The notes below the pieces were generated by a model. That model had not been told where the DNA came from. It made no database searches and worked only from the letters and a program-made list of their open reading frames with translations. A program made the translations under genes and the position numbers. A DNA stretch of 64,000 nt from Bradyrhizobium huanghuaihaiense (GTDB taxonomy: Bacteria; Pseudomonadota; Alphaproteobacteria; Rhizobiales; Xanthobacteraceae): positions 248,001 through 312,000 of the forward strand of contig NZ_VLLA01000005.1 in assembly GCF_007830635.1 (NCBI RefSeq), written 5' to 3'. Of this stretch, positions 1-64,000 are shown in pieces. How positions within the stretch are numbered: position 1 is the first letter of the stretch; each line of letters opens with the position of its first letter.

Positions 1-434
1 CGCGCCTCCACGAGCGCGGCATCGGCGGGGACCCGATCGCCTTCGCCGAGAACGAGGAGATCGCCGCGCACGACCTCACGGCCCGGGATTCGCCGGCGCG
101 TGCCGTCCCGCACCACGAGTGCCCGCGGGCTGGTCAGGTCGCGCAGGGCGTCCAGCACGCGCTCGGTCCGGGTCTCCTGCACCACCGTGATCACGATGGA
201 CATCGCACCGAAGGCCAGCAGGATCAGCGCTTCCTTGAGATCGCCGAGCACGAGGTAGATCACCCCGCCGCCAAGCAGCAGCAGGAGCATCGGCTCGCGC
301 AGCACCTCCACGACGATGCGCAAGGGGCTGCGCCGCTCGGGCCGTGGCAACTCGTTGGCGCCGTCCTGTTTCAGCCGCGCCGTCGCCTCGGCCTCGCTCA
401 GTCCGGCCGGTCGCGCCTTCGTCTTGCCGCTCAC
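1..434 (-). CDS. P-type cation-transporting ATPase, N-terminal part (cut by window edge)
   Basis: Reading the minus strand from GTG at 434 gives 144 codons without a stop to the window edge. The first residues form a cation-ATPase N-terminal domain (LSEAEATARLKQDGANELP). They are followed by a hydrophobic pair of helices (EPMLLLLLGGGVIYLVLGD and a second segment) and the start of the actuator domain (GREVVRGDLLVLGEGDRVPADA), which is typical of P2/P3-type pumps of the Ca2+/H+/Mg2+ class. The phosphorylation DKTGT motif lies outside the window, so the ion cannot be inferred. The GTG overlaps the stop of the upstream 55-residue membrane gene (GTGA), which supports this start and indicates translational coupling. 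Confidence 0.85.
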   Translation of the reverse strand, partial: MSGKTKARPAGLSEAEATARLKQDGANELPRPERRSPLRIVVEVLREPMLLLLLGGGVIYLVLGDLKEALILLAFGAMSIVITVVQETRTERVLDALRDLTSPRALVVRDGTRRRIPGREVVRGDLLVLGEGDRVPADAALVEA

Positions 435-598
435 GTCTTCCGCCGCAGGCTCCAGAGACTGCCGGCGAGCAGGACGACGGTCACGAGCAGAATGGCGACG
501 AAAGTCTGGATGATGGTGAAGTTGAGCGCATCCCGCGCGACGAACAGCGCGGTGATGGCTCCGGCGAGAACGAACAGAATGCGAAGGATCAGGCTCAT
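431..598 (-). CDS. 55-residue two-helix membrane peptide coupled to the P-type ATPase
   Basis: The ATG at 598 is preceded by GGAG and opens a 55-codon frame. It holds two hydrophobic stretches (about residues 2-20 and 29-49) and a basic tail (SLRRKT), so it is probably an inner-membrane protein with two helices. Its TGA overlaps the GTG of the P-type ATPase, so the two are likely co-translated. Longer upstream extensions of the frame have no hydrophobic or family signal. A role as a small subunit or modulator of the pump is inference from coupling alone; I do not recognise a family. Confidence 0.7.
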   Translation of the reverse strand: MSLILRILFVLAGAITALFVARDALNFTIIQTFVAILLVTVVLLAGSLWSLRRKT

Positions 599-782
599 GG
601 TGGCGTCTCCAGGTCGGCATGATCCGGAGTCCATTTGCCTCCGCGGGAGCGCAACGCTGGTTCGGCAGTCATGCAAGCAGACCTTACCGACCGCAGGCGG
701 CGCCTCCTTGCGATACGTCAAGATCGCATGCGCCGCGCTGCCGCAGGTGCGAAGCGGCCACGCCCCTGCCGACACCGCGCGC

Positions 783-1013
783 CTAGGCTTCGTCGACCTC
801 GAGCGTGATCGACACCTTCAGGAACGGCGCGCCCTCCTCGCGAACGTCGACGACGACGTGCCGCGCGCTGCCCGAGACGAAGGCGTCACGGGCGATGGAG
901 GCGCCGGTCATGACCGCCTCCTTGCGAGCGTCGTTCTCGTTCGCAAGATCCTGCCCGTCCTCGTCGGGAAATACCCGGCCGTTCTCATGGATGTCGAAAT
1001 GGAATCGCGGCAT
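783..1013 (-). CDS. DUF6894-like small protein
   Basis: A 76-residue soluble protein starting MPRFHFDIHENGRVFPDEDG. It has the aromatic-rich N-terminus followed by an acidic D-E-x-G segment and an ARKEA-type helix, as seen in the DUF6894 family that is abundant in Bradyrhizobium and relatives. No catalytic motif is visible and the function is unknown. I chose the ATG at 1013 over one four codons upstream because the family typically begins at this MPRF/MPRY-type sequence. It stands alone between short gaps. Confidence 0.7.
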   Translation of the reverse strand: MPRFHFDIHENGRVFPDEDGQDLANENDARKEAVMTGASIARDAFVSGSARHVVVDVREEGAPFLKVSITLEVDEA

Positions 1014-1207
1014 CGGGCGCCTCAAAGCGTTGGCGGCTGGTGCAGCTAACGGCTGTCGAAATCCACCAGTTCCAAAAATTTCCGCTCATCGGGCACCGTG
1101 ACCCGACCTCGGTGCAGCTCGACGCACCGCCCGCGGTCGGATGCCAACAAAAGTTAAGGACAGTGCTCGCGCGGCCATGGTTGTCTTTGCACCGGAAAGG
1201 GCAATTG

Positions 1208-1411
1208 ATGACCAAGAAACGCAACCGAACGCGACCGGCCCGCTCGCTCCAGGAGCGCCTGAACAAATTCACACGGGACGCCCGCGCCGCCGCGAGCAGG
1301 CTTCCGGCTGGTGCGGAGCGCCACGCGCTGCTGCAAAAGGCGCGCGACGGCGAAGCCGCCGCGGAATTCGAACGGCTACTCTCTTCACCCGGCCCGCAAG
1401 ATCCGAAGTGA
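1208..1411 (+). CDS. Small basic hypothetical protein
   Basis: A 67-residue frame from ATG 1208 preceded by a purine-rich GGAAAGGG. The protein is basic and probably helical: an Arg/Lys-rich N-terminus (MTKKRNRTRPARS), then helices rich in Ala, Arg and Glu. It has no membrane segment or cysteine. I do not recognise a domain. The same frame is open further upstream, but the good ribosome-binding site and basic start favour ATG 1208. Confidence 0.55.
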   Translation: MTKKRNRTRPARSLQERLNKFTRDARAAASRLPAGAERHALLQKARDGEAAAEFERLLSSPGPQDPK

Positions 1412-1419
1412 TCACGCCG

Positions 1420-1563
1420 CTACTGCTTCGCCATCAGGTCGAGTGCCGGGGCAAAGCGCTCGGCAAATGTCAGTGTCTTGGCGTGATGAACTGCGGCGAA
1501 CGAGGCCGAGATCCCTGCTGTGGCGACGGCGAGCACGGCAATTGCGAAAAACAGACGGCGCAT
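1420..1563 (-). CDS. 47-residue exported or membrane-anchored small protein
   Basis: A minus-strand frame beginning MRRLFFAIAVLAVATAGISA, directly behind a strong AGGAGG seven bases upstream of ATG 1563. That site decides the start over the longer frame. The N-terminus reads as a signal sequence with a possible cut after SFA, leaving about 22 residues (AVHHAKTLTFAERFAPALDL). Such short secreted peptides are common and uncharacterised in Bradyrhizobium. It faces the plus-strand gene ending at 1411, nine bases from its own stop. Confidence 0.6.
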   Translation of the reverse strand: MRRLFFAIAVLAVATAGISASFAAVHHAKTLTFAERFAPALDLMAKQ

Positions 1564-1836
1564 TCCTGCCTCCTGTGTGAGCTCGATACCGGGATAGTTG
1601 GGACGGCTCTGTTTCAGGACGGTTTCGTCGGCGCGGAAAATGACTTCACTCAACAGGGTGTGATGAGAGCCGGCTTATCGGGCCGCATGCCGTAACCAAC
1701 TAATAATAGTCGGCGCAGTCTTGCAGCAGGCGAGAGCGGAACCGGGAATTTTGCACCCATGATCCCGATCGTGAATCGCAAGGCCGCCGCGACAGGCAGC
1801 ACCTGCTGGAATGCGGAATCGTCGAGGACTACTCAA

Positions 1837-1992
1837 ATGAAAGTCGTCATTCAGAAGCTCAATGGTCTATGGCACCTCATCATCGGATCGTGCCGGATCC
1901 GAACGCCCTTCCTGGCAACCCAGGACCGCGCGCTGGTCGTCACCTACGCGCGGCGCGCCTATCCCGGCGCCAAGATCTTCCAGCGCGACTAA
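1837..1992 (+). CDS. 51-residue hypothetical protein
   Basis: The ATG at 1837 follows a GAGG about 11 bases upstream and opens 51 codons (MKVVIQKLNGLWHLIIGSCR at the start). The mix of residues and a basic, aromatic C-terminus (YARRAYPGAKIFQRD) look like a real small protein rather than GC-rich shadow sequence, but no family is recognised. It ends 15 bases before the convergent ParB-like gene. The longer open frame from 1759 lacks a better ribosome-binding site. Confidence 0.45.
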   Translation: MKVVIQKLNGLWHLIIGSCRIRTPFLATQDRALVVTYARRAYPGAKIFQRD

Positions 1993-2007
1993 TGTGAGCG
2001 GCTGCGC

Positions 2008-2637
2008 TCAATCATCGTCTGCCGGCCCGCACCAGCCGGGCAGATAGACCGCATCCTTGCTCTTGGCCGCGGACAGGGCCTTCTCCAGCGCGCTGTCGAA
2101 ATTGGCATCCACGGCCTTGCGCGACACTTTTCGGCGCAGAAAGTCCGCCCACAGAAATTCGGAGAATGGCGTGGTGTCCTTGGCGAAGCCGCCCATGCGG
2201 CGGAGCTCGCCGGCAAGGCTGCGGAAGGGATCGTCCTTGAGATCGGCGACCGATTTCGGCAGATCGCGGAACGACCGCCGCTCGCCCTTGGCGTCGTACG
2301 GATAGACCCAGCGCTTGTTGTCCATCACCCCCCAGAACGCCTCGCGCTCGACCATGCGGAGATCGCCGACCACGGTCACCAGCACCTCCTTGATGCCCTC
2401 GTCGTGCAGTGCGCGGCCGAGATGATGATGGTCGATCACGTAATAGCGCTCGTCGGGTCCGTGCACGACGGGGATCATATGGGTGCCGAGCAGATCGGAC
2501 TGCTTCTTCTTGCCGTGCTCGCGCCAGCGCTTGCGCTTCTCCTTGACCTCGCGCATGCCGACCGTCATCTGCGTCGGCCGAAGCGACAGGATCGGCACCG
2601 GATGCACTCTCGGTTCGCGCGCGTTGGTCGTGGTCAT
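2008..2637 (-). CDS. ParB-like nuclease-fold protein (ParBc_2 type)
   Basis: A 209-residue protein from ATG 2637. The N-terminal part has the ParB/sulfiredoxin-fold arrangement: a short strand (VHPVPILSLRPTQMTVGMRE), then the H-x-x-D/Y motif in HMIPVVHGPDERYYVIDHHH, where canonical ParB would have GERRxxA. The HHLGRAL segment and the absence of an HTH partner domain fit the ParBc_2 family of stand-alone ParB-like proteins rather than chromosomal ParB. No parA lies beside it. The C-terminal half (FRDLPKSVADLKDDPFRSLA onward) is helical and Trp/Lys-rich. DNA binding or nuclease activity is inferred from the family, not shown. Confidence 0.75.
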   Translation of the reverse strand: MTTTNAREPRVHPVPILSLRPTQMTVGMREVKEKRKRWREHGKKKQSDLLGTHMIPVVHGPDERYYVIDHHHLGRALHDEGIKEVLVTVVGDLRMVEREAFWGVMDNKRWVYPYDAKGERRSFRDLPKSVADLKDDPFRSLAGELRRMGGFAKDTTPFSEFLWADFLRRKVSRKAVDANFDSALEKALSAAKSKDAVYLPGWCGPADDD

Positions 2638-2952
2638 GGTCGAAAGCCCCTCGCATGGATGCAGCCGGTGGGTCCGGTTCCCCTGATTACCATGGGCTCT
2701 GCAGCGGCAAAATGCGCTCAAGGCGGACGTGGAGATCACAAGACGATGTTCACGGGACCGCGCAACGCACGCGTCGTAACGCTTGTTGCAACGCAACCCG
2801 TACGTCCTGACGCCAGCGTGACGGCCGGCGCCGCGTACGTGCATGAAAGATAGTGCAATAGCGCAACGCACGTTTGCGTTGAGAAGATTTTCTGCAACGC
2901 TTTCATCACGTGTGCTATCTAAAAATCGCTGCTTCGGAGTGATCCCCGCACC
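2638..2952. promoter_or_regulatory. Divergent intergenic region with clustered CAACGCA motifs
   Basis: This 315-base gap separates the ParB-like gene from the plus-strand membrane gene. The heptamer CAACGCA occurs at 2763-2769, 2789-2795 and 2864-2870, as its complement TGCGTTG at 2875-2881, and as a near copy at 2895-2900. The third and fourth copies form a perfect inverted repeat with a 4-base spacer. An 8-base palindrome GTTGCAAC sits at 2785-2792. Recurrence in both orientations suggests an operator array for a regulator of one or both flanking genes; the factor is unknown. No gene is seen in the gap. Confidence 0.4.
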
Positions 2953-3294
2953 ATGAAAACCCAGCGGCCCATAAGCTCGGATGACGAGCACCGGGTGCTC
3001 CAGTTCAGGCCGCGCACCTCGCCCAGCCCGGCGGTCCACCGGGGCAACGGCAGCGTGCAGCCTCTGCGGGTCACGCCCGAGCCGCTCGACCTGTCGCGGT
3101 ACGAGCGGCCCCGCGCCGAGCCCGACGATTTCCGCCACCGCATGCTCGCCAACATCGCCGCGCTCGCCTTCACCATCGCGCTGACCGCGATCGGGATCTG
3201 GCTCGCGGTAAGCATCGCCGACCTGCGCCGGACCCAGGATTGCGTGCTGATGGGCCGCCGCGACTGCGCCAAGATCACGACACCTCACATCTAG
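2953..3294 (+). CDS. Single-pass membrane protein of unknown function
   Basis: A 113-residue protein from ATG 2953. Residues 1-60 are polar and proline-rich (cytoplasmic by charge). One hydrophobic helix lies at about residues 66-88 (IAALAFTIALTAIGIWLAVS), followed by a short tail with two cysteines (DCVLMGRRDCAK) that would be periplasmic and could pair. No domain is recognised. It stands just upstream of the acpXL operon but a 213-base gap with its own promoter candidate separates them. Confidence 0.65.
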   Translation: MKTQRPISSDDEHRVLQFRPRTSPSPAVHRGNGSVQPLRVTPEPLDLSRYERPRAEPDDFRHRMLANIAALAFTIALTAIGIWLAVSIADLRRTQDCVLMGRRDCAKITTPHI

Positions 3295-3364
3295 GCCCCG
3301 CCGCCGGCCGGAGGCCCTGCCACCGGCGTCCCCAATCCTGTCCCCTAGGCCCTGTCCGGCTCCA

Positions 3365-3393
3365 TTGAACTCAGGGCGGCGCTCCGATATACG
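3365..3393 (+). promoter_or_regulatory. Candidate sigma70-type promoter of the acpXL operon
   Basis: TTGAAC at 3365-3370 and TATACG at 3388-3393 are separated by exactly 17 bases, close to the housekeeping consensus. They lie about 115 bases upstream of acpXL in a gene-free gap. A transcript from here would carry the leader hairpin at 3437-3460. Inferred from sequence only. Confidence 0.45.
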
Positions 3394-3436
3394 GGCTTTC
3401 GACCCGGCCAGAGGGGGGTTTGAGGGCGTCATCAGG

Positions 3437-3460
3437 GGCGCGATGCCCTCCCATCGCGCC
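3437..3460 (+). promoter_or_regulatory. Leader hairpin upstream of acpXL
   Basis: GGCGCGATG (3437-3445) and CATCGCGCC (3452-3460) are perfect 9-base arms around a 6-base loop, between the promoter candidate and acpXL. There is no T tract, so it does not look like a terminator. It could stabilise the leader or be a protein or RNA regulatory site. Confidence 0.35.
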
Positions 3461-3507
3461 ACTCTGGAAAATCTGACAAATATCCGCAATATATCAAAGG
3501 CTTAGTG

Positions 3508-3795
3508 ATGTCTTCCACATTCGATCAGGTCGCCACGATCATCGCTGAAACCTGCGACATCCCGCGCGACACGATCACGCCGGATAGCCATGCCATCGAT
3601 GACCTCGGCATCGACAGCCTCGATTTTCTCGATATCGCCTTCGCGATCGACAAGCAGTTCGGCATCAAGCTGCCGCTGGAAAAGTGGACCCAGGAGGTCA
3701 ACGACGGCAAGGCGACCACCGAACAATATTTCGTGCTGAAGAATCTGTGCGCGCGCATCGACGAGCTGGTTGCCGCCAAGGGCGCGAGCGCCTAA
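3508..3795 (+). CDS. acpXL: Acyl carrier protein AcpXL for very-long-chain fatty acids
   Basis: A 95-residue carrier protein with the phosphopantetheine site in [18 protein letters not shown] (Ser37). Length and sequence match AcpXL, the dedicated carrier on which the 26-28-carbon hydroxy acyl chain of rhizobial lipid A is built, rather than the roughly 78-residue housekeeping AcpP. The context, with dehydratase, two ketosynthases and an LpxXL-type acyltransferase immediately downstream, supports this strongly. ATG 3508 was preferred over GTG 3505 in the same frame; AAAGG lies upstream. It is the first gene of the operon. Confidence 0.92.
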
Positions 3796-3805
3796 TCGGG
3801 CGGCC

Positions 3806-4276
3806 ATGCAACTCGAATACTTCCACATGATCGATCGCATCGTCGACCTCAACGTCGACGAGAAGAAGATCGTCGTCGAAGCCCAGGTTCCGAAGGAAAG
3901 CACCGTCTTCGAGGGGCACTTTCCGGGCTATCCCTTGATGCCCGGCGTGCTCCTGATCGAATCGATGGCGCAGGCCTCGGGCTGGCTTCAGCTCGGCGTG
4001 TTCAAGTTCGAGCGCATGCCGATCCTGGCCGCCGTGAAGGAAGGCAAGGTCCGCGGCTCGGTGTTCCCCGGCGATCTCATGAGCATCGAGGCGAGCCTCA
4101 CCTACGAGGGTTCGGGCTATGCCATGACCGAAGCCAAGATCCGGGTCGGCGGCAAGCTGCGCGCCAATTCCGCGCTGACCTTCACGCTGATCCCCTTCCC
4201 CAATGCGGATATGCGCGGGTACATGGCGAAAGTCGCCGAGCGCGTCGGCTTTCCGCAACAGGCCGTATCGCCATGA
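3806..4276 (+). CDS. fabZXL: 3-hydroxyacyl-ACP dehydratase (FabZ family) of the VLCFA operon
   Basis: A 156-residue hot-dog-fold protein. The FabZ active-site helix reads GHFPGYPLMPGVLLIESMAQ, with catalytic His38 and Glu52. It begins 10 bases after acpXL and its TGA overlaps the ATG of the next gene (ATGA), showing tight coupling. In the AcpXL pathway it would dehydrate the 3-hydroxyacyl intermediates during elongation of the very long chain in the cytoplasm. It is distinct from housekeeping FabZ, which is normally found beside lpxD and lpxA, genes that are absent here. Confidence 0.88.
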   Translation: MQLEYFHMIDRIVDLNVDEKKIVVEAQVPKESTVFEGHFPGYPLMPGVLLIESMAQASGWLQLGVFKFERMPILAAVKEGKVRGSVFPGDLMSIEASLTYEGSGYAMTEAKIRVGGKLRANSALTFTLIPFPNADMRGYMAKVAERVGFPQQAVSP

Positions 4277-5478
4277 CTGACACCGCTTCGAAGCCCGGCC
4301 AGACGGAAGTCTGGATCACCGGCATTGGCCTTGCCACCTCGCTCGGCGAAGGCCTGGACGCCAACTGGGCCGCGCTCCAGGAAAAGCGCATCAATGTCGA
4401 CGAGAAGGGCTTTGCGCCCTACGTCGTGCATCCCCTGATGCCTGTGACCTTCGACAGCCAGATTCCGAAGAAGGGCGACCAGCGCCAGATGGAAGCCTGG
4501 CAGCGCATCGGCACCTACGCGGCCGGGCTCGCGCTCGACTCCGCCGGGATCAAGGGCAACAAGGACATCCTGTCGAAGATCGACATGGTGGTCGCCGCCG
4601 GCGGCGGTGAGCGCGACCTCAACGTCGACACCGGCGTGCTCACGGCCGAAGCCAAGGGGGCCAACGCGCCCGGCTTCCTCAACGAGCGGCTGATGAGCGA
4701 TCTGAGGCCGACGCTGTTCCTGGCCCAGCTCTCCAACCTGCTCGCCGGCAACATCGCCATCGTGCACGGCCTTGGCGGCACCTCGCGCACCTTCATGGGC
4801 GAAGAGGTCGCTGGCGCCGATGCCGCCCGCATCGCGCTTGCGCGCATCGCCTCGGGCGAGAGCGACATTGCCCTCGTCGGCGGCTCGCACAATGGCGAGC
4901 GCAAGGACTTGCTCGTCCTCTACGAATTCGGCGACTTCAACCTGAGGGACAAGTTCGCACCGGTATGGGCCCGCAAGGACCACGCCGGCTTCGCGCTCGG
5001 CTCGGCCGGCGCGTTCCTGGTGCTGGAATCGAAGGCCCACGCCGAAGCGCGCGGCGCGAAGCCCTATGCGAAGCTGTCGAGCGTCGTTGCCGATCTCGCC
5101 CGCCGCAAGCAGCCCGGCGACATGGCCGCAACGCTGGAGAAGCTCTGGGCCAAGCTGCCGAAGCGCGAGGGCAAGGGCGCGATCATCACGGGCGCGACCG
5201 GCGCGGAGCCTGCGACCTCGGAAGAGCGCGGCTTCCTGAAGGGCCATGCCGACTTCCCGGTGCGCTCGACCGGCACGATGTTCGGTCACACCATGGAGAC
5301 GCAATTCCCGCTCGGCATTGCGCTCGCGGCGCTGTCGATCTCGCGCGGCGCGCTGTTCCCGCCGAACGATTCGACCGGAACCGAGATTGAAATGCAGGGG
5401 GCACCCACCCAGATTGTGGTGGTGGGGGCCGGACACTGGCGCGGCGAAGGCATGGCGCTGGTTGAGGCGGTGAGCTAA
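4273..5478 (+). CDS. fabF2XL: Ketosynthase-like protein lacking the catalytic cysteine (FabF2XL)
   Basis: A 401-residue thiolase-fold protein of the beta-ketoacyl-ACP synthase family. Where FabF enzymes carry the nucleophilic Cys (STACAS-type motif) it reads GLGGTSRTFMGEE (Thr170-Ser171), and the whole protein contains no cysteine. The first catalytic His motif (NAHGT) is also lost, reading GATGAEPATSEERG, while the second survives as FGHTMETQ. This resembles the KS-beta or chain-length-factor partners of KS-alpha enzymes. It sits directly before an intact FabF (5529-6806), so a heterodimer that sets very long chain length is a reasonable inference. Confidence 0.85.
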   Translation: MTDTASKPGQTEVWITGIGLATSLGEGLDANWAALQEKRINVDEKGFAPYVVHPLMPVTFDSQIPKKGDQRQMEAWQRIGTYAAGLALDSAGIKGNKDILSKIDMVVAAGGGERDLNVDTGVLTAEAKGANAPGFLNERLMSDLRPTLFLAQLSNLLAGNIAIVHGLGGTSRTFMGEEVAGADAARIALARIASGESDIALVGGSHNGERKDLLVLYEFGDFNLRDKFAPVWARKDHAGFALGSAGAFLVLESKAHAEARGAKPYAKLSSVVADLARRKQPGDMAATLEKLWAKLPKREGKGAIITGATGAEPATSEERGFLKGHADFPVRSTGTMFGHTMETQFPLGIALAALSISRGALFPPNDSTGTEIEMQGAPTQIVVVGAGHWRGEGMALVEAVS

Positions 5479-5496
5479 AGCGCGTCGCGCTTTAGC
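5474..5496. repeat. Palindrome of the GCTAAAGCGCG family
   Basis: Perfect 11-base arms GCTAAAGCGCG and CGCGCTTTAGC around a single T, overlapping the stop codon of the preceding gene. Nearly the same palindrome (CCTAAAGCGCG / CGCGCTTTAGG) recurs at 60255-60280. It lies inside the operon before the ribosome-binding site of the next gene, so it may act as an RNA processing or stability element. Confidence 0.6.
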
Positions 5497-5528
5497 GGAT
5501 GCTCTAGCTCTTCTATCGGGGGATCGAC

Positions 5529-6806
5529 ATGACTGCACCACGCGACAAATTCGGGCGTCCCGTCGTCGTCGTCACCGGCATGGGCATCATGACCTCGCTC
5601 GGCGCCGGCAAGGCCGACAATTGGGCCAAGCTCGTGGCCGGCGAATCCGGCATCCGCACCATCACGCGCTTTCCGGTCGAGGGTCTCAAGACCACGATGG
5701 CCGGCACCGTCGATTTCGTCAGCGTCGATCCGTTCTCCTCCACGGCCCTGTCCGAGCGGATGGCCGAGCTCGTGACGCAGGAAGCGCTCGAGCAGGCCGG
5801 CATCGGCGCCAAGGCCGACTTCCCGGGCCCACTCTTCCTTGCGGTCGCGCCGGTCGAGGTCGAATGGCCGCAGCGCCGTGAGCTCGGCCGCGCCGTCGGC
5901 ACGCAGGACTTCAACTATGACGATCTGCTGCGCATCTCCGGCGGCGGCAAGTACAGCGCCTATCACCACCGCTTCATGTTCGGTTCGGTCGCAGCTCACC
6001 TTGCCGAGACCTTCGGCACCAAGGGCTCGCCGATCTCGCTGTCGACGGCGTGCGCCTCAGGCGCGACCTCGATCCAGCTCGGCGTCGAGGCGATCCGCCG
6101 CGGCGAGACCGACGCGGCGCTGTGCGTCGCGACCGACGGCACGGTGAATCCCGAAGCGCTGGTGCGCTTCTCGCTGCTCTCGGCACTGTCGACCCAGAAC
6201 GATCCGCCGCAGGCGGCCTCCCGCCCCTTCTCCAAGAACCGCGACGGCTTCGTCATGGCCGAGGGCGCTGGCGCGCTCGTGCTGGAGAGCTACGAGGCAG
6301 CCACCGCGCGTGGCGCAAAAATCCTCGGCGTGATCGCCGGCTGCGGCGAGCTCACCGATTCCTTCCATCGCACCCGCTCTTCTCCCGATGGGAAGCCGAT
6401 CATCGGCTGCATGAACAAGACGCTGGCCGATGCCGGCATGACGCCGGACCAGATCGACCACATCAACGCGCACGGCACCGCGACGCCCGAGAACGACAAG
6501 ATGGAGTTCAACACGACATCGGCCGTGTTCGGCGATCTCGCGCAGAAGATTCCGGTCACCTCCAACAAGTCGATGGTCGGCCACACCATCTCGGCCGCAG
6601 GCGCAGTGGAAGCGATCTTCTCGCTGCTCACGCTCGAGCACCAGCGCATCCCGCCGACGATCAACTACGAGACCCCGGATCCCACGATCCTGTTCGACGT
6701 CGTCGGCAACAAGGCGCGCGATGCCCGCGTCACCGCCGTGATGTCGAACTCGTTCGGCTTCGGCGGCCAGAACGCCTCGCTGATCCTGACCCGCGAACCG
6801 GCCTGA
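5529..6806 (+). CDS. fabF1XL: Beta-ketoacyl-ACP synthase (FabF1XL)
   Basis: A 425-residue FabF/KAS-II enzyme with the full catalytic triad: Cys175 in LSTACASG, His315 in INAHGTATPEND and His352 in SMVGHTISAAG, plus a C-terminal NSFGFGGQNASL motif. It is a little longer than housekeeping FabF (about 410-420). A GGGGG ribosome-binding site precedes ATG 5529. Together with the Cys-less protein encoded upstream it is predicted to carry out chain extension on AcpXL towards the very-long-chain hydroxy acid of lipid A. Confidence 0.9.
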   Translation: MTAPRDKFGRPVVVVTGMGIMTSLGAGKADNWAKLVAGESGIRTITRFPVEGLKTTMAGTVDFVSVDPFSSTALSERMAELVTQEALEQAGIGAKADFPGPLFLAVAPVEVEWPQRRELGRAVGTQDFNYDDLLRISGGGKYSAYHHRFMFGSVAAHLAETFGTKGSPISLSTACASGATSIQLGVEAIRRGETDAALCVATDGTVNPEALVRFSLLSALSTQNDPPQAASRPFSKNRDGFVMAEGAGALVLESYEAATARGAKILGVIAGCGELTDSFHRTRSSPDGKPIIGCMNKTLADAGMTPDQIDHINAHGTATPENDKMEFNTTSAVFGDLAQKIPVTSNKSMVGHTISAAGAVEAIFSLLTLEHQRIPPTINYETPDPTILFDVVGNKARDARVTAVMSNSFGFGGQNASLILTREPA

Positions 6807-6814
6807 CCGGACGC

Positions 6815-7747
6815 ATGGCGCTGATTTCTATCAGCACGAAGATTCGCGCGCGGAATGCAGCCAAATCGATCAGCGGAGCCCTGATCGGCGCCGCCACGGT
6901 CGGCATGCTGCGCACCACGCGCTATTTCGATCCGGTCAAGACCTCGGACTTCTTCGCACGCGTCGTGAAGACGATCGGGCCGCGCCTGCGCGAGCACCGC
7001 ATCGGCCGCGCCAATCTCACCGCGGCCTTTCCGGAGAAGTCGCCCGAAGAGATCGAAAACATCCTGATGGGCGTGTGGGACAATCTCGGCCGCGTCGGCG
7101 CCGAGTTCGCCCACATGGACCATGTCTGGGATTACGACCGCGAGCATCCGGAAAAGAGCCGGATCGAACTTTCGGCGCGCTGCGTCGAGCTGTTCGACCA
7201 GATCCGCGACGACGGCAAGCCGGCGCTGATCTTCGCCGCGCATCTGGCCAACTGGGAATTGCCGGCGCTCGCCGCCGTCTCGCATGGGCTGGACGCCGCG
7301 ATCCTCTATCGCCGCCCGAACATCGCCTCCGCCGACCGCATCATCCAGGAGATGCGCCAGGTCAACATGGGCACGTTGATCCCGGCAGGCCGCGACGCGC
7401 CGCTGCGCCTCGCCCAGGCGCTGAAGGACGGCAAGCATGTCGCGATGCTGATCGACCAGTATCTGACCGGCGGCGTCGAGGTCACCTTCTTCGGCCGCAA
7501 GACCCGCGCCAATCCGATGCTGGCCCGCCTCTTGCGCCAGGTCGAATGCCCCATCCACGGCGTCCGCATCATCCGCCTGCCCGGCGGCCGCTTCCGCGGC
7601 GAACTGACCGAGGAGGTCCCGCCGGTGCGCGACGCCGACGGCAAGATCGACATCCAGGGCACCACGCAGGCGATCACCAGCGTGGTGGAAGGCTGGGTGC
7701 GCGAGCATCCCGAGCAGTGGCTCTGGCTGCATCGCAGGTGGCGGTAG
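6815..7747 (+). CDS. lpxXL: Lipid A very-long-chain acyltransferase LpxXL
   Basis: A 310-residue protein of the LpxL/HtrB lysophospholipid acyltransferase family. The catalytic H(X4)E motif is HLANWELP (His143, Glu148). Other family features are the RRPNIASAD substrate segment, IDQYLTGGVEVTFFG and the C-terminal WLWLHRRW. It starts 8 bases after fabF1XL. In rhizobia LpxXL transfers the very long hydroxy acyl chain from AcpXL to lipid A at the inner membrane. The open frame runs upstream through fabF1XL in another reading frame; ATG 6815 is the natural start. In Rhizobium an alcohol dehydrogenase gene precedes lpxXL; none is present here. Confidence 0.88.
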   Translation: MALISISTKIRARNAAKSISGALIGAATVGMLRTTRYFDPVKTSDFFARVVKTIGPRLREHRIGRANLTAAFPEKSPEEIENILMGVWDNLGRVGAEFAHMDHVWDYDREHPEKSRIELSARCVELFDQIRDDGKPALIFAAHLANWELPALAAVSHGLDAAILYRRPNIASADRIIQEMRQVNMGTLIPAGRDAPLRLAQALKDGKHVAMLIDQYLTGGVEVTFFGRKTRANPMLARLLRQVECPIHGVRIIRLPGGRFRGELTEEVPPVRDADGKIDIQGTTQAITSVVEGWVREHPEQWLWLHRRWR

Positions 7748-7750
7748 GGC

Positions 7751-9478
7751 TTACTGCTCCGGCAATCCCGCATCAACCATGGACTGAACGACGCGATCCG
7801 ATGCGGCGAGGAACACCGGGCTCGCATTCATCCTCGGCGGCGAGACGTTTTGTCTGTTCGTCCCGGGCCGCAGCTTGAGGCCCTGCTCGATCGCCGCCTT
7901 CGCCTCCTCGCTCCGTCCCGCGCGGTGATAGGCCGCCGCAAGCAGCATGTGAGAACGGCCTGACGCCGACGTGATCGCGATCGAGCGCTGCAGCCACGGC
8001 AGCGCCTCTTCGCCCTGCCCCTTCAAGAGCGTCGCCCAGCCCGCACCGAGCAGCCAGGTCCAGCGCGAGGACGGCGGCGTGTCGTAGCGATCGGCCTGGC
8101 GGAATGTCGCCAGCGCGTCGTCGAAGCGACCGAGATGGATCTGCCCGAGGCCGATCAGATAGAGCGCAGGGCCATTCCATGGATCGAAGCTGAGCGCCTT
8201 GGCGCAGGTCACGAGGCTTTCGACGAAATGATTGGTCGCGCTAAGGAAGCGGCAATAGGCCTCCAGCACCGGAATCGAATTCGGCTTCGACCGCAACGCC
8301 TGCTCGAGCGTCGCATTGGCTTTCGCCTCGACCGCAGCGGCCTCCTCCGGGCTGAACCAGACCATCTGGATGCCGCGCAGCTGCAGCGACGACAGTGCAA
8401 CCGCGATGTCGAGATTGTCGGGATCGTCCTCGAGCGCCTTTTGCAGCATGCTCTGCGCCATGCCGAAGCGCTCGCGCGTGGTCTGGTTGATCGATGCAAT
8501 GGCCTGCTCGATCGCGACCTTATCGCCGCCGGCCGACGCCCCGCGCGTGCGGAATGACGGCGCGCTCGGCTCCAGCGTGTCGTTGAGGCGCCGCGCGAGC
8601 ACATGGCCGACGCCGGCGACGAGACGTGACTGTTGAAGCTGCGCGTCCGCTTCATCCGCGCTGACCGAGGTGGCGACGACCGACTGAACCTCGCCGGTGC
8701 CCGCCCTGATGATCCGCGCCCGCAGCGTCCATGACTGATCGCTGTGATGTAGCTCGCCGCGAATTTCGTAGTCCGACGCCGCCGCCGGCGCACTGGCTTT
8801 CTCGACACCTGCAACTGCCGAAGAGCGCGGCGCCACCACGCTGACGTTCTGGATCCTGGCAAAGCCATCGGTGAGACGGCTAGTGACCTCGGCCGCCATC
8901 ATCGCGCCGCGCGGGTCGTTGCTTGCGTCAACGATCGGCATCACGGCGAGACGCGGCGGCGCCCGTCTGAACAGCAGCTCCGGCTTCCACACCGGCACAG
9001 CCGCGGCAAACCCGAGGATCATGGCACAGAGCCCGGCCCCCGCGGCGATCCCTACGCGCCGGCGCAGCCCCCGAAGGAGAGGCCGAGGAGACAAGGGCGC
9101 GGCTACGGCCTCGGTCGGCGGCGCGGGTTCAGCTTTCACCGGCTCGGCCAACGGAAGCTCCAGGGCGGCGCCCTGTTCGGCCGCAACCTCGGCCGCAAGC
9201 AAATAGCCGCCGCCGGAGGCGAGCTTGATCAACTGCCGCCGCTCGTCGCCAAGCGCGGTGCGCAACTCGCGGATGCACTGGAACAGGCTGTCCTCACCGA
9301 CATGCACGTTCGGCCAGACCGCCTCCATCAGCTCCTGCTTAGTCAGGACCCGGCCACCGCTGGTCGCGAAAAGCCGCAACATTTCGAAAGTCTTGGGCCG
9401 GAGCTTGATCGCAACCCCATCAGCCCCGCGCACCTCGGCGCGCTGCTGGTCGAGCTCGAAGCCGGCGAAACGAAGCAC
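7751..9478 (-). CDS. OmpR-type winged-helix regulator with membrane segment and TPR domain
   Basis: A 575-residue protein. Residues 1-98 form an OmpR/PhoB-like DNA-binding domain (LRPKTFEMLRLFATSGGRVL, then LMEAVWPNVHVGEDSLFQCI). A proline-rich linker leads to one membrane helix near residues 142-162. After it comes a domain like those following CadC-type helices (PPRLAVMPIVDASNDPRGAM), then tetratricopeptide-like helices (LSSLQLRG, FLSATNHFVESL, LYLIGLGQIHLGRFDDAL). The plan is that of CadC/ToxR-like membrane-bound regulators without a response-regulator receiver. It is divergent from the giant autotransporter; direct repeats at 9565-9583 between them are the obvious candidate operator. Confidence 0.82.
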   Translation of the reverse strand: MLRFAGFELDQQRAEVRGADGVAIKLRPKTFEMLRLFATSGGRVLTKQELMEAVWPNVHVGEDSLFQCIRELRTALGDERRQLIKLASGGGYLLAAEVAAEQGAALELPLAEPVKAEPAPPTEAVAAPLSPRPLLRGLRRRVGIAAGAGLCAMILGFAAAVPVWKPELLFRRAPPRLAVMPIVDASNDPRGAMMAAEVTSRLTDGFARIQNVSVVAPRSSAVAGVEKASAPAAASDYEIRGELHHSDQSWTLRARIIRAGTGEVQSVVATSVSADEADAQLQQSRLVAGVGHVLARRLNDTLEPSAPSFRTRGASAGGDKVAIEQAIASINQTTRERFGMAQSMLQKALEDDPDNLDIAVALSSLQLRGIQMVWFSPEEAAAVEAKANATLEQALRSKPNSIPVLEAYCRFLSATNHFVESLVTCAKALSFDPWNGPALYLIGLGQIHLGRFDDALATFRQADRYDTPPSSRWTWLLGAGWATLLKGQGEEALPWLQRSIAITSASGRSHMLLAAAYHRAGRSEEAKAAIEQGLKLRPGTNRQNVSPPRMNASPVFLAASDRVVQSMVDAGLPEQ

Positions 9479-9564
9479 CCTATCCCCCCAAAGCGTCTCC
9501 CCAGGCGGCTCATATAGCGGATGTCTGTCGAAAATGACCGAAAAACGGGTCTGAAGCCGAAATA

Positions 9565-9583
9565 TCAGAAATCTTCAGAAATC
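9565..9583. promoter_or_regulatory. 10-bp-spaced direct repeat in the regulator/autotransporter gap
   Basis: TCAGAAATC occurs at 9565-9573 and again at 9575-9583, an exact period of one helical turn. A looser third element (CTGAAGCCGAAAT) starts at 9551. OmpR/PhoB-type winged helices bind tandem half-sites at about this spacing, and such a regulator is encoded divergently next door. The assignment as operator is inferred. Confidence 0.42.
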
Positions 9584-9618
9584 CTCGTCCGCCTTATCAG
9601 GACACCACCCCCGGCCCA

Positions 9619-12600
9619 ATGAGAAAAATCCGGCCGAAGACAGACTCGCGAACACATGCCGAGGGAAGTGTGAGGACGGGAAGAGATCGTGTCCGGGTGA
9701 CCCACCCGTTGCGGGCTGCGCTGATGACCTCGACGGCGCTGGCCTTGGCCTGGACGTTGCCGGCGACGCCCGCGCGCGCGCAGGATGCGACGTGGCTCGC
9801 CTCCCCGGGGTCGAATATCTACAACACCGGCACCAACTGGAGCACCGGCTCGGTGCCGACAGGGACTGCGTATTTCGGCACCTCGAGCCAGACGACCCTG
9901 TCGTTGGCGACCGGTGTCTCCGTCGGCGAGTGGTCGTTCAATCCAGGCGCTTCGTCCTACACCTTCGATAACACGAGTACATTGACCTTCACCGCCGTCG
10001 GCATCCGTCTGTGGGGGGGCAGCGCCACCATCAATACCAGCGGCGATGTGACTTTCCGTAACTCCAGCATCAGCGGCGGCGCCACCATCAACAACAGCGG
10101 TTTCCTGTCTTTCTGGGATATGAGCGCGGCGGGCAGCGGCACCATCACCAACAACAACCTGCTGTCGTTCTACGGCAACAGTTTCAGCAGTGGCACGACC
10201 ATCATCAACAACCACTATATGGCGTTCCAGGAGACCAGCTTTGCCGGCGCCGGGACCTCCATCACCAACAATGGCAATCTGTGGTTCAAAAACCAGTCCA
10301 CCGGCGGCACCGGCTCCTTCGTCAATAGCGCCGGCGCTCACATCGACTTCGAAGCCAGCAGTTCGGCCGAAAGCGCCACCATCGCCAACTCCGGCAGCCT
10401 GTCCTTTTCCAGCACCAGCACAGCCGGCAGCGCATCCATCACCAACGCCGCCGCCGCCTACATGAATTTCAACAACAGCAGCTCGGCCGGCAATGCCACC
10501 ATCGCCAACAACAGCGACCTGATCTTCTCCAGCGTCACCACTGCCGGCAGCGCATCCGTCACCAATAACAGCCAACTGTACTTCAGCGACGCCAGTACAG
10601 CCGGTAGCGCCTCTATAATCAACAATGCGGGCGCCTATCTAACTTTCAGGGCCAGCAGCTCGGCCGATGGTGCCTCCATCACCAATAACGCCGGCGCTAC
10701 CGTGAATTTCAACGACAGCGGCTCGGCGGGCAGCGCCAGCATCACCAATAACGGCCTGCTGTACTTCAACGATACCAGTACGGCCGGTAGCGCCGCTATC
10801 ACCAACAGCGCCGGCGCTACCGTGAATTTCAACAACACCAGTGCGGCCGGCAACGCCGCCATCATCAACGACGGCATCGTCGACTTCTCGCCGGGCCTCG
10901 GCCCGAACAACGACAACAAGCAGAGCGCCGGCTCGATTGCCGGCGCCGGTCAATATTTCCTCGGCGCCACCGAGTTGACGGTCGGCTCCAACAACCTATC
11001 GACCACGGTCACCGGCAGCATCGCCGATGGCGGCTCGGCCGGCGGCAGCGGCGGCTCGCTGGTCAAGGTCGGGACCGGCGTGCTGGCACTGGCAGGAAGC
11101 AACACGTACACGGGGGGCACGACGATCTCGGCGGACACCTTGCAGCTCGGCGATGGCGGGACATCCGGCTCGGTCGTCGGCAATATCGTCGACAACGGCG
11201 TGCTGGCCTTCAACCGCAGCGACGCGGTCACCTTCTCCAACGTTGTTTCCGGCAACGGTGCCGTGCGGCAGGTCGGTTCGGGCACCACGATCCTGACCGC
11301 AGATATGACCTATGCAGGTGGCACCACCATCGCAGCCGGCACTTTGCAGATCGGCAATGGCGGGACCACCGGCTGGATCCTCGGCAATGTCGCCAACGAC
11401 GGCGTGCTCGTCTTCAACCGCAGCGATGCGATCACCTTCGCCGGCGATATTTCCGGTAGCGGTGCCGTCAAGAAGATGGGGTCGAACACCACGATCCTGA
11501 CCGGGGCCAACAGCTACATCGGCGTCACCACGATCGCAGCCGGCACCTTGCAGATCGGCAATGGAGGGACGACCGGCTCGCTCACCGGCGCCGTCGTCAA
11601 CGACGGCGTCCTCACCATCAACCGCAGTGATGCGGTCACCCTGCCCGGCGATATTTCCGGCAGCGGTGCCTTGCGGCAGGTGGGTTCGGGCACCACGATC
11701 CTGACCGGGAACAACAGCTACACGGGCGGCACCACGATCGCGGCCGGCACCCTTCAGATCGGCAGCGGCGGGACCACCGGCTCCATCGTCGGCGATATCG
11801 CCAATGACGGAGTGCTCGCCTTCAACCGCAGCAACACGCTTACGCTGGCCGTCAATATTTCCGGCAGCGGTTCCGTACAGCAGGTCGGTTCCGGCACCAC
11901 GATTCTGATGGGCGCGAACACCTATAGCGGCGACACGACCGTCTCCGGCGGCCGGTTGCAGTTCGGCGACGGCAGCGCAGGCGTCAGCACCAATCTGGCC
12001 GGCAACATCAACGTGACAGGCGGCACGCTGGCGATCCAGGCGCCGGCGACCCTGAACGTCGCGCAGACCGTGACCTTCGGCAACAACACCGCACTCTCCA
12101 TCGTCGCGGGCACGAACAGCCCCACCCTGTCCGCCGACGGCATCACGATCGGCAGCGGCGTTGCATTCAACGTCAGCGGCATCAGCGATGCGAGCCAGCT
12201 CGACAAGGTGCTGATCGACACACGATCGGGCATCAGCGGCGACTTCGCCAACGTCACCATTGGCGGCTTCAGCGGTACGGTGGACTACCTCACGATGTCC
12301 GTCCGCAAATCGGCCGACGGCCTGCAATACCTCGCCAGCTACGGATTGAGCTGGACGGCAGGCAACTCCCTCGCCCACGGCACCTTCACGCTGACCAACG
12401 CGACCGACACCTTCACCCTCGGCGTGACGCTGACCGATCAGGCGGCGAACGCTGCCACCGGCTGGGATGGCAAATCGCTCACCAAGGCCGGCGCCGGCAC
12501 GCTCATCCTGACCGGACACAACACTTATAGCGGCGGCACGACGGTGTCGGGCGGCACGCTCCAGATCGGCAACAGCGGTGCGACCGGCTCCATCCTGGGG

Positions 12601-15600
12601 ACGGTCACCGTCGACAGCGGGGCCACATTCGAGCTCGTCAACGCTGACATGAGCGGCGTCACGAACCTCGCGAATAGCGGGCTCACAAACTTCCGCAACA
12701 GCGTCAGTGCCGGCAACGCCAGCATAGCCAATACCGGTCAGTTGACTTTCTACGACACCAGTACTGCCGGCACCGCCACCATCACCAACGGCGGCAACCT
12801 GACGTTCAACAATTCGAGCAGCGCAGGGAGCGCCGCGATCACCAACAACTCCAATCTCTATTTCTGGCACACCGCATCGGCCGGCAGCGCCCTGATCGAC
12901 AATCTGGGCACGACAAACTTCAACGACACCAGTTCGGCCGGCACCGCGACGATCAACAATCTGTCCGGGGCCACCCTGGCCTTCAATGGTTCGAGCACAG
13001 CCAGCGGCGCCAACATATCCAACAGCGCCAATCTGAACTTCAACAATTCGGCCTCGGCCGGCAGTGCAGCCATCACCAATACAGGCACGCTCGAATTCAG
13101 GGACGTCGCCACGGCAGCCAATGCCCAGATCACCACGACCGGCACGACGAATTTCAGAAACGCCAGCTCGGCCGGCAATGCGACGCTCACCGTCACCGGC
13201 AGCTACTACAGCGACCTCACCTTCTACGATACGAGCACGGCCGGCAGCGCCACGATCAACGTCAGCACTGCCAACCTCTATTTCCGGGACTCGAGCACCG
13301 CCGGCAGCGCGAACATCGTCAATGACGGCAAGATCATAACCTGGAACAGCGCCACGCTGGGCAACGCCACCATCACTAATAACACGCTCCTTGATGTGTA
13401 CGGCAGCAGCTCGGCCGGCAACGCGACGATCACCAACAACCGTTGGATCTACTTCGATGACAGCGCGACGGCTGGAACCGCCACGATCCTCAATAATTAC
13501 AGCCTGAACTTCTGGAGCAACTCCAGCGCCGGCAGCGCACACATCACCAACGCCGCGGCCGGCACGCTTGAGATCGTCAACAGCGCCACCCTGGCCAACG
13601 CGACGGTCATCAACAGCGGCCAGATGAGTTTCTGGGGCGGCAACGTCGGCGACATTCCCACGGCCGGTCACGCGACCATCACCAACAATGCCAGCGGCAC
13701 GATCGAATTCCGCAACAGCAGCACCGCAGGCAGCGCCACGGTCATCAACGACGGCCAGATGCGGTTTACGAGCCAATCCACGGCCGGAAGCGCCACCATC
13801 ACCAATAACAGCCAGCTGACCTTCGACACGAACACCACGGCGGGCAGTGCCGTCATCAGAAACAGCGGCCATGTGCTGTTCGACGGCAACTCCACCCCGG
13901 GCGACGCGCAACTGATCAACAACACCTCAGGCGCCGTCTTCGACCTGTCGATGAGCCCGGGGCCGAACAGCGACAACAAGCTCACCGCCGGCTCGCTCGC
14001 CGGCGGCGGCACCTTCTATCTCGGCGGCAAGGAGTTGACGGTCGGCAGCAGCAATCTATCCACCACCGTCACCGGCGTTCTCGCGGACGGCGGATCCGGT
14101 GGCTACACAGGGGCTTCGCTGGTGAAGACGGGAACCGGACGCCTGACGCTCTCGGGCGTCAACACCTACACCGGCGCCACCACGATCAACGGCGGCACGC
14201 TGGCGGTGAACGGCTCGATCGCCGCCTCCAGCAGCCTCACCGTGAACGGCGGCGGCACGCTCGGTGGCACCGGCACCGTCGGCAACACGACGATTGCGAG
14301 CGGCGGCAGGCTGGCGCCGGGCAATTCCATCGGCACGCTCACCGTCAGCGGCGATCTCACCTTCAGCAGCGGCAGCTTCTACACGGTCGAGGTCTCCACG
14401 ACCGCGGCCGACCGCACCAATGTCACGGGCACGGCGACGCTCACCGGCGCCACCGTGCAGGCGGTGGCGATCCCCGGCAGCTTTCGCGGCCAGACCTTCA
14501 CGCTCCTGAATGCGAGCGGCGGGCTCGGCGGAACGCAATTCGCCGGGCTGACCATCGCCGGAAGCTTCAGCCCTGCCCGCAATCCGCGCCTCACCTACGA
14601 CCCCAACAATGTCTATCTGGTGCTCGATCCCGGCAAGATCGAGCTGCCGGCCGGCACGAGCGGCAACCAGACCAGCGTCGCCGGCGGCATCAACAAGGCG
14701 GTCGAGAGCGGTGCGACGCCGCCGGTGGGCTTCGATACGCTACTCAACATGAGCGGCGCCCAGCTCAACCGCGCCCTCAGCGAGGTCTCCGGCCAGCCCG
14801 CCGCCGCCAGCACGCAGGCTGCGTTCAACGCCATGCAGCAATTCCTGGGCATGCTCGACCCGGTCGGCGGCAGCATGGATAGCGAACGCGGCATAAGCGG
14901 TGGCGCTGCCGGCGGTGGCGCGATCGGCTATGCCGCCACCGCGCAGGGCGACGCCAGGGTGCGCGAGGCCTACGCCGCAGTGACCCCGCGTGACGCCAGC
15001 GGCGACGTCATCGACCAGCGCTGGGGCGTGTGGGCCTCCGGCTATGGCGGCGCCAGCACATTGAGCGGCAATGCGGCAGCGGGTTCAAGCTCCACCACCA
15101 GCCGCATCTACGGCACCGTGGTCGGCGCCGACTACCGCGTCTCGCCGGACACGCTGGTCGGCTTCGCGCTCGGCGGCGCGGGATTCAATTTCTCTGTCGC
15201 CGATAGCCTCGGCGGCGGCCGTGCCGACGTCTTCCAGGCCGGTCTCTATGCCCGGCATAATTTTGGTCCGGCCTACCTCTCGGCGGCGCTCGCCTATGGC
15301 TGGCAGGACGTCACCACCGACCGCACCGTGACGGTGTCAGGCACCGACAAGCTCACCGCGAACTTCAAGGCGAGCACCTTTGCCGGCCGCCTCGAAGCGG
15401 GCTGGCGTTTCGCACCCATCCCCGCCTCCAACTTCGGCGTGACGCCCTACGCGGCCGTGCAGGCCACGACCTTCCACCTCCCCGGCTACGGCGAGACCGC
15501 GATCGTCGGCAGCAACCAGTTCGCGCTGTCCTACACCGCGCAGGACACCACCAATGTCCGCACCGAGCTCGGCGCCCGCACCGACCAGCGCTTCCTCGTC

Positions 15601-15867
15601 AGCGACGGCGTGCTCACGCTGCGCGGCCGGCTCGCCTGGGCGCACGACACCAACACCAACCGCCTCGTCAGCGCCGCCTTCCAGACGCTGCCGGGCGCCG
15701 CCTTCACCGTCAACGGCGCGCAACCGGCGGCCGACTCCGCGCTGGTCGGTGGTCGCGCCGAGATGAAATGGCGAAGCGGTCTCTCGCTGGCGGGCACGGT
15801 CGAGGGTGAGTTCTCCCGCAGCACGCAGACCTACACCGGCAAGGGCACGGTGCGGTATGAGTGGTGA
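9619..15867 (+). CDS. Giant autotransporter (type Va secretion) adhesin-like protein
   Basis: A 2082-residue protein. Residues 1-54 are an extended signal peptide, basic then hydrophobic (MTSTALALAWTLPATPARAQ). The passenger is built of short repeats with an AGSASITNN-type core (about residues 138-430 and 1014-1435), alternating with longer autotransporter-associated beta-strand repeats of the form GTGxLxLxGxNTYxGGTTI (about 480-795, 955-1000 and 1490-1525). The C-terminal barrel begins near 1799 (WGVWASGYGG) and ends in an aromatic residue (TVRYEW), as expected for BAM recognition. The passenger is rich in Ser, Thr, Asn and Gly with no catalytic motif seen, so adhesion or biofilm is a guess. 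ATG 9619 is the earliest start; M36 is an alternative. Confidence 0.92.
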   Translation: MRKIRPKTDSRTHAEGSVRTGRDRVRVTHPLRAALMTSTALALAWTLPATPARAQDATWLASPGSNIYNTGTNWSTGSVPTGTAYFGTSSQTTLSLATGVSVGEWSFNPGASSYTFDNTSTLTFTAVGIRLWGGSATINTSGDVTFRNSSISGGATINNSGFLSFWDMSAAGSGTITNNNLLSFYGNSFSSGTTIINNHYMAFQETSFAGAGTSITNNGNLWFKNQSTGGTGSFVNSAGAHIDFEASSSAESATIANSGSLSFSSTSTAGSASITNAAAAYMNFNNSSSAGNATIANNSDLIFSSVTTAGSASVTNNSQLYFSDASTAGSASIINNAGAYLTFRASSSADGASITNNAGATVNFNDSGSAGSASITNNGLLYFNDTSTAGSAAITNSAGATVNFNNTSAAGNAAIINDGIVDFSPGLGPNNDNKQSAGSIAGAGQYFLGATELTVGSNNLSTTVTGSIADGGSAGGSGGSLVKVGTGVLALAGSNTYTGGTTISADTLQLGDGGTSGSVVGNIVDNGVLAFNRSDAVTFSNVVSGNGAVRQVGSGTTILTADMTYAGGTTIAAGTLQIGNGGTTGWILGNVANDGVLVFNRSDAITFAGDISGSGAVKKMGSNTTILTGANSYIGVTTIAAGTLQIGNGGTTGSLTGAVVNDGVLTINRSDAVTLPGDISGSGALRQVGSGTTILTGNNSYTGGTTIAAGTLQIGSGGTTGSIVGDIANDGVLAFNRSNTLTLAVNISGSGSVQQVGSGTTILMGANTYSGDTTVSGGRLQFGDGSAGVSTNLAGNINVTGGTLAIQAPATLNVAQTVTFGNNTALSIVAGTNSPTLSADGITIGSGVAFNVSGISDASQLDKVLIDTRSGISGDFANVTIGGFSGTVDYLTMSVRKSADGLQYLASYGLSWTAGNSLAHGTFTLTNATDTFTLGVTLTDQAANAATGWDGKSLTKAGAGTLILTGHNTYSGGTTVSGGTLQIGNSGATGSILGTVTVDSGATFELVNADMSGVTNLANSGLTNFRNSVSAGNASIANTGQLTFYDTSTAGTATITNGGNLTFNNSSSAGSAAITNNSNLYFWHTASAGSALIDNLGTTNFNDTSSAGTATINNLSGATLAFNGSSTASGANISNSANLNFNNSASAGSAAITNTGTLEFRDVATAANAQITTTGTTNFRNASSAGNATLTVTGSYYSDLTFYDTSTAGSATINVSTANLYFRDSSTAGSANIVNDGKIITWNSATLGNATITNNTLLDVYGSSSAGNATITNNRWIYFDDSATAGTATILNNYSLNFWSNSSAGSAHITNAAAGTLEIVNSATLANATVINSGQMSFWGGNVGDIPTAGHATITNNASGTIEFRNSSTAGSATVINDGQMRFTSQSTAGSATITNNSQLTFDTNTTAGSAVIRNSGHVLFDGNSTPGDAQLINNTSGAVFDLSMSPGPNSDNKLTAGSLAGGGTFYLGGKELTVGSSNLSTTVTGVLADGGSGGYTGASLVKTGTGRLTLSGVNTYTGATTINGGTLAVNGSIAASSSLTVNGGGTLGGTGTVGNTTIASGGRLAPGNSIGTLTVSGDLTFSSGSFYTVEVSTTAADRTNVTGTATLTGATVQAVAIPGSFRGQTFTLLNASGGLGGTQFAGLTIAGSFSPARNPRLTYDPNNVYLVLDPGKIELPAGTSGNQTSVAGGINKAVESGATPPVGFDTLLNMSGAQLNRALSEVSGQPAAASTQAAFNAMQQFLGMLDPVGGSMDSERGISGGAAGGGAIGYAATAQGDARVREAYAAVTPRDASGDVIDQRWGVWASGYGGASTLSGNAAAGSSSTTSRIYGTVVGADYRVSPDTLVGFALGGAGFNFSVADSLGGGRADVFQAGLYARHNFGPAYLSAALAYGWQDVTTDRTVTVSGTDKLTANFKASTFAGRLEAGWRFAPIPASNFGVTPYAAVQATTFHLPGYGETAIVGSNQFALSYTAQDTTNVRTELGARTDQRFLVSDGVLTLRGRLAWAHDTNTNRLVSAAFQTLPGAAFTVNGAQPAADSALVGGRAEMKWRSGLSLAGTVEGEFSRSTQTYTGKGTVRYEW
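10030..10905 (+). repeat. First block of short tandem repeats in the autotransporter passenger
   Basis: In-frame degenerate repeats of roughly 17-20 codons, each carrying a SSAGNATIxN or TAGSASITN core followed by a short beta segment (LYFNDTS). Codon differences between units show an old expansion rather than a fresh slippage array. A cap segment beginning GPNNDNKQSAGSIAGAG follows directly. Confidence 0.8.
12658..13923 (+). repeat. Second block of short tandem repeats in the autotransporter passenger
   Basis: The same kind of unit as in the first block (SSAGSAAITNN, STAGSATIxN), again followed by a cap segment (GPNSDNKLTAGSLAGGG) and then a beta-strand repeat. The matching order of block, cap and strand repeat in both places indicates duplication of a whole module of about 1 kb. 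Confidence 0.8.
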
Positions 15868-16177
15868 GGTTCGCGCCTTCGTCACAGTTAGCTGTCATCG
15901 CCCGGCTTGACCGGGCGATCCAGTACGCCGAGACAGTTGTCGTTGAACCGAGAGGCCGCGGCGTACTGGATGCCCCGCCTTCGCGGGGCATGACGGAGGA
16001 ATTTAGGGCCACAGCACAGGCCAACCGCATCATGCCATTCTGCCGCTGTTTTGCCCGACGCCGCAACCGAATATTTCGCATTTCCAGAAATCAAAAAAGC
16101 CCAATGATTTCCGTCCGGTCTCTACTGTGCATGGGGTTGTTTTCAGGTTTTGGATTCGAGGCTGGTCCCCGGAGCCT
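15868..16177. other. Gene-free gap holding one dispersed repeat
   Basis: This 310-base convergent gap contains the palindromic repeat at 15893-15996 and then AT-richer sequence (about 16060-16140) without a recognisable signal. No gene is seen. Confidence 0.6.
15893..15996. repeat. Dispersed palindromic repeat, copy 1 (TCATCGCCCGG type)
   Basis: Composite of nested hairpins: a left hairpin (CGCCCGGCTTGACCGGGCG), an outer pair CCAGTACGCCG / CGGCGTACTGG, and a right hairpin (TGCCCCGCCTTCGCGGGGCA). The same architecture, with inner hairpins of TGCCCCGC and ATCATCCGC type, recurs at 43611-43714. It may be a REP-like or small inverted-repeat element and lies at the 3' end of the autotransporter gene. 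Confidence 0.75.
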
Positions 16178-17290
16178 CTACCGTCCCGTCTTCACCTTCG
16201 TCCACAGCCGGTTGATGATCCGCTGCGTCGCCGGCTCGCGCGCCGTGATGACGAAGAGCTTCGCGAGCGTCGCCTCGTCGGGATAGATGTTCTTGTCGTT
16301 GAGGATCTTCGGGTCGACCAGCTTCTGGCTGGCGAGGTTGCCGTTGGCGTAGGACAAAAAGTCCGAGTTCTTGGCCGCGACATCCGGGCGGTAGAGATAG
16401 TTGATCAGCTCGTAGGCTTCCTTGACGTTCTTGGCGTCCGCAGGGATCGCGAGATTGTCAAAGAACATCTGCGCGCCCTCCTTCGGTATGGTGTAGCCGA
16501 TCTCGACGCCGCTCTTAGCTTCCGCCGCGCGCGCGCGCGCCTGCATGATGTCGCCGGACCAGCCGACCACGAAGCAGATCTCGCCGGTCGCGAGCGCGCT
16601 GAGATATTCGGACGAGTGAAACTTGCGCACGGATGGCCGGACTTTTGCGACGACGTCGGCGGCCTTCTCGAGGTCCGCCTGCTTGGTCGAGTTCGGATCG
16701 AGCCCGATATAGCTCAGCGCCGCCGGAAAGATGTCGTCGGCGGAGTCGAGCATGTGCACGCCGCAATCTCTAAATTTTGCCAGGTTCTCCGGCTTGAAGA
16801 CGATGTCCCAGCTGTCGATCTTCGCGTCGGGCCCGAGGATCTGCTTCACCTTGGCGACGTTGTAGCCGATGCCCGTCGTGCCCCACATGTAGTTGGCGGC
16901 GTAGACATTGCCGGCATCGTAGGTGGCGAGGCGCTGCGTCACCACGGGCCAGGCGTTGGCGAGGTTCGGCAGCTTCGCCTTGTCGAGCTTCTGGAAAATG
17001 TTCGCCTTGATCTGGCGCTGCAGGAAATAGGCCGTGGGCACCACGACGTCATAGCCGGACTTGCCGGCCATCAGGCGCGTCTCCAGCGTCTCGTTGGCGT
17101 CGAAGGTGTCGTAGACCACCTTGATGCCGGTCTCCTTGGTGAAGGCCTCGAGGACATCCGGTGCCATGTAGTTGGACCAGTTGTAGAAGTTGACGACCCG
17201 CTCCTCGGCCCTAACTGGGGCGGAGAGCAACGTCAGCGCGGCGGCGATTGCGAAACCAAGGCCAAAGCCGGAGCGGCTGACGTTCGTCAT
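16178..17290 (-). CDS. Polyamine-type ABC transporter substrate-binding protein (PotD/PotF-like)
   Basis: A 370-residue periplasmic protein with a signal peptide ending near PVRAEE. The mature start VVNFYNWSNYMAPDVLEAF is the hallmark of PotD/PotF, followed by GYDVVVPTAYFLQRQ and NYMWGTTGIGYN, and near the C-terminus RPDVAAKNSDFLSYANG. It would bind putrescine or spermidine in the periplasm. No PotGHI-type ATPase or permease genes flank it, so its membrane partners must be elsewhere. It is the last gene of a minus-strand operon, 6 bases after the aminotransferase gene. Confidence 0.88.
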   Translation of the reverse strand: MTNVSRSGFGLGFAIAAALTLLSAPVRAEERVVNFYNWSNYMAPDVLEAFTKETGIKVVYDTFDANETLETRLMAGKSGYDVVVPTAYFLQRQIKANIFQKLDKAKLPNLANAWPVVTQRLATYDAGNVYAANYMWGTTGIGYNVAKVKQILGPDAKIDSWDIVFKPENLAKFRDCGVHMLDSADDIFPAALSYIGLDPNSTKQADLEKAADVVAKVRPSVRKFHSSEYLSALATGEICFVVGWSGDIMQARARAAEAKSGVEIGYTIPKEGAQMFFDNLAIPADAKNVKEAYELINYLYRPDVAAKNSDFLSYANGNLASQKLVDPKILNDKNIYPDEATLAKLFVITAREPATQRIINRLWTKVKTGR

Positions 17291-17296
17291 CTCTGT

Positions 17297-18487
17297 CTAC
17301 CTCTTGCGTCCACGCACCGCGTCCGACAGCCGCTCCAGCGCGGTGTCCAGCGTCTCGTCCTTCTTGGCAAAGCAGAAGCGCACCACCGAGGTCACGGGGT
17401 CCTGCTCATAGAACGCCGAGACCGGGATCGCGGCGACCTTGTAGTCCTTCACGATGCGCCAGCAGAACTCGGTGTCGCTCTCGTTCAGCCCGAGCGGCGA
17501 CAGGTCCACAGTGAGGAAGTAGGTGCCTTGCGACTTCAGCACCGGGAAGCCGAGGCTCTCGAGCCCCTTGGTCAGGCGGTCCCTGCTCCGCGTCAGGTCC
17601 TTGCGCATCGACAGAAAGTAGTCGTCCGACTTGCCGAGGCCGTAGGCGACGGCGGCCTGCAGGTTCGGCGCTGTGGTGAAGGTCAGGAACTGGTGCACCT
17701 TGGCCGCGACGCGCAACAGCGGTGGCGCGGCGCAGACGAAGCCGATCTTCCAGCCCGTGAGCGAGAATATCTTGCCAGCGGAGCCGACCTTGATGGTGCG
17801 GTCGCGCATGCCGGGGATGGTGATCAGCGGGATGTGCTCGTGCTCGTCGAAGGTGACGTGCTCCCAGACCTCGTCGCAGATCGCGATGACGTCGAACTCC
17901 TGGCAGTAGCGCGCGAGCAGTTCCAGGTCCTCCCGCGGATAGACCACCGCGGACGGATTCAAGGGATTGTTGAACAGCACCGCCTTGGTCTTTGAATTGA
18001 AGACGCTTTTCAGCATGTCCTCATTCAGCCGCCAGTGCGGCGGCTCCAGGCGAACGAGGCGCGGAATGCCGCCGGCCTGGCGGATGATCGGCAAGTAAGA
18101 ATCATAGACCGGCTGGAAACAGACCACCTCGTCGCCGGGCTGCACCACCGCGAGGATCGCCGAGGTCAGCGCCTCGGTGCCGCCGGAGGTCACCATCACC
18201 TCGCTCATCGGATCGAGCTTGAGGCCGTGCCAGTGACCGTAATGGGTGGCGATCGCCTGGCGCAGCTCCGGCAGGCCCATCATCGAGGGATACTGGTTGT
18301 AGCCGTTCAGCGAGGCCTCGGCCGCGGCGCGGCGGATGTCCTCGGGGCCGGGATCGTCAGGAAAGCCCTGGCCGAGATTGATGGCGTTGTTGTCGCGCGC
18401 GGCCTGCGACATCGCCTCGAAGATGGTGACGGGAAGGTCGGCGAAGACCTTGTTCAGGGACGAGCTCTTGGACATCTTGTTAGACAT
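17297..18487 (-). CDS. PLP-dependent class I/II aminotransferase
   Basis: A 396-residue fold-type I enzyme. It has the N-terminal INLGQGFPDDPGPEDIRRAA, VTSGGTEALTSAIL near the cofactor phosphate, FNNPLNPSAVVYPREDLELL, the PLP-stacking CDEVWEHVTFD, and the Schiff-base lysine in SAGKIFSLTGWKIG. The closest groups are methionine/kynurenine-type aminotransferases such as YbdL and KAT; the exact amino donor cannot be told by reading. It lies between a rhodanese and a polyamine-binding protein with gaps of 9 and 6 bases, so the three are surely one transcript. Confidence 0.88.
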   Translation of the reverse strand: MSNKMSKSSSLNKVFADLPVTIFEAMSQAARDNNAINLGQGFPDDPGPEDIRRAAAEASLNGYNQYPSMMGLPELRQAIATHYGHWHGLKLDPMSEVMVTSGGTEALTSAILAVVQPGDEVVCFQPVYDSYLPIIRQAGGIPRLVRLEPPHWRLNEDMLKSVFNSKTKAVLFNNPLNPSAVVYPREDLELLARYCQEFDVIAICDEVWEHVTFDEHEHIPLITIPGMRDRTIKVGSAGKIFSLTGWKIGFVCAAPPLLRVAAKVHQFLTFTTAPNLQAAVAYGLGKSDDYFLSMRKDLTRSRDRLTKGLESLGFPVLKSQGTYFLTVDLSPLGLNESDTEFCWRIVKDYKVAAIPVSAFYEQDPVTSVVRFCFAKKDETLDTALERLSDAVRGRKR

Positions 18488-18496
18488 TGGGGCCGA

Positions 18497-18823
18497 TCAG
18501 CCACCGACCTTGCTGGGAAGACCCGCCGCCTTCCAGCCCAGCATGCCGCCGGCCAGATGCTTGTCGTAAGGCAGGCCCGCCGCCTGCGCCGCGAGCGAGG
18601 CCGTCACCGAGCGCTTGCCCGAACGGCAGGCGAACACGACCTGCTTGCCTTCCGGATCGGGCATCGCCTTGGGATCGAAGGTCGAGAGCGGAACCACGAC
18701 GCCGTAAGGGTAAGCCTCGGCCTCGACCTCGTTCGGCTCACGGACGTCGACGAGCAGATAGCGCCCTTCCGCGACACCCTTGGAGACCTCGTCCGGGGTC
18801 AGATCCTGTACCTGGTTTGCCAC
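18497..18823 (-). CDS. Rhodanese-like sulfurtransferase
   Basis: A 108-residue single rhodanese domain: YLLVDVREPNEVEAEAYP, the catalytic loop FACRSGKRSV with its cysteine, and LAGGMLGWKAAGLP at the C-terminus. GGAGG placed 5 bases before a GTG at 18823 decides the start; the frame is open further upstream but that part lacks rhodanese sequence. It is the first gene of the rhodanese/aminotransferase/binding-protein operon. Cytoplasmic, likely a thiosulfate or persulfide sulfurtransferase; the partner is unknown. Confidence 0.85.
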   Translation of the reverse strand: MANQVQDLTPDEVSKGVAEGRYLLVDVREPNEVEAEAYPYGVVVPLSTFDPKAMPDPEGKQVVFACRSGKRSVTASLAAQAAGLPYDKHLAGGMLGWKAAGLPSKVGG

Positions 18824-18982
18824 TTCATCCTCCAACGTCGCGGGCTGCATGCCGGGGCGATCCCGGCGCGCGGCAACCTCGCCTCTCGGGAAGCGAAAAT
18901 CAAGCGCCACAAAGGCTTGGGCCGCGCGGCGCAAGTTAAAGCTAAATCGCAGCGACTTGAAGTGCGCTTCGAATCCCCGGCC

Positions 18983-20911
18983 CTAGATCGTCACCTGGGT
19001 TCCGACCTCGACGACGCGGCCCGAGGGGATCTGGAAATAGTCGGTGGCATCGTTCGCGGAGCGGCTCAGCGAGATGAACAGCCGGTCCTGCCAGCGCGGC
19101 ATGCCGGAATGGGCGGCGGGCTTCAGCGCCCGGCGCGACAGGAAAAACGAGGTCGACATGATGTCGAATTGCCAGCCGAGCTTGCGGGCGATGGCGAGGG
19201 CCTTCGGCACGTTGGGCGATTCCATGAAGCCGAACTTCAGCGTCACCTTGGAGAAGGTCGGCGAGATCTGCTCCAGCCTGACGCGCTCGGCCGGGTCGAT
19301 CCGTGGGGTCTGCGCGGTCTCGATGGTGAGAATGACATTCTTCTCGTGCAGCACCTTGTAGTGCTTCAGACTATGCATCAGCGCGGTCGGGGCGCTGAGC
19401 GGGTCCGAGGTCAGGAACACGGCGGTGCCAGGCACCCGCTGCGGCGGCCGCTTCTCCAGCATGGCCACGAGGTCGGCGAGCGGGAACTCGAGCTTGCGCG
19501 ACTTCTCGAACAGCAGCCGGCTGCCGCGCCGCCACGTGTACATCAGGATGATCATGACCGCACCGAGCGCCAGCGGCACCCAGCCGCCCTCGAATACCTT
19601 GAGCAGGTTGGCCGCGAGGAAGGTCAGGTCGAGGAACAGGAACGGCGCGATCAGCGCGCCGGCCGCGATCGGCGACCAGCGCCAGACCTTCCAGACCACG
19701 ACAAAGCCCATCATCGCCGTGACCACCATGGTCCCGGTGACGGAGATGCCGTAGGCCGAGGCCAGCGCGCTGGAGGAGCGGAACAGCAGCACCAGCAGCA
19801 CCACCGCGACCAGCAGCAGCTGGTTGATGCGCGGGATGAAGATCTGGCCGGAATGGGCTTCAGACGTATGGCGAATTTCGAAGCGCGGCAGCAGCCCGAG
19901 CTGGATCGCCTGGCGCGTCAGCGAATAGGCGCCGGTGATGACGGCCTGGCTCGCGATCACGGTCGCCATGGTGGCCAGCACGACCATGCTGCCGCGGAAA
20001 AAGCCTTGCGGGAAGAGCTGGAAGAACGGGCTGACGATCGCGCCGGGATCGCTGAGCACCAGCGCCCCCTGCCCCAGATAATTCAGCGCCAGCGACGGCA
20101 CCACGATGAACAGCCAGGCGGTCTGGATCGGCCGCTTGCCGAAATGGCCAAGGTCCGCATAGAGCGCCTCGGCACCGGTCACGGCCAGGAAAACCGCGCC
20201 CAGCGTCACGAAGCCGATGATGCCGTGGTGGAGCATGAAGGACACGGCGTAAAGCGGGTTCAGCGCGAACAGGATCTGCGGCTGCTCGATGATGGGGTGG
20301 ATCGCCGCCGCCGCGAGGACCGCGAACCAGACGCACATGATCGGACCGAAGAAGGCGGCAACGCGCGCCGTGCCGCGCGACTGCACCGCGAACAGGCAGA
20401 CCAGGATCACCACGGTCAGCGGGACGATATATGGCTCGAACGTCAGGGTGACGTCCTTCATGCCTTCGATCGCCGACAGCACCGAGAGCGCCGGCGTGAT
20501 CACGGCATCGCCGTAGAACAGTGCACCGGAAATGATGCCGAGCAGGACGATGGTCGCCCCGCCGGTTCCGACCGCGCGCTGGGCCAGCGCCATCAATGCC
20601 AGTGTTCCGCCCTCGCCGTTATTGTCGGCGCGGAGCAGGATCACGACGTATTTGAGCGTCACCACCACGATGAGCGCCCACAGGATCAGGGAGACCACGC
20701 CCAGAATGGCGGCCGGCGTCGGGGCGCCCTCAGCGCCCGAGGCCGCCATTACGGCCTCGCGGAACGCGTAGAGCGGGCTGGTGCCGATATCGCCATAGAC
20801 GACGCCGATGCTTCCGAGCGTCAGCGCGCGGAAACCGGCGGTGGTATGGGCCTCGCCATGCCCATTGGCCGCCGCCGTTTCCGGGGCGGGAACTGCTACG
20901 TCGCTTGTCAT
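18983..20911 (-). CDS. kup: Kup-family K+ uptake transporter, copy 1
   Basis: A 642-residue protein with the Kup signature [20 protein letters not shown], about 12 membrane helices in the first 440 residues, [18 protein letters not shown] and [20 protein letters not shown]. The hydrophilic C-terminal domain ends [19 protein letters not shown]. The family does proton-coupled K+ uptake at the inner membrane. It lies 143 bases downstream of a second kup in the same direction, so the pair may be one transcript. Confidence 0.93.
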
Positions 20912-21054
20912 GGGAGAGCCCGATGGCCTCTAAAAATGCTTCACTGCACAACGGCGGAAGAGCGCGCGGCTTATAGTCCTGCGCTGCCGGCATAGCCTAG
21001 CCCGATTTTGGGCACTCGCCATGCGAAATTCGCATGGGTTCAGCAGTTGCGTTT

Positions 21055-22953
21055 TCAAATAGTCACTTGGGTTCCGACTTCAACCACCCGCCCGGTCGGA
21101 ATCTGGAAGTAGTCGGTGGCGTCGTTGGCCGACCGGCTCAGCGCGATGAAGATATGATCCTGCCAGAGCGGCATGCCCGACTGCGCCGAAGCCTTCAGCG
21201 ATCTTCGCGACACGAAGAACGACGTCGACATGATGTCGAATTGCCAACCCTGCTTGCGCGCGATGGCGAGCGCCTTGGGCACATTCGGCTGCTCCATGTA
21301 GCCGAAGCGCAGCCGGACTTTCGAGAACTTCTCGCTGATCTTCTCCATCCTGAACCGTTCGGACAGGTCGACCCGCGGTGTATGCGCGGTCTCGATGGTC
21401 AGGATCACGTTGTGCTCGTGCAGGACCTTATTGTGCTTGAGATTATGCAGCAGCGCGGTCGGCACAAAGGAAGGATCGCTGGTCAGGAACACCGCGGTGC
21501 CCTTGACGATGTGTGGCGGCCGCTTCTCCAGGCTCCGGATCAGATCGTCCAGTGGCACCTCGATCCGGCGCGTCTTCTGAAGCAGGATGCCGGTCCCCTT
21601 GCGCCAGGTCCAGATCGTCCCGGCCATGGCCGCGCCGAACAGCAGCGGTACCCATGCGCCTTCGAGCAGCTTGAGCAGATTGGCGCTGAAGAAGCTCATG
21701 TCGACGACGACGAAGGGCACGATCACCGCCGCAGCCGTCGCCGCGCGCCAGTTCCACAGCTTCCAGATCACGACGAAGCCCATGATGCCGTCGACGACCA
21801 TGGTGGTGGAAACGGCGATGCCGTAGGCCGAAGCCAGATTGCTGGGGGTGTGGAACAGCAGCACCAGCAGCATGACGCCGATCAGCAGCAGCCGGTTCAC
21901 GCGCGGCAGATAGATCTGGCCGGCATGGGTCTCAGACGTGTAGCGCACCTCGAAACGCGGAAGCAGGCCGAGTTGCACCGCCTGATAGACCAGCGAATAG
22001 GCGCCGGTGATCACCGCCTGGCTCGCGATCACGGTCGCCGCGGTCGCAAGTCCGACCAAGGGCAGCACCAGACTCTCGGGCACCATGCGGTAGAACGAAT
22101 GCTCGATCGCGCTGGGATCGGACAGCACCAGCGCGCCCTGCCCGAAATAATTGATCAGCAGCGAGGGCAGCACGAAGAACATCCAGGCCGACTGGATCGG
22201 CTTGCGGCCGAAATGGCCGAGATCGGCGTAAAGCGCCTCGCCGCCGGTGACCGCGAGGAACACCGCGCCCAGCGTCACGAGGCCGATCGTGCCGTGCGAC
22301 AGCAGGAATTGCAGCGCGTAATAGGGATTGATCGCGGCGAGCACCGACGGATCATCGGCGATGTGGACGGCGCCCATCACCGCAAGAACGGTGAACCACA
22401 CCACCATCACCGGCCCGAAGGCGGATGCCACCAGCGCGGTCCCCTTGCTCTGGACCGCGAACAGCAACACCAGGATGATGACGGTGAGCGGTACGACATA
22501 GTGTTCGAAGGCGGGGGTCACGAGCTTCAGACCCTCGACCGCCGACAGCACCGAAATTGCCGGCGTGATCATGGAATCGCCGATGAACATGGAGGCGCCG
22601 ACCACGCCGAGGGCGAGCAGGAGCCAGCTTCGCCGCCCGAGCGCGCGCTGGCCGAGTGCCATCAGCGAGAGCGTGCCGCCCTCCCCGTTATTGTCGGCGC
22701 GCAGTAGCAGCAGGACGTATTTGGCGGTGACGACGATAAAGAGCGCCCACAGGATCAGCGAGAGCACGCCGAGCACCATGACCCGCGAGACCGGCTCGCC
22801 ATGGGCCGCGCCCTTCATTGCCTCGTGGAATGCGTAGAGCGGCGAGGTCCCGATATCGCCGAAGACAACGCCGATGCTCCCGAGCGTAAGGGCCCAAAAA
22901 CCCGAGGTGACCGGCCCTTCCTGGGTCTCGGTCTGTGTGATGCTCGCCGCCAT
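21055..22953 (-). CDS. kup: Kup-family K+ uptake transporter, copy 2
   Basis: A 632-residue paralogue of the neighbouring Kup, with [40 protein letters not shown] and [19 protein letters not shown]. The C-terminus is almost the same ([19 protein letters not shown]). ATG 22953 gives the usual family length; the frame stays open another 75 bases upstream but that extension is Arg-rich and unlike Kup. Tandem kup genes point to local duplication, perhaps with different affinity or pH range. Confidence 0.93.
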
Positions 22954-23122
22954 GAGGATGGAAAACGCTTCGTCCCTGAATTTGATCCGGCGCCTTTTGA
23001 CGCTTCCTGCGCGCCTGTCAATCCACACAGCATAGCAGGCACGGAGCCGGATGCTGTGACGGCGCGGCCACGCCGCCGCCTGCGCGACGAGATGCCTCAG
23101 GTAAGATGGTAGCGCAAGAGGA

Positions 23123-23953
23123 TTACGGCTTCAAATTCGGCGGCAGCGGCGGATCTTCGCGCATCAGCGTGATGGTCACGCGCCGGTTGGCGGCAAGCGA
23201 GGGATCGTCCGGAAACAGCGGCTGGGTGTCCGCCTTGCCGGAAACCGCGAAGATGTGGGAGGACGGCAGGCCCTCGCGCTCGAGGATCTGGCGCACGGCA
23301 TTGGCGCGGTCGGCCGACAGATCGAAGGCGCCGTAATCGCTGCGGGTCGGCACGAATCCGGCCGCGGTGTGACCGGCAATGGAGACGCGGAGCGGCGTGG
23401 CCTTGAGCGGGACCGCGAGCTTCTCGATCAGACGGCGGGTGCGGTCATAGGGCACCTTGGAGCCGTCGGCGAACATCGAACGGCCGTCCTGGTCGACGAT
23501 CTCGAGGTTAAGGCCCTGCTTGGTCTCCTCGAACATGATGTGCTTGGACATCTCGGTCAGTTCCGGCATGTCCTGCAACGCCTGCCGCAGCGAGGCCGCG
23601 GCGAGCGCGAAATTGCGGTCGATCTTCATCTTGGCGCCCGACGTGCGGTCGCGATCCTCCTGGTCCGGCGTCGGCGTGTTGGAGGCATCCTCGGGCTGGA
23701 TGTGATCGACGTTCTTCAGCCGCGGGCGTGTCGGCAGGCCGTCGGACTCGACGATGCCGGCGTAGCGCGCCTCGCTCTGCACGCCGAAGGCATCGCGCAT
23801 CGAGCCGGCGACGATCTTCAGCTTGTTGGCGTCCTGCGTCGAGAATGCGACGAGCATCACGAAGAAGCTCATCATCAGGCCCATCAGATCGGCGAAGGTC
23901 ACGAACCAGCCGTGACCGCCGCCGTGGGCATCGCCGCGCTTCTTCTTGGCCAT
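23123..23953 (-). CDS. motB: Flagellar stator protein MotB
   Basis: A 276-residue protein with a His/Gly-rich start ([16 protein letters not shown]), one membrane helix holding the proton-carrying aspartate ([20 protein letters not shown], Asp22), a periplasmic linker, and an OmpA-like peptidoglycan-binding domain ([41 protein letters not shown]). It follows motA by 24 bases. With MotA it forms the ion-driven stator of the flagellar motor. No other flagellar gene is nearby; Bradyrhizobium species often have two flagellar systems, and which one this pair drives is not visible here. Confidence 0.87.
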
Positions 23954-23977
23954 CTCTGTTGATCCCGGGGAGCGACC

Positions 23978-24751
23978 TTACGCCGGCACCGGCTCGCCCT
24001 CGGCGTGGCGATGCTTCTCCGGCAGGTAGGCCAGCAGCATTTCGCGCACCAAGGTCGGGCTCTTGGAGTCGCGGATCATCAGGATGCCGTCGATGATGAG
24101 GGTGCGGTTGGTCTCTTCGTCCAGCAGCTTGCCGTGCAGCTTGTCGGCGATCGGCAGACAGAACAGGTTGGCGACGAGCGCGCCGTAGAGCGTGGCGAGC
24201 AGCGCGGTCGCCATGAACGGGCCGAGCTTGGAGGGATCGGTCATGTTGGCGAACATCTGCACCATGCCGATCAGGGTGCCGATCATGCCGAACGCCGGGG
24301 CGCAGTCGCCGATGGCGCGGTAGATCTTGCTGCCTTCGTCGAGGTGCATCAGGAAGTTGTCGCGGTCGCGCTCGAGATTGTCGCGGATGAAGTCGAGATC
24401 GTAGCCGTCGGCGACATAGCGGATGCCCTTGGCGAGGAAGGGCTCGTCGGTCTCGACCTTTTCGAGACCCACCGGGCCCTGCTTGCGGGCGATCTCGGCG
24501 ATGCGGGCGAGCTCGTCGACGAGGTCGTGGGCCGACAGCCGGCTCATGGTGAAGGCGAACTTGGCGCCGAGCGGAAGGCCGTGCAGCAGCGCCGAGAGCG
24601 GAAAGCGGATCATGGTCGCGGAGATCGAGCCGCCGAAGATGATGATCATGGCATGTTCGGAGATGAACATGTGCAGGTCGCCGCCCATGAAGATCATCGC
24701 CGTGATGACGATGATGCCCGCCGTGAGCCCAACGCCCGTCATGATATCCAT
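23978..24751 (-). CDS. motA: Flagellar stator protein MotA
   Basis: A 257-residue MotA/PomA-type protein with four membrane helices: two near the N-terminus (TGVGLTAGIIVITAMIFMG and a second) and two after a large cytoplasmic loop. The family motif APAFGMIGTLIGMVQMFANM is present, followed by the last helix MATALLATLYGALVANLF. GGAG six bases before ATG 24751 fixes the start over one four codons upstream. It is the first gene of the motA-motB pair. Confidence 0.88.
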   Translation of the reverse strand: MDIMTGVGLTAGIIVITAMIFMGGDLHMFISEHAMIIIFGGSISATMIRFPLSALLHGLPLGAKFAFTMSRLSAHDLVDELARIAEIARKQGPVGLEKVETDEPFLAKGIRYVADGYDLDFIRDNLERDRDNFLMHLDEGSKIYRAIGDCAPAFGMIGTLIGMVQMFANMTDPSKLGPFMATALLATLYGALVANLFCLPIADKLHGKLLDEETNRTLIIDGILMIRDSKSPTLVREMLLAYLPEKHRHAEGEPVPA

Positions 24752-25058
24752 GGAAGACTCCAACGCGTCCGCAACAACGGCCGTCCTGGCCGCTGGCGCG
24801 GCCCAACCCCGAACCGCATCGGAAACCCTAGAGCGCCGCCCTTAAAGCCGCGTAAAGGTTAAGTTGAGCCGGCGCGCCGGAGGCGTGCAGGGCGCCGAGA
24901 GGACGTCCCCCAATGCCGACGACCGACACGAATCTCAATACTCTGCTAACCATAATTGCGGCTCCGGACGGTGATGTCTTCAGCGTCAAGGCCGCGGCTC
25001 AATAACGCGCAGCCGAGTTGCCTCATGCTGCTCGATATAGGACGTCGAGGTGAATCCC
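24752..25058. other. Gene-free divergent gap between motA and plsY
   Basis: A 307-base gap from which motA and plsY are divergently transcribed. It contains no convincing open frame, and I see no strong dyad, repeat or terminator. Promoters for both genes presumably lie here. Confidence 0.5.
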
Positions 25059-25739
25059 ATGGGTTTCTGGATTGCGAGCGCGATTGGACTGGCCATCGCT
25101 TATCTCTTGGGCTCCGTGCCCACGGGCTACCTGGCGGGGAAACTGCTGAGGGGCATCGATATCCGCGAGCACGGCTCCAAATCGACGGGCGCGACAAATG
25201 TATTACGCACCCTCGGGAAATGGCCTGCGTTTGTGGTGCTCTTGGTCGATCTGCTCAAGGGTGCCGCGGCGATCGTCTTCGCCCGCTGGTTTTACGGTTG
25301 GCTCTTCACGTGGCCGTCTGTCACGCCGCCGGCAACACTTGATCTACAAAGCTGGGTAGCCTGGGCCGTGTGCCTGGCTGGACTTGCCGCGTTGCTGGGG
25401 CACAGCCTTTCGATCTGGCTGAACTTTACCGGCGGGAAATCTGCCGCGACGGGACTCGGCGTCCTGCTGGCGATGTCCTGGCCGGTCGGTGTGGGGGCTG
25501 CAATCGCTTTTGCCGTTGTGCTGGCTGTTTCTCGCATCGTGTCGCTGGGCTCGATCCTGGCCGCGCTGACTGCGATCGCCCTCGTCTGCGGCCTGGAGCA
25601 GCCGTTGCCTTATCGGTTGCTGGTGATTGCGGGCGGCATCTACGTGATCGTGCGCCATCGCGCCAACATTCAGCGGCTGCTGGCAGGAACCGAGCCACGG
25701 TTCGGGCAATTCAGTCTAGAGCCCAGGGCGGAATTGTAA
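25059..25739 (+). CDS. plsY: Glycerol-3-phosphate acyltransferase PlsY
   Basis: A 226-residue, strongly hydrophobic protein with all PlsY signatures: LLGSVPTGYLAGK, EHGSKSTGATNVLRTLGK (first active-site loop), GHSLSIWLNFTGGKSAATGL (second loop) and VIVRHRANIQRLLAGTE at the end. PlsY uses acyl-phosphate to acylate glycerol-3-phosphate, the first step of phospholipid synthesis, at the inner membrane. GAGG eight bases before ATG 25059 favours it over the in-frame GTG at 25050. pssA and psd follow within 4 kb, on the other strand. Confidence 0.9.
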   Translation: MGFWIASAIGLAIAYLLGSVPTGYLAGKLLRGIDIREHGSKSTGATNVLRTLGKWPAFVVLLVDLLKGAAAIVFARWFYGWLFTWPSVTPPATLDLQSWVAWAVCLAGLAALLGHSLSIWLNFTGGKSAATGLGVLLAMSWPVGVGAAIAFAVVLAVSRIVSLGSILAALTAIALVCGLEQPLPYRLLVIAGGIYVIVRHRANIQRLLAGTEPRFGQFSLEPRAEL

Positions 25740-25893
25740 GGGATTGCCGAGGCCTCAATCGCTTTCGACGCGAAGCTGTCCTCCTGCCGAGAGCCAGCCG
25801 GCAAACGGCTGCGGCCCTGCGCCACGGGCGAAACGAAGGGCGATCTGCTATTCTGTGGTCACGCGGCCAGCTCCAGCGCAGGAGCGTTTTGCG

Positions 25894-26187
25894 ATGTTGA
25901 CGCTGTTCAGTCTTCTCACCGCGGTGCCGGCGGTGCTGGCGCTCCATCTGCTGGAGCCGGAGCTCGTCCTGCCTGCGTTCAGCGTGTTGCTCTTTGTCGA
26001 AGCGGCCTTCGCCGTAATCGCAGCGCGGTTGCTTCACTCCACCGACAGCGCAGACGACATCACGCTGTGGGATCTTGCCGGCGGCTTCACCCTGATCGGA
26101 TGCGCCGCCGCAGTGCTCGGTGAGCCGGATCAGGCCGCCCTGTTTCTGGCCGAACAAGGCGATCCACGGCCGGCGTCGCGGCCGTAG
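25894..26187 (+). CDS. Small two-to-three-helix membrane protein, unknown
   Basis: A 97-residue protein from ATG 25894, preceded by AGGAG. Hydrophobic stretches lie at about residues 3-17, 25-45 and 58-74 (LAGGFTLIGCAAAVLG), with a Pro/Arg tail. No family is recognised. It is separated from plsY by 154 bases and converges with the RraA-like gene. Confidence 0.6.
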   Translation: MLTLFSLLTAVPAVLALHLLEPELVLPAFSVLLFVEAAFAVIAARLLHSTDSADDITLWDLAGGFTLIGCAAAVLGEPDQAALFLAEQGDPRPASRP

Positions 26188-26204
26188 ATCCGCCCAATCA
26201 CCTG

Positions 26205-26924
26205 TCAGTGGATTTCCGCCGAACGCTTCAGCGCGGCCTTCAGCTTCTCAAGCGAGAAGTCGGGGCTGCGGGCGATCTCCAGGATCGGCGTCTCGCGGCG
26301 GCCGCAGAGCTCGGCGGCCTCCGGCAGCTTTGCCGCGACGTCGAGTGGGATGACGATGGCGCCGTGCTGGTCGGCGTGGATCAGATCGTCCGACTTCACG
26401 GTCATGCCGGCGACGCGCACCTCGCCGCCAAAGCTCTCGGCGTGCACCCAGGCATGCGACGGGCCGATCGAGCCGGCCAGCGCCTGGAAGCCAGGAGCCC
26501 ATTGCGGGATGTCGCGGATCGAGCCGTCGGTGATGACGCCGAGGCAGCCGAGCGCCTTGTGCACGTTGCTCTGCACCTCGCCCCAGAACGCGCCATAGCC
26601 GACATCAGGGCCGTCGATGTCCTGGATCACCGAGATGCGCGGACCGTGCCCGGTGCCGACATATTCGTAGTACTCGATACGGCGCTTCGACTGCTCTTCC
26701 GGTGCAAGCGAGGATTTCAGCACGGAGCGGATCGCGACCGTGCGGGCATAGCCGACGATCGGCGGCAGGTCGGGAAACGGGCAGACCAGTTGCTTGGTGG
26801 TGTAGCCGATCAGCCGGCGCTCGGGCGCCACGATCTCCATGGCGTTGCAGATCGTCGGGGTGTCGTAGCGGCCCAGCGCTTCGAGGACGGAAGCGGGCAG
26901 CGGCCCGGTCGCTTTATCAGTCAC
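26205..26924 (-). CDS. RraA-like / HMG aldolase-family protein
   Basis: A 239-residue protein of the RraA-like fold. The metal and substrate site appears as GCLGVITDGSIRDIPQW, preceded by a GEVQSNVHKA helix; VKSDDLIHADQHGAIVIPLD is the typical C-terminal segment. Members are 4-hydroxy-4-methyl-2-oxoglutarate or oxaloacetate-type aldolases or decarboxylases; some are RNase E regulators. At 239 residues it is longer than RraA proper (about 160), which favours the enzyme side. No aromatic-catabolism genes flank it, so the substrate is open. Confidence 0.78.
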   Translation of the reverse strand: MTDKATGPLPASVLEALGRYDTPTICNAMEIVAPERRLIGYTTKQLVCPFPDLPPIVGYARTVAIRSVLKSSLAPEEQSKRRIEYYEYVGTGHGPRISVIQDIDGPDVGYGAFWGEVQSNVHKALGCLGVITDGSIRDIPQWAPGFQALAGSIGPSHAWVHAESFGGEVRVAGMTVKSDDLIHADQHGAIVIPLDVAAKLPEAAELCGRRETPILEIARSPDFSLEKLKAALKRSAEIH

Positions 26925-27046
26925 GGCGTTCTCTCCCAGATTGGCGGTCGCTGTTGGCGCGATGCCGCCGGCACAGGGCGATATAGCCGAGATCAGGGTT
27001 CAACCCAACTCAGGGAGCCTCATGGCAGATATCCGCGCGGGGCCGC

Positions 27047-27928
27047 TCAGTGCAGCCGTCCGGGCCGGTCGTCGTCGTGCGGCGGCTCCGACAAATTCGC
27101 CAGTGTCGGCGCCGACGGCGGCGACGGGACCTCGCCTCCCGACGGCGCGGTCGCTTCCATCGCGCGCGCCTGATCGCGATAGGATTTGTAGCCGAGCGGC
27201 AGAGCGAGAAGGTACAGCACCGTGCCGATCGACAGCACGTGCCAGGGATAGGCGATCAGGAGCGCGATGAACACGATCACCGCGACGAAGGCCGGCAGCA
27301 CCAGCTCGGGCGGCACGCGCATCCGCTTGGTCTTGCCGGAGAACACCGGCAGGCGCGACACCATCAGGAAGGCGATCAGCAGCGTATAGGCCGCCGTCAC
27401 CGCCGCGGGCAGCCGGCCGAGATCGAGGAACGCGACATAGATCGGCAGCAGCACCGTGATCGCGCCGGCCGGCGCCGGCACGCCGGTGAAGAAATTGGCG
27501 GCGAAGGCCGGCTTGTTCGGATCGTCCATGGTGGCGTTGAAGCGCGCAAGTCGTAGGCCGCCGGAGATCGCGAACACCATCGCGGCGATCCAGCCGGCAT
27601 TGCCGAGCTCGTGCAATTGCCAGAAATACAGCATCAGGCCGGGCGCGACGCCGAAATTGACGAAGTCGGCGAGGCTGTCGAGCTCGGCCCCGAACTTGGA
27701 CTGGCCCTTGATCATGCGGGCGATGCGGCCGTCGATGCCGTCGAGCGCGGCCGCGAACACGATGGCGTAGACGGCGAGCGACATCCGCCCCTCGATCGAC
27801 AGGCGGATCGAGGTCAGGCCGGCGCAGATCGCCAGCAGCGTGATGACGTTGGGCACCAGCATCCGCACCGGAATGGGGCGGAACCGCCGGCGGCGGACAT
27901 CGGGATCTCTCACGTCGTAGGGCGTCAT
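27047..27928 (-). CDS. pssA: CDP-diacylglycerol-serine O-phosphatidyltransferase
   Basis: A 293-residue membrane enzyme. The CDP-alcohol phosphotransferase motif D-G-x2-A-R-x8-G-x3-D-x3-D is intact (DGRIARMIKGQSKFG, then AELDSLAD). The early helix LVPNVITLLAICAGLTSIR and six or so membrane segments match PssA type II. A proline-rich hydrophilic tail (PSGGEVPSPPSAPT) extends beyond the last helix. It makes phosphatidylserine and lies 85 bases downstream of psd, so the two steps to phosphatidylethanolamine are probably one operon. Confidence 0.92.
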   Translation of the reverse strand: MTPYDVRDPDVRRRRFRPIPVRMLVPNVITLLAICAGLTSIRLSIEGRMSLAVYAIVFAAALDGIDGRIARMIKGQSKFGAELDSLADFVNFGVAPGLMLYFWQLHELGNAGWIAAMVFAISGGLRLARFNATMDDPNKPAFAANFFTGVPAPAGAITVLLPIYVAFLDLGRLPAAVTAAYTLLIAFLMVSRLPVFSGKTKRMRVPPELVLPAFVAVIVFIALLIAYPWHVLSIGTVLYLLALPLGYKSYRDQARAMEATAPSGGEVPSPPSAPTLANLSEPPHDDDRPGRLH

Positions 27929-28013
27929 GGCTCGTCCTTATCTTAGGGCGAGATATAGCAAGCCCCGTCCCCCTCCGCCATTGCGGCGGAAGGCCCGCAA
28001 GGACCGACTTTGG

Positions 28014-28712
28014 TTAATTGGCGCGGAAGGCGCGGCTCGGGTCGTCGCCGGCAAGGTCGGCCAAAATGGTCTCGCCGGCGATCGCGGTCTGCCCTTCCGA
28101 GACCAGCGCCTTGCTGCCGACCGGCAGGTAGACGTCGAGCCGCGAGCCGAAGCGGATCAGGCCGAAGCGCTCGCCGGCGCCGATCGCCTGGCCTTCCCTG
28201 ACGAAGCAGACGATGCGCTTGGCGACGAGGCCTGCGATCTGGACCACGCCGATCCGCGCCGTCGGCGTCGAGATCACCAGCGAGTTGCGCTCATTGTCCT
28301 CGCTCGCCTTGTCGAGCTCGGCATTGATGAACAGGCCGGGCCGGTAGGCGATCCGGTCCACCCTGCCCGCTACGGGTGCGCGATTCACGTGGCAGTTGAA
28401 CACGCTCATGAACACCGAGATGCGCGGCAGCGGCCGGTCGCCGAGCCCGAGTTCGGCCGGCGGCAGCGCCATGGTGATCATCGAGACGCGGCCGTCGGCC
28501 GGCGACACGACAAGACCCTCACGCACCGGCGTCACCCGCACGGGATCGCGGAAAAACAGCGCGCACCACACGGTCAGGATCGTACCGATCCATCCCAGGG
28601 GGGACCACAGCCAGAACAGGATCAGGCTCGCCAGCGCAAAGCCGCCGATGAAGGGATAGCCCTCCTTGTGGATCGGCGGGATCTGACGCTGGATCGAATC
28701 GAGAATGGACAT
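28014..28712 (-). CDS. psd: Phosphatidylserine decarboxylase proenzyme (short form)
   Basis: A 232-residue enzyme with an N-terminal membrane hairpin ([19 protein letters not shown]), [17 protein letters not shown] and [14 protein letters not shown]. The self-cleavage site is [10 protein letters not shown], where Gly-Ser is cut to make the pyruvoyl group of the alpha chain. The length fits the short Psd class of Alphaproteobacteria. It lies between an ABC exporter and pssA in the same direction with gaps of 86 and 85 bases. Confidence 0.92.
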
Positions 28713-28798
28713 CGCTATCTGCCGCCTGGAGTTGTTGGCACGGGGGCGCCCCCCGCGCGGTGGGCTTGTTTAGGCCAGAGTTGGGACCGGAGACAAGG

Positions 28799-30760
28799 TC
28801 ACTCCGCGGCCGCAGGCGTCGTCAGGACGTCCGCGACCGGCGGCGGCTCCCGGTTGGGCGCCTCGCTGGAATCGGCCATCTTGGCCAGCTTCTCGCGCGC
28901 CGCCTCGGCCTCGCGCTGCCTGTTCCACATGCTGGCATAGAGACCGCCCTGCGCGAGCAGCCTTGCGTGGGTGCCGCGCTCGGCGATACGGCCCTGGTCC
29001 AGCACGATGATCTCGTCGGCACCGACGATGGTCGAGAGCCGGTGCGCGATCACGAGCGAGGTACGGTTCTTGGCGACGCGGTCGAGCGCGCCCTGGATCT
29101 CGTGCTCGGTGTGTGTGTCGAGCGCCGAGGTCGCCTCGTCCAGCGCCAGGATCGGCGGCGCCTTCAACACCGTGCGCGCGATCGCGACGCGCTGCTTCTC
29201 GCCGCCCGACAATTTCAGGCCGCGCTCGCCGACCTGGGTCTCGTAGCCCATCGGCGCCATACGGATGAAATGATCGATCTGCGCGAGGCGCGCGGCCTCC
29301 TCGACCTCGGCATCGCTGGCGTCCCAGCGGCCATAGCGGATATTGTAGCGGATGGTGTCGTTGAACAGCACGGTGTCCTGCGGCACCATGCCGATGGCGG
29401 CGCGCAGTGAATCCTGTGTGACCGCCCGGATATCCTGGCCATCGATCAGGATCTTTCCGCCTGATACGTCATAGAGGCGGAACAACAGGCGCGAGATGGT
29501 CGACTTGCCTGCGCCCGAGGGACCCACGATCGCAACGGTCTTGCCGGCCGGCACCTCGAAGCTGATGCCTTTCAGGATCGGCCGCGTCGGCTCGTAGGCA
29601 AAGCGCACGTCCTCGAACCGCACCGTGCCGGCGGTAACGGCCAGCGGCTTCGCGTCGGCTGCGTCCTTGATCTCGGCCTCGCGGTGGAGCACGCCGAACA
29701 TCTTCTCGATGTCGATGATCGCCTGCTTGATCTCGCGATAGACCATGCCCATGAAATTCAGGGGCTGGTAGAGCTGGATCATCATGGCGTTGACCAGCAC
29801 GAAATCGCCGACCGTGTTGGTGCCGTTGCGCACGCCGATCGCGCACATCAGCATGGTCGCGGTCAGTCCCATCGTGAAGATCACGGCCTGACCGGTGTTG
29901 AGCACCGCGAGCGAGGTGTAGGTGCGGATGCTCGCCTCCTCGTAGCGCTCCACCGACCTGTCGTAGCGCTGCGCCTCGCGCGCCTCGGCGCCGAAATATT
30001 TCACGGTCTCGTAGTTGAGCAGCGAGTCGATCGCCTTGGTGTTCGCCTCGGTGTCGGAATCGTTCATCTTGCGGCGGATGCCGATCCGCCACTCGGTCGC
30101 GATGTAGGTGTAGTACATGTACACCGCGACCGTGATCAGGGTTACGACCACATAGCGCCAGTCGAACTGCCAGAGCAGCACGGCCATCAAGAGCGAGACC
30201 TCGACGATGGTCGGGATCAGCTGCAGGATCACCATGCGCACGATGACCTCGATGCCCTCGCGGCCGCGCTCGAGCACGCGCGTCAGGCCGCCGGTCTTGC
30301 GCTCCAGGTGAAAGCGCAGCGACAGCTCGTGCATGTGGATGAAGGTGATGGTTGCGAGCTTGCGCACCGCGTGCATGGCGACGCGGGCGAAGATGCCGTC
30401 GCGCCACTGCGTCAGCACCGCCATCAGGATGCGCATCACGCCGTAGCTCGCGGTCAGCAGCAAGGGCGAAGCGATCACCCAGAGGTGCCAATTGTCGGCC
30501 GCGATCGGCGCGGTGTTGGCGCCGGTCAGTGCATCGGTGGCCCATTTGAAGCTGAACGGCACCGCGAGCGTGAACAGCTTGGCGACGAGCAGCAGCACCA
30601 GCGACCAGACCACGCGCATCTTCAGGTCGAAACGGTCGCCCGGCCAGATATAGGGCCACAGATGCGCCAGCGTGCCCATCAGCGTGGCCCGCTCCAGCGG
30701 TCCTCCGCCGGGAGGATCAGGAACGTCGGCGCCGTCGAACGATTGAGGTTGATCCATCAA
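28799..30760 (-). CDS. ABC exporter, Atm1/HMT-type (fused membrane and ATPase domains)
   Basis: A 653-residue half-transporter. Residues about 50-350 hold six membrane helices, with the Atm1-like segments ERGREGIEVIVRM and DSLLNYETVKYFGAEAREAQ. The ATPase part has Walker A (VGPSGAGKSTISRLL), Q-loop (GMVPQDTVLFNDTI), signature (LSGGEKQRVAIART), Walker B (ILALDEATSALD) and the H-loop (VIAHRLST). Atm1-like exporters move glutathione or Fe-S related compounds out of the cytoplasm. A Met pair allows ATG 30760 or 30757. It precedes psd and pssA; whether it serves lipids here is unknown. Confidence 0.88.
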   Translation of the reverse strand: MMDQPQSFDGADVPDPPGGGPLERATLMGTLAHLWPYIWPGDRFDLKMRVVWSLVLLLVAKLFTLAVPFSFKWATDALTGANTAPIAADNWHLWVIASPLLLTASYGVMRILMAVLTQWRDGIFARVAMHAVRKLATITFIHMHELSLRFHLERKTGGLTRVLERGREGIEVIVRMVILQLIPTIVEVSLLMAVLLWQFDWRYVVVTLITVAVYMYYTYIATEWRIGIRRKMNDSDTEANTKAIDSLLNYETVKYFGAEAREAQRYDRSVERYEEASIRTYTSLAVLNTGQAVIFTMGLTATMLMCAIGVRNGTNTVGDFVLVNAMMIQLYQPLNFMGMVYREIKQAIIDIEKMFGVLHREAEIKDAADAKPLAVTAGTVRFEDVRFAYEPTRPILKGISFEVPAGKTVAIVGPSGAGKSTISRLLFRLYDVSGGKILIDGQDIRAVTQDSLRAAIGMVPQDTVLFNDTIRYNIRYGRWDASDAEVEEAARLAQIDHFIRMAPMGYETQVGERGLKLSGGEKQRVAIARTVLKAPPILALDEATSALDTHTEHEIQGALDRVAKNRTSLVIAHRLSTIVGADEIIVLDQGRIAERGTHARLLAQGGLYASMWNRQREAEAAREKLAKMADSSEAPNREPPPVADVLTTPAAAE

Positions 30761-30958
30761 GAAACCTGAAAGCCCGCCGGATGCGGGCGTCGCTGCGATT
30801 AACGAATTTCGCTTGTCATATAGAGCCTTCCCGATGCCCGCGCACCCCGCCAGATGGCGAATCTTCGATTGTTTGTCGCCATTTACCGGTAGATTTCCGG
30901 ACAGTCCGAATCACCGATTGGGCTTGACGCCTCTTCGCTGCAATGCATCATGGCACCA

Positions 30959-31564
30959 ATGAGCACGATCAAAACCGTCTGCGTCTATTGTGGCTCCGGC
31001 CCTGGAACAAATCCCCGCTTCACCGAAGGCGCCAAGGCATTCGGCAAGGCCCTCGCCGAGAACAACATCCGCCTGGTCTATGGCGGCGGCTCGCTCGGCC
31101 TGATGGGCTCGGTCGCGACCTCCGTGCTGGATCACGGCGGCACCGTCACCGGCATCATCCCCGAATTCCTGCGGATGCGCGAGAACGCGCTGACGCGCGT
31201 GCAGGAGATGATCGTCACGCCCGACATGCACGAGCGCAAGCGGCTGATGTTCGAACGCTCCGACGCCTTCGTGGCGCTGCCGGGCGGCGTCGGCACGCTG
31301 GAGGAGCTGGTGGAGCAGCTGACCTGGAAGCAGCTCGGCCGTCACGCCAAGCCGGTGCTGCTCGCTAATATCGACAATTTCTGGGAGCCGCTGTTCTCGC
31401 TCCTGTCGCACATGCGCCAGACCGAGTTCATCCGCGCCGGCCTGTCGGTCGACATCATCAAGGCCGATCGCGTCGAGGAGATCCTGCCGAAGCTGAAAGC
31501 GGCAGCGGCACAGATCGCCGAGGCGGAAAAGCAGCTCGCCCCGGAAGTCGCGCGCAAGCTCTGA
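30959..31564 (+). CDS. LOG-family (TIGR00730) nucleotide phosphoribohydrolase
   Basis: A 201-residue Rossmann-fold protein with VCVYCGSGPGTNPRF, VYGGGSLGLMGSVA and the active-site motif LPGGVGTLEEL together with MHERKRLM. These are the marks of LOG-type cytokinin-5'-monophosphate phosphoribohydrolases, which in bacteria may release cytokinin bases or act in nucleotide turnover. Starts at 30950 or 30959 are possible; the latter begins MSTIKTV, as family members usually do. Its TGA at 31562-31564 directly abuts the stop of the convergent VOC gene, with no base between. Confidence 0.85.
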   Translation: MSTIKTVCVYCGSGPGTNPRFTEGAKAFGKALAENNIRLVYGGGSLGLMGSVATSVLDHGGTVTGIIPEFLRMRENALTRVQEMIVTPDMHERKRLMFERSDAFVALPGGVGTLEELVEQLTWKQLGRHAKPVLLANIDNFWEPLFSLLSHMRQTEFIRAGLSVDIIKADRVEEILPKLKAAAAQIAEAEKQLAPEVARKL

Positions 31565-31942
31565 TCACTCCTGCGGAAACGTTACCGCCTCGATCCGGTT
31601 ACCATCGGGATCGAAGACGAAGGCTGCGTAGTAGCGCACGCGATCGTGCGGGCGGATGCCCGGCGCGCCATCGGATGCACCGCCCGCGGACAGCGCGGCG
31701 GCGTGAAACGCATCGATCTCGGCCGTGGTCTTCGCGCGGAGGCAGATGTGCACGCCGCTTTCCGGCCCGACACGCGGCATGCCTTCGCGCAAATTGATCC
31801 AGAACTCCGGATAGGCCTTGCCGAAACCCACCGTCCGCGGCCGCGTGACGAGGCGCGTGAGGCCGAGGGCGGCGAGCGATGCCTCGTAGAACTTTGCAGC
31901 GCGATCGAGATCGCTGACGCCGACGGAGATGTGGTCGATCAT
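31565..31942 (-). CDS. VOC/glyoxalase-family protein
   Basis: A 125-residue single-module protein of the vicinal oxygen chelate superfamily. It starts MIDHISVGVSDLDRAAKFYE and ends VFDPDGNRIEAV, with SGVHICLRAKTTAEIDAFHA in the middle. His4, the central His and the Glu near the end would be metal ligands. A strong GGAGGGGG precedes ATG 31942. The substrate is unknown; dioxygenase, glyoxalase or antibiotic-binding roles all occur in this family. Confidence 0.82.
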   Translation of the reverse strand: MIDHISVGVSDLDRAAKFYEASLAALGLTRLVTRPRTVGFGKAYPEFWINLREGMPRVGPESGVHICLRAKTTAEIDAFHAAALSAGGASDGAPGIRPHDRVRYYAAFVFDPDGNRIEAVTFPQE

Positions 31943-31965
31943 GCTTGCCCCCTCCTCGATCTCCC

Positions 31966-32052
31966 GTAGCCCGGATGAGCGAAGCGATATCCGGGAAGCT
32001 CTATCCGAACGGCGCATACCGTCCCGGATATCGCTTCGCTCATCCGGGCTAC
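31966..32052. repeat. Long perfect palindrome, GTAGCCCGGATGAG family
   Basis: Perfect 31-base arms at 31966-31996 and 32022-32052, around a 25-base loop. The outer ends read GTAGCCCGGATGAGCG and CGCTCATCCGGGCTAC. A shorter, diverged copy lies at 56576-56637. It occupies the gap between the VOC gene and cimA. With no terminal T run on the minus strand it is more likely a mobile or REP-like element than the cimA terminator. Confidence 0.8.
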
Positions 32053-32059
32053 ATTTTTC

Positions 32060-33658
32060 TTACGCCGGCGCGCCCGATTTCACGAGCTTATAGATCACCG
32101 AATCCATCAGCGCCTGGAACGAGGCGTCGATGATGTTCGGGGACACGCCGACCGTGGTCCAGCGGTCGCCATTCTCGTCCTCGCTCTCGATCAGCACGCG
32201 CGTGACCGCGCCGGTGCCGCCATTGAGGATACGGACGCGGTAGTCGATCAGCGTCAGCCCCTCGATGTATTTCTGGTACTTACCCAGGTCTTTTCGCAAA
32301 GCGACGTCGAGCGCATTGACCGGGCCGTTGCCTTCGGCCGCCGAGATCAGATGCTCGCCGGCGACATCGACCTTGACCACGGCCAGCGCCACCGTGACGC
32401 GCTCGCCGAGCGCGTTGTAGCGCTGCTCGACATTGACGTCGAACTGCTCGACCTCGAAATAATGCGGCACCTTGCCGAGCGTGCGGCGCGCCAAAAGATC
32501 GAACGAGGCGTTGGCGGATTCATAGGCGTAGCCCTGCGCCTCGCGCTCCTTCAATTCCTCGACGAGGCGCGTCAGCTTCGGATCGCTCTTCTCGTAAGCA
32601 ATGCCGGCGCGGTCGAGCTCGGCGATGACGTTGGAGCGGCCGGCCTGATCGGACACCAGCACCTTGCGATGGTTGCCGACCAGCTCCGGCAGCACATGCT
32701 CATAGGTCTGCGGATCCTTCAGCACGGCGGAGGCATGGATGCCGGTCTTGGTGACGAAGGCACTCTCGCCGACGTAAGGAGCATGCCGGTTCGGCACGCG
32801 GTTGAGCATGTCGTCGAGCGTGCGCGACACCTTCACCAGCGTCGCGAGCTTCTCCGCGGTGACGCCGATCTCGAAAACGTCGGCAAAGTCCTTCTTCAAT
32901 TTCAGCGTCGGGATCAACGAGCAGAGATTGGCGTTGCCGCAGCGCTCGCCGAGGCCGTTCAACGTGCCCTGAATCTGCCGCGCGCCCGCGCGGACCGCAG
33001 CCAGCGAATTCGCCACCGCCTGCTCGGTGTCGTTATGGGCGTGGATGCCGACGTGATCGCCGGGGATGTGTTTCGTCACCTCGGTGACGATGGCCTCGAC
33101 CTCGCTGGGCATGGTGCCGCCATTGGTGTCGCACAGCACCACCCAGCGCGCGCCGGCCTCATAGGCAGCCGTGGCGCAGGCCAGCGCGAATGCGGCGTCT
33201 TCCTTGTAGCCGTCGAAAAAATGCTCGCAGTCGAGCATCACTTCGCGGCCCGCCGCCTTCGCGGCGGCGACGCTGTCGCGGATCGAGGCGAGGTTTTCCT
33301 CCTTCGTCGTCTCCAGCGCGACGCGCACCTGATAGGCCGACGACTTTGCCACGAAGCAGATCGCATCCGCCTTCGCTTCCAAAAGGCCCGCGACGCCGGG
33401 ATCGTTGGAGACCGAGCGCCCTGCCCGGCGCGTCATGCCGAAGGCGGTGAAGCGTGCATGATTGAGCTTCGGCTTGGTCGCGAAGAATTCGCTGTCGAGC
33501 GGGTTGGCGCCGGGATAGCCGCCCTCGACATAGTCGATGCCGAGGTCATCGAGCATCGCCGCGATGACCTGCTTGTCGGTCAGCGTGAAATCGACGCCGT
33601 TGGTCTGCGCCCCGTCGCGCAGCGTGGTATCGAACAGATAGAGACGCTCCTTGCTCAT
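32060..33658 (-). CDS. cimA: (R)-citramalate synthase CimA
   Basis: A 532-residue enzyme of the isopropylmalate/homocitrate/citramalate synthase family. It has LFDTTLRDGAQTNGVDF at the start, MLDCEHFFDGYKED, the metal site VGIHAHNDTEQAVANSLA, and IQGTLNGLGERCGNANLCSL. The C-terminal regulatory domain (VTVALAVVKVDVAGEH, GNGPVNALDVALRKDLGKY) matches the CimA subgroup. It condenses pyruvate and acetyl-CoA toward isoleucine. Its ATG overlaps the TGA of the GNAT gene, so it is the last gene of the cysS operon. Confidence 0.88.
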   Translation of the reverse strand: MSKERLYLFDTTLRDGAQTNGVDFTLTDKQVIAAMLDDLGIDYVEGGYPGANPLDSEFFATKPKLNHARFTAFGMTRRAGRSVSNDPGVAGLLEAKADAICFVAKSSAYQVRVALETTKEENLASIRDSVAAAKAAGREVMLDCEHFFDGYKEDAAFALACATAAYEAGARWVVLCDTNGGTMPSEVEAIVTEVTKHIPGDHVGIHAHNDTEQAVANSLAAVRAGARQIQGTLNGLGERCGNANLCSLIPTLKLKKDFADVFEIGVTAEKLATLVKVSRTLDDMLNRVPNRHAPYVGESAFVTKTGIHASAVLKDPQTYEHVLPELVGNHRKVLVSDQAGRSNVIAELDRAGIAYEKSDPKLTRLVEELKEREAQGYAYESANASFDLLARRTLGKVPHYFEVEQFDVNVEQRYNALGERVTVALAVVKVDVAGEHLISAAEGNGPVNALDVALRKDLGKYQKYIEGLTLIDYRVRILNGGTGAVTRVLIESEDENGDRWTTVGVSPNIIDASFQALMDSVIYKLVKSGAPA

Positions 33659-34146
33659 GGCACAGCTCCAAGCGTCTTCTTCATGGTGGTGTTGGCGAGC
33701 CACTCGTCGTTGATGGTGATGCTGTTGCGCTGCTGGGCGGTGTAGCCGCGCTTGGCGAAGAAGCCCTCCGCGGTATCGCTGGCATCGACCGAAAGGCTCT
33801 TGGCGCCGCGGCTGCCGGCAAGCTTTTCCAGCGCGTCGACGAGCATGGTCGCGATGCCCTGCCCGGCCACGGCCGGGTGCACATAGAGCATCCGGATGTG
33901 ATCGGCGCCGCGCAGCGAGGCGAAGCCGACGGGCGAGCCCTCGAGCGTCGCGATCAGCGTCAGGTCGGACGCGAGTCGCTTGCCGAACTCCTCGTCCTCC
34001 GCCGCCTCCATCCAGGCCTGCTGCTGCACCTCGCTGTAGTCGTCGCCGGTCAGCTGCTCGATGCTGGCGGTGAAGATCGCAGCGAGCACCGGCACGTCAT
34101 CGGGCAGGAACGGCCTAAGTGCGGGCTTTGGCAAAGTCTGTCCCAT
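33655..34146 (-). CDS. GNAT-family N-acetyltransferase
   Basis: A 163-residue acetyltransferase. The acetyl-CoA binding motif A is IRMLYVHPAVAGQGIATMLV (R/Q-x-x-G-x-G/A), preceded by the strand VGFASLRGADH and followed by SLSVDASDTAEGFFAKRGYT. The frame is open much further upstream, but homology-like sequence begins at MGQTLPKPALRPFLPDDVPV, and the preceding small gene ends 5 bases before. It overlaps cimA by four bases (ATGA). The acceptor is unknown. Confidence 0.83.
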   Translation of the reverse strand: MGQTLPKPALRPFLPDDVPVLAAIFTASIEQLTGDDYSEVQQQAWMEAAEDEEFGKRLASDLTLIATLEGSPVGFASLRGADHIRMLYVHPAVAGQGIATMLVDALEKLAGSRGAKSLSVDASDTAEGFFAKRGYTAQQRNSITINDEWLANTTMKKTLGAVP

Positions 34147-34151
34147 CGTCC

Positions 34152-34265
34152 TCACCACATCCCATAGAGTTTCAGCACGATCGCCACGGCGGCGCCGAGT
34201 AGCAGGATCTTCAGCGCGATGTAATAGAGCCAGTGCCGGGGGAACGGCGTGTCGGGCCGCTTCAT
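34152..34265 (-). CDS. 37-residue single-helix membrane peptide between cysS and GNAT
   Basis: ATG at 34263-34265 overlaps the cysS stop (ATGA). The 37 codons read [20 protein letters not shown], then a hydrophobic run ending KLYGMW. One membrane helix (about residues 14-34) follows a short basic N-terminus, predicting a cytoplasmic N-terminus. The peptide stops 5 bases before the GNAT start. Being linked on both sides by overlap or tight spacing argues that it is translated. No family is recognised. Confidence 0.6.
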
Positions 34266-35641
34266 CGCGCGACCTCCCAGGTCGTTCCGTCCTTGGAGTC
34301 CTTGATCGCAACGCCCATCGCGGCGAGCAGATCGCGGATTCGGTCGGATTCCTTGAAATCTTTCCGCGCACGCGCAGCCGTCCGCTCCGCGAGCAGGCGC
34401 TCGACTTCCCCGGCATCGACGCCGCTCGCCTGCTGCTTGCGGCTTTCCCACTGCGCGGCACTCTCGGCGAGGAAGCCGAGCAGCCGCAACGAACCCGACA
34501 ATGCAGCGGCTTCGCCACGCAAGCCGTGCAGCGCCGCGATCGCCAGCGGCGTGTTGAGGTCGTCAAGCAGCGGCTCGACCACGGATGCGGCCGGCTCGCC
34601 TGGCACGACGTCGGCGGCGACGCGATACCAGTCGTCGAGCGTCCTGGCGCTCTCCTCCAGCGACTTCATGGTCCAGTCGATCGGCGAGCGGTAATGCGTC
34701 TTCAGCATGTTGAGGCGCAGCACCTCGCCCGGCCAATCCTTGAGCAGTTCGTGGATCGTGATGAAGTTGCCGAGGCTCTTCGACATCTTCTCGCTCTCGA
34801 CCTGCAGGAAGCCGTTGTGCATCCAGTAGTTCGCCATGCGCTCCTGGTGGAACGCGCAGCAGGTCTGTGCGACCTCGTTCTCGTGATGCGGAAACACGAG
34901 ATCGATGCCGCCGCCATGGATGTCGAAATGCTCGCCGAGATGCTTCCAGGCCATGGCCGAGCACTCGATGTGCCAGCCTGGGCGCCCCTCGGCCTTGATG
35001 CCGGCCGGTGACGGCCATGACGGCTCGCCCGGCTTGGACGGCTTCCACAGCACGAAGTCGGTGTTGCCCTTCTTGTAGGGCGCGACATCGACGCGGGCAC
35101 CGGCGATCATCTCATCCAGCGAGCGATTGGACAGCGCGCCGTAGCGCGGCAGCGAGGAGTTGGCCGCGTTCATCGCCTGCGGCGAGAACAGGACGTGGTC
35201 CTCGGCGGCATAGGCGAAGCCGCCGGCAATCAGCCTTTCGATGATCTCGCGCATTTCGGCGATATGCTCGGTCGCGCGCGGCTCGACGCTCGGCCTGAGC
35301 GCACCGAGCGCATCGACGTCGGCGTGAAACTGCTTGCCTGTCTGCTCGGTGACCTCTCGGATCGCCTCGTTCAGCGGCAGGCCGGGAAAGTCGCGCGCGG
35401 CACGGTCGTTGATCTTGTCGTCGACGTCGGTGATGTTGCGGACATATTTGACGTGCGCCTCGCCGTAAGTGTGGCGCAGCAGCCGAAACAGCACGTCGAA
35501 CACGATCACCGGTCGCGCGTTGCCGATATGGGCGAAGTCATAGACCGTCGGTCCGCAGACATACATGCGGACGTTCTTCGCATCGAGCGGCACGAAGGGG
35601 CGCTTTTCCTTCGTCAGCGTATCGTAAAGGCGCAATTCCAT
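34262..35641 (-). CDS. cysS: Cysteinyl-tRNA synthetase
   Basis: A 459-residue class I synthetase. The HIGH motif is HIGN in [19 protein letters not shown] (Cys29 is a zinc ligand), the other zinc residues are in GWHIECSAM and [11 protein letters not shown], and the KMSKS loop is [12 protein letters not shown]. It charges tRNA-Cys in the cytoplasm. It heads an operon with a 37-residue membrane peptide, a GNAT and cimA, all coupled by overlaps or a 5-base gap. Confidence 0.95.
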
Positions 35642-35924
35642 ATGGACACCCGTCGGCTGTTGGCCGGGCGTCCAGTGCTCTCAATGTGTTTGAGAAAAGA
35701 CGGCTCCAGCCAGCGAATCGCTAGCTCGTAATCTCGCAAATGATGCAAATGGCGAGGAGACCGTTCATGCGGGAACATATGGGCTATGAGGTGCCCCGAC
35801 GTCAAGGGAGCCGCGAAAATGCCGCCTTCTCCCCGCAATGCGCACCGGCCCGCCGCAATGGTTCCATTCCCCTTAACCTTTTGAGTTTATTAAGAGCGGG
35901 CGGTCTCCAGCCCCCGGTACCCCC

Positions 35925-36230
35925 ATGCGATCCCTGTTCGCGCTCGTCTCTTGTGCTTCCCTCGTCGCGGCATCCGGTGCATTCGCCGAGACCCGCGTCT
36001 TCATCATTGCCAACCAGGCGGACGGCTACGGCGTCGACAAGTGCCTGGCCAAGGGCGACAAATGCGGGGCGCAGGTCGCACGCACCTACTGCCAGTCACG
36101 GGATTTTGCCCAGGCATCAAGCTATCGCCGGGTCGATCCCGACGAAATTACCGGCTCTGTCCCCAAAACCGGCGCAAACTGCTCCCATGGCCATTGCGAC
36201 GAATATGTCGCAATCACCTGCCAGCGCTGA
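35925..36230 (+). CDS. Small secreted protein with six cysteines
   Basis: A 101-residue protein with a clear signal peptide (MRSLFALVSCASLVAASGAFA, cut before ETRV). The mature 80 residues contain six cysteines (DKC, DKCG, TYC, NCSHGHC, ITC), enough for three disulfides in the periplasm. The central part is YGVDKCLAKGDKCGAQVART. Similar short Cys-rich secreted proteins of unknown role are found across Bradyrhizobium; I cannot name a family. It precedes the DUF2865 gene by 130 bases and may be co-transcribed. Confidence 0.68.
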   Translation: MRSLFALVSCASLVAASGAFAETRVFIIANQADGYGVDKCLAKGDKCGAQVARTYCQSRDFAQASSYRRVDPDEITGSVPKTGANCSHGHCDEYVAITCQR

Positions 36231-36360
36231 ATTCCCTCGGAGCTGGCGGACCTTAGGACCAGTCTTCGGCCCCCTGAAACGACGTGACGATGCCGCAGGA
36301 AGCGGCTATTGGAGGGCGCGCTTCGGCCCCCAGATCATGCCGGGCCGTGACCTCGCTAGA

Positions 36361-37557
36361 ATGGCGGATATGCCTGAATTTTTGTCCCTCTCCCGTGCCC
36401 GCTCCCTTCTTGCCTGCACCGTGCTCCTCGGCACCGTCGTGCTCGCCAATGGCGCTTTCGCGCAGGCCGGTCCGCCCGGCCCGCCGCCTCAGCCCGGCCA
36501 GAACGGGCTTGGCCCCAATCCGATGTGCGCACGGCTGGAAGGTCAGCTCGCCGCGCTCGATCGCGGCGGCGGTGGCGACCCCGCGCGCGAGGAGCAGATT
36601 CGCCGTTATCAGGATTCCCAGGCCAAGCAGCAGGCCGAGCTCGACCGCGTCACCATGCAGGCCAAGCGCATGGGCTGCGACTCCTCCGGCTTCTTCTCGC
36701 TGTTCAACGGCCAGCAGGCGCAATGCAGCCCGGTCAACACCCAGATCCAGCAGATGCGCGCCAATCTGGACCAGATCACCGGCAATCTCGAACGCCTGCG
36801 CGGCGGCGCCGGCGGCTTCAGCCCGGAACGCGACAACCAGCGCCGCTCGGTGCTGATGGCGCTGGCGCAGAACAATTGCGGTCCGCAATATGCCAACGCC
36901 GCGCAGTCGCAGGGCGGCGGCAACTTCCTGAGCAACCTCTTCAACGGCGGCAACAACCCGAACAATCCGCAAGCCGTGCCGCCCTCCGATCTCGGCCCGC
37001 AATCCGGCACCTTCCGTACCGTGTGCGTGCGCACCTGCGACGGCGCTTATTTCCCGATCTCGTTTGCCACCGTGCCGGCGCGCTTCCCCGACGACGAGAA
37101 GACCTGCAAGGCGCTGTGCCCGGCCGCCGAGGCCGTGCTCTACACCCATCGCAATCCCGGCGAGGACATGAATTCGGCGGTCTCCGTCGGCGGCCAGCCC
37201 TACACGGCGCTGCCGACGGCGTTCAAATTCCGCAGCGAGTTCAACCCGTCCTGCTCCTGCAAGGCGGCCGGACAGACCTGGGCCGACGCGCTGAAATCGG
37301 CCGACGACAAGGCGACCGTCGAGCAGCAGGGCGACATCATCGTCACCGAGGAGAGCGCCAGGAAGATGCAGCAGCAGCGCCTCAACAAGGGCGCGCCGCA
37401 GCCTGCCAACGCCAAGAAGGGCGCGGCGCCCGCGCCGACGACGGCCGCTGCACCGGCGGCAACGCCGCCGGCTGATACCGGCACGGCTGCGCCGAGTTCA
37501 GAGAACAAGCCGATCCGTTCGGTCGGCCCGACCTTCCTGCCGCAGCAGCAGAAGTAG
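36361..37557 (+). CDS. DUF2865-like secreted protein
   Basis: A 398-residue periplasmic protein with an N-terminal signal (LLACTVLLGTVVLANGAFAQ), a proline-rich stretch, then a coiled-coil-like segment (EEQIRRYQDSQAKQQAELDR). The conserved Cys-rich core includes FRTVCVRTCDGAYFPISFAT, KTCKALCPAAEAVLY and NPSCSCKAAGQTW, which fits the DUF2865 family. The tail (about residues 345-398) is low-complexity Ala/Pro. It may act at the envelope; the function is unknown. The frame is open upstream to 35740 but ATG 36361 gives the signal peptide. Confidence 0.78.
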   Translation: MADMPEFLSLSRARSLLACTVLLGTVVLANGAFAQAGPPGPPPQPGQNGLGPNPMCARLEGQLAALDRGGGGDPAREEQIRRYQDSQAKQQAELDRVTMQAKRMGCDSSGFFSLFNGQQAQCSPVNTQIQQMRANLDQITGNLERLRGGAGGFSPERDNQRRSVLMALAQNNCGPQYANAAQSQGGGNFLSNLFNGGNNPNNPQAVPPSDLGPQSGTFRTVCVRTCDGAYFPISFATVPARFPDDEKTCKALCPAAEAVLYTHRNPGEDMNSAVSVGGQPYTALPTAFKFRSEFNPSCSCKAAGQTWADALKSADDKATVEQQGDIIVTEESARKMQQQRLNKGAPQPANAKKGAAPAPTTAAAPAATPPADTGTAAPSSENKPIRSVGPTFLPQQQK

Positions 37558-37583
37558 TCCTAACCCGTCACCTCAAGCGAAGG

Positions 37584-37605
37584 CGGCCGCCAGGCGCGGC
37601 CGTTT
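37584..37605. terminator. Weak candidate terminator between convergent genes
   Basis: A 6-base GC stem (CGGCCG / CGGCCG) around 7 bases is followed by TTT on the plus strand, just past the DUF2865 stop and before the convergent DUF2189 stop. Position suits a terminator, but the T run is short. Confidence 0.3.
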
Positions 37606-37610
37606 CGCAG

Positions 37611-38519
37611 TTACTGCTCGCCCTCGCGGCTCCACGGGAAGAGATTGGCCGGAAAGTCCGCTGCGTAGCGCTTTCCCTTCGGGGGCGGCGGCGGCTCGTC
37701 CGGTGGATTCGGGTTTGGCTCGACGATCCGCCGATAGAGGTGCCAGGTGGCATGACCGAGCACCGGCAGAACGACCGCGAGACCGACGAAGAGCGGCAGC
37801 GAGCCGATCACGAGCAGCGCCGCCACGATGAGACCCCATCCGGCCATCGCAACCGGATTCGTTGCCACCGCCCGGAGCGACGTGCGGATCGCGTCGATCG
37901 CAGTCGCATGCCGGTCGAGCATCAACGGGAACGACACGACGCTGACGCACAAGGCCACAACCGCAAACAGGAAGCCGACACCGCAACCAACGACGATGAG
38001 CGACCAGCCTTCCGGTGTCGTCAGCACGCGCGTCGCGAAGTCGGGAATGCTTGCAGCCGCCGCGTGACCGAAGATGGTGACATAAATTGCGTTCGCGACA
38101 CCGATCCAGGCCCCGAACAGGACCAGCAGGAGCACGCCGAGCTCGACCATGGCACCGAACGACGGTGCGCGCAGCACCTTGATCGCATCCCACGCATCGA
38201 CCTCCTCGCCACGTTCGCGACGCCGGCTGAGTTCGTAGAGACCGATCGCGGCAAAAGGCCCGATCAAGGCGAAGCCGGCGGCCAGCGGAAACAGGAGCGG
38301 CAACACCGAATAGCCGAGAACCATCCTGAACAGCACGAGACCGAGAACGGGATAAATCACGCACACGACGATCGCGTGACTCGGCATCGCCTGGAAATCG
38401 TCCCAACCCAGGCGCAGCGCCTCGGTCAGGTCCGACAAGCTGATCTTGCGAATGGGATAGGAGGCCGCTTCGCCGAAGACGTGCCGCCTGATGATATCGT
38501 GGGAGTACAGAGTGGCCAT
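37611..38519 (-). CDS. DUF2189-like multi-pass membrane protein
   Basis: A 302-residue protein with five or six hydrophobic helices. Family features are the N-terminal segment LSDLTEALRLGWDDFQAMPS, IYPVLGLVLFRMVLGYSVLP, LLFPLAAGFALIGPFAAIGL followed by YELSRRRERGEE, and SFPLMLDRH. GGAGG eight bases before ATG 38519 fixes the start. The C-terminal tail is proline-rich (PNPNPPDEPPPPPKGKRY). The function of DUF2189 proteins is unknown; in some genomes they lie near respiratory genes, as here beside the oxidase cluster. Confidence 0.82.
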   Translation of the reverse strand: MATLYSHDIIRRHVFGEAASYPIRKISLSDLTEALRLGWDDFQAMPSHAIVVCVIYPVLGLVLFRMVLGYSVLPLLFPLAAGFALIGPFAAIGLYELSRRRERGEEVDAWDAIKVLRAPSFGAMVELGVLLLVLFGAWIGVANAIYVTIFGHAAAASIPDFATRVLTTPEGWSLIVVGCGVGFLFAVVALCVSVVSFPLMLDRHATAIDAIRTSLRAVATNPVAMAGWGLIVAALLVIGSLPLFVGLAVVLPVLGHATWHLYRRIVEPNPNPPDEPPPPPKGKRYAADFPANLFPWSREGEQ

Positions 38520-39050
38520 GAACGGAGCCTCCCGTGCTGAAAATCGCGATTGTCGATAACACGCGCTTTTCAGCCACGCGTGTCCGCCTGACGAGCAGGA
38601 AACGCGATGGGTCGGGTACGGCAACCCAGGTTCAGCGAACAGAGCCTGGCCGCGGAACCCGTCGCGACCTGCCTCGCAAGCTTAGCGCGCGCGGGCCACG
38701 GCTGTGCTCACGGTTAGGTGAATTGTGCACCAGCGCGGGCTTGTGCGTTGCATCAACCAGACCCGACATGCGCACCTGATGCGTTGTCGGCTTGCCGGCG
38801 ACGGCAACCACGCCACGTCGGGGCACCTACATTGCTCTATTGACGCCGGATTGGGGCGGTATCATTTTAGACGCAGACGCCCTTAGGTGATGGTCGCGAA
38901 GCGTTCTCTTGATTTCGCGACCCGTGGAATGGGCGAGGCAAAAGGCCGGCGATGGCATAGATGCCAACCAAGAAAGGCCAGCCATCGCGACAGACATGAG
39001 CTCCGCCCCGGATTCGTATCCGCAGCCTTCGATGGCAAGGATGGATCAGG
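38520..39050. other. 531-base gene-free gap before the cox cluster
   Basis: No open frame with a good start or protein-like composition was found. A purine-rich GGATCAGG immediately precedes ATG 39051. I looked for an anaerobox (TTGAT-N4-ATCAA) and found only a half-site (ATCAA near 38755). A T/A-rich stretch near 38860 could hold a promoter. The divergent promoter of the DUF2189 gene also lies here. Confidence 0.45.
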
Positions 39051-39884
39051 ATGGCTGTCGCACTGATACTGCTTCTGGTCGCGATCGGCTCGGTGCTGTT
39101 TCACATCTACAGCCCGTGGTGGTGGACGCCGATCGCCACGAACTGGGCCTATATCGACCACACCATCAACATCACGTTCTGGATCACCGGCTTCGTCTTC
39201 GTCGCGGTCATCGCCTTCATGGCTTACTGCGTCTTCCGCTTTCACCACAAGGAGGGAAGACGGGCTGACTACAATCCGGAAAACAAAAGGCTCGAATGGT
39301 GGCTGAGCGTCGGGACCGGCGTCGGCGTCGCGGCCATGCTGGCGCCTGGCCTCGTGGTCTGGCACCAGTTCGTGACGGTGCCTGCGGATGCCACCGAGAT
39401 CGAGGTCATGGGCCAGCAATGGCAGTGGAGCTTCCGCCTTCCGGGCAAGGATGGGAAGTTGGGCACATCCGATGTCCGCAACATCGCAGCCGACAATCCG
39501 ATGGGTCTCAATCGCGACGACGCCCACGCGCAGGACGACGTCGTGATCGAGAACGGCGACCTGCACCTTCAATTGGGAAAGCCGGTCAAGGTTCTCCTCC
39601 GCTCGGTCGATGTCCTGCACGATTTCTACGTGCCCGAATTCCGCGCCAAGATGGACATGGTCCCAGGCATGGTGACCTATTTCTGGATAACGCCGATCCG
39701 AACCGGGACGTTCGATGTTCTCTGTGCGGAGCTCTGTGGCGCGGCTCACTATCAGATGCGGTCCAAGGTCATCGTCGACGAGGAGCGTGAATATCACGCT
39801 TGGCTGGAGCAACAAAAGACGTTTGCCGAATTGTCTTCGGCAAAAGCCATCGTGAAGGCGACATACCAATCCGGTGGCAAGTAG
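39051..39884 (+). CDS. coxM: Cytochrome c oxidase subunit II (CoxM-like)
   Basis: A 277-residue protein with two N-terminal membrane helices and a periplasmic cupredoxin domain. The binuclear CuA ligands are present: His190 in DVLHDFYVPEF, and Cys225, Cys229, His233 and Met236 in CAELCGAAHYQM. The aromatic patch GQQWQWSF for cytochrome c electron entry is also there. It lacks a fused cytochrome c domain. Order and sequence suggest coxMNOP, the alternative aa3-type oxidase known in Bradyrhizobium, rather than the main coxBAC. First gene of five. Confidence 0.87.
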   Translation: MAVALILLLVAIGSVLFHIYSPWWWTPIATNWAYIDHTINITFWITGFVFVAVIAFMAYCVFRFHHKEGRRADYNPENKRLEWWLSVGTGVGVAAMLAPGLVVWHQFVTVPADATEIEVMGQQWQWSFRLPGKDGKLGTSDVRNIAADNPMGLNRDDAHAQDDVVIENGDLHLQLGKPVKVLLRSVDVLHDFYVPEFRAKMDMVPGMVTYFWITPIRTGTFDVLCAELCGAAHYQMRSKVIVDEEREYHAWLEQQKTFAELSSAKAIVKATYQSGGK

Positions 39885-39961
39885 CGAGCTGCCGCCACGA
39901 AATAGATCGGGTGCATGAGGCCAACGCCTCGCTTCCGATGGAAACGACCGAGGAGGTTTCT

Positions 39962-41740
39962 ATGGTCGATATTCCATATGAAGGGATCGAAGGCATCCCG
40001 CCTGCCGAAGTACCTGACGTCGAGCTCTATCATCCGAGGAGCTGGTGGACACGGTATGTCTTCTCGCAGGACGCCAAGGTGATCGCCATTCAGTATTCGC
40101 TGACGGCCACGGCCATCGGGCTGGTGGCCCTGGTGCTGTCGTGGCTGATGCGGCTGCAACTGGGATTCCCCGGCACCTTCTCGTTCATCGATGCCAACCA
40201 GTACCTCCAGTTCATCACCATGCACGGCATGATCATGGTGATCTACCTGCTCACCGCATTGTTCCTGGGTGGCTTCGGCAACTACCTGATCCCGCTGATG
40301 GTCGGCGCCCGGGACATGGTCTTCCCTTATGTGAACATGCTGAGCTACTGGGTCTACCTGCTCGCGGTCCTGGTGCTGGCCTCGACATTCTTCGTGCCCG
40401 GCGGCCCCACCGGCGCCGGCTGGACGCTCTACCCGCCGCAAGCAATCCTCTCCGGAACGCCCGGGCAGGATTGGGGCATCATTCTCATGATGTCGTCCCT
40501 GATCCTGTTCATCATCGGCTTCACCATGGGCGGGCTGAATTACGTGGTGACGGTGCTGCAGGCACGCACGCGCGGCATGACGTTGATGCGCCTGCCGCTG
40601 ACGGTGTGGGGCATCTTCACGGCGACCGTCATGGCGCTGCTGGCATTCCCTGCCCTGTTCGTTGCCTCGGTCATGCTGCTGCTCGACCGTCTCCTGGGAA
40701 CCAGCTTCTTCATGCCCTCCCTCGTAGAGATGGGACAACTATCGAAGCATGGCGGCGGCAGCCCACTGCTCTTCCAGCACCTGTTCTGGTTCTTCGGCCA
40801 CCCCGAGGTCTACATCGTCGCCCTTCCCGCCTTCGGCATCGTCTCCGATCTGATCAGCACGCATGCGCGCAAGAACATCTTCGGCTACCGCATGATGGTC
40901 TGGGCGATCGTGGCGATCGGCGCGCTCAGCTTCATCGTCTGGGCGCACCACATGTATGTGAGCGGCATGTTCCCGCAATTCGGGTACTTCTTCGCCACCA
41001 CGACGCTCATCATCGCCATCCCCACCGCGATCAAGGTCTACAACTGGGTGCTGACCCTGTGGCGCGGCGACATTCATCTCAGGGTGCCGATGCTGTTCGC
41101 CCTCGGCTTCATCATCACCTTCGTGAACGGCGGGCTCACCGGCCTCTTCCTCGGCAACGTCGTCGTGGACGTGCCCCTCTCGGATACCATGTTCGTGGTC
41201 GCGCACTTCCACATGGTGATGGGCGTGGCACCGATCATGGTCGTGCTCGGCGCGATCTATCATTGGTACCCAAAGGTGACGGGGCGGATGCTGAACGACG
41301 CCCTCGGCAAGTTTCACTTCTGGGTCACCTTCCTCGGCGCCTACCTGATCTTCTTCCCGATGCACTATCTCGGACTGCTCGGGGTTCCGCGCCGGTATTT
41401 CGAGCTCGGGGACACGTCGTTCATCCCGTCCTCGGCCCATTCACTGAACGCCTTCATCTCCGTCGTGGCCTTGACCGTCGGCTTCAGCCAGATGGTGTTC
41501 CTGTTCAATCTCGCCTGGAGCCTGTTCAAAGGCGAGGCCTCGGGCGGCAATCCGTGGCGGGCGACGACGCTGGAGTGGCAGACGCCGGAGACGCCTCCAG
41601 GGCACGGAAACTGGGGCAAGGAGCTCCCGGTCGTGTACCGCTGGGCTTATGATTACAGCGTGCCTGGCGCCGCGGAGGACTTCATTCCGCAGAACCAGCC
41701 GCCACGCGCGACGCAGCTCGTTCAGGGAGCTGCTTCGTGA
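39962..41740 (+). CDS. coxN: Cytochrome c oxidase subunit I (CoxN-like)
   Basis: A 592-residue, 12-helix heme-copper oxidase subunit. The CuB/Tyr motif is FFGHPEVYIVALP (His280, Tyr284), the other CuB histidines are in IVWAHHMYVSGM, the heme ligands in VVAHFHMVMG, and an early heme ligand in ITMHGMIMVIY. The Tyr in HPEVY and K-pathway-like residues make it an A-type oxygen-reducing oxidase. GAGGAGG precedes ATG 39962. The C-terminus overlaps the next start by four bases (GTGA). Confidence 0.93.
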   Translation: MVDIPYEGIEGIPPAEVPDVELYHPRSWWTRYVFSQDAKVIAIQYSLTATAIGLVALVLSWLMRLQLGFPGTFSFIDANQYLQFITMHGMIMVIYLLTALFLGGFGNYLIPLMVGARDMVFPYVNMLSYWVYLLAVLVLASTFFVPGGPTGAGWTLYPPQAILSGTPGQDWGIILMMSSLILFIIGFTMGGLNYVVTVLQARTRGMTLMRLPLTVWGIFTATVMALLAFPALFVASVMLLLDRLLGTSFFMPSLVEMGQLSKHGGGSPLLFQHLFWFFGHPEVYIVALPAFGIVSDLISTHARKNIFGYRMMVWAIVAIGALSFIVWAHHMYVSGMFPQFGYFFATTTLIIAIPTAIKVYNWVLTLWRGDIHLRVPMLFALGFIITFVNGGLTGLFLGNVVVDVPLSDTMFVVAHFHMVMGVAPIMVVLGAIYHWYPKVTGRMLNDALGKFHFWVTFLGAYLIFFPMHYLGLLGVPRRYFELGDTSFIPSSAHSLNAFISVVALTVGFSQMVFLFNLAWSLFKGEASGGNPWRATTLEWQTPETPPGHGNWGKELPVVYRWAYDYSVPGAAEDFIPQNQPPRATQLVQGAAS

Positions 41741-42441
41741 GCGCCATCATTCTGTTCCTGGCTGTGCTTGCGGTGATCGCCGGATGGTGGCTGTCGCACC
41801 AGCGGCTGACGGCCAAGCCCTGGCTGGAGGAAGGCGCGGTCGGCGACTTCCCCGGCGGCGATGCCATGACCTGGCCGGCAGCGAAGGTCGGACTTGGCGT
41901 GTTCCTCGCTGTCGCCAGCGCATTATTCGTCCTCTTCATCAGCGCCTACTCGATGCGCATGAGCGTGGTGGACTGGCGGCCGCTGCCGATACCGCGGCTG
42001 CTGTGGGTCAACACGGGCGTCCTGGTCCTGAGCAGCGTCGCGCTGCAATGGGCATACGTGGCTGCTCGGCGACAGGACACTGAGAGCGTCATGATCGGTC
42101 TGCTCGCTGGCGGAGCATCTGCCGTGATCTTCCTCGCCGGACAGCTCCTGGCCTGGCAACGGCTCGGGGCCGCCGGATACTTCGTGGCGTCCAATCCGGC
42201 GAATTCCTTCTTCTACCTGTTGACCGCGGTGCACGGGCTGCATCTGACCGGCGGTCTGGTGGCCTTGGGCCGCACCTCAGCCAAGATGTGGCGTGGCGCC
42301 AAGATCGCCGAGATGCGATTGAGCGTGGAACTGTGCGCCATCTACTGGCACTTCCTGCTGCTGGTCTGGCTTGTCCTGCTCGGTCTTCTCACCGGCTGGA
42401 CCGATGATTTCGTCGACATCTGCCGCCGATTGCTGAGCTAG
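41737..42441 (+). CDS. coxO: Cytochrome c oxidase subunit III-family protein (CoxO-like)
   Basis: A 234-residue protein with about six membrane helices. It starts at a GTG overlapping the coxN stop. The second half carries the subunit III signature: YFVASNPANSFFYLLTAVHG, LHLTGGLVAL, VELCAIYWHFLLLVWLVLLG. The first part (LSHQRLTAKPWLEEGAVGD) is unlike usual CoxC. It is one of two subunit-III-like genes in this cluster. The symbol is given by position in the coxMNOP arrangement. Confidence 0.77.
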   Translation: MSAIILFLAVLAVIAGWWLSHQRLTAKPWLEEGAVGDFPGGDAMTWPAAKVGLGVFLAVASALFVLFISAYSMRMSVVDWRPLPIPRLLWVNTGVLVLSSVALQWAYVAARRQDTESVMIGLLAGGASAVIFLAGQLLAWQRLGAAGYFVASNPANSFFYLLTAVHGLHLTGGLVALGRTSAKMWRGAKIAEMRLSVELCAIYWHFLLLVWLVLLGLLTGWTDDFVDICRRLLS

Positions 42442-42455
42442 GGAGGCAAGACCAG

Positions 42456-43178
42456 ATGGCTGAGACCGTGCTGACACATTCTGGCCAACCGACTGCGCGG
42501 CTTGAAGGCTGGCGCGGCATCGCCGCCGACTGGGCGTCCGATCAGCGTGCCTTCAAGAACGTGTCCTGGGGCAAGGCCATGATGTGGATCTTCCTCCTCA
42601 GCGACACCTTCATCTTCAGTTGCTTCCTGCTCTCCTACATGACGGCGCGCATGTCGACGACCGTGCCGTGGCCGAATCCCAGCGAAGTCTTCGCCCTCAA
42701 TATCGGGGGCAACCACATCCCCCTGATCCTGATCGCCATCATGACCTTCGTGCTGATCAGCAGCAGCGGAACGATGGCGATGGCCGTCAATTTCGGCTAC
42801 CGCCGCGATCGCGTGAGAACCGCAATCCTGATGCTGGTCACTGCAGCCTTCGGCGCAACCTTCGTCGGAATGCAGGCCTTCGAATGGACCAAGCTGATCA
42901 TGGAGGGGGTTCGGCCCTGGGGCAATCCATGGGGTGCGCCGCAGTTTGGTGCGAGCTTCTTCATGATCACCGGCTTCCACGGCACCCACGTGACGATCGG
43001 CGTGATCTTCCTGATCGCGATCGCGCGAAAAGTCTGGCGGGGAGACTTCGACGTCGAGAGGCGCGGCTTCTTCACGAGCCGCAAGGGGTACTACGAGATC
43101 GTCGAGATCATGGGCCTGTACTGGCACTTCGTCGATCTCGTGTGGGTCTTCATCTTTGCATTCTTCTACCTTTGGTGA
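42456..43178 (+). CDS. coxP: Cytochrome c oxidase subunit III (CoxP-like)
   Basis: A 240-residue subunit III protein with FLLSDTFIFSCFLLSYMTAR, GATFVGMQAFEWTKLI, the conserved FMITGFHGTHVTIGVIF, and YWHFVDLVWVFIFAFFYLW at the end. The Glu and His in the FEW and FHGTH motifs are conserved in aa3 oxidases. It follows coxO by 14 bases. Two subunit-III-like proteins side by side are a feature of this alternative oxidase cluster; the reason is unknown. Confidence 0.82.
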   Translation: MAETVLTHSGQPTARLEGWRGIAADWASDQRAFKNVSWGKAMMWIFLLSDTFIFSCFLLSYMTARMSTTVPWPNPSEVFALNIGGNHIPLILIAIMTFVLISSSGTMAMAVNFGYRRDRVRTAILMLVTAAFGATFVGMQAFEWTKLIMEGVRPWGNPWGAPQFGASFFMITGFHGTHVTIGVIFLIAIARKVWRGDFDVERRGFFTSRKGYYEIVEIMGLYWHFVDLVWVFIFAFFYLW

Positions 43179-43187
43179 GGTCGGCGC

Positions 43188-43580
43188 ATGACAAACGCGG
43201 CGGTACACATGGAAGGACAGCTCCACGCTCCGGCGCATGGCGCAGTCGCAACGGGAGCCGTTCACGCCAAGGGTCAACAGCACCCGATCAAGCTCTACCT
43301 CGTGGTCTGGGGCTGGCTGTTCGTCCTCAGCACGGGCTCCTATCTCGTCGACTACTTCGGCCTGCACGGCTATCTGAGGTGGTCGTTGATCCTGCTGTTC
43401 ATGATGTTGAAGGCCGGCCTGATCGTCGCCGTGTTCATGCACATGGCCTGGGAGCGACTGGCCCTGGCCTATGCCATCCTGCTGCCGCCGATCGCGGTGT
43501 TGGTATTCGTGTCGATCATGGTGCTCGAATCCGAATACACGCACTTCCTGCGGGTGCTGTTTTTCGCAACCCCGTCGTAG
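43188..43580 (+). CDS. Cytochrome c oxidase subunit IV-like protein
   Basis: A 130-residue protein with a polar His/Ala-rich N-terminus (residues 1-33), three hydrophobic helices (LYLVVWGWLFVLSTGSYLVD; LRWSLILLFMMLKAGLIVAV followed by FMHMAWE; LAYAILLPPIAVLVFVSIMV) and a short tail. The F-M-H-M motif after the second helix is typical of bacterial subunit IV (CyoD/CtaF class). It starts 9 bases after coxP and completes the five-gene oxidase operon. Confidence 0.78.
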   Translation: MTNAAVHMEGQLHAPAHGAVATGAVHAKGQQHPIKLYLVVWGWLFVLSTGSYLVDYFGLHGYLRWSLILLFMMLKAGLIVAVFMHMAWERLALAYAILLPPIAVLVFVSIMVLESEYTHFLRVLFFATPS

Positions 43581-43610
43581 CGCTCATGTGAATTCGCACC
43601 TCGCTCCACT

Positions 43611-43714
43611 GTCATGCCCCGCGAAGGCGGGGCATCCAGTACTCCGCGGCAGGAGTCGGTTTCTACAACATCCGCTGCGGAGTACTGGATCATCCGCTTT
43701 CGCGGATGATGACA
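43611..43714. repeat. Dispersed palindromic repeat, copy 2 (GTCATGCCCCGC type)
   Basis: Three hairpins in a row: TGCCCCGCGAAGGCGGGGCA at the left, an outer pair CCAGTACTCCGC / GCGGAGTACTGG, and ATCATCCGC / GCGGATGAT at the right. Architecture and core words (CCAGTAC, GTACTGGAT, TGCCCCGC) match the copy at 15893-15996. It fills the convergent gap after the cox genes. Confidence 0.8.
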
Positions 43715-43752
43715 GATAGATGTGTGGCGAGAACGTCCGTCTCTCTCCGATG

Positions 43753-45510
43753 CTACCCCTCGAACGCGTCGATCGACGCCTTGCTGCCGCGCGAGACCAG
43801 CGTCTCGTCCGGGGCCGGCGGCCTCTCACCCTTGTCGCGGAAGCGGTTGGTGATGGGATAGCGGCGGTCGCGGCCGAAATTCCTGGCCGTCACCTTCACG
43901 CCGGGCGCGGCCTGGCGGCGCTTGTATTCGGCGACGTTGAGCAGATGGTCGATGCGGGTGACCGTGTCGCGGTCGAAGCCGGCGGCGATGATCGCATCGA
44001 GCGGCTCCTCGCGTTCGACAAGACGCTCGAGGATGGCATCGAGCACGTCGTAAGGCGGCAATGAATCCTGATCGGTCTGGTTCTCGCGCAGCTCCGCCGT
44101 CGGCGGACGCGTGATGATGTCAGGGGGAATGACCTCGCCCGCGGGCCCGAGCGCACCATCCGGCTTCCAGCCGTTACGCAGGCTCGCCAAGCGAAACACC
44201 TGCGTCTTGTAGATGTCCTTGATCGGGTTGAAGCCGCCGTTCATGTCGCCATAAAGCGTGGCGTAGCCGACCGACATCTCCGACTTGTTTCCCGTGGTCA
44301 CCACCATCAGCCCGGTCTTGTTGGAGATCGCCATCAGCAGCGTGCCGCGGGTGCGGGCCTGGAGGTTTTCCTCGGTGATATCGGGCGGCAGGTTCTTGAA
44401 GATGCCGGACAAGATGGTCTCAAACCCGGTCACGGCTTCCGCGATCGGCAACACCTCGTAGCGGATGCCGAGATGGCCGGCGAGTTCGCCGGCATCCGCA
44501 ATCGAGTGTGCCGCCGTATAGCGATAAGGCAGCATCACGCCATGGACCTGGTCGGCGCCGAGCGCGTCGACCGCGATCGCCGCGCACAGGGCAGAGTCGA
44601 TGCCACCGGAGATGCCGAGCAGCACGCCGGGAAAGCCGTTCTTGCCGACATAGTCGCGCAGGCCCAGCACGCAGGCGGCGTAATCGGCCTTGTCGCCCTC
44701 GACCTGCTCCGCGATCGGCCCCGTGCAGCGCCAGTCGTCGCCGTTCCGGGTAAAGCGCAGCGTGGTGACGTTCTCCTCGAACGCCGGCAGTTGCGCTGCG
44801 AGCGAGAGGTCGCCGTTGAGCGCGAAGGACGCGCCGTCGAACACCAGTTCGTCCTGGCCGCAAACCTGGTTCAGATAGACCAGCGGCAGCCCACTCTCGG
44901 TGACGCGCGCCACCGCCACCGACAGCCGCACGTCGTTCTTATCGCGGGCGTAAGGCGAGCCGTTCGGCACCAAAATGATCTCGGCGCCGGTCTCGGCCAG
45001 GGTCTCGACCACGTTTTCGTAGTCCTCGGACTCCTCGAGCCAGATGTCCTCGCAGATCGGCACGCCGATGCGAACGCCGCGCACCGTGACGGGGCCGGCC
45101 GCAGGTCCCCGCGCAAACAACCGCTTCTCGTCGAACACGCCGTAATTCGGCAGATTGCACTTGAAGCGAAGTGCGGCAATGCGGCCGCCGTCGAGCAGCG
45201 CGCAGGCATTGTAAAGCCTGCCGTCCTCGACCCAGGGCGTGCCGACCAGCATGGCCGGCCCGCCATCGGCGGTCTCACGGGCGAGCGCTTCGATCGCGAC
45301 GCGGCAGGCGGCCTGGAAGGCCGGCTTCTGCACCAGATCTTCCGGCGGATAGCCAGAAATGAACAATTCCGGAAACAGGACGAGATCGGCGCCGTCGGCG
45401 GCGGCTTGCGCGCGCGCGGCGCGCACCTTCGCGGCATTGCCCTCGATGTCGCCCACGGTCGGATTGAGCTGGGCGAGCGTGACCGCGAATGCGTTGAGAC
45501 GTTCGGTCAT
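43753..45510 (-). CDS. nadE: Glutamine-dependent NAD+ synthetase
   Basis: A 585-residue two-domain enzyme. The N-terminal nitrilase-type glutaminase has Glu48 (LFPELFISGYPPEDL), Lys117 (RFKCNLPNYG) and Cys153 (VPICEDIWLEE). The C-terminal synthetase has the PP-loop LLGISGGIDSALCAAIA (301-306) and the ATP/NaAD site VVTTGNKSEMSVGYATLYGD. It makes NAD+ from nicotinate adenine dinucleotide in the cytoplasm using glutamine nitrogen. It follows dgkA by 21 bases in the operon aroG-dgkA-nadE. Confidence 0.95.
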   Translation of the reverse strand: MTERLNAFAVTLAQLNPTVGDIEGNAAKVRAARAQAAADGADLVLFPELFISGYPPEDLVQKPAFQAACRVAIEALARETADGGPAMLVGTPWVEDGRLYNACALLDGGRIAALRFKCNLPNYGVFDEKRLFARGPAAGPVTVRGVRIGVPICEDIWLEESEDYENVVETLAETGAEIILVPNGSPYARDKNDVRLSVAVARVTESGLPLVYLNQVCGQDELVFDGASFALNGDLSLAAQLPAFEENVTTLRFTRNGDDWRCTGPIAEQVEGDKADYAACVLGLRDYVGKNGFPGVLLGISGGIDSALCAAIAVDALGADQVHGVMLPYRYTAAHSIADAGELAGHLGIRYEVLPIAEAVTGFETILSGIFKNLPPDITEENLQARTRGTLLMAISNKTGLMVVTTGNKSEMSVGYATLYGDMNGGFNPIKDIYKTQVFRLASLRNGWKPDGALGPAGEVIPPDIITRPPTAELRENQTDQDSLPPYDVLDAILERLVEREEPLDAIIAAGFDRDTVTRIDHLLNVAEYKRRQAAPGVKVTARNFGRDRRYPITNRFRDKGERPPAPDETLVSRGSKASIDAFEG

Positions 45511-45531
45511 GGCCGCCCTTTTCAATTCTCG

Positions 45532-45885
45532 TCAGACGAAACCCAGCCGCTCGACGATGGCGAAGATCCAGAACGCGCCCGCCATCAGCAGCGCCACACC
45601 AACGGCGGCCGAGCCCATGTCCTTGACGCGGCCGATCTGCTTGTCGTGATCCATGGTCAGACGGTCGGCGAGCTTCTCGATCGCGGTGTTGAGCAGCTCG
45701 ACCGTCAGCACGAACGCGACCGCACAAATCAATTCGACCGCACGCATCGCAGTCGCGCCGATGAACCAGGCCAGCGGCAGCGACAGAAGGAGCGCAAAGA
45801 TCTCCTCGCGGATGGCCTGCTCCGAGCGGAACGCAAAAGCCAGACCGTTGCGGGAATTGATCGTGGCCTTCCAGATTCGCAGCAA
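45532..45885 (-). CDS. dgkA: Diacylglycerol kinase DgkA
   Basis: A 117-residue, three-helix enzyme. It has the N-terminal amphipathic WKATINSRNGLAFAFRSEQA with the conserved Glu, EEIFALLLSLPLAWFIG, and the active-site helix TVELLNTAIEKLADRLTMDH. It phosphorylates diacylglycerol for recycling at the inner membrane. No ATG is available before the first helix; TTG at 45885, four bases after the aroG stop, is the best start, with a weak AGGA. It is flanked by aroG and nadE in one operon. Confidence 0.9.
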   Translation of the reverse strand: MLRIWKATINSRNGLAFAFRSEQAIREEIFALLLSLPLAWFIGATAMRAVELICAVAFVLTVELLNTAIEKLADRLTMDHDKQIGRVKDMGSAAVGVALLMAGAFWIFAIVERLGFV

Positions 45886-45889
45886 GGTC

Positions 45890-47278
45890 CTAGAGCCCCG
45901 CTGCGGCCGGCATCGGCTTGGTCTTGCCGGCGCGTTCCTGCTTCAGCAGCTCGGCGACCAGGAAGGCCATGTCGATGGATTGCTCGGCGTTGAGGCGAGG
46001 ATCGCAGACCGTGTGGTAGCGGTCGTTGAGATCCTCGTCCGTGATCGCGCGGGCGCCGCCGAGACATTCGGTGACGTCCTTGCCCGTCATCTCCAGATGC
46101 ACGCCGCCGGCATGGGTGCCTTCGGCGGCGTGGATCGCGAAGAACGACTTCACCTCGGACAGGATGCGGTCGAACGGCCGCGTCTTGTAGCCCGACGTCG
46201 AGGTGATGGTGTTGCCGTGCATGGGATCGCACGACCAGACCACCACTTTGCCCTCGCGCTGCACAGCGCGGATCATGTTCGGCAGATGCTCGCCGACCTT
46301 GTCGGAGCCGAAGCGGCCGATCAGCGTCAGCCGGCCCGGCTCGTTGTCGGGATTGAGCACGTCGATCAGCTTCAGGAGCTCCTCGGGCTTCAGCGACGGG
46401 CCGCATTTGAGCCCGATCGGGTTCTTGATCCCGCGGAAATATTCGATGTGGCCGTGATCGAGCTGGCGGGTGCGGTCGCCGATCCAGATCATATGGCCCG
46501 AGGTCGCGTACCAATCGCCGGTGGTGGAATCGACGCGGGTCATGGCCTGCTCGTAGCCGAGCAGCAGTGCCTCGTGGCTGGTATAGAAATCGGTCGAGCG
46601 GAGCTCGGGATGGGCCTCGAGATCGAGGCCGCAGGCGCGCATGAAATTGAGCGCATCCGAAATGCGGTCGGCCAATTCCTTGTAGCGGCGGGACTGCGGA
46701 CTATCCTTGAGGAAGCCGAGCATCCATTGATGCACGCTGCCGAGATTGGCGTAGCCGCCGGTGGCGAACGCACGCAGCAGGTTCAGCGTCGCGGCCGACT
46801 GGCGATAGGCCATCAACTGGCGCTGCGGATCCGGCACGCGCGCTTCCTTGGTGAAGGCGATATCGTTGACGATGTCGCCGCGATAGCTCGGCAGCTCGAT
46901 GCCGTTCAATTTCTCGGTCGGCGATGAGCGCGGTTTTGCAAATTGGCCGGCAACGCGGCCGACCTTCACCACCGGCACCGCACCTGCATAGGTCAGCACC
47001 ACCGCCATCTGCAGCAGCACGCGGAAGAAGTCGCGGATGTTGTTGGCGCCGTGCTCGGCAAAGCTCTCGGCGCAGTCGCCGCCCTGGAGCAGGAAGGCCT
47101 CGCCGGCCGCGACACGGGCCAGCGCCTTCTTCAGATTGCGCGCCTCGCCGGCGAACACCAGCGGCGGAAAGGTCGCAAGCTGCGCCTCGACGTCGGCCAG
47201 GGCCTTGGCGTCGGGATAATCGGGCACCTGTAGCACCGGCTTGCTGCGCCAGGACTCGGGCGTCCACCGCTCGGACAT
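45890..47278 (-). CDS. aroG: Class II 3-deoxy-D-arabino-heptulosonate 7-phosphate synthase
   Basis: A 462-residue enzyme of the plant/Mycobacterium (class II) DAHP synthase type. It has [34 protein letters not shown] (metal Cys), [40 protein letters not shown], and the metal residues in [20 protein letters not shown]. It catalyses the first shikimate step. GGAGAG precedes ATG 47278. First gene of an operon with dgkA and nadE. The symbol is used loosely because class II enzymes are named differently across genomes. Confidence 0.9.
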
Positions 47279-47458
47279 CGCAATCTCTCCGTGAAGCAAA
47301 AAGCACAACCTGATCTAGGGGTTGCGAGGGCCGCCTTATACACAGGCTGGCACGACATCGCCAGTTGTAAATCCGTTTCGCATTGCAAACCCTTGCGGGC
47401 AAAGCTGAATTCGCATTTGCTAGGGGTAGCGAGGAAACCGGCAAGACACCTTCCGCCC

Positions 47459-48355
47459 ATGGACGCCGCACTGGACGACGTTTTCATCGACGAGATCAGC
47501 TTCCCGGCGGCCGACGGGTATGCGCTGGCCGGCACCCTGTTCCTGCCGCGCGGCACCAAGCGCCACGCCGTCCTGATCAATTCGGCCACCGCCGTCCCGC
47601 GAAAAATCTATCGCGGCTTTGCCTCCTACCTCGCCCATCGCGGCTGCGCGGTCCTCACCTACGACTACCGCGGCATCGGCGACTCCCGGCTGCCGGCGAT
47701 GGTCGGCTACAACCAGCCGAAATCGCTGGTCGGCTTCAAGGCCTCGATGTCGGACTGGGCCGCGCTCGACGTCACCGCCGCGGTGCGCTGGATGCGCGAG
47801 CGGTACAATACGCTGCCCCTTGCCTATGTCGGCCATTCCTACGGCGGCCAGGCGCTCGGGCTGATCGAGAACAACAGCGAGATCTCCCGCGCCGCCTTCG
47901 TGGCCTCGCAGGCCGCGACCTGGCGGCTGATGACCTCGCCGGAGAAATACCGCGTCTACGCCTTCATGAATTTCGTCGGCGTGCCGCTGGCCCACGCGCT
48001 CGGCTACGCGCCGGGCTGGGCCGGCATCGGCGAGGATTTGCCCAAGGGCGTCTTCCTGCAATGGGCCGAATGGGTCCGGAGCCCGCGCTATCTGTTCGAT
48101 TCAAAGCTGCCGGCGCTGGACAATTTCGCCAAGTTCAAGGGCGAGCTGCGCGCGCTGTGCTTCTCGGACGATCCCTGGGCGACGCGGCCCGCGGTCGAGT
48201 TGCTCATGGGCGGCTTCACCGCGATCAAGCCGGAGGTATTGACGGTGACGCCGTCCGAAGTCGGCGCCAAGGGAATAGGCCATTTCGGCTTCTTCCGCCC
48301 CGCCCACCGCGACACGCTGTGGCGCGGCGTCGCGGAATGGCTGCAGGGCGAGTGA
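47459..48355 (+). CDS. Alpha/beta hydrolase
   Basis: A 298-residue hydrolase. It has VLINSATAVPRKIYRGFASY, the strand and loop VLTYDYRGIGDSRLPAM, the nucleophile elbow YVGHSYGGQALG (Ser), and a C-terminal GHFGFFRPAH carrying the putative catalytic His. An Asp in ELRALCFSDDPWAT is probably the acid. Such proteins resemble the YheT/serine aminopeptidase-like group; the substrate is unknown. ATG 47459 begins the protein-like part; the frame extends upstream without family sequence. Confidence 0.82.
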   Translation: MDAALDDVFIDEISFPAADGYALAGTLFLPRGTKRHAVLINSATAVPRKIYRGFASYLAHRGCAVLTYDYRGIGDSRLPAMVGYNQPKSLVGFKASMSDWAALDVTAAVRWMRERYNTLPLAYVGHSYGGQALGLIENNSEISRAAFVASQAATWRLMTSPEKYRVYAFMNFVGVPLAHALGYAPGWAGIGEDLPKGVFLQWAEWVRSPRYLFDSKLPALDNFAKFKGELRALCFSDDPWATRPAVELLMGGFTAIKPEVLTVTPSEVGAKGIGHFGFFRPAHRDTLWRGVAEWLQGE

Positions 48356-48362
48356 GACTGCG

Positions 48363-48626
48363 TCAGCGGATGATCGTCGTCAGCGACGAGTAGCGCCTGT
48401 TCGGCTTGGCATCGCTCGGCGCAAACTGCGCGAACGCTTCGCTGACGCGGACCGCCGGCGGCGTGTCGCTCGCGAACCGAAACTCCTTCGGCTTGGGTGC
48501 GTAGAAGCTGGCGCTGTAATAGGCGTCGTCGAACCGCGCCTCGCCGACGCCGAACACCGCGTCGCAGGCGAACAGGAGCGCGTACACTCCTGCAACCGCC
48601 ACGACGATCTCCCTGAAGATTGACAT
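48363..48626 (-). CDS. Small single-helix membrane protein, unknown
   Basis: An 87-residue protein: one helix at residues 6-28 (IVVAVAGVYALLFACDAVFG), then an acidic and aromatic segment (EARFDDAYYSASFYAPKPKE) likely in the periplasm. No family is recognised. It converges with the hydrolase gene, 7 bases apart. ATG 48626 was chosen over the 15-codon-longer frame because the hydrophobic helix then begins right after the start. Confidence 0.6.
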   Translation of the reverse strand: MSIFREIVVAVAGVYALLFACDAVFGVGEARFDDAYYSASFYAPKPKEFRFASDTPPAVRVSEAFAQFAPSDAKPNRRYSSLTTIIR

Positions 48627-48751
48627 GATGATGCCCTGCCCTTTTGCGGGCAGGATGCATCTCGGTTCCAAAGCTCTGGTTTAAGGCGCCGCGCTTCTTG
48701 TCGGGAGGGTTTGCGCCTGCTGAGCCGGATGCAGACAATTTTATCGATCTC

Positions 48752-48787
48752 GAAAAAGAGCCCGCCTGACCGGACGATCAGGCGGGC
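48752..48787 (-). terminator. Intrinsic terminator of the aldehyde dehydrogenase gene
   Basis: Perfect 10-base stem GCCCGCCTGA / TCAGGCGGGC (48760-48769 and 48778-48787) with an 8-base loop. Read on the minus strand it is followed by CTCTTTTTC. It lies 25 bases past the stop of the aldehyde dehydrogenase gene, the expected place. Confidence 0.8.
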
Positions 48788-48812
48788 CCAGGATTGGCCG
48801 ATCGGGAGGTTA

Positions 48813-50300
48813 TCAGACGGCCAGATTCATCCAGACAGCCTTGGGCTCGGTGAAATTGTCGAGCGCCGCGGTGCCGTGCTCGCGGCCGAGGCCGGAGTCG
48901 CGCTCGCCGCCCCAGGGCAAGCGCACGTCGGTATAGCCATAGGTGTTCATCCAGACCGTGCCGGCGCGGGCCCGCTTGGCGAAGCGCTGCAGCTTGCCGA
49001 CGTCACGGCTCCAGACGCCGGCGGCGAGGCTGTAGGCGGTGCCGTTGGCGATCCGCAGCGCATCGGCCTCGTCCCTGAACTTGATGACGCTGACGACGGG
49101 GCCAAAAATTTCCTCCTGCGAGATCCGCATCTCGTGGGCGACATCCGCGAACACCGTCGGGCTGATGAAGTAACCGCGCTCGCCGACCCGCGTCCCGCCG
49201 GTGACGAGGGTCGCGCCCTCCTTCCGGCCGATATCGACATAGTCGAGGATCGACTTCATCTGCTTCTCGGAGATGACGGGGCCGAGCGCCGTCTTGCGGT
49301 CGAGCGGATCGCCGATCCTGAGCGATTTCGCGCGCGCAGCCAGTCGCTCGACGACCTCGTCATAGGCCTTTTCCTGCACCAGCACGCGGGAGCCGGCCGA
49401 GCACACCTGGCCGGCATTGAAGAAGATGCCGGAGGCCGCCGCCTTGCTCGCCGCTTCGAGATCGGCGTCATCGAAGATGATATTGGCCGATTTGCCGCCA
49501 AGCTCGAGCGAGACGCGCTTGAAGTTGCCGGCCGCGCCCTTCATGATTCCGCGGCCCACACCGGGCGAGCCGGTGAAGGTGACCTTGTCGACGTCGGGGT
49601 GATTGACCAGCGCATCGCCGACGACGCGCCCCGGACCCGTCACGACGTTGAACACGCCCGCCGGCAGCCCGGCTTCGAGCGCGAGCTCGGCGATGCGCAG
49701 CGCCGACAGCGAGGTCAGCTCGGCCGGCTTCATCACGATGGTGCAGCCGCAGGCCAGCGCCGGCGCGAGCTTCCACATCCCGATCATCAGCGGAAAATTC
49801 CACGGCACGATCGCCGCGACCACGCCGACAGGCTCACGCATTGTGTAGGTCAAGGCATCGTCACGCACCGGCACGACGTCGCCGCTGATCTTGTCGGCCC
49901 AGCCGGCGTAGTAGATCAGCGTGTCGACGGCGGCGGGAAAGTCCTGGCGCATCGTCGCGGAAATCGGCTTGCCGGCATCGATCGACTCCAGCTCGATGAT
50001 TTCTTCGGCGTGTGCCTTCAGCAGGTCCGCCCAGCGCAGCAGGATCTGGCCGCGCTCGGAGGCGCGCATCGTCCGCCACGGGCCCTCGAACGCCCGGCGT
50101 GCCGCGGCCACGGCATGCTCGACATCGGCCTCGCCACCCTCGGCGACGGTGGCGATGACCTGCCCCGTTGCAGGATTGAGGGATTTGAAGGTGCGGCCGG
50201 AGCTGGCGGGGACGCGGCGGCCGTCGATGAGCAGGTGCTGCGGCCGGGCCATGAACTCGGTCGCCGGCGAATGCGCAAAGTCATATGCAACTGACATCAT
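48813..50300 (-). CDS. NAD(P)-dependent aldehyde dehydrogenase
   Basis: A 495-residue ALDH superfamily enzyme. It has PVGVVAAIVPWNFPLMIGMW, the cofactor site TFTGSPGVGRGIMKGA, the catalytic Glu in VSLELGGKSANIIFDD, the catalytic Cys in FFNAGQVCSAGSRVL, and EEIFGPVVSVIKF with NGTAYSLAAGVWSRD near the end. AGGAGG lies just upstream; an ATGATG pair permits a start at 50300 or 50297. Closest groups are the betaine/gamma-aminobutyraldehyde-like ALDHs. It is divergent from a ModE-like regulator with a binding-protein domain, 111 bases away, suggesting ligand-controlled expression. The substrate is unknown. Confidence 0.88.
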   Translation of the reverse strand: MMSVAYDFAHSPATEFMARPQHLLIDGRRVPASSGRTFKSLNPATGQVIATVAEGGEADVEHAVAAARRAFEGPWRTMRASERGQILLRWADLLKAHAEEIIELESIDAGKPISATMRQDFPAAVDTLIYYAGWADKISGDVVPVRDDALTYTMREPVGVVAAIVPWNFPLMIGMWKLAPALACGCTIVMKPAELTSLSALRIAELALEAGLPAGVFNVVTGPGRVVGDALVNHPDVDKVTFTGSPGVGRGIMKGAAGNFKRVSLELGGKSANIIFDDADLEAASKAAASGIFFNAGQVCSAGSRVLVQEKAYDEVVERLAARAKSLRIGDPLDRKTALGPVISEKQMKSILDYVDIGRKEGATLVTGGTRVGERGYFISPTVFADVAHEMRISQEEIFGPVVSVIKFRDEADALRIANGTAYSLAAGVWSRDVGKLQRFAKRARAGTVWMNTYGYTDVRLPWGGERDSGLGREHGTAALDNFTEPKAVWMNLAV

Positions 50301-50382
50301 ATCTCCTCCTGTTCTGGTATGCCAGACTAGGCGTCTATTGGCCGGAGTAAATATGATATGATCTGCAAATGGACGCCGAATA

Positions 50383-50400
50383 TATGAAGTGTAGTTCATA
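50383..50400. promoter_or_regulatory. Candidate operator in the aldehyde dehydrogenase/regulator gap
   Basis: An inverted repeat TATGAA-GTGTAG-TTCATA sits 11 bases before the regulator's ATG at 50412, overlapping the place where the divergent transcripts must start. Nearby AT-rich words (ATATGATATGATC at 50351) are consistent with promoters. ModE-type regulators bind dyads near their targets, so autoregulation is plausible. Confidence 0.35.
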
Positions 50401-50411
50401 AGGAAAGGCCG

Positions 50412-51494
50412 ATGCTTCAGATCGAGATCGAGGCTGTCTGGCGGTTTCGCCGCGAGGGCAGCCCGCGCACCGTCGCCGTCATGCTCGGCGTGCTCAACGA
50501 AATCCGGAAGACCGGCAAGATCACCAGCGCCGCCAGCGACGCGCATCTCTCCTACCGGCATGTCTGGAATCTGATCGAGCAATGGTCGGAGTTCTTCGGC
50601 ACGCCGCTGGTCGAGACCCAGCGCGGCAAGGGCTCGAAGCTGACCCCGTTCGGCGAGCGGCTGGTCTGGGCCGGCGAGCGCATGCAGGCGCGCCTCGGGC
50701 CGCAGCTCGAAAACCTGGCGCAGGAGCTCGCCAGCGAGATCAAGCCGTTCCTCGAACAGCGCCCATCCGTGATCCGCGTCCATGCCAGCCACGGCTTTGC
50801 GGTCGCAAAGCTGCGCGAATTCCTCGACCGCGAGCCCGGCATCGGCGTCGATCTGCGCTATGTCAGCAACCAGCATTCGCTGGTCTCGCTGGCGCAAGGT
50901 GCCTGCGACCTCTCCGGCCTGCATCTGCCGCACGGCGCGCTGCGTGCGCAAGGCATCAAGGCCGCGCGTGAATGGCTCGATCCGCGCGAGGACCGCATCA
51001 TCAGCTTCGTCACGCGCGAGATGGGCCTGATGGTCGCGCGCGGCAATCCGCTGCGCATCGCCTCGCTGCAGGACCTCACCGGACCAAAAGTCCGGTTCGT
51101 CAACCGCGACCATGATTCCGGCACGCGCCTGTTGTTCGACCAGCTGCTCGCCGCAAACCGCATCGACGAAGGCAGGATCAACGGCGCGCAGCAGATCGAG
51201 TTCACCCACGCCGCGGTCGCGGCCTATGTCGCGAGCGGCATGGCGGATGCGTGCTTCGGCGTCGAGGCGGCCGCGCGGCAGTTCGGCCTCGATTTCATCC
51301 GCCTCCTCACCGAGGATTATTTCTTCGTCTGCAAACGCGCCTTCCTCGATACCGCCCCGATGCAGCGCATCCTCGAGATCATCCGCAGCGCCGATTTTCG
51401 CGCCGCCGTCGCCACCCTGCCCGGCTACGTGCCGTCGGATACGGGCACCGTGACCGGCGTGAAGGCGTTCCTGGAGATGCACGCCGTGCGGTGA
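50412..51494 (+). CDS. ModE-type HTH fused to a periplasmic-binding-protein-like sensor domain
   Basis: A 360-residue regulator. Residues 20-105 match the LysR/ModE-type winged helix of molybdate regulators (KITSAASDAHLSYRHVWNLI, then TQRGKGSKLTPFGERLV). Residues 118-355 form a substrate-binding-protein-like domain (VIRVHASHGFAVAKLREFLD, GLHLPHGALR, DSGTRLLFDQLLAANRI, GMADACFGVEAAARQFG). This pairing is known for one-component regulators of oxidoanion or small-molecule metabolism. It is divergent from the aldehyde dehydrogenase and followed by a second, short ModE-like protein. Confidence 0.83.
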   Translation: MLQIEIEAVWRFRREGSPRTVAVMLGVLNEIRKTGKITSAASDAHLSYRHVWNLIEQWSEFFGTPLVETQRGKGSKLTPFGERLVWAGERMQARLGPQLENLAQELASEIKPFLEQRPSVIRVHASHGFAVAKLREFLDREPGIGVDLRYVSNQHSLVSLAQGACDLSGLHLPHGALRAQGIKAAREWLDPREDRIISFVTREMGLMVARGNPLRIASLQDLTGPKVRFVNRDHDSGTRLLFDQLLAANRIDEGRINGAQQIEFTHAAVAAYVASGMADACFGVEAAARQFGLDFIRLLTEDYFFVCKRAFLDTAPMQRILEIIRSADFRAAVATLPGYVPSDTGTVTGVKAFLEMHAVR

Positions 51495-51573
51495 TGAAGG
51501 ACCGCGCGCTCACCTTGTCGGCGGTGGGCAAGAGTGGCAATCTCAATTGCGAATTGATCCAAGAGTCCTCGTC

Positions 51574-51948
51574 ATGCCGCGCGCCAGCGCCAAACCGCTT
51601 CCCCAGTTGAGCCTTCGCATCGACCTCGACGGCGAGGACCGGATCGGCCCCGGCAAGATCGAGCTGCTTGAGCAGATCCGCGAGCAGGGCTCGATCTCGG
51701 CGGCCGGCCGGGCCATGGACATGTCCTACAAGCGGGCATGGGACCTCGTCGACGAGATCAAGCGCATCTGCGGGCATGCCGTGGTCGAGCCGCAGGCCGG
51801 CGGCAAGAACGGCGGCGGCGCGATGCTGACTCCCTTCGGTGAGAAGCTTGTCGCGCGCTACCGCAAGATCGAGCGCGACGCCGCGCGCGCCGTCCACAAG
51901 GAGCTGGAGGCGCTCAGGAGCGACATCGCCCGTTCGCGGAAATCGTGA
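51574..51948 (+). CDS. Short ModE-like winged-helix regulator
   Basis: A 124-residue protein with the ModE N-terminal DNA-binding fold: KIELLEQIREQGSISAAGRA, then MSYKRAWDLVDEIKRICG and GGGAMLTPFGEKLVARYRKI. There is no MOP-type molybdate-binding domain, so it would not sense molybdate in the usual way, and it may depend on a partner. It lies 80 bases after the ModE/binding-protein regulator, in the same direction. Confidence 0.82.
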   Translation: MPRASAKPLPQLSLRIDLDGEDRIGPGKIELLEQIREQGSISAAGRAMDMSYKRAWDLVDEIKRICGHAVVEPQAGGKNGGGAMLTPFGEKLVARYRKIERDAARAVHKELEALRSDIARSRKS

Positions 51949-51954
51949 CGGCCG

Positions 51955-52332
51955 TCAGTTCGGCCGTACCGTCATCTCGGGCATCGGCTGCGTCAGCGCT
52001 TCGCCCAGCAGGCTCTGCTCCGCCTTCGGGATCGAGAACCGCACCTTGAATCCATCCTCGGTCTGCAGCGTGATGATGCGCTGGGTCGTGTCGGTCGATT
52101 GCTCCAGCACCCAGGACGCCAGCGGATAGGCGTAGCGCAGGCTCTGGTCGCCGTAACGGGCCTTCAGCGCCGTCTCGAGCAGTCCGGGCAGCGTCATGAT
52201 GAGGGCGCCGACCTGGTTGAGCGAGACGCTGACGGCAGCCGAATTGCCCGTCACGTCCTCGAAACCCAGCGAGATCGCGCCGCCGTCGGCCGCCACCTCG
52301 CACGTCGTGAGCGATCTGACCTTGATTTCCAT
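51955..52332 (-). CDS. Hypothetical protein
   Basis: A 125-residue protein beginning MEIKVRSLTTCEVAADGGAI. The sequence is mostly beta strands, with a central hydrophobic strand (VSLNQVGALIMTLPGLLETA) and RIITLQTEDGFKVRFSIPKA; it ends PMPEMTVRPN. No motif or family is recognised. It converges with the short ModE-like gene, 6 bases apart, so it probably has its own promoter in the 156-base gap behind it. Confidence 0.6.
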   Translation of the reverse strand: MEIKVRSLTTCEVAADGGAISLGFEDVTGNSAAVSVSLNQVGALIMTLPGLLETALKARYGDQSLRYAYPLASWVLEQSTDTTQRIITLQTEDGFKVRFSIPKAEQSLLGEALTQPMPEMTVRPN

Positions 52333-52488
52333 CGAGAACTCCGGGACGCAGTTCCGCTATATCCTGAAAAATATAGCGATAGTTGCGATCAGGTCCAGCC
52401 GGTTTTTTTGGAATATCTCGAACCGGCCGGAGGGAGCGTGGCTTCGACTTCCGACGGCGACACGGTCCCGGCAGCGCCACGCGGCCGC

Positions 52489-53067
52489 TTACATCAGCGG
52501 CTCGTCCTTCAGCGCCGACACCACCTGCTCGCCGCGCTCGGTCAGGCGATAGGTCACCAGCGGCCGGCTCGATGGCGGCTTGCGATCGATCTCGACGATG
52601 TAGCCGCGCACCATCAGCGCTTCGAAGCTGCCGTAATAGCCGAACATGCTGATCTGGTTCTGCCTCAGCAGCTTGAACTCGCGCAGGAGGCGGATCTCGT
52701 TGCCCGAAAGCAGCGAGCGGCGCACGCGCTGCACGAACCGTGCGCGCTGCTCGAACCAGGCCTGATCGGGCAACTCATGCGCGGCCGGTGCCGGGTCGCG
52801 CTCGCAGGGGCGTGCCTCCGGCGCAGCGTCGGCCATCACCTGCGGCAGGCACGGCATGCTGCTCACGACCGCTTCCCTGGCGACATCGAGCAAGGCGATC
52901 GGCCAGCGCCGCTTGTTGTCCACCATGACCGGCGGCGGCACGACGTTGTCGCGCACCAATTGCTCGAAGCGCCCGGCGGTCACGCCGACATAGGCGGCCG
53001 CTCGTCGGCGATCGACCAGACGGGTGTCCGGCCCGTGCTCCAGCTCGCAAGCGATGTTCTCGTCCAC
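52489..53067 (-). CDS. Hypothetical protein with an AlpA/MerR-like HTH at its N-terminus
   Basis: A 192-residue protein. After a short acidic lead the segment LVDRRRAAAYVGVTAGRFEQ followed by VPPPVMVDNKRRWPIALLDV resembles the winged helix of AlpA/excisionase-like proteins. The C-terminal part (FVQRVRRSLLSGNEIRLLRE, VTYRLTERGEQVVSALK) looks like a second DNA-binding or helical domain. GTG 53067 follows AGGGG; the frame is open further upstream but that extension is shadow-like. It is divergent from the LysR gene. No phage or conjugative genes are nearby, so excisionase is unlikely; regulator is a guess. Confidence 0.55.
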   Translation of the reverse strand: MDENIACELEHGPDTRLVDRRRAAAYVGVTAGRFEQLVRDNVVPPPVMVDNKRRWPIALLDVAREAVVSSMPCLPQVMADAAPEARPCERDPAPAAHELPDQAWFEQRARFVQRVRRSLLSGNEIRLLREFKLLRQNQISMFGYYGSFEALMVRGYIVEIDRKPPSSRPLVTYRLTERGEQVVSALKDEPLM

Positions 53068-53184
53068 CCCGAAATCCCCTGGCGCCTCGTTGCGCGAAGC
53101 CCGGCGGTCCCCAAGGGGACCGGCCGGGCCGGCGGCGAACGTAAGGAGGAGCAGCGCTCTCGAAAAGCAGAGAATTTCGCACAT

Positions 53185-53204
53185 GTTGCTGCCGTTTCGG
53201 CAAC
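53185..53204. promoter_or_regulatory. LysR-type binding site (T-N11-A dyad)
   Basis: TGCCG-TTT-CGGCA (53190-53202) is a perfect T-N11-A dyad, embedded in an outer GTTGC...GCAAC pair (53185-53189 and 53200-53204). It sits 27 bases before the LysR gene's ATG and between the two divergent genes, the classical location for LTTR autoregulation. Confidence 0.6.
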
Positions 53205-53230
53205 GGCTATAGTCCTCCCCAGGGGACCCC

Positions 53231-54169
53231 ATGCGATTTCATTCACCCGCCATCCAGTACTTCCACGCCGTCCGCCGCACCGGCTCGATCCGGGCTGCGG
53301 CGCGCGTCCTGAACGTCGCCTCCTCGGCCGTCAGCCGCCAGATTCTCAAGCTGGAGCAAGAGGTTGGGTCGCCCTTGTTCGAGCGTAATGCGCGCGGCCT
53401 GACGCTGACGACGGTCGGCGAGATGCTGGCCCGGCATGTCATGAACGTGCTCCAGGACCTCGACCGCTTCCGCTCGGACGTCGCCTCCCTCTCCGGGGCC
53501 TGGAGCGGCACCGTCAGCATCGCCTGCATCGAATCGCTGACGGAATCCGTGCTGCCGGACCTGATCGCGTCCCATCGCGGCCGCGCCCGCCGCGTCAGCT
53601 TCACCACTGAGGTGAAGGGATCGTCGGACGTGCTGGAGTCCTTGAGCCGCGGCGAAGCCGACATCGGCATCGCCATGGCGCTCCGCCACCCGCCCGATTT
53701 GCGGCAGGTCGCCTTGAAGCGGTTTCGCCTCGGGGCGGTGGTCGCACGCGAGCATCCGTTGGCGCGCCGCAAGACGGTGACGCTGGAGCAATGCCTCGCC
53801 TTCCCCGTCATCAACGCGCTGCCGGAGCTGTCGATCTATCATCTGCTGCAGCCGCTGATCGCACAGCTCTCGGAGACGCCGGAGCCGGCGATCCAGGCCA
53901 ACTCGATCGACCTGATGCGCGAGCTCGCCGCGCGCGGCGTCGGTGTCGCCTTCCAGACCCAGCTCGGCATCAACAGGCTGTCACGCGACGGCCAGCTCGT
54001 CTTCCTGCCGCTCGACAACGCCGGCAGCCCGGTCTGGTCCGATCTCGGCATCTACGTCCGTGCCGAGCGGACGCTACCCGCCTACACGGACTCCTTCCTT
54101 CAGGAGCTGGTGCGCGAACTGGGCGAGCGCGAGCGGCGGGAGAACGCGGCCTATCCGCCGACCTCGTGA
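53231..54169 (+). CDS. LysR-family transcriptional regulator
   Basis: A 312-residue LTTR. It has the N-terminal HTH (RTGSIRAAARVLNVASSAVS, then RQILKLEQEVGSPLFERNAR) and the two-lobed effector domain (VSIACIESLTESVLPDLIAS; LSRGEADIGIAMAL; LREL-like segment ELAARGVGVAFQTQLG). AGGGG precedes ATG 53231. A T-N11-A site lies 27 bases upstream. The divergent neighbour (52489-53067) is its likely target, but the inducer is unknown. Confidence 0.9.
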   Translation: MRFHSPAIQYFHAVRRTGSIRAAARVLNVASSAVSRQILKLEQEVGSPLFERNARGLTLTTVGEMLARHVMNVLQDLDRFRSDVASLSGAWSGTVSIACIESLTESVLPDLIASHRGRARRVSFTTEVKGSSDVLESLSRGEADIGIAMALRHPPDLRQVALKRFRLGAVVAREHPLARRKTVTLEQCLAFPVINALPELSIYHLLQPLIAQLSETPEPAIQANSIDLMRELAARGVGVAFQTQLGINRLSRDGQLVFLPLDNAGSPVWSDLGIYVRAERTLPAYTDSFLQELVRELGERERRENAAYPPTS

Positions 54170-54192
54170 CGTCGCCTCAAGCGCGCCCGCGC

Positions 54193-54777
54193 TCAGCCGT
54201 GGCTTGCCGGCTTGCGGTGGCCGTTCTCGCTGAGGCGGTCGACCCAGGCGATGCCGATCGCGGAGATGATGAAGGTCAGGTGGATCAGGACCTGCCACAT
54301 CACACCGCTCTCGGTGAAATTGGAGCGCGTGGTGCCGAGATTGCCGGCCTCGATGAAGGTCCGCAGCAGCGAGATCGAGGAGATGCCGATGATCGCCATC
54401 GCCAGCTTGATCTTGAGCACGCTGGCATTGACGTGGCTGAGCCATTCCGGCTCGTCGGGATGGCCGCTCAGGTTGAGCCGCGAGACGAAGGTCTCGTAGC
54501 CGCCGACGATCACCATCACCAGCAGGTTCGAGATCATGACGACGTCGATCAGTCCGAGCACGACCAGCATGATCTGCTGCTCGCTGGCGTCGAAGGAATG
54601 CACGACCAGATGCCAGAGCTCTTTCAGGAACAGCAGCACGTAGACGCCCTGCGCGATGATCAGGCCGACATAGAGCGGCACCTGCAGCCATCGCGAGCCG
54701 AAGATCAACTGCGCGAACGGGCCGATTTGCGGTCGCGGCACGGCGTGCGCCGAAGGTGCTTTGCGTTCGGACGTCAT
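54193..54777 (-). CDS. YqhA / UPF0114-family membrane protein
   Basis: A 194-residue protein with four helices: WLQVPLYVGLIIAQGVYVLL, IMLVVLGLIDVVMISNLLVM, LKIKLAMAIIGISSISLLRT and WQVLIHLTFIISAIGIAWVD. Its length, the VIVGGYETFVSRL segment and HVNASVLKIKLA match the TIGR00645/UPF0114 family, whose function is unknown. It is the last of four minus-strand genes (TerB-like, membrane protein, TerC, this one), 49 bases after the TerC stop. Confidence 0.82.
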   Translation of the reverse strand: MTSERKAPSAHAVPRPQIGPFAQLIFGSRWLQVPLYVGLIIAQGVYVLLFLKELWHLVVHSFDASEQQIMLVVLGLIDVVMISNLLVMVIVGGYETFVSRLNLSGHPDEPEWLSHVNASVLKIKLAMAIIGISSISLLRTFIEAGNLGTTRSNFTESGVMWQVLIHLTFIISAIGIAWVDRLSENGHRKPASHG

Positions 54778-54826
54778 TGATTACTCCGGATTGGAGGCAG
54801 GAAGCGTCGCCTCAGAAGAATTGCGC

Positions 54827-55465
54827 TCAGAGACTCGCGATCACAGGCGCGAGCTCGAGCGAGCCCCGATAGATCATCTCGAAGGCGACGTAAACGATGA
54901 TGGCGAGACCGACATAGGCGATCCAGCGCTGCTTCTGCAGCACCCGGCCGAGCAGGTCGGCGGCAACGCCCATCATCGCGACCGACAGCAACAGGCCGAA
55001 GGCGAGGATGTAGGGATGCTCGCGCGCGGCGCCTGCCACCGCGAGAACATTGTCGAGCGACATCGAGACGTCGGCCGCGACGATCTGCACCGCCGCCTGG
55101 CCGAAGGTCTTGTGCGGCGCCGTCGCAGCATCCGCGCCGGGACCATGGCTGAACGCGAGCTGGTTGGAGTGCGCGGCCTGCTCGCGAATCTCGCGCCACA
55201 TCTTCCAGCACACCCACAAGAGCAGCACGCCGCCGGCGAGCAACAGGCCGATCACCTGCAGAAGCTGGGTTGCGACGCCGGCAAAGACGATACGCAGCGC
55301 CGTTGCGGCGGCAATGCCAACGATGATGGCACGCCGGCGCTGCGCGGCCGGAAGGCCGGCGGCGGCAAGGCCGATGACGACGGCGTTGTCGCCGGCAAGC
55401 ACGAGGTCGATCAGGACGACTTGAAGCAGCGCACTCAGCGCGTCGGCGGTGATGAATTCAGTCAT
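54827..55465 (-). CDS. TerC-family (YjbE-type) integral membrane protein
   Basis: A 212-residue membrane protein with seven helices. The two conserved acidic motifs of the TerC family are present: VLIDLVLAGDNAVVIGLAAA and ADVSMSLDNVLAVAGAA. The size and LPAAQRRRAIIVGIAAATAL put it in the YjbE-like subgroup, which is linked in some bacteria to Mn2+ or metal export. Its ATG overlaps the stop of the preceding small membrane gene (ATGA). No manganese riboswitch was recognised upstream of the operon. Confidence 0.87.
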   Translation of the reverse strand: MTEFITADALSALLQVVLIDLVLAGDNAVVIGLAAAGLPAAQRRRAIIVGIAAATALRIVFAGVATQLLQVIGLLLAGGVLLLWVCWKMWREIREQAAHSNQLAFSHGPGADAATAPHKTFGQAAVQIVAADVSMSLDNVLAVAGAAREHPYILAFGLLLSVAMMGVAADLLGRVLQKQRWIAYVGLAIIVYVAFEMIYRGSLELAPVIASL

Positions 55466-55824
55466 GATTGATCATTTTTCGGTGTGGACGGATCGAGCCA
55501 ATGCGGCTTCTTCCGCTCGATCCAGTCGAAGACCTTTGAACGGGAGGAACGCAGCGCCGGCACGTCCTCGGCGAGCAGCGCAAGGCCAAGCGGCAGCATC
55601 CAGACGCCGAGCACCGGCAGGAAGGAGAGCACTCCGCCGACGACGAGCAGCGCGCCCGAGGGGATCCGCACCCAGCGGCTGGACGGCTTGAGCAGATAGC
55701 TGACGGTGTCGGCCATGCGCGGCGGCAGACGGTGGACGAGCTTGTCGAGGCGCGGATCGCCGCCGGCCATCTGGCTGGCGGCGCCCGCGGTCCCGGTCGT
55801 GTGCTCATCCGATGCTGTGCTCAT
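55462..55824 (-). CDS. Small membrane protein between TerB- and TerC-like genes
   Basis: A 120-residue protein. Residues 1-55 are polar. Two hydrophobic helices follow (GALLVVGGVLSFLPVLGVWM; LPLGLALLAEDVPAL), then an Arg/Lys/Trp-rich tail (KVFDWIERKKPHWLD). The P-V-L-G-x-W-M-L-P-L-G element in the loop is distinctive, but I do not recognise the family with certainty. GGGAG before ATG 55824 decides over GTG 55830. It starts 2 bases after terB ends and overlaps terC, so it is certainly part of the operon. Confidence 0.7.
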   Translation of the reverse strand: MSTASDEHTTGTAGAASQMAGGDPRLDKLVHRLPPRMADTVSYLLKPSSRWVRIPSGALLVVGGVLSFLPVLGVWMLPLGLALLAEDVPALRSSRSKVFDWIERKKPHWLDPSTPKNDQS

Positions 55825-55826
55825 GC

Positions 55827-56282
55827 TCACTCCCTTGGGGCGGTGCTCACCGCACCCGGCCCGACCTGCTTCGCGCGCGGCAGCACCAGCGTCAAAAGCC
55901 GCAACAGCTTGATCGCCTGCACCTCATGCGGATGCACGTCCTCGTCCGCGGCCGCGACGCGCTCCGACAGCTCGATCAGATGCGACGACAGCGGCATGTT
56001 CGAAACCGGCCGCAGCGTGTCGATCACCACATTGGCAAAGTCCGGCTCTTCCAATCGTTCCGCAAGCTCGTCGAACATCGAAAGCAGCCGCTCGTCGCCG
56101 ATATGCGGCGCCAATCCGCGATCCCTGATGAAGCGGATCACCTCGTCACGCTCGACCGGCGAGACGCGCCGGTCGGCCACGGCGACCAGCGCGCCGGCAA
56201 TGACCAGCGCCACTGCGGCCTGCTCGTTCAGGCTGGACGGTTCGGTGATCTCGATCGTATTTGAGAATTTGGCGTCAGACAT
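55827..56282 (-). CDS. TerB-like (tellurite resistance) protein
   Basis: A 151-residue, mainly helical protein. EQAAVALVIAGALVAVADRR followed by VSPVERDEVIRFI has the A-x-A-D-G/R-x-[IV]-x-x-x-E pattern of TerB/DjlA-like domains, repeated at LIELSERVAAADEDVHPHEV. TerB domains bind metal and work with TerC at the membrane. GGAG before ATG 56282. It heads the four-gene operon terB-membrane protein-terC-yqhA. Confidence 0.78.
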   Translation of the reverse strand: MSDAKFSNTIEITEPSSLNEQAAVALVIAGALVAVADRRVSPVERDEVIRFIRDRGLAPHIGDERLLSMFDELAERLEEPDFANVVIDTLRPVSNMPLSSHLIELSERVAAADEDVHPHEVQAIKLLRLLTLVLPRAKQVGPGAVSTAPRE

Positions 56283-56418
56283 CGTTGCTCCTCGTTTTGC
56301 GCAAATGTCCGCGCGGAGCTGCGATGGAACGACGGGTCGGGAAGGAACTCGAGAGGGCCCGACGGTCGGCCGATCCATCGCATTCGCGCGGGACAGGTCA
56401 TCCGACATCGCGAGGTTT

Positions 56419-56434
56419 GCCGACATCTGTCGGC
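56419..56434. promoter_or_regulatory. Dyad upstream of the TerB/TerC operon
   Basis: GCCGACA-TC-TGTCGGC is a perfect 7-base dyad about 140 bases before the TerB ATG. It may be a regulator site or a leader hairpin. There is no T run, so it does not look like a terminator. Confidence 0.35.
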
Positions 56435-56575
56435 GTCCTCGCCAGAGGGGCCCGGATTCTTGTTCGCCTCAGACATAAAGATGGGTCTGTCGGAATCAAG
56501 GCGATACGACTGCGACCAGCCGCCGCATCGGTTCCGTGTTGCCATGTTTGGTTAAGCAGTTGCGCACGCAGCTCC

Positions 56576-56637
56576 GTAGCCCGGATGAGCGCAGCGATAT
56601 CCGGGACAGTGGTCGTCGCTTCGCTCATGCGGGCTAC
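56576..56637. repeat. GTAGCCCGGATGAG-family repeat, short copy
   Basis: The left arm reads GTAGCCCGGATGAGCGCAGC, continuing GATATCCGGGA; the right arm is TCGCTTCGCTCATGCGGGCT. Compared with the 31966-32052 copy the loop and part of the right arm are missing, leaving a 62-base diverged element. Confidence 0.75.
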
Positions 56638-56673
56638 GGGAGATGGCCATGGGCACCGCACACACCTGTTTCA

Positions 56674-56757
56674 ACCGTCATTGCGAGCGCAGCGAAGCAA
56701 TCCAGACTGTCTCCGCGGAAAGACTCTGGATTGCTTCGCTACGCTCGCAATGACGGT
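56674..56757. repeat. 84-base imperfect palindrome (CGTCATTGCGAGCG family)
   Basis: The ends read ACCGTCATTGCGAGCG and CGCTCGCAATGACGGT, continuing as AGCGAAGCAATCCAGA against TCTGGATTGCTTCGCT. One mismatch and a small loop interrupt the pairing. This class of element is common in rhizobial genomes and is unlike the two other families in the window. Confidence 0.75.
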
Positions 56758-56956
56758 GTATGGGCGACAGCGTCGCTCCTTCAATTCGAGCCTCGACAAG
56801 ATGCGCGACGGGACGGCGGCATCGCAGCCGTGTCACGATGGATCGCTACGATCTCAGGAACGCGCGCTCCGATGGGACGCAGCGTTCCGTCATAGCGCCC
56901 GCACAAGCTTCGGCAGCGAAAAGGTCGCCCAGAGTTCGTTGATCGCGGAGAATCGC

Positions 56957-57142
56957 ATGCATAGCATCACGTCCTGCACCGGCTGCGGCCATGCACTTGT
57001 CCCGATGCTGACGGCCAAGGGCCGCGCGGAGCTGAGCTGCCTCTGGTGCGAAGGCATCGACGCGCGCGCGGTGGACATGGCGAAGTGGGCGGACAGCCCG
57101 TCCGGCAAACCCGAGCGGATGGCTCGTCGGTCGTTCGAATGA
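56957..57142 (+). CDS. 61-residue CxxC...CxxC small protein
   Basis: From ATG 56957 (GGAG upstream) a small protein begins with two Cys pairs: TSCTGCGHALVPM and ELSCLWCEGID, spaced as in a zinc ribbon. The rest is polar (RAVDMAKWADSPSGKPERMA). It may bind zinc. I do not recognise a family. Confidence 0.55.
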   Translation: MHSITSCTGCGHALVPMLTAKGRAELSCLWCEGIDARAVDMAKWADSPSGKPERMARRSFE

Positions 57143-57488
57143 GCGGTATCAAGCGCTGAGCCGGCGGCATTCGCCTATGCCCGCGACTTGCAGGGCTGCA
57201 TGCCGTTTGCAGGACATGCCGACAAATTAGACAAGATACACCCCCGCACCGGACTTGCCGGCTTTGCGAGTTGGCCCGGGCAGGTTGGTGAACATGTTCT
57301 CTAACCTCAGGCGCAATCTCGATTTTTTTCGCGCCGCGTGAAGCCGGAGAGCTTGCGTGCTGCGCCGTGCGCCGACTGGCCCAAAATTCGCAAGACATCG
57401 TTACGCCGGATTCCCTGCCCTCCCACGACAGGAGCAGCAAGATGCGTGCGCCCAGCTCCGGGATGACGGCATCACATCGGAGAATGCC
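57143..57488. promoter_or_regulatory. 346-base upstream region of the bicupin gene with a 26-bp dyad
   Basis: At 57282-57307 the outer arms AGGTT and AACCT flank the 10-base palindrome GAACATGTTC (57290-57299) about one exact centre; 11 of 13 base pairs match. A T7 run lies at about 57325-57331, after no obvious stem. The dyad is about 180 bases upstream of ATG 57489 and is the strongest operator-like site in the window. No gene is seen here. Confidence 0.5.
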
Positions 57489-58628
57489 ATGAACGTGCAT
57501 GCCGCGGGCGATCTCAAATTCACCGGCCTCACCCGTCCGGATGGCTCCCCTCTTCGCCTCAACGATCAGGACTTCGTCGCGATCGATCGCGACAGGAATG
57601 CGAAGTTCGAGGCGACCTACCGGCCGCAGGCGCTCTACAACCGTGCCAACGAGGGCTTTCACGCCAACAACGAAACCTTCCTTCTGCACGAGGTCGCGAC
57701 CAACCTGCCGATCTACCGCCCGGACACCGGCCCCACCGATTTCCACCTGCATCTTCCGCCCGGCGGCTTCCAGCTCGTGCTGGTCACGTCGGGCGCGTTC
57801 ACCTTCGACTATGACGGGCGCTTCTACAATGTCGGTCCGGGCGCCGTGATGCTGCAAAGCGCGATCGTTCACCGCCAGCTGTTCTACACCTGGTCGGGTC
57901 TGTCGACCGAAGAGAACTTGAAGACGCCGCAAACGGTCGTGCCCGATCCGATCTCGATGGGCTATTCCGGCAAATTCCTCGAGGCCTTCATCACCGATCC
58001 CACCACCTTTCCGAACCCGACCATCGTCGGTCCGGACCAGATCAACGAGGCCGAGACGCCGCGCGTGGCCTGGAGTCATCAGTTGCACAACCGGCCGGCC
58101 GATGCCGGCTTCTGGCTTCAGGATCCCCTCGCGCTGGACGCGCTGTTCAAGCCGCTCACCGGCGGTGCGGTCAAATCGGCCCTGCCGGTCTACGTGCGCG
58201 ACATCGGCATCGAGATTCCCAGCGGTCATCTCGTCACCGGCCACATCATCGCGACCGATCCGCGCGGCCATTCGCTGCTGCCGAAGAGCACGTCCATCGC
58301 CGCGGACGCCGGCTGTTTCGCCAAGGGCGAGGTCGTGATCTACCGCGTCATTCGCGGCACCGCCGAGTTCAAGAACAAAGCCGGCGAGAGTTTTGAACTT
58401 TCCGCCGGCGACGTGGTAACGGCGGGCAAGGAGTCCGTCAGCCTCATTGGCGTCGGCGAGAACACCCAGGTCCTCCGCCTCGGCCTGCTCAAGGGCATGA
58501 ACGAGCTTCGCAGCTGGACGCCGACGCAGCGCGACGAGATCGACGGCCTTGCCGGTCAGATCATCACCCACAAGGACGTCCGTCCCCTGCGCACCGAAGG
58601 CAAGCCGGTCGGGTATCTGTACGGGTAG
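57489..58628 (+). CDS. Bicupin protein of unknown substrate
   Basis: A 379-residue protein with two cupin-like barrels. The first is DFHLHLPPGGFQLVLVTSGA, then FTFDYDGRFYNVGPGAVMLQ and the closing His in SAIVHRQ (H-x-H metal motif). The second is FAKGEVVIYRVIRGTAEFKN, then FELSAGDVVTAGKESVSLIG, which lacks clear metal ligands. GGAG precedes ATG 57489. It could be a dioxygenase, isomerase or binding protein; reading alone does not decide. It stands alone on its strand, so the upstream dyad is probably its own control site. Confidence 0.62.
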   Translation: MNVHAAGDLKFTGLTRPDGSPLRLNDQDFVAIDRDRNAKFEATYRPQALYNRANEGFHANNETFLLHEVATNLPIYRPDTGPTDFHLHLPPGGFQLVLVTSGAFTFDYDGRFYNVGPGAVMLQSAIVHRQLFYTWSGLSTEENLKTPQTVVPDPISMGYSGKFLEAFITDPTTFPNPTIVGPDQINEAETPRVAWSHQLHNRPADAGFWLQDPLALDALFKPLTGGAVKSALPVYVRDIGIEIPSGHLVTGHIIATDPRGHSLLPKSTSIAADAGCFAKGEVVIYRVIRGTAEFKNKAGESFELSAGDVVTAGKESVSLIGVGENTQVLRLGLLKGMNELRSWTPTQRDEIDGLAGQIITHKDVRPLRTEGKPVGYLYG

Positions 58629-58652
58629 GCGGAAATCTCGCTTGCGGCCATC

Positions 58653-58757
58653 CTTCGAGACGCCCGCCTGCGGCGGGCCCTCAGGATGAGGTCCCGTGTT
58701 GCGGCGAGATTTCAGACCCTCATGGTGAGGAGCCCGCCAAAGCGGGCGTCTCGAACC
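58653..58757. repeat. Dispersed palindrome (TTCGAGACGCCCGC family)
   Basis: The outer arms CTTCGAGACGCCCGC (left) and GCGGGCGTCTCGAA (right) pair, with an inner CCTCAGGATGAGG / CCTCATGGTGAGG arrangement. It occupies the convergent gap after the bicupin gene. One copy only is seen here, but the design matches the known multi-copy elements of this group of bacteria. Confidence 0.7.
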
Positions 58758-58789
58758 ATGCAGGCCCGGCTCGTCCGGCGGATGACAGC

Positions 58790-60178
58790 CTACTCCGCCG
58801 CCTGACGCACGTGCCGCGCAGTCGGCGTACGCATGGTGACGAGCTCTTCGGCCGCGGTCGGATGCAGCGCGATGGTCGCGTCGAAATCCGCCTTGGTCGC
58901 CTTCATCTTCACCGCGATCGCCACCACCTGGGTGACCTCGGCGGCGCAATCGCCAACGATGTGGCAGCCGAGCACGCGATCGGTCGAGCCGTCGACCACG
59001 AGCTTCATCAGCACGCGCGTGTCGCGGCCGGACATGGTCGCCTTGATCGGGCGGAACGTCGTCTTGTAGATGTCGACGTGGCTGAACTGCGCGCGCGCCT
59101 CGGTTTCCGTCAGACCAACCGTGCCGACCTCCGGCTGCGAGAACACGGCCGTCGGGATGTTGGCGTGATCCACCTGCACCTCGCGCTTGCCGAACACGGT
59201 GTCGGCGAAGGCATGACCCTCGCGAATCGCGACCGGCGTCAGGTTGAAACGGTGGGTGACATCGCCGATGGCATAGATGCTGTCGACCGAGCTCTTCGAG
59301 AAATGATCGACCGCGATGCCGCCATTCTTCGGATTGATGGCGACGCCGGCGTTCTCCAGGCCGAGATTGGCGACGTTGGGATGGCGGCCGATCGCGAACA
59401 TCACCTGGTCCGAGGCGATGCTCGAGCCGTTCGACAGATGCGTGGTGAACTCGTCGCCGTGGCGGTCGACCTTGGCCACCGTGCAGCCGGTGAGGATTGT
59501 GATGCCCTGCTTCTCCATCTCGGAGCGGACATGGGCGCGCACGTCCTCGTCAAAACCGCGCAAGATGTTGTCGCCGCGATAGATCACGGTGACGTCGGAG
59601 CCGAAGCCCGCGAAAATTCCGGCGAACTCCAGCGCGATGTAGCCGCCGCCCTGGATCACGATCCGCTTCGGCAGCTTCTTGAGGTGAAACGCCTCGTTGG
59701 ACGAGATCACGTGCTCGATGCCGGGAATCGCCGCGCCGTGGTTGGGCGCGCCGCCGGTGGCGATGAGGATGTACTTCGCCCTGATCTTGCGGTCGTTCTC
59801 GAGCAGGCGGACGGTGTGCTTGTCCTCGATCACCCCACGGCTCTTGACGATCTGTGCGCCCGACTTCTCGACATTCGTCGTGTAGGCCGCCTCCAGCCGC
59901 GCGATCTCCTTGTCCTTGTTGGCGATCAGCGTCGCCCAGTCGAAGCTCATGGAGGGGATGGTCCAGCCGAAGCCGGCGGCATCCTCGATCTCGTGACGGA
60001 CATGCGAGCCGATCACGAACAGCTTCTTGGGCACGCAGCCGCGGATCACGCAGGTGCCGCCCATGCGGTATTCCTCCGCGATCATCACGCGGGCGCCGTG
60101 ACCGGCCGCGATGCGGGCGGCACGCACGCCGCCCGAGCCGCCACCGATGACGAAGAGGTCGACGTCGAATTCAGCCAT
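58790..60178 (-). CDS. gor: Glutathione reductase
   Basis: A 462-residue FAD/NAD(P)H disulfide reductase. It has DLFVIGGGSGGVRAARIAA (FAD), the redox pair GGTCVIRGCVPKKLFV (Cys43, Cys48), VIQGGGYIALEFAGIFAGFG with the NADPH site, YAIGDVTHRFNLTPVA, and the C-terminal His-Glu motif ALHPTAAEELVTMR. The Arg residues around the NADPH fold and the GCVPKK motif point to glutathione reductase rather than lipoamide dehydrogenase. It lies downstream of rpiA and the DUF2059 gene on the same strand, separated from them by a repeat. Confidence 0.92.
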   Translation of the reverse strand: MAEFDVDLFVIGGGSGGVRAARIAAGHGARVMIAEEYRMGGTCVIRGCVPKKLFVIGSHVRHEIEDAAGFGWTIPSMSFDWATLIANKDKEIARLEAAYTTNVEKSGAQIVKSRGVIEDKHTVRLLENDRKIRAKYILIATGGAPNHGAAIPGIEHVISSNEAFHLKKLPKRIVIQGGGYIALEFAGIFAGFGSDVTVIYRGDNILRGFDEDVRAHVRSEMEKQGITILTGCTVAKVDRHGDEFTTHLSNGSSIASDQVMFAIGRHPNVANLGLENAGVAINPKNGGIAVDHFSKSSVDSIYAIGDVTHRFNLTPVAIREGHAFADTVFGKREVQVDHANIPTAVFSQPEVGTVGLTETEARAQFSHVDIYKTTFRPIKATMSGRDTRVLMKLVVDGSTDRVLGCHIVGDCAAEVTQVVAIAVKMKATKADFDATIALHPTAAEELVTMRTPTARHVRQAAE

Positions 60179-60196
60179 TGTCCACTCCGACCTCTA

Positions 60197-60280
60197 GAGC
60201 ATGATCCGGAAAAGTGTGCAGCGGTTTTCCGAAAGGATCATGCTCAAATGACAACCTAAAGCGCGATAACGCGCTTTAGG
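60197..60280. repeat. Composite dispersed repeat (GAGCATGATCCGG plus CTAAAGCGCG)
   Basis: Two palindromes: GAGCATGATCCGGAAAA / TTTTCCGAAAGGATCATGCTC (60197-60245) and CCTAAAGCGCG-ATAA-CGCGCTTTAGG (60255-60280). The first is a widespread Bradyrhizobium intergenic element; the second matches 5474-5496. It sits between gor and the DUF2059 gene. Confidence 0.8.
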
Positions 60281-60303
60281 TACTCGCTATCAGATAGGTA
60301 CGG

Positions 60304-60855
60304 TCAGATTTCCTTGCCACGCTTGCGCATCTCGGCGCGGAAGGCCCCCATCACGGTCTCGGAGAAGTTCTGGGCCCAGGAGTTCATGAAGGCCATGCTG
60401 AGGCCGATGGCGCGCGGCTCGGCGTCGATCAGCTTCTTGCCGAGCGGCGACTTGTAGAAGGTGACGAGATCCTTCAGCTCCTGCTCGGTGAACTCGCTGG
60501 CGTAGATCTGCGCCATGCCCTCGCCGATCTCGTTCTGGCGGCCGTTGAGCTGCTGGGCGACGACCTGGGCAACCTCGTTGAGGTCCTTCTGGTAGTTGAG
60601 GTTCTGCTGGATCAGCGCGATCTTGGTCTTCTCGACGAGGCCGGGCACGGCGCCGGTGTACATCGCGGTGGCGTTCTTGATCTGCAGGATCTCCCGGGCC
60701 GCGGCAATCGCCGCCGGCGAGGCCTTCGGCTGGGCCGGCGCGGCGGGCGCCTTGGGCTGGGCCGGCGCCGGCTGCTGCGCCATCGCCGGAACGGCCGAAA
60801 GCGCCAGACCCGCAGCAAGTGTCACGGCCGGCAACAATTTCAAAACGCTCTTCAT
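60304..60855 (-). CDS. DUF2059-like periplasmic protein
   Basis: A 183-residue protein with a signal peptide (LLPAVTLAAGLALSAVPAMA, cut before QQPAPA), a Pro/Ala/Gln-rich linker, and a helical domain typical of DUF2059 (AREILQIKNATAMYTGAVPG, then EFTEQELKDLVTFYKSPLGK). It probably acts in the periplasm. It follows rpiA by 11 bases, suggesting one transcript. Confidence 0.82.
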   Translation of the reverse strand: MKSVLKLLPAVTLAAGLALSAVPAMAQQPAPAQPKAPAAPAQPKASPAAIAAAREILQIKNATAMYTGAVPGLVEKTKIALIQQNLNYQKDLNEVAQVVAQQLNGRQNEIGEGMAQIYASEFTEQELKDLVTFYKSPLGKKLIDAEPRAIGLSMAFMNSWAQNFSETVMGAFRAEMRKRGKEI

Positions 60856-60866
60856 TCCTAGTCTCC

Positions 60867-61565
60867 TTAGGGCTTTCGCCGTTCAATTACGCGGATTCCC
60901 TCGCCGCCCGCCAAAACGGCCGAGCTGGCCAAGCCGATGAACAATCCATGCTCGACGACGCCGGGAATCGCGCTCAACGCCTTGGCGAGGCTGGCGGGAT
61001 CCGCGATCCGTCCGAGCTGGGCATCGACGATCCAGTGGCCGCCGTCGGTGACGAAAACGTGGCCGTCCTTGGCCTTGCGGACCGCCATTTGCCCGGAAAC
61101 GCCGCAGTCCGCAAATGCCTTCTCGATCGCGCGGCGCGTCGCGCCAAGCCCGAACGGGATGACCTCGACCGGCAGCGGAAACTTGCCGAGCGTCGGCACC
61201 CATTTGCTGTCGTCGGCAATCACGATCATGCGATCCGAGGCGGCCGCCACGATCTTCTCGCGCAGCAGCGCACCGCCGCCACCCTTGATCAAATTGAGCT
61301 CGGGATCGATCTCGTCCGCGCCGTCGACGGTGATGTCGAGATGGTCGACCTCATCGAGCGTGGTCAGCTTCACGCCGCAACGCTCCGCATCAGCGCGCGT
61401 CGCCTCGGAGGTCGGCACGCCGATCACCTTCAGCCCGGCAGCCACCCGCTCGCCGAGCAGCTCGACGAAATGCTTGGCGGTCGAGCCGGTGCCGAGCCCG
61501 AGCTGCATGCCGTCACGCACCTCCTCCAGCGCACGCGCCGCCGCCTGCCGCTTCAACTGGTCCAT
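60867..61565 (-). CDS. rpiA: Ribose-5-phosphate isomerase A
   Basis: A 232-residue RpiA with [30 protein letters not shown], the catalytic region [20 protein letters not shown] followed by [11 protein letters not shown], and [20 protein letters not shown]. It interconverts ribose 5-phosphate and ribulose 5-phosphate. ATG 61565 was chosen; a TTG two codons upstream is the alternative. It is divergent from gph. Confidence 0.93.
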
Positions 61566-61735
61566 GTTCAATTTTGCGCCCGCCTCTGGCTTGAGAGTGC
61601 CGCCGGTATAGCTGCTTGCGGCGGCCTATGTAGCCTCGTTTTCCCCGCGGGAACAGGCCTCTGCGCCGATCTTATAAGGTGAACTTATGGCTTCTGCCCT
61701 TGCGCCGATCCGGCCGGCCCGATAGCGCTTGGCCC

Positions 61736-62425
61736 ATGACCTCGCCCGCCACGACCTCCTCCTACACCCTCGTCTTCGATCTCGACGGCACGCTTGTGGA
61801 TACGGCGCCCGACCTGATCACCGCGCTGAACTACGTGCTCGACCGCGAAGGCCTGCCGCCGGTGCCGATCGCCTCGGCCCGCAACATGATCGGCGCCGGC
61901 GCCCGCAAGCTGATCGAGCGAGGCCTGGAGGCCGAGGGCCGCACCGTCACCCCCGCCGACATGGACCGGATGACGGCGGATTTCATCGCCTATTACGCCG
62001 AGCATATTGCGGTCGAATCCCGCCCCTTCGAGGGGCTCGAGGCGGCGCTCGACCATTTTGCAGCGCAGGGCCATCGCCTGGCGGTCTGCACCAACAAGCT
62101 GGAATGGCTGTCCAAGCGGCTCCTGGACCAGCTTGGCCTGAGCCGCCGTTTCGCGGCGATCTGCGGCGCCGACACCTTTGGCGTCCAGAAGCCCGATCCG
62201 ACCATCTTTAGGGAGACGGTGGCCCGGGCCGGCGGCAATGTGAAATCCAGCATCATGGTCGGCGACGCCGGAACCGATGTCGGGGTCGCCCGGCGGGCCG
62301 GGGTTCCCGTAATCGGGGTCAGCTTCGGCTACACGGACGTGCCGATCGCCGAGCTGAAACCGGACCGGCTGATCCATCACATGCGCGACCTGCCGGCGGC
62401 CGCCAGCAGCCTGATGACGGCCTAG
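61736..62425 (+). CDS. gph: Phosphoglycolate phosphatase-like HAD hydrolase
   Basis: A 229-residue HAD phosphatase. It has motif I VFDLDGTLVDTAPDLITALN, motif II in LAVCTNKLEWLSKRLLDQLG (Thr), motif III Lys with VQKPDPTIFRETV, and motif IV SIMVGDAGTDVGVARRAG. The cap domain (residues about 25-90) and DTAPDL sequence fit the Gph group. Start ATG 61736 gives DLDGT near the N-terminus, as in the family. Confidence 0.87.
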   Translation: MTSPATTSSYTLVFDLDGTLVDTAPDLITALNYVLDREGLPPVPIASARNMIGAGARKLIERGLEAEGRTVTPADMDRMTADFIAYYAEHIAVESRPFEGLEAALDHFAAQGHRLAVCTNKLEWLSKRLLDQLGLSRRFAAICGADTFGVQKPDPTIFRETVARAGGNVKSSIMVGDAGTDVGVARRAGVPVIGVSFGYTDVPIAELKPDRLIHHMRDLPAAASSLMTA

Positions 62426-62580
62426 ACCTCGGCAAGTGCCTGAAATTTCAGCAAAAAACTGAAGATACCCGCGTTAACCAACTATTAACTATGCGCGGCG
62501 CGCCGGTTGCCTGCCCTCGGCGACGCCCCTAAGGTCCGCCCGGGGATGTGGCGGTTCGTCGCAGTCAAATTGGGTGGTTC

Positions 62581-63051
62581 ATGCGTCGGGTGATCGCGAT
62601 TGCGCTGGCGGGGGCGAGCTTGGGTGGCTGCTCCTCGATGTCCTGGGACATGTTCAAATCGGCGCCCCCGACCGTTCAGGTCCGGCTCGAATCAAATCCC
62701 CCCGGCGCTGACGCCACCACCTCGCTCGGTCCGGGCTGCAAAACTCCCTGCTCCGTTTCGGTTCCCGCCCCGGACGCGCCGTTCACGGTCGCCTTCGCGC
62801 TGCCCAAATACCAGTCCGCGAGCGTACCGGTGAACGTGACCAAGAATCCCGGGGATTTCACCACGCCCGCCTCGGTCACCACCGACCCGAATCCGGTGTT
62901 TGCGGAGCTCCAGCCGGCGGTGCCGCCAAAGCCCGTCCGCAAGCCGCACCGGCCGAAGAAGCCGAAACCGGCCACGACCGCCGCGGCACCGGCTGATGCC
63001 GCGCCTGCCGCGGGCTCGCCGTTCCCCGATCCGAACGCAGGCAAGCGCTGA
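62581..63051 (+). CDS. Lipoprotein with PEGA-like domain
   Basis: A 156-residue protein. Residues 1-17 are a lipoprotein signal (IALAGASLGGC, Cys17), followed by a PEGA-like beta segment (VQVRLESNPPGADATTSLGP, then GCKTPCSVSVPAPDAPFTVA) and a long Pro/Lys/Ala tail (VRKPHRPKKPKPATTAAAPA) that may interact with peptidoglycan. It lies alone between gph and moaA. Probably anchored in the envelope. Confidence 0.72.
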   Translation: MRRVIAIALAGASLGGCSSMSWDMFKSAPPTVQVRLESNPPGADATTSLGPGCKTPCSVSVPAPDAPFTVAFALPKYQSASVPVNVTKNPGDFTTPASVTTDPNPVFAELQPAVPPKPVRKPHRPKKPKPATTAAAPADAAPAAGSPFPDPNAGKR

Positions 63052-63159
63052 GTTACGTATACCACCCGATTGTCCTAGCCGCGTCCGATGCTTAGATTGC
63101 TTCCAGAGCACCGCTGAAGCAAAGGTGCGCCCGTCGCCGTAAGTGACAAGGCATTTGGT

Positions 63160-64000
63160 ATGAACGGACCCTCCGTGAGCCCCCGCGCAGCGCTGTCGAG
63201 CGCGATGACCGATCCGTTCGGACGGACCATCACCTACTTGCGCGTTTCCGTCACCGACCGCTGCGACCTGCGCTGCTTCTACTGCATGTCGGAAGACATG
63301 ACGTTCCTGCCCAAGGCGGACCTGCTGACGCTGGAGGAACTCGACCGGCTCTGCTCGGCCTTCATCGCCAAGGGCGTCAAGAAGCTGCGTCTCACCGGCG
63401 GCGAGCCGCTGGTCCGCCGCAACGTGATGACGCTGGTGCGCTCGCTGTCGCGGCATCTGACGAGCGGCGCCCTGAACGAGCTGACGCTGACCACCAACGG
63501 CACGCAGCTCGCAAAGCATGCGAAGGAACTCGCCGATTGCGGCGTCCGCCGCATCAACGTCTCGCTCGACACGCTCGATCCCAAGAAGTTTCGCGAGATC
63601 ACCCGCTGGGGCGAGATCGACAAGGTGCTGGAAGGCATCGAGGCCGCGCGGGCCGCTGGCCTCGCCGTGAAGATCAACGCGGTGGCACTGAAGAACCTCA
63701 ACGAGGACGAGCTGCCCTCGCTGATGCGCTGGGCCCACGGCAAGGGCATGGGCCTGACCTTGATCGAGGTGATGCCGATGGGCGAGATCGGCGCGGGCCG
63801 TATCGACCAGTATCTACCGCTGTCGCTGGTGCGCGCGCGCCTCGCCCAGCAGTTCACCATGACGGATCTCGCTGAATCCACCGGCGGGCCGGCGCGCTAT
63901 GTCAGCGTCGCCGAGACCGGCGGCAAGCTCGGCTTCATCACGCCGATGACCCATAATTTCTGCGAATCCTGCAACCGCGTGCGCATCACCTGCACGGGAA
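63160..64000 (+). CDS. moaA: GTP 3',8-cyclase MoaA (truncated at window edge)
   Basis: The first 280 codons of a radical SAM enzyme. The N-terminal cluster is C-x3-C-x2-C (Cys35, Cys39, Cys42 in RCDLRCFYC), with [19 protein letters not shown] for SAM binding. The C-terminal cluster begins [15 protein letters not shown] just before the edge; its remaining part is outside. It makes the first intermediate of molybdenum cofactor. ATG 63160 was used; MTDPFGR at 63205 is an alternative. No Moco riboswitch was recognised in the short gap before it. Confidence 0.93.

Follow-up and report, generated by a model that had tools for sequence, protein, structure and literature searches.

The closest described counterpart of the locus considered here is the terC RNA motif (Rfam RF03067), which reportedly goes back to Weinberg and others in 2017, and which Rfam classes as a cis-regulatory RNA with no signal given there. 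Literature searches found no paper on a bacterial terC RNA; the available part of one article (PMC11932211) has human telomerase RNA as its subject, and that of another (PMC3441632) contains no TerC. A second leader RNA, the yybP-ykoY Mn2+ riboswitch (RF00080), likewise stands before TerC/Alx genes in other bacteria, according to the accessible portions of two reports: Mn riboswitches are common to alx and mntP of E. coli, with Mn binding strengthened by alkaline pH (PMC9603457), and the Vibrio genes preceded by yybP-ykoY include mneA and terC, both of them Mn-responsive (PMC13274385). The window analysed here, a stretch of 64,000 nucleotides from Bradyrhizobium huanghuaihaiense (NZ_VLLA01000005.1, positions 248,001 to 312,000), shares with the terC RNA motif its sequence core, its fold and its place before a TerC-type operon. 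However, the first gene in the window is TerB, with TerC only third, and the downstream genes found in this analysis extend well beyond TerC. While the RNA itself is already known, the breadth of its genes, their split from those of the Mn2+ riboswitch, the link to promoters and the change of transporter look new within the literature searched.

A four-gene operon and its leader RNA

The operon lies on the minus strand and opens with a gene for a TerB-domain protein of 151 aa (55827..56282; Pfam PF05099, 32.3 bits against a cut-off of 24.4), followed by a small membrane protein of about 120 aa with an ATG start (55462..55824), a TerC membrane protein of the YjbE subfamily of 212 aa (54827..55465; TIGR03717, 211.1 bits against a cut-off of 134.8; Pfam PF03741, 150 bits) and a UPF0114/YqhA-type membrane protein of 194 aa (54193..54777; PF03350, 127 bits; TIGR00645, 200 bits). 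The preliminary description had named these as a TerB, small membrane, TerC and YqhA operon; all four are real and neighbouring, with Pfam and NCBIfam confirming every one except the small protein, and the spacing reported there is accurate to the base, with 2 bases between the TerB stop and the ATG of the small gene, a 4-base overlap (ATGA) of the small gene with TerC, and a 49-base gap from TerC to the UPF0114 gene. An alternative in-frame GTG start of the small gene is possible at 55830. The small protein possesses a hydrophobic stretch, as judged by hydropathy, and a conserved PxLGxWMLPLG motif; it has no Pfam match at E up to 10 and no NCBIfam match, and the suspicion that it belongs to the PGPGW Pfam family was abandoned, as neither the protein itself nor two homologs matched at E up to 10. 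PDB sequence searches with TerC and UPF0114 gave no matches. The third gene belongs to the YjbE-type TerC proteins (TIGR03717), its score being over the curated cut-off, whereas its partners here are TerB, the small protein and UPF0114. TerB and TerC domains are common to this operon and to tellurite ter systems (TerZABCDEF). However, the genome (9.2 Mb, 101 contigs), with two TerB-domain matches and three TerC genes, has 0 matches to the TerD family, making a tellurite system unlikely, and this identity of the operon was rejected.

The most informative feature of the locus is a known orphan cis-regulatory RNA that had been missed. A 71-nt terC RNA occupies 56393..56463 on the minus strand (RF03067, 49.1 bits; gathering score 39.9), which is the sense strand of the leader, with TerC as the third gene of the operon that follows. 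It is the sole Rfam match over cut-off within the window, and the genome has one RF03067 match over cut-off and three weak ones below. A dyad at 56419..56434 (minus strand) had earlier been proposed as part of a stress-responsive promoter; the dyad exists but is the apical hairpin of the terC RNA (56463..56393), as judged from its sequence and the Rfam alignment, which rules it out as a promoter operator. A promoter-like pair does occur at 56473..56500 on the minus strand, consisting of CTTGAT (56500-56495), a 15-nt spacer and TTTATGT (56479-56473), and it is conserved among the Bradyrhizobium members of a leader alignment. The transcript start would therefore fall at the 5' edge of the RNA, and from the position of this promoter it is most likely that transcription begins just upstream of the terC RNA, which would then be transcribed first. 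The sigma factor is ambiguous, because mismatches to the RpoH1 consensus (4 of 13) and to a housekeeping-type consensus (4 of 12) are alike. The ribosome-binding site of the TerB gene, GAGGAG (56288..56293, minus strand), is paired with the CCCCUC strand of the terC RNA in the minimum-energy fold of the full leader. An intrinsic terminator in the leader was also considered and rejected, as the lone terminator-like match in 53900-57400 (1.9 expected by chance) is on the plus strand, inside the UPF0114 gene.

Genomes with a terC RNA over cut-off number 88 of 98 in the genus, 94 of 149 in the family and 31 of 240 in the class, or 51 of 385 when the class was drawn more densely. Orthologs of the small protein at 61% identity or more occur in 51 of the 98 genus genomes, and all 51 are on the same strand as the terC RNA, 562-601 nt behind it. 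Conservation of the gene order had been suggested as a check; run here, it placed all four genes in order in 7 of 7 TerB-carrying Bradyrhizobium-type loci that are long enough, namely the window and survey loci L101, L116, L126 (which ends within the last gene), L238, L239 and L240. The first three genes are visible before the locus ends in L295, L296, L299, L301, L303, L304 and L306, and among the Bradyrhizobium records the operon recurs behind terC RNA in L101, L116 and L126, L084 ending after TerB. The arrangement exceeds chance. Loci from other genera further suggest that its parts can be exchanged: L266 consists of the RNA, TerB, the small protein, a YkoY/YgdQ-like TerC and UPF0114; L332 of the RNA, TerB, the small protein and a YkoY/YgdQ-like TerC; L335 of the RNA, the small protein, Bax1-I and a YkoY/YgdQ-like TerC; and L267 of the RNA, TerB, a small protein whose match is poor (21-24 bits) and a Ca2+-ATPase-like gene. 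In these four loci, TerB and the small protein therefore seem to track the presence of a cation transporter under terC RNA, following transporter function rather than one TerC subfamily. It had been conceded at the outset that the small protein and YqhA might be unrelated passengers; the small protein is no random passenger, as in L266, L332 and L335 it is still accompanied, under terC RNA, by TerB and/or a cation transporter, and UPF0114 is retained in L266 despite the different TerC type. The operon is thus a real, conserved and partly modular four-gene unit under terC RNA.

Genes and promoters that accompany terC RNA

An uneven sample of 314 distinct terC RNA copies was assembled by surveying the class twice and the window's own family and genus, and by scanning viral contigs and, with a pattern, named genomes (at least 119 loci, 80 of these listed with titles). 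Since a copy had to show the sequence core with no more than 2 mismatches, divergent copies were dropped; L175 and L177, from the viral collection and with a core suspected to lie in coding sequence, were kept outside the alignment and promoter sets and inside the 314 where distinct. In an alignment of 91 diverse sequences, with the window as its first row, the 12-base strand CGGGCCCCTCTG is invariant, and the RNAalifold structure has 13 pairs, of which 8 show compensatory changes on both sides, in two covarying stems with a short invariant internal loop between them. Ten copies lie 600 nt or less from a copy on the opposite strand, such as Alx against DUF4112 (L037, L042, L047). Outside these pairs, a gene of a recurrent family lies within 500 nt on the sense side in 284 of 304 cases, on the antisense side in 1 and on neither in 19, although part of this sense excess, like the counts for families seen once, is self-fulfilling, because representatives of rare families were picked from the sense side of the same loci. 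The counts of TerC types are independent of that choice.

The first recurrent-family gene within 500 nt encodes a TerC protein in 192 of the 314 loci, divided among Alx-type (93), YjbE-type (69, as 62 + 7), YgdQ-like (15; the label YgdQ is our own) and DUF475-type TerC (15). Other first genes encode window-type TerB (16), YegS lipid kinase (15), DUF465 (15, mostly weak assignments of about 20-46 bits, one confirmed by Pfam), DUF4112 (11), a zinc ribbon (8) and an unnamed small protein (7), with 1 to 4 loci for each of the others; in 20 of the 314 there is no such gene within 500 nt, 13 of these having more than 300 nt visible. YegS followed by a YgdQ-like TerC was seen in L062, L066, L069, L125, L133, L205, L206 and L245. 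HMM searches of representatives named Alx, YkoY-like and DUF475 TerC, a P-type Ca2+-ATPase-like pump, a Ca2+/Na+ antiporter, Bax1-I, DUF4112, DUF533, TerB, CitMHS, zinc ribbon, DUF465, DUF2076, YegS, Tim44, Mrp subunit E, NhaA, ATPase inhibitor zeta, carbonic anhydrase and YdjM, and five TerC types are found among the genes behind terC RNA. Some names fall below curated cut-offs, namely the Ca2+ ATPase of L044, the YkoY/YgdQ-like TerC of L029 and L266, the MntP of L220, the Mrp subunit G of L085 and the MamN/NhaD-like proteins of L045 and L273, NhaD-like matches being weak and far below cut-off. The Na+/H+ genes come from one or few loci each: a Mrp antiporter gene set lies behind terC RNA in Tateyamaria (L085), and NhaA, read by eye, is the second gene of L309, after a small DUF465-like one.

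A -35-like CTTG[AC] occurs upstream of the core in 152 cases against 26 in shuffles, mostly 40-47 nt before it, so that terC RNA probably lies at the 5' end of its transcripts. The alphaproteobacterial RpoH (sigma-32) promoter, with the S. meliloti RpoH1 and RpoH2 consensus sequences CTTGAA-N15-16-CCTATAT and CTTGCC-N15-16-CCTATCT given in the accessible text of PMC4843759, recurs before terC RNA. Counting as a match at most 3 of 13 mismatches to either consensus, the number of matches is 96 of 266 for non-redundant terC leaders, 27 of 2241 for stretches drawn at random from the same loci and 1 of 28 for leaders of the Mn riboswitch; this still leaves roughly two thirds of the terC leaders, that of the window among them, with no match at this threshold. 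A looser pattern, CTTG...CC.A..T, was found in 56 of 266 terC leaders, 5 of 2800 random stretches and 0 of 28 Mn-riboswitch leaders, and in 12 of 28 clpB upstream regions serving as positive control (2 of 30 clpB loci were left out as too short). The RpoH match is frequent before Alx (40/83), DUF465 (10/15) and DUF4112 (7/10), rare before YjbE (8/48) and the window type (1/6), and absent before DUF475 (0/15); the Alx and small-protein groups have CTTGAA...CC.A..T as their motif. Enrichment also holds for a housekeeping-type consensus (62/266 terC leaders, 22/2241 random stretches, 4/28 Mn-riboswitch leaders), and RpoH and RpoD motifs resemble each other, as the available part of PMC3616915 has it. 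In Caulobacter, genes called terB and terC are up under copper, and chaperones and RpoH are up in the same setting, by the portion of PMC8224329 at hand.

A possible switch, its signal and its alternatives

In 180 leaders, the expected number of ribosome-binding-site bases paired with the loop is 2.84, versus 1.58 for foreign leaders and 1.28 for shuffled loops, the real median (0.88) being below the averaged foreign leaders' 1.58. The effect comes from YjbE (4.74 versus 1.87) and Alx leaders (2.96 versus 1.29); window-type TerB-headed leaders show no enrichment (0.95 versus 1.02), and it is absent in DUF4112 and DUF475 leaders. Loop pairing was therefore rejected as a universal mechanism. In a duplex test, the loop dG was -12.6 for 197 terC genes versus -10.5 for 219 control genes, a difference reached by 2 of 200 shuffled-loop decoys, with normal anti-Shine-Dalgarno pairing also slightly stronger in terC genes (-8.5 versus -7.9). 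Control of translation is likely for TerC-headed leaders and only possible for the window operon.

These data are best read as a cation/proton-homeostasis operon that is linked to stress and controlled by an orphan RNA switch with a putative signal. An inner-membrane ion-homeostasis operon, probably stress-induced, with the terC RNA leader acting in cis as a two-state switch, has in our estimation somewhat better than an even chance of being correct. In one state, the ribosome-binding site would be held in a pairing with the invariant CCCCUC strand; once a signal stabilised the compact terC fold, this site would become accessible and all four genes would be turned on together. TerC is likely a cation transporter or metal-loading protein, TerB may be its soluble partner in a putative protein complex, and the small protein, which is found with other cation transporters as well, could be an adaptor. 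As the signal, alkaline pH or Na+ is tentatively ranked first, well short of even chances; Mn2+ is ranked next, as a rather unlikely candidate; another ion or small molecule is given a low probability, and the remainder falls to a protein or temperature. It is possible, if somewhat doubtful, that terC RNA senses alkaline pH or Na+, and not Mn2+, and forms with RpoH promoters a two-input gate over an antiporter, exchanger, TerC and TerB-type regulon, with TerB and the small protein as an exchangeable module.

Mn2+ is kept as a candidate signal because alx in E. coli and terC in Vibrio are Mn-riboswitch genes, as far as the portions of PMC9603457 and PMC13274385 mentioned above go, and terC RNA could by the same token be a second class of Mn2+ riboswitch, with the operon as a Mn2+ efflux or metalation unit like alx or the Vibrio terC. 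TerC as first gene in 192 of 314 loci is in keeping with this, and Ca2+-ATPase-like pumps are compatible with it. However, RF00080, over cut-off in 21 of the same 240 class genomes, precedes MneA/MntP-like genes in the alphaproteobacteria surveyed: in 30 loci read by eye, it stands before GDT1/MneA-like genes in 21 and MntP-like genes in 5 (4 unassigned; of one of each checked, L208 is GDT1 and L220 is nearest MntP, below its cut-off), and before TerC in none of the 26 assigned. In addition, NhaA, Mrp, carbonic anhydrase and DUF4112 are no Mn genes. The two RNAs are found together over cut-off in 9 genomes versus 2.7 expected, which also counts against the Mn2+ account (one-sided p 3e-4; this and all p values are too small, as the sequences are related); lineage may be the cause of this excess, but would not explain the split of gene sets. 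Neither the window, at the gathering score, nor its genome, at E 0.01, contains a match to RF00080. A second Mn2+ riboswitch class is thus considered unlikely, and the relatives of the RNA suggest control of a wider programme of stress and ion balance, not simply manganese sensing.

Temperature and proteins offer further alternatives to an ion-sensing switch. The RpoH-type promoters and the pairing of loop and ribosome-binding site in TerC-headed leaders would fit an RNA thermometer, through which heat-shock promoters gain a further level of heat control. This pairing is missing in several gene groups, though, the invariance of CGGGCCCCTCTG in 91 sequences would exceed what a thermometer needs, and while Rfam holds ROSE thermometer families, no thermometer family is among its matches at E up to 1 in 53000-58000, leaving this account very unlikely. 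A protein might bind the short invariant internal loop between the two stems just as well as a ligand might, so that the leader could serve as the binding site of a regulatory protein, with no ion or small-molecule sensor; there is, however, no candidate protein, and this proposal appears improbable. A last alternative concerns the genes themselves, which may be loosely joined, the RNA serving TerC and the others being passengers. Many loci indeed have the RNA and then TerC alone, and 37 of the 88 RNA-bearing genus genomes are without a close small-protein ortholog beside the RNA, being mostly, where read, terC RNA followed directly by a YjbE-type TerC. Against this, L266 keeps the gene order in a different genus and with a different TerC type, L332 again has TerB together with the small protein, and in L335 a Bax1-I/TerC operon begins with the small protein, so that mere passengers are a distinctly unlikely explanation.

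The gene neighbours of terC RNA, its separation from the Mn2+ riboswitch within the same genomes and the heat-shock-type promoters before it thus narrow the search for its signal and provide ready test genes. The operon further places UPF0114 and the small membrane protein, as yet unnamed, in a functional context, that of a TerC-type cation-handling unit.

Palindromic repeats upstream of the operon

Upstream of the operon lie two palindromic repeats, one at window positions 56574-56639 with 24-nt arms that are 92% complementary, and one at 56674-56757 with 42-nt arms that are 90% complementary and directly abut, without a spacer. Both resemble dispersed intergenic repeats.

terC RNAs at other loci

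Copies of the terC RNA, the cis-regulatory leader that heads the operon, can occur in pairs within one surveyed locus. In Rubellimicrobium (locus L131), two lie on the same strand about 350 nt apart (5350-5390 and 5699-5748), and in L199 two same-strand copies precede different genes, one a Ca2+/Na+ exchanger and the other a YjbE-type TerC. At L037, L042 and L047, terC RNAs on opposite strands stand back to back, with an Alx-type TerC behind one and a DUF4112 gene behind the other. The RNA is also found in contigs from a viral collection, followed by DUF475 in L173 and L174 and by TerB with a Ca2+/Na+ exchanger in L176; these contigs could possibly be host flanks or misassigned.

Relatives of the operon genes

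Besides the TerB of the operon, the genome carries a second TerB-domain gene (L001, G000:C1:590692-591042), whose Pfam score of 125 bits is by far the higher of the two. The small membrane protein has a paralog of 42% identity outside the window, at G000:C10:259373-259642. Many genomes of the genus carry a distant homolog of this protein, on another contig or far from a terC RNA. Given this paralog and these distant homologs away from terC RNA, the small-membrane-protein family is larger than the operon.
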